A stretch of DNA of 13,935 nucleotides from Chloroflexota bacterium (GTDB taxonomy: Bacteria; Chloroflexota; Dehalococcoidia; Tepidiformales; Tepidiformaceae): positions 1 through 13,935 of the forward strand of contig JANXYE010000657.1 in the NCBI GenBank assembly GCA_025350285.1, written 5' to 3'. Position numbers and translations under genes: made by a program. The notes below the pieces were generated by a model. That model did not search any database and had not been told where the DNA came from. It saw only the letters and a list, made by a program, of their open reading frames with translations. Shown in pieces: positions 1 through 13,935 of this stretch. Within the stretch, counting starts at the first letter, position 1. Each line of letters starts with the position of its first letter.

Positions 1-7
1 GCCGGCC

Positions 8-23
8 GGGGCTCGGCGGCCCC
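8..23 (-). terminator. Possible hairpin downstream of the DUF4157 gene
   Basis: Five G-C pairs (GGGGC with GCCCC) enclose a six-base loop, starting about 10 bases past the stop codon of the DUF4157 gene. There is no T-run after it on the minus strand, so it is at best a non-canonical terminator or an mRNA 3'-end stabiliser. Confidence 0.25.
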
Positions 24-33
24 ACTCGACTCC

Positions 34-690
34 CTAGTCCTCTTCCTTTGCGGCCCTGGGGTCGGCGCCCGAAGCGATCTGGGCGGCGACGATGTCCGCC
101 TCTTGCTCGTGCGCATCGCCGGCCGCGCCGACCGTCAGCCCGCCCGGGGCCGCTTCCCCGCCGCTCGACTGCTGGACGACGTGCGTGAGTTCGTGCGCCA
201 TCAGCGAGACATCGCCAGGGTTCTGATCCTGCCGGAGGAAGACATCGGAGCCGGTGGTGAACGCCTTGGCCGTCATTCCTCGCGCCAGCGCATCGGAACG
301 CGAGTCCTGATGCACGCGCACGCCGCCAAGGTCAACCCCCATGGCAGGCTCCACGCGTGCCCGCATCGGCGCCGAGAGCGCTGAGCCGCCGCCGCGCATG
401 CTCTCTATCTGGCTCGACGACCCGGCGTCAAGTTGCCCGCCAGCCAGACCGACTGAGGGCGCCGGGGCGGCCGGGTCGTGCTTCTTTTGCAGTTCCGGAT
501 CTTCTTCCAGTTCTTCTGGCGCCGCCGCGCGGCGAATTTCGGCTTCACGTTGCACGAGGCGCGCGACCGCGCTGTTCCCTGCGTTCCGTTGCAGCCGCAG
601 CAGTGGATGTTCTGGCGCGTCGCTCGTCCGCGCCGCATGGTGGCGGGACGCTTGTTCAGCGTCACGAGTGGCATGGAGACGTTCAGGCAT
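34..690 (-). CDS. DUF4157 (eCIS core) domain protein with HELTH zinc-peptidase-like motif
   Basis: This 218-residue protein carries a DUF4157 domain (about residues 105-175) with the HExxH-type motif H166-E-L-T-H170 and a downstream HEQEAD segment (194-199). Such motifs bind zinc in metallopeptidases, and Glu or His of HEQEAD could be a further ligand. Residues 33-47 hold the 'LQR..GN.AV..L.Q' motif that commonly precedes DUF4157; the stretch between is acidic and disordered-looking. In the family, DUF4157 proteins are often linked to extracellular contractile injection systems, as cargo or accessory proteins, but many stand alone. No sheath, tube, baseplate or AAA+ gene is visible here, so the role is open. 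There is no signal peptide. I chose the ATG at 690 because GGAGG lies 9 bases upstream; an ATG two codons earlier (696) is only 3 bases from it. Confidence 0.85.
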   Translation of the reverse strand: MPERLHATRDAEQASRHHAARTSDAPEHPLLRLQRNAGNSAVARLVQREAEIRRAAAPEELEEDPELQKKHDPAAPAPSVGLAGGQLDAGSSSQIESMRGGGSALSAPMRARVEPAMGVDLGGVRVHQDSRSDALARGMTAKAFTTGSDVFLRQDQNPGDVSLMAHELTHVVQQSSGGEAAPGGLTVGAAGDAHEQEADIVAAQIASGADPRAAKEED

Positions 691-710
691 TGGCATAACC
701 CTCCGCCGCT

Positions 711-716
711 ATTCTA
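711..716 (-). promoter_or_regulatory. Possible -10 box upstream of the DUF4157 gene
   Basis: The minus strand reads TAGAAT (5 of 6 to TATAAT), placing a start site near 704, just at the GGAGGG ribosome site. The best -35 is a poor TTGCGG 19 bases upstream, so support rests mainly on the -10. Confidence 0.25.
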
Positions 717-757
717 CTCCGCCTGGCAAGTGTCCCCGCAACCAGCGAACCCCTCAA

Positions 758-1663
758 TTATGCGTGAACTTCCTCGCGCGTTTTCGCAATCGCCTTTTGG
801 CGGTCGAACTCGGCCTTTCGCTTCGCCAACTGCTCGGGCGGGACCTCCAGGCTGTAGAAGTCCTTCTTCCAGGACGGGTCATCCCTCCAGCGGAAGGGTG
901 TGCGGACGGTGGTCATCGGGGCGCCCGCCGATTCGAGCAGGTCGAACGCTATCGCCAGGATGGTGCGCTGTGACTCAGCGTCGTTCGGCTTTCCGCACGA
1001 GTTGCCGAGTGGAAAATCGCTCCAAACGAAGCGTGCCACGCCACAGGTCTCCACAAGGTCTTTCGCGCACCCGAGCACGACGGTCGGGATCCCCTGCTCT
1101 TCGATCTGGCGGGAGGTCAGACTCACGGTCTGGTGGCAGACCGGTCAGGTGGCCACCAGGACGGCGACATCAACGCCGTCCTCCCGCATCATCCCCGCGA
1201 TCTCCGGTGCGTCGCGCTCGATCGTCTGGCGCTGGCTGCGCGTCGTTTCCACCCCGTAAAACCGGGGCGCGATGCTGCCGATCCGCCCGGCGGCCTCAAG
1301 CTCGCGCATCCGGAGCAACGGGAAGTAAGAGTTCTGGTCCTCCGCCGACGTGTGCTTGCGGTCGTAGCCGATGTGCGAAATACGCAGGTCCGGGGTGCAA
1401 TCCGTTGGCAGCATGTAGGTGTGCCGGAACTTCGCCTCAGCGTTGTACGCCGCCCACGGGCCCTGGTCGCCGAACTCCGGCCGGTAGGGCGCGGCCGTCG
1501 TGACAATCCCGATGCGGCTCTCGGCCAGCGGCTTCTTCAGTGGCGTAAAGGGTGCGCTCTCGTGCTCTGCCCAGCGGTATGGGTTGTCGTATCCCTGCGC
1601 CAGATAGTAAGCCCGGCTCCGTTCCACATACCGGATTGGCTGGTCCAGTTCGTCCTCGGTCAT
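758..1663 (-). CDS. Selenoprotein of the glycine/betaine/sarcosine/D-proline reductase B (GrdB/PrdB-like) family
   Basis: One continuous frame of 301 residues is interrupted only by TGA at 1147-1145 (codon 173). Both halves match the same family: residues before the TGA include the 'NSYFPLLRMRELEAAGRIGS' and APRFYGV blocks, and those after it include IEEQGIPTVVLG, SDFPLGNSCGKP and a charged C-terminus. The TGA falls exactly at the redox site, giving U-P-V-C-H-Q, a U-x-x-C pair. Sec in the substrate-specific subunit is established for GrdB and PrdB, which cleave C-N bonds of glycine, betaine, sarcosine or proline. Stand-alone relatives like this one, without GrdA/GrdC or PrdA beside them, have no assigned substrate. 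The start is ATG 1663, preceded by AGGAG at 6 bases; TTG 1669 abuts the SD and is unlikely. The alternative is a recently broken gene with Cys changed to TGA; automatic annotation would split it into 174- and 122-residue pieces. Confidence 0.85.
1118..1143 (-). promoter_or_regulatory. Candidate bacterial SECIS element downstream of the in-frame UGA
   Basis: Two mutually exclusive hairpins follow the UGA. The distal one (1132-1118) is CAGAC-CGUGA-GUCUG: five pairs, with a five-base loop starting 18 bases after the UGA and a G in its second position. This fits the usual bacterial SECIS spacing (roughly 16-37 bases) and the loop-G rule. The proximal one (1143-1126) is CGGUCUG-CCAC-CAGACCG: seven pairs, starting 2 bases after the UGA. 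A ribosome with UGA in its A site would cover the proximal stem, which could release the distal one for SelB. The assignment is structural inference only. Confidence 0.45.
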
Positions 1664-1676
1664 TGCCAACTCCTGC

Positions 1677-1704
1677 CAGCACCACGTGTGCTGCGCGCAG
1701 TATA
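1677..1704 (-). promoter_or_regulatory. Probable promoter and 5'-end hairpin of the selenoprotein gene
   Basis: The minus strand has TATACT (1704-1699, 5 of 6 to TATAAT) about 36 bases before the ATG; no good -35 is seen. The predicted transcript would begin near 1692 with CAGCAC-ACGTG-GTGCTG (1693-1677), a six-pair hairpin with a CACGTG core. The AGGAG ribosome site follows within a few bases. The hairpin could protect the 5' end or affect initiation. Confidence 0.35.
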
Positions 1705-1871
1705 CGCCGCACGGTACCCGAGCCCTACGCCGACGAATACGTGGCGGCGATTGCCGCCTGCATCGCCGAACTCCGAGGCGGCGCGTCGGCCCGATCCACC
1801 GAGGCGGCCTACAACTGAAGAGTTGGCCGCCAGGAGGCCAGGCGACCAGGGACGAAGAGTGCCAGCCACGC

Positions 1872-1970
1872 CGCCATCATGAGACTTGGCCGCTTGGCCC
1901 CTTGGCGGCCGGCGAACCTTAGATGGCTCGCCGCGCTCAGGTCCGGCGCCGCGCCATCATGGGACTTGGC
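1872..1970. repeat. Imperfect direct repeat, 19 bases, period 80
   Basis: CGCCATCATGAGACTTGGC (1872-1890) recurs at 1952-1970 with one change (A to G at 1962). Both copies are followed closely by a CTTGGCGGCC word (1901-1910 and 1973-1982). An inverted relative, TTGGCCGCCAGG, lies near 1823. These could be operator sites of the hydrolase gene or decayed interspersed repeats. Confidence 0.5.
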
Positions 1971-1984
1971 TTCTTGGCGGCCTT

Positions 1985-2014
1985 TTGCGTTCCGAGCCCC
2001 GATTGCAACAGAAT
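1985..2014 (+). promoter_or_regulatory. Weak candidate promoter for the alpha/beta hydrolase
   Basis: TTGCGT (1985-1990) and CAGAAT (2009-2014) are 18 bases apart, about 28 bases before the ATG. Each matches consensus only partly (3 and 4 of 6). Confidence 0.25.
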
Positions 2015-2041
2015 GCCCACACCCTGGTACGGAGTCCCGCC

Positions 2042-2995
2042 ATGAACGCCGACCTCGCCCTCTTCCTCCCTTCGGCCATCGATCCGGAGACGGCCGCCTT
2101 CAACGAACAGCTCGAAAAGCTGCTCTCGACCGTGCCACCGACCCACACCATCCCGCCCGCCATCACACGGGCCGCGCGTGAGGAGGGGAAAGGCACGTTC
2201 GGACCCGTCGTCACCGACCCCGATGCTGTCATACGGGTGGTGCCGGGGCGTGGCCGGGAAGTCCCCGTACGCATCACCACCCCCAAGACCCGAGCGGCCC
2301 GGGGCGTTTACATCGATGTCCATGGCGGCGGCTGGGTGCTCGGGAGGGCCCACCACGGCGATGTCCGCAACCGCGCGATAGCCGAAAACGTGGGCCTCGC
2401 GGTGGTCAGCATCGATTACCGCCTCGCGCCGGAAGACCCCTACCCCGCGGGCCCGGACGACTGTGAAGACGCCACCGCCTGGGTGCTGAAGCACGCCCAA
2501 TCCGAGTTCGGCAGCGCCCGCCTGCTCATCGGTGGAGGATCGGCTGGCGCGCATCTGGCCGCCGTCACCCTCCTCCGCATGCGCGACCGCCACGGCTACA
2601 CCGGCTGGGCCGGCGCGAACCTCGTGTTCGGCGTCTACGACGTTGGCCAGACGCCGAGCTCGGCCACCTGGGGCACGCGCAACCTCGTCCTCAACTCGGA
2701 AATCATGCGCTGGTTCGGCGAGTGTTACGCACCGCCTTCCAGCTGGCGCGACCCCGATGTCTCCCCGATCTTCGCCCGCCTGCATGGCATGCCGCCCGCG
2801 CTCTTCACCGTGGGCACGATGGACCCGCTGCTCGACGACACGCTCTTCATGCACGCCCGCTGGCTGGCGGCCGGCAACGAAGGCGAACTCGCCGTCTACC
2901 CGGGCGGCGTGCACGGCTTCACCGGCTTCCCCAGCGCGCTCGGCAAGAAGGCGAACCAGAAGTCAGACGCCTGGATGAACTCGCGGTTGGGTTGA
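2042..2995 (+). CDS. Alpha/beta hydrolase, acetyl-esterase/lipase (hormone-sensitive lipase) family
   Basis: The 317-residue length is typical of the family. The hallmarks appear in order: oxyanion-hole motif H94-G-G-G-W98, DYRLAPE (125-131), the nucleophile elbow G-G-G-S167-A-G-A-H, acid D261 in DPLLDD, and base H291 in VHGF. Ser167-Asp261-His291 should form the triad. The enzyme should hydrolyse short-chain carboxylic esters in the cytoplasm; no signal peptide is seen and the natural substrate cannot be read from the sequence. The ATG at 2042 starts where the family N-terminus begins. Its SD is weak (GGAG 8-11 bases upstream), and the open frame extending upstream to 1886 is rich in GC-biased filler. 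The gene faces the lipoprotein gene, with only 25 bases between the stops and no clear terminator. Confidence 0.92.
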   Translation: MNADLALFLPSAIDPETAAFNEQLEKLLSTVPPTHTIPPAITRAAREEGKGTFGPVVTDPDAVIRVVPGRGREVPVRITTPKTRAARGVYIDVHGGGWVLGRAHHGDVRNRAIAENVGLAVVSIDYRLAPEDPYPAGPDDCEDATAWVLKHAQSEFGSARLLIGGGSAGAHLAAVTLLRMRDRHGYTGWAGANLVFGVYDVGQTPSSATWGTRNLVLNSEIMRWFGECYAPPSSWRDPDVSPIFARLHGMPPALFTVGTMDPLLDDTLFMHARWLAAGNEGELAVYPGGVHGFTGFPSALGKKANQKSDAWMNSRLG

Positions 2996-3020
2996 CCATG
3001 CCGCCCCGGGGTTGGATGAG

Positions 3021-3605
3021 CTACGGCGCCGTGACTCCCGCTCGCTGACAGCTCGCGTCCGCCTTCACCAGAGGGACCAACCGCAGCCGTACCGCGTCTC
3101 GCATCGCCGGGAAGGCGCGCAGGGGGCGGATGGCCGGCTCCTGCGTTCGCCGCGAGCGTTGCATGTCGGTCAGCGTCTCGGTTGGTACCGCCCGCGTCGC
3201 CGCGTTGGGGTCGTAACACCACGTTCTTGGCGGGTCCTGCGTCGCCTGGGCCGGCGTGCAGGCCGGCTTCTTCCGTAGCTCCCACATCCCGAGCCGCGCG
3301 GCCTGGCCGCGCTTGAGCTGAGTCAGGTCTTCGTCCAGAGCGGCGATCATCTGGCCGTGGCCAGCCGTCAGGTCCGCCGGCGGGATAGCCTGCCGGAGGA
3401 TCTGCACATAGCGGTCGCTGTCCGCGATGCCGCTCGCATCCACGGAGGGCGCGTCTTTCTCCGCCGCGAAGGCCGAGCACACCGCCGCGACGTACGTTCC
3501 ATCGGCCCGGTCAGCAGCCGGTTGGGAGGGCGAATCATCCGAACATGCGGCGAGTACCGTCACCAGCCCGGCAACCGTCAAGAGCGTGGCGTTCCTGAGC
3601 CCCAC
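3021..3605 (-). CDS. Small predicted lipoprotein of unknown function
   Basis: This 194-residue protein has a short basic N-terminus, a hydrophobic segment and the lipobox L18-A-A-C21, then an Asp/Ser/Pro-rich linker. It is therefore probably exported and lipid-anchored. The mature part has four further cysteines, which could form disulfides outside the cytoplasm, and is otherwise not a family I recognise. I chose GTG at 3605 because GGGAG lies 8 bases upstream and it gives a normal-length signal peptide. An in-frame ATG at 3632 has no SD and would add nine residues. It lies downstream of the metallophosphoesterase gene on the same strand, 199 bases away, so it probably has its own promoter. 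Confidence 0.65.
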   Translation of the reverse strand: MGLRNATLLTVAGLVTVLAACSDDSPSQPAADRADGTYVAAVCSAFAAEKDAPSVDASGIADSDRYVQILRQAIPPADLTAGHGQMIAALDEDLTQLKRGQAARLGMWELRKKPACTPAQATQDPPRTWCYDPNAATRAVPTETLTDMQRSRRTQEPAIRPLRAFPAMRDAVRLRLVPLVKADASCQRAGVTAP

Positions 3606-3694
3606 GATGCAGTCTCCCAGTCCACGAACCATACCGTAATTGGAGGGCTGTCAGGGCGAGTTCCAGGTGTCCGCCGCCAGCCGTTTCACCCTCG

Positions 3695-3720
3695 CCCGTC
3701 CTTCCCGGGAAGGATTCGGG
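3695..3720. other. Perfect 16-base palindrome within an extended hairpin
   Basis: TCCTTCCCGGGAAGGA (3699-3714) is a perfect palindrome, flanked by CCCG and CGGG that can also pair past a TT bulge. It lies in the gap after the metallophosphoesterase gene and before the lipoprotein gene. No T-run follows on either strand, so it may be a processing or termination hairpin, or a dimeric repressor site. Confidence 0.45.
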
Positions 3721-3804
3721 AGACCCCATGCCAGCACGCGGGGCACTGGGTGAGGGCTTACCGCCCGGCGACCCTCAGACCAGAGCGGTCACCGGCGAAG
3801 GCGA

Positions 3805-4521
3805 TCACAGCTCCCCGACCAACTCCGCGCGCGACACATCCACCCCGCTCCCGTTGAGCCGGATGATGTTGATCGAACGCGCCAGGTCCGGGCTGCCCGA
3901 GTAGTACGCGGGGACGGTGCCATCGCCCGCTGGTGTCGGGCGGTCCCAGTGCCCGAGCGCCAGGTAGTCCGCGTCGAGAGCCGCAATCTGGCGGTCGCGG
4001 ATGAGCCAGGAACGGTGCGGGTCGTCCTCGCCGGCATGCCAGTGTCCATGGGCCATGGCGATCTGCCAGCGGTAGACCCGTGGCGGTGCGCCTTCCAATG
4101 GCGACATGTCGTTGTAGTCGGTGTGCGGCCGGCCCCAAATGCTCAGGTCGAGCCCGGCGAACGCCGCCTGGTCGCCATCCGTCACGCCAAAGACATGAAC
4201 GTTGCCAGGGTCGGCAACGCCTCCCCGGCGGTAGACGGAATCCGGCGTAATAGGGTCGTGGTTGCCCGGGAGGATGACCACCGGCTTGCCATAATCCGCC
4301 AGCAGCCTGGCCGTCCGGTCCAGCGTTTCCATCGGCAAGCGGTTGTGGTCGAAGATATCCCCCGCGAGCAACAGGATATCCGCCGCGTTCGCCGCGGCTG
4401 TCCGCAGCACGACCTCCAGGACCGCCACATCGGAGCGTGCGGGCCGCCCATCGATGCAGATATGCAGGTCCGAACTGTGCGCGATGATGACGGGCGGCGA
4501 ACTCTGTTCAACGGAAGCCAT
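3805..4521 (-). CDS. Calcineurin-like metallophosphoesterase (SbcD/Mre11-type fold)
   Basis: A 238-residue protein with the full set of two-metal phosphoesterase motifs: D18-L-H20, G54-D-I-F-D58, G86-N-H-D89, H158-G-H160 and G190-H191. These residues bind the Mn/Fe pair and the phosphate. The early motifs resemble SbcD-like exonucleases, but the protein is shorter than SbcD, lacks its capping domain, and has no sbcC neighbour. A stand-alone phosphodiesterase or phosphatase is therefore as likely as a nuclease. It is cytoplasmic by sequence. ATG 4521 is the best start, although GAGG lies only 3 bases upstream; TTG 4530 is an alternative. The CGNR regulator gene lies 62 bases upstream on the same strand, so the two may be cotranscribed. 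Confidence 0.88.
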   Translation of the reverse strand: MASVEQSSPPVIIAHSSDLHICIDGRPARSDVAVLEVVLRTAAANAADILLLAGDIFDHNRLPMETLDRTARLLADYGKPVVILPGNHDPITPDSVYRRGGVADPGNVHVFGVTDGDQAAFAGLDLSIWGRPHTDYNDMSPLEGAPPRVYRWQIAMAHGHWHAGEDDPHRSWLIRDRQIAALDADYLALGHWDRPTPAGDGTVPAYYSGSPDLARSINIIRLNGSGVDVSRAELVGEL

Positions 4522-4583
4522 GTGCCTCAACGAGACGGCATTGGCAGGGAAGGGTCAATCTGGCGCCGTTCGCCGCCCGCGTA

Positions 4584-5393
4584 CTACGGCTGGACCGCCG
4601 CCGCCACCCGCTCGGTACGCCGCCGCTCCTGGTAGTTCCGCACCTTCACCCGGTTCCCGCAGACGGCCATCCAGCACCACGTCCGCGATGCCTTGGGCGA
4701 CAGGTCGTAGAACACCCACCGGCAGTCCGCGCCTGGACACGATTTCAACCGCGTCCATGTGCCGGCGTACATCGCCTCCATAACGGCGGCGAGGATCGCG
4801 CCGGCCACGCCCGCGATTCCCGGCCCCGCCGGATTCAGCACCGGCGCGTGAGGGGTGGCGAAGCGGCCAACCAACGGCGCACTAGCCGCCAGGCCATCCA
4901 GCCGCTCAAGGACCGCGGGGTCGAGCGGCTGACCGTTGTTCGCGAAGACGAGAGCCCTCAGCACCGCTTTGAGGTCCCTCAGGCGCTCAACCTCACCATC
5001 GTTCAGTTCCCCGGCAAGGTCCGATAACCCTCTGGCCGCCAGCCAAACGTGCGCTTCTTCGGGTGAACCAAGGCCCCCGGTTGGCTCTGGTCCGCGCGCG
5101 GCCAGCCGGCGTCCGCCGAGGATCGCGCTCACGAGCGGCTGGCTGATCCCGTACGCCTTCGCCAGGGCCGACTGGCTCTCCCCGCGCGCGTGCCTCCGCC
5201 GGATACTCTCGCCCATGGCCAGCCTGTCCGCCGATGGCTCCGCGTCCAACGCGTTGAGGAATTCGTGCACCAGCCTGAGGCGACCCGGGGCGAGGTGCAG
5301 TTCAATGGCGGTCGTGTCTTCCACCTTCGCATCATGCTTCGCTTGCCGTGCATGACGCAACACCGCCGAATGGTCTTGACAGGTTACTGACAC
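4584..5393 (-). CDS. CGNR zinc-finger transcriptional regulator with inserted helix-turn-helix
   Basis: The C-terminus has the CGNR zinc finger: C219, C224, C240 and C245, the last within the C-G-N-R signature, followed by a basic tail that should contact DNA. The N-terminal ABATE-like domain begins with the typical LRLVHEFLNALD (39-50) and resumes near 'SPEEAHVWLAARGL'. Between them, at about 55-104, sits an extra segment. Residues 62-96 of it (SIRRRHARGESQSALAKAYG, then ISQPLVSAILGGRR) read as a resolvase- or invertase-style helix-turn-helix. The protein thus appears to have two DNA-binding parts. The start is uncertain: GTG 5393 has no SD, and GTG 5324 would start just before the family homology. 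The upstream end faces the propeller operon and overlaps its promoter, so it may regulate that operon. Confidence 0.82.
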   Translation of the reverse strand: MSVTCQDHSAVLRHARQAKHDAKVEDTTAIELHLAPGRLRLVHEFLNALDAEPSADRLAMGESIRRRHARGESQSALAKAYGISQPLVSAILGGRRLAARGPEPTGGLGSPEEAHVWLAARGLSDLAGELNDGEVERLRDLKAVLRALVFANNGQPLDPAVLERLDGLAASAPLVGRFATPHAPVLNPAGPGIAGVAGAILAAVMEAMYAGTWTRLKSCPGADCRWVFYDLSPKASRTWCWMAVCGNRVKVRNYQERRRTERVAAAVQP

Positions 5394-5404
5394 CAGTCTA
5401 GGCT
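5376..5404 (+). promoter_or_regulatory. Candidate promoter of the propeller-VOC-GyrI operon
   Basis: A perfect -35 TTGACA (5376-5381) and TAGGCT (5399-5404, 3 of 6) are separated by 17 bases, 34 bases before the propeller gene. The site overlaps the start region of the divergent CGNR regulator gene. Confidence 0.5.
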
Positions 5405-5438
5405 TGCAGCCGGTTAGTCACCAACATTGGAGACAGAT

Positions 5439-6587
5439 ATGCAGACCCACGTTCTTGTTGGCACGAAGAAGGGCATCTGGACGTACACGTCGGATGAACG
5501 CCGGGAAACCTGGGAGATCTCCCAACCGGCCCTCCCGGGCTGGACCATCAACCACATCAGCATCGATACCCGGCGCGAAACGCCCCGGCTCTACGCGGCG
5601 GCGAACCACTGGGCCTGGGGCCCGTCCGTCGCCCGTAGTGACGATGGCGGCGAGACCTGGGACCAGCGCACGGTCGGCTTCGGTTTCCCCGTGGATATGG
5701 GCGTGACGGTCGCCGCCAGCTGGCATGTCGAGCCCGGACATGCGGACCAGCCGGGTGTGGTTTACGCCGGCGCCCAGCCGGGCGGGATGTTTCGCAGCGA
5801 GGACTGGGGCGAAACATGGGCGCCCGTCGAAGCCCTGAACCGCCATAGGTTCCGCGAGTTCTGGGGCCCGACTGGCTCCGTGGGGGAGTCCTCGCTCCAC
5901 TCAATCCAGGTCGATCCTCGCGAACCGAACCGCATCTACGCCGCTATCAGCACGGGTGGGACGTACGCCACCGAAGACGCCGGCCAGAGCTGGGATCTCT
6001 GCTCGCACAGCCTCGTCGTCACAACTCCCGTCGCCAAAGCCTTCCTGGCGGAGATGGCGGTCTCGTTCCCGCAACCCGATCTGCCGCCTGGCGTCGACCC
6101 GGCCGCGGGCGATGAATTCCACAAGCTCGTGCTTGATGCCAAGCGACCCGACCGGCTCTGGGGCCAGTCCCACGTCGGCGTTTTCAGGTCGGATAATCGC
6201 GGCAAGGACTGGGAAGACGTCACGGCCGGCCTGCCGTCGTTCCACGGGTTCCCGATCGCCGTCACCCGCCGCAACCCGGACGCCGTCTTCGTGGTCCCCC
6301 TCGAGTTCGAGACGTTTAACTTCCGCGTCGTCCGCGGTCAGTTCGCCGTCTGGAGGACGATGGACGCTGGCAAGAGCTGGCAGGCCATGACCAACGGCCT
6401 CCCTGGCCCGCACGACTACCAGAGCGCCTACCGCGAAGCCATGGCCACGGACGGCCTCGAAACCGAGGGCGTCTACGTGGGCACCACCAACGGCGCCGTC
6501 TACGGCAGCAACGACCTCGGCGAACACTGGCGGCGCCTTCCCGGCACGCTCCCCCCGATCCTGTCGGTGACCGCCGGCGCCTGGTAG
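5439..6587 (+). CDS. Seven-Asp-box beta-propeller protein (BNR/sialidase- or sortilin-like)
   Basis: The 382-residue protein has seven regularly spaced Asp-box-type motifs ('S/T-x-D-x-G-x-x-W'): residues 18-25, 67-74, 120-127, 178-185, 251-258, 307-314 and 357-364. Seven boxes at about 50-70 residue spacing imply a seven-bladed propeller, the first box being degenerate (DERRETW). Proteins of this type are often labelled exo-alpha-sialidase or glycosyl hydrolase, but I see no sialidase Arg triad or FRIP motif, so an enzyme function is not supported. There is no signal peptide, so it probably acts in the cytoplasm as a binding or scaffold protein. ATG 5439 is preceded by GGAG at 6 bases. It is first in a likely three-gene operon. 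Confidence 0.85.
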   Translation: MQTHVLVGTKKGIWTYTSDERRETWEISQPALPGWTINHISIDTRRETPRLYAAANHWAWGPSVARSDDGGETWDQRTVGFGFPVDMGVTVAASWHVEPGHADQPGVVYAGAQPGGMFRSEDWGETWAPVEALNRHRFREFWGPTGSVGESSLHSIQVDPREPNRIYAAISTGGTYATEDAGQSWDLCSHSLVVTTPVAKAFLAEMAVSFPQPDLPPGVDPAAGDEFHKLVLDAKRPDRLWGQSHVGVFRSDNRGKDWEDVTAGLPSFHGFPIAVTRRNPDAVFVVPLEFETFNFRVVRGQFAVWRTMDAGKSWQAMTNGLPGPHDYQSAYREAMATDGLETEGVYVGTTNGAVYGSNDLGEHWRRLPGTLPPILSVTAGAW

Positions 6588-6592
6588 CCATC

Positions 6593-6614
6593 GGCCCGGC
6601 CGGACCACCGGGTC
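6593..6614 (+). other. Intercistronic hairpin after the propeller gene
   Basis: GGCCCGG and CCGGGTC pair over seven positions (one G-U) around an eight-base loop, 5 bases after the stop codon. No T-run follows, so transcription probably continues into the VOC gene; the hairpin may set relative mRNA stability. Confidence 0.35.
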
Positions 6615-6666
6615 GCCCACGGACGATGTTCACCACTTCCCCCGAACGGGGCACAGGAGGCAACCC

Positions 6667-7029
6667 ATGATTCTCGGACTCGGCGGAAGCACCATCTGGA
6701 CCAGCGACATCAACAACCTGCTCCCGTTCTACCGCGACACGCTCGGGTTGAAGCCGGGGGTCTCCACCCCGGAGTTCGTCCTCTTCGGCGATCAGATAGC
6801 GCCCGCCCTCGCCGTCGGCCAGCACAGCGAAGTGCGCGGGCGGGCGAGCGACCCGTACCGCCACATGGTCGGGCTGATTACGGATGATATCCACGGCGAC
6901 GCGGCCCGCCTCAAGGAAGCTGGCGTCGAATTCATCGACGAGCCCAACGACCAGGGAGGCGGCTTCTTCCTGGCCACTTTCATCGACCCCGAAGGCAACC
7001 TGATTCAGCTTTATCAGTCCGGGGCGTGA
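6667..7029 (+). CDS. VOC-superfamily (glyoxalase/bleomycin-resistance/dioxygenase fold) protein
   Basis: This 120-residue single-domain protein has paired VOC repeats: 'DINNLLPFYRDTLGLKPG' in the first half and 'HMVGLITDDI... LKEAGVEFIDEP... FIDPEGNLIQLYQ' in the second. Usual metal ligands are partly absent: the first-strand His is replaced (STIWTSD, residues 8-14) and the last-strand Glu is Gln114. His66 is the only clear candidate. It may therefore bind a small molecule without metal, or use different ligands. A perfect AGGAGG lies 6 bases before the ATG. It is 79 bases after the propeller gene and 31 before the GyrI-like gene, consistent with one transcript. Confidence 0.9.
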   Translation: MILGLGGSTIWTSDINNLLPFYRDTLGLKPGVSTPEFVLFGDQIAPALAVGQHSEVRGRASDPYRHMVGLITDDIHGDAARLKEAGVEFIDEPNDQGGGFFLATFIDPEGNLIQLYQSGA

Positions 7030-7060
7030 AGCTCGTACCCGGTACACAAGGAGGGCTCAC

Positions 7061-7525
7061 ATGATCGACACCCCCGAGATCGTCCAGACCACGCCCCAGC
7101 TCACGGCCCGTATTCACCTCGTCATCACGAAGGATGCGATACAGCGCGAGATGGGGCCGGGGATTACCGAACTCATGGCCGTCGTTGCGGCCCAGGGCAT
7201 AACGCCCAGCGGGCCGTGGTTTACGCACCACCTGAAGATTGATCCGGACGGCTGGGATTTCGAGATTAGCGTGCCCGTGCCGACGCCGGTCGCGCCCGCC
7301 GGCCGCGTCCAGCCCGGCGAATGGCCCGCCATGAAGGTCGCCCGGACCGTCTACCACGGGCCTTACGAAGGCATGGGCGATGCCTGGGGCGAGTTCGACG
7401 CCTGGATCGCGGCCAGCGGCCATAGAGCGGCCCCGGACCTCTGGGAATGCTACGTCGCTGGCCCGGAGTCGAACCCCGATCCGAAGAGCTGGCGGACGCA
7501 ACTCAATCGGCCACTCCTGCGGTAG
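7061..7525 (+). CDS. GyrI-like small-molecule-binding domain protein
   Basis: A 154-residue stand-alone GyrI/AraC effector-binding domain. Typical segments are PVAPAGRVQPGEWPAMKVA (76-94), the 'TVYHGPYEGMGDAWGEFDAW' block (96-115) and W128-E129-C-Y near the end, followed by NPDPKSWRTQL. The conserved Glu129 usually sits in the ligand pocket of this fold. There is no DNA-binding domain. Relatives sense or sequester hydrophobic drugs or hydrolyse small molecules; which of these applies is not visible. AAGGAGG precedes the ATG. It is the last gene of the propeller-VOC operon, and the pairing of two ligand-binding folds suggests a shared small-molecule substrate. Confidence 0.85.
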   Translation: MIDTPEIVQTTPQLTARIHLVITKDAIQREMGPGITELMAVVAAQGITPSGPWFTHHLKIDPDGWDFEISVPVPTPVAPAGRVQPGEWPAMKVARTVYHGPYEGMGDAWGEFDAWIAASGHRAAPDLWECYVAGPESNPDPKSWRTQLNRPLLR

Positions 7526-7578
7526 CACCACTCCACACCTTTGGCCGTACCCAATTTGCCCTACTTCAAACGACAACG

Positions 7579-7607
7579 TTGACGGCCTCACGCGCGCACG
7601 CGATCCT
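7579..7607 (+). promoter_or_regulatory. Candidate promoter giving a leaderless yefM mRNA
   Basis: TTGACG (7579-7584) and GATCCT (7602-7607) are 17 bases apart. The -10 ends 6 bases before the yefM ATG, so transcription would start on or next to its A. There is no SD before that ATG, which fits leaderless translation. Confidence 0.4.
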
Positions 7608-7613
7608 GTACGA

Positions 7614-7871
7614 ATGAAAGCGATTTCCTACACTCAGGTGCGCGCCAACCTGGCGAAAACGCTGGACTCCGTTCGGGACAACTGCGAGCCCGTGATCATC
7701 ACAAGAGGCCGCGGTCCATCATACGTCCTGATGACCCTGGACCAGTACGAATCCATGGACGAGACCGCTTATCTGCTCCGAAGCCCGGCGAACGCTCGCG
7801 AGCTGTTCGCCGCCATTGCAGAGCTGCGAGACGGCAAGGGGCGCGTTGAGTCCCCTGACCTGGACGCGTGA
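7614..7871 (+). CDS. Type II antitoxin, Phd/YefM family
   Basis: The 85-residue protein has the YefM/Phd N-terminus 'MKAISYTQVRANLAKTLDSV', then PVIITRGRG and VLMTLDQYESMDETAYLL, the standard dimerisation and DNA-binding half. The acidic C-terminus (about 63-85) should wrap and inhibit the toxin. YefM dimers, and YefM-YoeB complexes, repress their own promoter by binding palindromes in the family. The ATG is chosen because the family homology begins exactly there; the open frame extends upstream but without homology. The stop overlaps the toxin start by four bases (GTGA), so the pair is translationally coupled. Confidence 0.93.
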   Translation: MKAISYTQVRANLAKTLDSVRDNCEPVIITRGRGPSYVLMTLDQYESMDETAYLLRSPANARELFAAIAELRDGKGRVESPDLDA

Positions 7872-8122
7872 ACCTCACGTTCGCGCCACGAGCGTGGGAT
7901 CAGTACCTATTCTGGCAAACGACCGATCGAAAGATGCTGGGACGCATCAACGCGCTCATCAAGGATACGATGCGGACGCCGTTCGACGGGCTTGGGCAAC
8001 CAGAACCGCTCCATGGCAACCTGTCGGGCCTTTGGTCCCGGCGAATAACCCGAGAGCACCGCATGGTTTACGACGTCTCTGATGGGAACCTCCAGATAGC
8101 CCAGCTGCGCTACCACTACTGA
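7868..8122 (+). CDS. Type II toxin, YoeB family mRNA endoribonuclease
   Basis: The toxin has 84 residues, the same length as E. coli YoeB, and the catalytic positions coincide by number: E46, R65, H83 and Y84. YoeB binds the ribosome and cuts mRNA in the A site, stopping translation, until neutralised by YefM. The conserved core WSRRITREHRMVYDV (56-70) is intact, so the toxin looks active. It starts with GTG within the antitoxin stop. Its last codons overlap by 7 bases the 3' end of the methyltransferase gene on the opposite strand, so the catalytic Tyr84 codon shares bases with that gene's stop. Confidence 0.94.
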   Translation: MNLTFAPRAWDQYLFWQTTDRKMLGRINALIKDTMRTPFDGLGQPEPLHGNLSGLWSRRITREHRMVYDVSDGNLQIAQLRYHY

Positions 8123-8910
8123 GCCCCGAGACCCGCAAGCGGCTTCCCCCAGAGGACGTTGCCCGCAATCTGGCGGCGCACGACGCCGTCCGCGCAGTGT
8201 GCCGCAAGGACCTCCCGAACCTCGGCGTCGAAGGCGGGTGCGTCGATATGCGCGCGGGTGAGGTGACTCAGGCCGTGGAAGCCCGCGGTGCACTCCTCCA
8301 CCGTCTGAACGAACTCGACGGGGGCGGTGCGACGTTCGCCCCGCAGTTCGAACAGGCCTCGTTGCTGCCAGAAAGGGATCATGTCGAACGGGACGTACTC
8401 CTTCCAGGTCGAGTGGCGCTTCACGACCTCCCGGATTGGTCCATCCCAGGGGCGTTCGTCCACGGCGACCGTGTTCATCACGGCGAGCATGCCGTTCGCG
8501 GTTAGGGCGCTGGCGAAGCGCGGCAGAAGCAGCTCGGTGTCCATCCAGTGCAGGCTCTGCCCGGCTGCGATGAGCGCGTAGGGCGGACGAAGCGCGTACT
8601 CCTCGCCTCGTGACACCGTCCAGCTGATGCTGGGATGCGTCCCGCCCGGTAACGAACGTCCGACAGCGACCATCTCGGGCGAGAAATCGACCGCCTCGAT
8701 GCTGCTCGCGAACGGCGCCAGGGGGCGAGCAAGGGCGCCCGTGCCACAGCCGATGTCGAGGACGTTGCGGGGCTCGTCCTGGATAAGGTCCAGGAGGATC
8801 TCGAACGTCTCGGGCGGGTAGGTCGCGCGGAACTGACAGCTCGTCGCCGCGTCGAGATCCTGCCAGCGGCGTGCATGTTCACCGTCGAACTGTGGCGCCC
8901 TGGCGATCAC
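8116..8910 (-). CDS. Class I SAM-dependent methyltransferase
   Basis: Motif I is VLDIGCGTGAL (about residues 50-60), with the acidic residue that binds the ribose of SAM at D75 in AVDFSPEMV and 'AGQSLHWMD' as the motif IV region. The rest resembles small-molecule methyltransferases of the Methyltransf_11/25 type. The substrate is unknown. GTG 8910 is chosen because it forms a GTGA overlap with the stop of the transporter ATPase gene, giving 264 residues; the frame extends 19 codons further into the ATPase gene without homology. The coupling suggests it acts with the importer, for example on the imported ligand, but it may simply be a passenger gene. The 3' end overlaps the yoeB gene. Confidence 0.87.
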   Translation of the reverse strand: MIARAPQFDGEHARRWQDLDAATSCQFRATYPPETFEILLDLIQDEPRNVLDIGCGTGALARPLAPFASSIEAVDFSPEMVAVGRSLPGGTHPSISWTVSRGEEYALRPPYALIAAGQSLHWMDTELLLPRFASALTANGMLAVMNTVAVDERPWDGPIREVVKRHSTWKEYVPFDMIPFWQQRGLFELRGERRTAPVEFVQTVEECTAGFHGLSHLTRAHIDAPAFDAEVREVLAAHCADGVVRRQIAGNVLWGKPLAGLGAQ

Positions 8911-9710
8911 GGCGCGGCCCCAGCGGCGATGTCTCTGCGAACGGAACGGGGCAGCGGCACCGGGCATCCCGTCTCCGGGTCCATGAGCACCATCATCGGG
9001 ACGTTGAAGAGACGCTCCAGGTTGCGCGGTTCGAACACCGCAAGCGGCGGGCCATCGAACGCCACCTGGCCTTCACGCAGGGCGAGCACGCGGTCGGCGA
9101 AACGCGCCGCCAGGAGGAGGTCGTGGAGGACCAAGACCACCGTCATCCCGTCCTCGTTCAAGCGCCGAAGGAGGTGCATGACCTCCACCTGATGCTGAAT
9201 ATCGAGGAAGCTCGTCGGTTCGTCCAACAACAGGACCTTCGGCCGCTGGGCAAGCGCCAGGGCTATCCAGGCGCGCTGACGCTCCCCTCCGGAGAGGCTC
9301 CCGAGGGTCCGCTCGGCGAGCGATTCGACGTCGGCCGCCCCCAGCGCCCAATTCACGGCTTCGAAGTCCGGGGCGGTGGCACGTTGCAGGATGCCCTGGT
9401 GCGGATACCGTCCACGCCACACCAGTTCGCGCACCGTGAGGTCTACGCCAGCCGCCGGCGATTGGGGGAGGATCGCGAGCACGCGGGCTACATCGCGCGC
9501 GGCCATCGAACGGATGTCATTCTCGCCGAGCAGGACACGGCCGCTGCTTGGGCGGTGCAGGCGAGCCAGCCCGCGCAGGAGCGTGGATTTGCCGCTGCCG
9601 TTCGGGCCGATGATAGCGACCATCTCGCCAGCGCTGATCGTCACGGACACCTCCCGTACGACCGTTCGGGCGCCGTACCCAAGGGAGAGGGCTTCGGCCG
9701 CGAGCCTCAT
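8907..9710 (-). CDS. ABC transporter ATP-binding protein, FecE/BtuD/FhuC type
   Basis: All ATPase motifs are present in 267 residues: Walker A G35-P-N-G-S-G-K-S-T43, Q-loop Q83, signature L139-S-G-G-E143, Walker B VLLLDE (159-164), D-loop SFLD (167-170) and H-loop H196. It powers import of ferric siderophore, heme or cobalamin across the membrane with the neighbouring permease. The start is ATG 9710 in an ATGA overlap with the permease stop. The C-terminal extension after the H-loop is of normal length for the family. Confidence 0.95.
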   Translation of the reverse strand: MRLAAEALSLGYGARTVVREVSVTISAGEMVAIIGPNGSGKSTLLRGLARLHRPSSGRVLLGENDIRSMAARDVARVLAILPQSPAAGVDLTVRELVWRGRYPHQGILQRATAPDFEAVNWALGAADVESLAERTLGSLSGGERQRAWIALALAQRPKVLLLDEPTSFLDIQHQVEVMHLLRRLNEDGMTVVLVLHDLLLAARFADRVLALREGQVAFDGPPLAVFEPRNLERLFNVPMMVLMDPETGCPVPLPRSVRRDIAAGAAP

Positions 9711-10720
9711 CCGCGCGCCTTCACCAGATACAGCAGGAATGGCGCGCCGATGCCGGCCGTCACGATCCCGAAGGGGATCTCCGAGGGGCTGATCACGACG
9801 CGGGCAAAGACATCCGCGCCGCTCACGAGGATGGCGCCATAGAGACCGGCTATCGGGATGCTGTAACGGTTGTCCGCGCCGACCGTCATGCGCGCCAGGT
9901 GGGGGCAGATCAGGCCCACGAAACTGACGAGGCCAGCAATGGAGACGGCCACCGCCGTAAGGATTCCCGCCACAACCAGGACCAGCAGCCGCGTCCGATC
10001 CGTGAGGACGCCGAGGCCGGCCGCTACTTCGTCGCCGAGCGCGAGGACGTTGAGGCGCCCCGCAAGCAAGACGGCGGCGACGAACGCGGGCACGGCGTAG
10101 GGCAGCGCGGCATGCATGCGGTCCCATTCCGCCGCATAGAGCCCCCCGGCCAGGAAACCGAGGCTGGTCTGAAGGAACGTCCGCGAACTTGACAGGAGCC
10201 CGACGATCGCCGCGCCGAAGAAGGCCGAGAGGGCGACGCCGGAAAGAGCGAGCCGGACCGGTGAGACAGTCCCTCGCCAGGCGATCACGAACAGCACAGC
10301 CGCTCCGAACAGGCCGCCAGCGACGCAGGACATCGTCAATGCCCACTGGTTTATCTGCGGCGAGATCACGAGCGCGATCGCACTCGCCAGGCCGGCGGCG
10401 GCGGTCATCCCGAGGATCGTCGGGTCGCCAAGAGGGTTGCGTGTCACGCCCTGCAGGAGCGAACCAGCCACGGCCAGCGAGGCCCCGACGATCATCGCGT
10501 CGACAAGGCGTGGATACCGGATCTGCCAGACGACGCTCCGCGCGAAGCTATCGGACGTGGACGTGAGCCCCGACCAAACCTCACCCGGCGAGAGCCCCAC
10601 GGCGCCCTGGCTGAGGCTCAGATAGCCCACGACGGCCAGCAGCGCGAACCCGCATCCAGCGGCGATCAGTGGGCGCGCGGGCGGCGTTGGCCTTGCGAGG
10701 CGCGGGAGGGTCGTAGCCAT
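9707..10720 (-). CDS. FecCD-family ABC transporter permease (iron-siderophore/heme/cobalamin)
   Basis: A 337-residue membrane protein with about nine or ten hydrophobic segments and the family signatures R68-Y-P-R71, GASLAVAGSLLQ (79-90), R94-N-P-L-G-D-P100 and the C-terminal GLICPHLAR coupling region. Only one permease gene is present, so it should work as a homodimer, as in BtuC. The family imports ferric siderophores, heme or vitamin B12; the ligand cannot be read from this gene. The ATG start has only a short GAG at 5 bases, so it may depend on translation of the preceding binding-protein gene. A hairpin lies in the 75-base gap before it. Confidence 0.95.
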   Translation of the reverse strand: MATTLPRLARPTPPARPLIAAGCGFALLAVVGYLSLSQGAVGLSPGEVWSGLTSTSDSFARSVVWQIRYPRLVDAMIVGASLAVAGSLLQGVTRNPLGDPTILGMTAAAGLASAIALVISPQINQWALTMSCVAGGLFGAAVLFVIAWRGTVSPVRLALSGVALSAFFGAAIVGLLSSSRTFLQTSLGFLAGGLYAAEWDRMHAALPYAVPAFVAAVLLAGRLNVLALGDEVAAGLGVLTDRTRLLVLVVAGILTAVAVSIAGLVSFVGLICPHLARMTVGADNRYSIPIAGLYGAILVSGADVFARVVISPSEIPFGIVTAGIGAPFLLYLVKARG

Positions 10721-10778
10721 AATTACTCGGTAACCCCTCGCAAACCGCGTTGAGAGCCTTAGAGAGCTTGGGCGGTGA

Positions 10779-10806
10779 GGGCCGGAGCGCCGGCGCTAGC
10801 CGGCCC
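10779..10806 (-). other. Strong hairpin over the binding-protein stop codon
   Basis: GGGCCGG and CCGGCCC (seven G-C pairs) enclose a 14-base segment that is itself self-complementary (AGCGCCGGCGCT). The structure spans the TAG of the binding-protein gene and lies 58 bases before the permease start. No T-run follows. It could attenuate transcription or stabilise the upstream message, giving more binding protein than permease. Confidence 0.5.
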
Positions 10807-11803
10807 TGGCCGCTTTGGCGATGGCGGCGAACGCGTCCACGATGCGCGGGCCCGGCGCCTGGATGAAGAGATCGACGTCGAGTTCGACCACCCGGTTGGA
10901 GGCCACCGCCTTGAGGCCCTTGAAGGGCGGAATCGACGGCACGAGGCTGCTTAAACGCGGCACACTGGCCGGCCCGGGCGTGATCGTGAAGATGATGTCC
11001 GGGTTGTACTGGATCAGGCTCTCCGGGGCGAGGGTGGTGTAGCCCGGGAAGCCGGGGCCCGACTCGGGGCCATTTGCCGCCGGGTTGGCAATGCCGATCT
11101 GCTGTAAGACATCCCCCGCGTAGCTCGTCGCCTTCGCCGAATACAGGGTCTGGTCGCGGCCAGCGATGAGCGCGACGGCCGAGAGCTTGCTCGCCCCGAT
11201 GGCCGCTTTCGCGTCGTCACGGGCCTTCGTGATGGCGGCAATCACCTGCGTCGCCTTGTCGTTCGCGTCGAGCACTCTCCCGAGCAGGGCCACCCCGTCG
11301 AGGACCTTCTGATAGCTATCGGCGCCGGCGAAGATGACCGGCACGCCGAGCCCCTCGAGGCCCTTCCGCACGTCCGGCTGGGCGTGGATGATCGAATCGG
11401 CGACCACGAGGTCCGGTTTGAGAGCGAGAATCGCCTCGAAGGACGGCTGGTAGGCGGTCCCGACTTCCTTGCTGGACTTCGCTTCCGGCGGGAAGTCGGC
11501 CGAGGCGCTGCGCCCGGCGACCGTGCCGCCCACCGCGTACACGTACTCAACCGCGGTTGGGCTTAGCGCGACGATGACCGCTGGCTTCGCCTTGATCTCG
11601 ACCTCGCGCCCAAGAAGGTCCGTCACCCTGAGCGGGTAGACGGACTTCGCCGCCGCTGTCGTCGCCGAACTCGCTGAAACGCTCGCGGGGGCCGTCGTTG
11701 CGGCCGGCTTCGCGTCATCGTCACCGCCACAGGCGGAGGCCAGCGCAAGGCCCGCGATTCCTGCCGCCGCGGCCAGCCAGGGTAAACTTCTCAAACTGTT
11801 CAA
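10796..11803 (-). CDS. Lipoprotein substrate-binding protein of the FecCD-type importer
   Basis: The mature protein is a helical-backbone (BtuF/FhuD/FepB-type) binding protein. It contains VTDLLGREVEI, IVALSPTAVEYVYAVG, the 'FEAILALKPDLVVA' block and 'ESLIQYNPDIIFT' near the end. The N-terminus is a signal peptide ending at A22-S-A-C25, so the protein is lipid-anchored outside the membrane, with an Ala/Ser/Thr-rich tether at about 30-55. Total length is 335 residues, normal for the family. TTG 11803 is the best start, with GGAG 10 bases upstream; the open frame runs upstream to 11977 but would put 58 odd residues before the signal peptide. It delivers the ligand to the permease encoded next. 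The ligand is probably an iron chelate, heme or cobalamin; no cobalamin riboswitch is seen upstream. Confidence 0.92.
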   Translation of the reverse strand: MNSLRSLPWLAAAAGIAGLALASACGGDDDAKPAATTAPASVSASSATTAAAKSVYPLRVTDLLGREVEIKAKPAVIVALSPTAVEYVYAVGGTVAGRSASADFPPEAKSSKEVGTAYQPSFEAILALKPDLVVADSIIHAQPDVRKGLEGLGVPVIFAGADSYQKVLDGVALLGRVLDANDKATQVIAAITKARDDAKAAIGASKLSAVALIAGRDQTLYSAKATSYAGDVLQQIGIANPAANGPESGPGFPGYTTLAPESLIQYNPDIIFTITPGPASVPRLSSLVPSIPPFKGLKAVASNRVVELDVDLFIQAPGPRIVDAFAAIAKAARAG

Positions 11804-11843
11804 GATTGTCTTTCTCCGACGCTCCGTGCTGGGTTTGACGCTA

Positions 11844-11871
11844 ATCTTAGGAATTGAACTGTCCCAAACAA
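11844..11871 (-). promoter_or_regulatory. Candidate promoter of the importer operon
   Basis: TTGTTT (11871-11866) and TAAGAT (11849-11844) on the minus strand are 16 bases apart, giving a start near 11837 and a leader of about 34 bases. No clear Fur- or DtxR-type palindrome covers it, so iron control is not shown. Confidence 0.4.
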
Positions 11872-11991
11872 GCCGCCAGTAAGCGGACGGAGCGCAATCG
11901 GCCGGGCCGATGGCCGGATTCGTTGGGCCCGAAGCATCACCGACCTGGGCTGTGGCACCATAGTTGTCGAACGACATTCGAGGAGATCGCC

Positions 11992-12552
11992 GTGACGCAC
12001 CCAGAACTTCCTCAACTGCCCGGTAACCCGAAGGAGATACCCGGGCCGGAACAGGCGATGCTCAAGCTCTCCTACGGCGTGCATGTCATCGGATCCCGCA
12101 GCGAGGCCGGTGACCTGAACGCCATGATCGCCGATTGGGTGATGCAGGTTTCGTTCAAGCCGCGACTGGTGGCCGTGGCCATCGAGAATGACGCTCGTAC
12201 CCTTCGCTTCATCCGCGAGACCGGAGTCTTCAGCGTCAACCTCCTGCACGAGAAAGATGGTGACTCGATCGCGCGGAAGGTCGTCATGCCCTCGGAGTCG
12301 AAGAAGGTGCGCGGGCGGCCGGACGACATGCAGGACCTCGTCTTCAATAAGCTCGAAGGGATCGACTACGCGCTCCATCAGAACGGCTGTCCCGTGTTGG
12401 AGTACGCCCTCGGCTGGTTCACCTGCGACGTGGACGACATGGTCACGACCGGGGACCACACGATTGTGATCGGCCTGGTTACGGATGGCGAGGTCGTTCG
12501 CCCGGGCGAGATGCTTATCGAGCGGGAGTTGGGCTGGGAGTACGCGGGTTAG
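11992..12552 (+). CDS. Flavin reductase-like (FMN-binding split-barrel) protein
   Basis: The 186-residue protein fits the flavin reductase-like domain. It has 'LKLSYGVHVIGSRSEAGDLNAM' at the start, then VMQVSFKPRLVAVAIE, RFIRETGVFSVNLL, and a late CDVDDMVTTGDHTIVIGLV containing the usual GDH segment. Such proteins bind FMN and reduce flavin, or act as flavin-dependent ferric or quinone reductases. GTG 11992 is preceded by GAGGAG at 6 bases. The gene is divergent from the importer operon, with 188 bases between starts, so shared control is possible. A role in reducing an imported ferric complex is an inference from position. Confidence 0.88.
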   Translation: MTHPELPQLPGNPKEIPGPEQAMLKLSYGVHVIGSRSEAGDLNAMIADWVMQVSFKPRLVAVAIENDARTLRFIRETGVFSVNLLHEKDGDSIARKVVMPSESKKVRGRPDDMQDLVFNKLEGIDYALHQNGCPVLEYALGWFTCDVDDMVTTGDHTIVIGLVTDGEVVRPGEMLIERELGWEYAG

Positions 12553-12607
12553 CTTCGGCGAGGGAGGGCGCCGCCCACGCTCTTTCGCCAGCCAGCCAGC
12601 CCGGTCG

Positions 12608-12613
12608 CATAAT
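12608..12613 (+). promoter_or_regulatory. -10 box giving a leaderless purQ mRNA
   Basis: CATAAT (5 of 6) ends exactly 6 bases before the purQ ATG, so the transcript should start at or next to that A. No SD precedes the ATG. The -35 is weak (TTCGCC, 18 bases upstream). Confidence 0.4.
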
Positions 12614-12619
12614 CAGACG

Positions 12620-13321
12620 ATGAAGTTCGCCATCATCCGTTTCCCCGGCACCTGGAGTGACCGCGACTGCCGCCACGTGCTGCAAAACGTTCTGGGGCAG
12701 CAGGCGGACATCGTCTGGCACCGCGAAACGGACCTTTCCGGCTACGACGCGGTGGTGCTCCCGGGTGGGTTTTCCTACGGGGACTACCTGCGCACCGGAG
12801 CAATCGCCCGCTTCTCGCCGGTGATGGACGAAGTGCTCAAGTTCGCCAAACGGGGCGGGCCGGTCATCGGGATCTGCAACGGATTTCAGATCCTCTGCGA
12901 AAGCGGCCTCCTGCCGGGCGTCCTGATGCGCAACGACAGCCTGCAGTTCCGCTGCGAATGGACGCACCTGCGGCGGGAGGGCAACGCGACGCCGTGGGCC
13001 GCTGGCCTGCGCACGGGCGAGGTCATCCGCATCCCCATCAGCCACGGCGAAGGGAACTACTACGCGGACGAAGAAACGGTGGACGAACTGGAAGACGCGG
13101 GCCGCGTGATCTTCCGCTATTGCGAGGCCTCGGGTTTGGTGACGCCGCAATCGAACCCGAACGGCAGCGTGCGCAACATCGCCGGCATCTGCAACGCCGC
13201 GGGGAACGTCCTGGGCATGATGCCGCACCCCGAGCGGGCGGGGGAAGCGCTCGTCGGCGGCAGCGACGGCAACCGGATCTGGGAATCGCTGCTTGCGGGT
13301 GGAAGTCTCGCGACGGTGTAG
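12620..13321 (+). CDS. purQ: Phosphoribosylformylglycinamidine synthase subunit PurQ (glutamine amidotransferase)
   Basis: PurQ releases ammonia from glutamine and passes it to PurL to convert FGAR to FGAM in purine synthesis, together with PurS. The 233 residues match the short, separate PurQ form. The nucleophile is C86 in GICNGFQ and the rest of the triad is H203 and E205 in MMPHPER; VVLPGGFSYGDYLR (45-58) is also intact. The ATG begins the family's MKFAIIRFPG. No purS or purL is seen in the window. The last 56 codons (from about S178) exist as a second copy after hicA, with mostly silent differences, so this tail may have been exchanged or supplied by an inserted cassette. hicB follows after 9 bases. 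Confidence 0.96.
   Translation: MKFAIIRFPGTWSDRDCRHVLQNVLGQQADIVWHRETDLSGYDAVVLPGGFSYGDYLRTGAIARFSPVMDEVLKFAKRGGPVIGICNGFQILCESGLLPGVLMRNDSLQFRCEWTHLRREGNATPWAAGLRTGEVIRIPISHGEGNYYADEETVDELEDAGRVIFRYCEASGLVTPQSNPNGSVRNIAGICNAAGNVLGMMPHPERAGEALVGGSDGNRIWESLLAGGSLATV
13151..13297 (+). repeat. Copy 1 of the duplicated purQ 3' segment
   Basis: This segment matches 13774-13920 at 136 of 147 bases, including 62 identical bases in a row (13154-13215 and 13777-13838). Ten of the eleven differences are silent third positions and one changes an Ala codon to Thr (13247). Homology starts abruptly at codon 178 and fades over the last codons. The two copies flank the hicBA genes as direct repeats, 623 bases apart. 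Confidence 0.9.
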
Positions 13322-13330
13322 GATTGAGTC

Positions 13331-13534
13331 ATGCGTGAGTTCACGGTAGTTGTTGAGCGTGGCGAAAACGGCTGGCTGATTGGCACGGTACCCCAGTTGG
13401 ACGGCTGCCACACCCAGGGACGGACACTGGACGAGCTGATGGCACGGATGCGCGAGGTGATCGAACTCGTGCTTGAAGAGGACACCGAGCCGCCTCATGT
13501 CGAACTTCTCGGTGTCCATCGGATCGCGGTGTGA
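13331..13534 (+). CDS. hicB: Type II antitoxin, HicB-like
   Basis: A compact 67-residue HicB-type protein with the fold's signature: VVVERGENGWLIGTVPQL (6-23), then GCHTQGRTLDELMARMREVIEL (25-46). This partly degraded RNase H-like domain binds HicA and blocks its active site. There is no C-terminal helix-turn-helix or ribbon-helix-helix, so self-repression would need another part. AGGA lies 7 bases before the ATG, within and just after the purQ stop, so it is probably cotranscribed with purQ. Antitoxin precedes toxin, the reverse of classical hicAB, and the stop overlaps the toxin start (GTGA). Confidence 0.92.
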   Translation: MREFTVVVERGENGWLIGTVPQLDGCHTQGRTLDELMARMREVIELVLEEDTEPPHVELLGVHRIAV

Positions 13535-13758
13535 AGGAGCTTCCGGCACTCACCGGCGACGAGGTCGTGAAGGCGCTCGGGCGCGCCGGGTTTTTCAGCG
13601 TGCGCCAGAAAGGAAGTCATGTCCGACTCATCCATAGCGACGGTCGGCGGACGGTGGTTCCCGTCCATCGAGGCGAAGATGTCGACAGGCGTCTCTTGCG
13701 TGCGATCATTCGGCAGTGCGGACTCTCCACAGATGAATTCCTGGAGCTCTTGAAGTAG
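13531..13758 (+). CDS. hicA: Type II toxin, HicA-like mRNA interferase
   Basis: A 75-residue protein with the dsRBD-like HicA fold: LTGDEVVKALGRAGFFSVRQ (7-26), K27-G-S-H30 with the catalytic His30, and VVPVHRGEDVDRRLLRAIIRQCGLS. HicA cleaves mRNA independently of ribosomes until bound by HicB. All key positions are present, so it appears functional. It starts with GTG inside the hicB stop. Its base composition is somewhat less GC-rich than purQ, in keeping with acquired origin. The stop TAG is in the same frame as the purQ tail copy that begins 15 bases later. Confidence 0.93.
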   Translation: MKELPALTGDEVVKALGRAGFFSVRQKGSHVRLIHSDGRRTVVPVHRGEDVDRRLLRAIIRQCGLSTDEFLELLK

Positions 13759-13771
13759 GCCGGTAGTCGAG

Positions 13772-13935
13772 AGTCCAACCCGAACGGCAGCGTGCGCAAC
13801 ATCGCCGGCATCTGCAACGCCGCGGGGAACGTCCTGGGAATGATGCCGCACCCCGAGCGGGCGGGAGAGACGCTCGTCGGCGGGAGCGACGGGAACCGCA
13901 TCTGGGAGTCGCTACTTGCCGGGGCCACGACGGCC
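13772..13935 (+). pseudogene. Second, displaced 3' end of purQ (partial, runs off the window)
   Basis: From 13774 the sequence encodes the PurQ tail [20 protein letters not shown] through MMPHPER and [11 protein letters not shown], including the His and Glu of the triad but not the catalytic Cys region. It has no start codon or SD of its own. Compared with the intact purQ tail, silent changes outnumber replacements ten to one, so it was recently under protein-level selection. After SLLAG the two tails differ (ATTA... against GSLATV), and no stop is reached before the window ends. It is read as the tail of a disrupted or displaced purQ. Confidence 0.85.

Follow-up and report, generated by a model that had tools for sequence, protein, structure and literature searches.

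By what route chromosomal toxin-antitoxin (TA) pairs move when no mobile element is in sight is an open question. The locus described here poses it in a concrete form, as a hicBA pair lies between an intact purQ gene and a second copy of the 3' end of that gene. A duplicated host-gene tail is a structural signature that marks an insertion, can reveal which of the copies represents the original end, and yields testable predictions on the donor and the route. The window, by which we mean the whole stretch of DNA analysed, is the entire contig G000:C540 (13,935 nt) of a metagenome-assembled genome (MAG), G000, that is 82% complete and comprises 691 contigs. The closest named relatives of its purQ come from Dehalococcoidia/Chloroflexi MAGs.

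The right end of the window reads purQ, 9 nt, hicB, hicA, 15 nt, a second purQ tail, 13 nt and the contig end. The intact purQ (12620-13321, + strand) encodes 233 amino acids ending in LLAGGSLATV before the stop codon and matches Pfam GATase_5 with E=1.6e-46. Its own tail (copy 1; 13151-13299, +) is a direct repeat with 93% identity to the distal tail (copy 2, or tail 2; 13774-13922, +), which matches GATase_5 as a fragment with E=1e-11 and keeps its frame open to the contig end, so that neither a stop codon nor a gene beyond it comes into view. The final 13 nt of the contig (13923-13935, +) are not alignable to copy 1. Between the tails stand a hicB-like antitoxin gene (13331-13534, +; HicB_lk_antitox, PF15919, 28.1 bits against a cut-off of 27) and a hicA toxin gene (13531-13758, +; HicA_toxin, PF07927, E=3.8e-20, 72.2 bits), which overlap by 4 nt and form one operon, and the spacer that separates hicA from tail 2 is 15 nt of unrelated sequence. 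The arrangement proposed by a sequence-only reading of this DNA, with hicB-hicA between an intact purQ and a repeated purQ 3' end, is borne out by the open reading frames, the Pfam matches and the direct repeat.

By its domains and overlapping layout the pair can be assigned to the HicBA toxin-antitoxin system, and neutralisation of the toxicity by the partner is predicted. A simple consensus scan of positions 12500-13935 gave no promoter-like site between a match at 12585, in front of purQ, and hicB; hicBA is probably transcribed together with purQ. We rejected a purQ paralogue as the source of tail 2, since G000 contains a single full purQ match. The sequence-only reading had named a second complete purQ as one of the observations that would count against it, and at E<=0.001 only the purQ gene and tail 2 match in this genome. 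The purL gene of G000 is found on a separate contig of 4,593 nt (C117; locus L118), behind a DUF4389-like gene that is itself preceded by about 0.9 kb of other sequence, and the gap between purQ and purL thus seems to contain further inserts. An overlap of C117 with the window end was rejected, as the two share short chance matches only.

A repeat of this length and identity far exceeds what chance would produce. The two tails differ in 11 of 149 columns, with ten synonymous differences and one that replaces Ala with Thr; the earlier count of 11 of 147 bases, divided in the same way, is correct within the boundaries then chosen. These differences bear on the main, though less probable, alternative to the exchange proposed below, insertion with long target duplication, in which a TA unit enters at a staggered break, repair copies the stretch between the nicks, and the tails are initially identical. 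Such an event would have the same geometry, with a duplication of variable length and no transposase seen, and a long direct duplication (149 nt, 93%) does flank the unit in the window. It has also been described for restriction-modification systems, in the parts of the reports available to us (PMC3874152, PMC3031569). We therefore evaluated a drift model, in which the copies were identical at insertion and tail 2 alone drifted, so that about 56-60% of the differences are expected to be replacing. One replacing change or fewer among 11 then has a probability of about 0.0007-0.0017, and the nearly silent-only differences are unlikely if only tail 2 drifted.

The differences are also unevenly placed along the alignment. 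A 62-nt block (13154-13215, +; alignment columns 4-65) is identical to 13777-13838 and forms a candidate exchange region; ten of the 11 differences follow in the 84 nt on its 3' side. A run of at least 62 identical columns with 11 randomly placed differences has a probability of 0.014-0.024, and the mosaic pattern alone is therefore weak evidence; a recombination edge at the block is suggestive only. The sequence-only reading had suggested that the block could be the crossover site; a fixed crossover is not supported, as the start of the distal tail varies between purQ loci (see below).

A protein search returned four purQ proteins (P0001-P0004) that are 98-100% identical to the window purQ; judging by this identity, all apparently belong to one species. 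P0001 ends like the window gene (..LLAGGSLATV) and P0002-P0004 end ..LLAGASGQMVEVAE, on bodies that are 99-100% identical. Of the listed proteins, 71 pairs have bodies that are at least 95% alike, and the lowest end score in these pairs, 0.56, is common to four, namely P0001 against P0002, P0003 and P0004, where length changes too, and P0044/P0111, where it does not. Divergent purQ ends on near-identical bodies suggest that ends have been exchanged between strains, which speaks against target duplication. Up to the contig end, tail 2 reads ..LLAGATTA; this third form is unlike either same-species end, and tail 2 may thus itself precede another cargo. The full-length P0004 carries the same Thr as tail 2. 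Together with the 10:1 ratio of silent to replacing differences, this backs the earlier view that the two tails evolved within working purQ genes, and both indeed look as if they had done so.

The existence of strain variants, with the tail-2 variant present in the full purQ of P0004, also bears on the explanation that the contig is an assembly artefact, in which hicBA and the purQ tail behind it come from two strains of the same population. Tail 2 sits at the very end of a metagenome contig, as such a join might. A graph chimera would nevertheless need a purQ-tail word after hicA in real reads, so that a joint between hicA and the tail should exist, barring a chimeric read, and in other genomes such as G215 and G115 the same structure lies within a contig. 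We consider an artefact unlikely.

These data allow us to propose, with a probability of roughly one half, that hicBA entered at the 3' end of purQ and brought with it the purQ tail of a different strain, by one-sided homologous recombination and an illegitimate second joint. Incoming DNA consisting of a purQ tail and hicBA would pair with the resident purQ, and a crossover would take place inside the tail, in or beside the 62-nt identical block. At its other end the incoming DNA would be fused, with no homology involved, to a point within or immediately ahead of the resident tail. The outcome would be a complete purQ end, a TA pair 9 nt behind purQ, and the old tail as a downstream remnant; repetition at one gene would give arrays with copies of the host tail between successive TA pairs. 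We prefer one-sided recombination for the window because both tails look like the products of working genes and because the ends differ among near-identical proteins. The donor, the exchange event and its timing are what we infer here; the anatomy, its recurrence and the ancestral distal tail in two relatives are observed. DNA uptake by G000 is possible, given that a ComEC homologue is present in this genome.

We evaluated the recurrence of the structure in 91 other Dehalococcoidia purQ loci from 91 genomes, chosen from a first purQ search and from the top of a list of 360 with a purQ match. For eight of these loci the sequence covered about 1.5 kb downstream, and the survey left out L128, where purQ runs off the contig, and G011, G272 and G329, in which purQ is present. 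A second purQ tail was called at E<=1e-4, and TA genes were counted as relatives of the query TA proteins between purQ and purL; weak tail matches in L006/L181, L138, L142 and L009/L184 were excluded as chance or marginal. Second tails were found in 5 of the 91 loci (L112, L121, L126, L133 and L152) and TA genes in 8 of 91 (L112, L113, L114, L115, L121, L133, L146 and L152). A second tail accompanies four of the eight loci with TA genes in contrast to one of the 83 without (Fisher p=1.3e-4), and was not seen in the other four TA-bearing loci. A control with mismatched downstream sequence gave 4 matches in 273, two of them on the real L112 copy. The sequence-only reading had called for a search for other genomes with cargo between purQ tails, and these four loci supply them.

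The TA genes downstream of purQ belong to different families. They comprise hicBA at L146 and L152, hicBA with DUF433 and DUF5615 at L113, hicB only at L114 and L115, and a DUF4258-like gene with DUF2283 at L112, L121 and L133. The possibility that hicBA behind purQ is unique to the window genome was rejected, as G010 and G170, from different families of the class, share the arrangement, with no second tail found in either. Loci of this kind might be expected had an old tandem duplication of purQ-hicBA lost its second unit except for the tail. We regard this explanation as scarcely credible, since the same place is occupied by different TA families and the distal tails of L121 and L152 are continuous with native downstream sequence.

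At L121 the distal tail, its stop codon and the leader to a DUF4389-like gene match the corresponding stretch at the end of purQ in L120, where a genome of the same genus has an empty site, and the proximal tail has a different ending and abuts the TA pair. In our reading of L152, the distal tail ends in the run of codons that overlaps the purL start; the purQ/purL overlap is estimated at 13 nt in relatives of this locus. Because the distal tail continues into native downstream sequence at both L121 and L152, it is the original purQ end there, and the TA pair arrived with, or just behind, the proximal tail. For the window, the purQ searches returned no further genome of its genus (g1) for such a comparison. 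L121 and L133 share one joint and may reflect a single event.

Other features of these loci divide between exchange and target duplication. Counted back from the last base of the stop codon, the distal tail starts at 171 nt in the window, 100 in L112, 69 in L126, 68 in L152 and 43 in L121, and these variable left boundaries favour exchange. Against it, TA genes often lie within a few nucleotides of the repeats, a closeness that points to a defined unit and not to ends of random fragments, and many of the repeats are intergenic. The tails of L126 and L152 are near-identical (1 difference in 62 and 1 in 49, respectively), and silent to replacing differences between tail copies are mixed at L112 (3:5), L234 (12:11) and L238 (8:7), all of which simple target duplication fits equally. 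The single-copy empty site in a close relative, seen for L121 against L120, is likewise as target duplication would predict. The L126 locus (G234:C35) has an organisation of its own, in which a purQ tail with a ribosome-binding leader precedes each of three successive genes, encoding a zinc-ribbon-like protein, a DUF4389-like protein and a further protein related to the first; of the tail copies, the third measures just 15 nt.

A search for copies of the purL head gave hits in 5 of 50 loci. Of the four inspected, L132 is real, L121 and L168 represent DUF4389-like repeats, and L192 looks like another of these. At L132 the first 46 nt or so of purL recur about 157 nt ahead of the gene, with a short insert in between; the two copies are about 1490 and 1647 nt past the purQ stop. 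This is a duplication of a head rather than a tail, which arises without TA genes and at a gene start, and a duplicated purL head around a short insert is what target duplication would leave.

The variable boundaries also bear on whether the pair was placed at the purQ 3' end by site-specific integration, with an integrase acting in trans and the 62-nt block as the att core. The insert leaves its 3'-end target whole beside an identical core, as this would require, and a hicBA pair in G006, a genome of the window's family, is next to tRNA-Gln, the 3' part of which is present in a second copy of 49 nt, a classic att layout. However, the distal tail starts at different purQ positions across genomes and the targets are unrelated genes. 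The nearby integrase that the sequence-only reading suggested looking for was not found on the window contig, and the only PF00589 match in G000 is on another contig (C404), in an assembly that is 82% complete and on a window contig that ends after tail 2. Site-specific integration is therefore very unlikely. The earlier idea of an element that enters the 3' end of a gene and restores its tail holds in that the cassette does sit at the 3' end and the working gene keeps a whole tail; the part that called for a dedicated element is not supported, with no integrase found on the contig, variable boundaries and several TA families at different genes.

We further tested whether direct repeats flank TA loci in general, using the best 30 DUF2283 loci (95 of 197 genomes match) and the best 30 HicA loci (119 of 197), a set of 60 in which the window and two further purQ loci are represented. 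When the 1.3 kb on one side was compared with the 1.3 kb on the other, direct repeats were found at E<=1e-6 around 20 of the 60 TA loci, in contrast to 2 of 30 glyoxalase loci (p=0.008), and a looser threshold raised the count to 23 of 60. Of 30 HicA loci in genomes reached through 48 other purQ loci, 5 had repeats; this proportion does not differ clearly from 20 of 60 (p=0.13), and no gene-tail case was recognised among these five. As a control, 9 of 67 mid-locus stretches near purQ also contained direct repeats at E<=1e-3, some of which, in our reading, come from tandem DUF4389-like genes.

In 7 of the 20 repeat-flanked TA loci the proximal copy is the 3' end of an intact co-directional gene. 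The host tail is that of purQ at L207 and L229, enolase (by Pfam) at L234, a Mg-chelatase/ChlI protein at L201, a type IIG restriction-methyltransferase at L238 and, as read by eye, fdhD at L239 and secA at L257. An eighth case is L212, where we read the repeats as copies of a methylase-like tail. Several other repeats around TA loci are intergenic, and some belong to many-copy repeat families (L235, L248). The tRNA-Gln locus of G006 noted above (L255; G006:C15) carries its hicBA beside the tRNA, with the copy of the tRNA 3' part, 98% identical, on the other side of the pair (1184-1232 and 1763-1836). The window itself contains a further TA pair, a YefM-like antitoxin and YoeB toxin (7617-8122, +; Pfam E=8.2e-22 and 3.1e-36), which we rejected as a second case because it has no close flanking repeat, the only pair in 6600-9200 being 21 nt long at 76%. 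The window also encodes, at 34-696 on the - strand, a protein with an eCIS core domain (PF13699, E=1e-23), from a family linked to contractile injection systems.

Repetition at one gene was evident at two loci. In G054:C33 (L329, oriented 5104-8785) the tail of a type IIG gene occurs in five copies around three TA pairs, in the order type IIG gene, hicBA, tail, hicBA, tail, DUF433-DUF5615, tail, about 1.4 kb, fifth tail and an unrelated gene. Pfam supports the second hicBA and DUF433-DUF5615, and the first hicA contains an in-frame stop. In G119:C20 (L343, 1320-3764) we read two hicBA pairs and DUF4258/DUF2283 genes split by at least four copies of a methylase-like tail.

In G210, enolase is followed by hicBA, a truncated second hicB-like gene, a copy of the enolase tail and a 261-aa frame; next comes the downstream gene found 9 nt behind enolase in G270 and 38 nt behind it in G126. 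We read the insert as ending inside the second hicB gene, fused there to the enolase tail, as an arbitrary fragment end would be. In G230, enolase-hicBA leaves no room for a tail copy before the same downstream gene. The two enolase tails of G210 are about equally far from that of the same-genus G140 (83.7% and 82.5%), and this comparison therefore identifies neither as foreign.

Together these data suggest that TA pairs settle at gene ends, with the host gene kept whole, in bacteria of the same class, and this appears to be a recurrent way for such pairs to settle in Dehalococcoidia. More tentatively, they raise the possibility of an integrase-free TA cassette system in this class, in which the 3' tail of a host gene would act as a recombination handle. 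Strains would swap tail-TA units through homologous recombination within the tail, older units would be pushed downstream with their tails, and recombination between tails would excise a TA pair and leave the gene whole, with addiction counter-selecting the loss. If so, host-gene tails such as those of purQ, enolase and the type IIG restriction gene would be a counterpart of the attC site built from coding sequence. If TA pairs do settle in this way, the ends of indispensable genes would be landing sites that couple addictive genes to an operon without damage, and short orphan gene tails in genomes would be a record of such insertions.

In the literature searched, which covered few subscription journals, we came across no account of TA pairs placed between repeated tails of a host gene; several known systems resemble parts of the structure. 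Integrative elements and islets at gene or tRNA 3' ends leave the 3' end of the target whole, with the displaced end remaining. The window differs from these in having no integrase on its contig, hicBA as its only cargo, and variable boundaries. In integron cassette arrays, TA pairs also stand in arrays with a repeated boundary sequence between them; here the boundary is the coding tail of the host gene, and the likeness is one of array layout. Variable segments flanked by direct repeats have been described, in the part of the source available to us (PMC2884548). In Microcystis, a ParE/ParD-like TA pair behind MaOC1 is likewise fenced by direct repeats, of 152 bp; according to the portion of that paper at hand, these begin 14 bp after the stop codon and are not a coding tail (PMC7935541).

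The closest parallels involve other addictive or protective gene pairs. Insertion of restriction-modification systems with long target duplication was reportedly described by Nobusato in 2000 and by Furuta in 2010. As far as the available parts of two sources go (PMC3874152, PMC3031569), the proposed insertion of restriction-modification genes shares with our loci an addictive gene pair, long direct target duplications of variable length and the lack of a transposase of its own. Unlike those systems, the loci described here carry type II TA pairs, several of them co-directional at the 3' ends of housekeeping genes, the tails in the window differ as if they came from two working genes, and there are arrays in which the host tail recurs from one TA pair to the next. 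For arrays of T6SS immunity genes, homologous recombination on one side combined with an illegitimate joint has been proposed, and the accessible part of that report describes a one-sided homology anchor, an illegitimate joint opposite, an older module displaced downstream and arrays by repetition, as we propose for hicBA (PMC5361080). The difference, within the same part, is that here TA pairs rather than effector-immunity modules are gained, behind housekeeping genes, and the displaced piece is the tail of the host gene.
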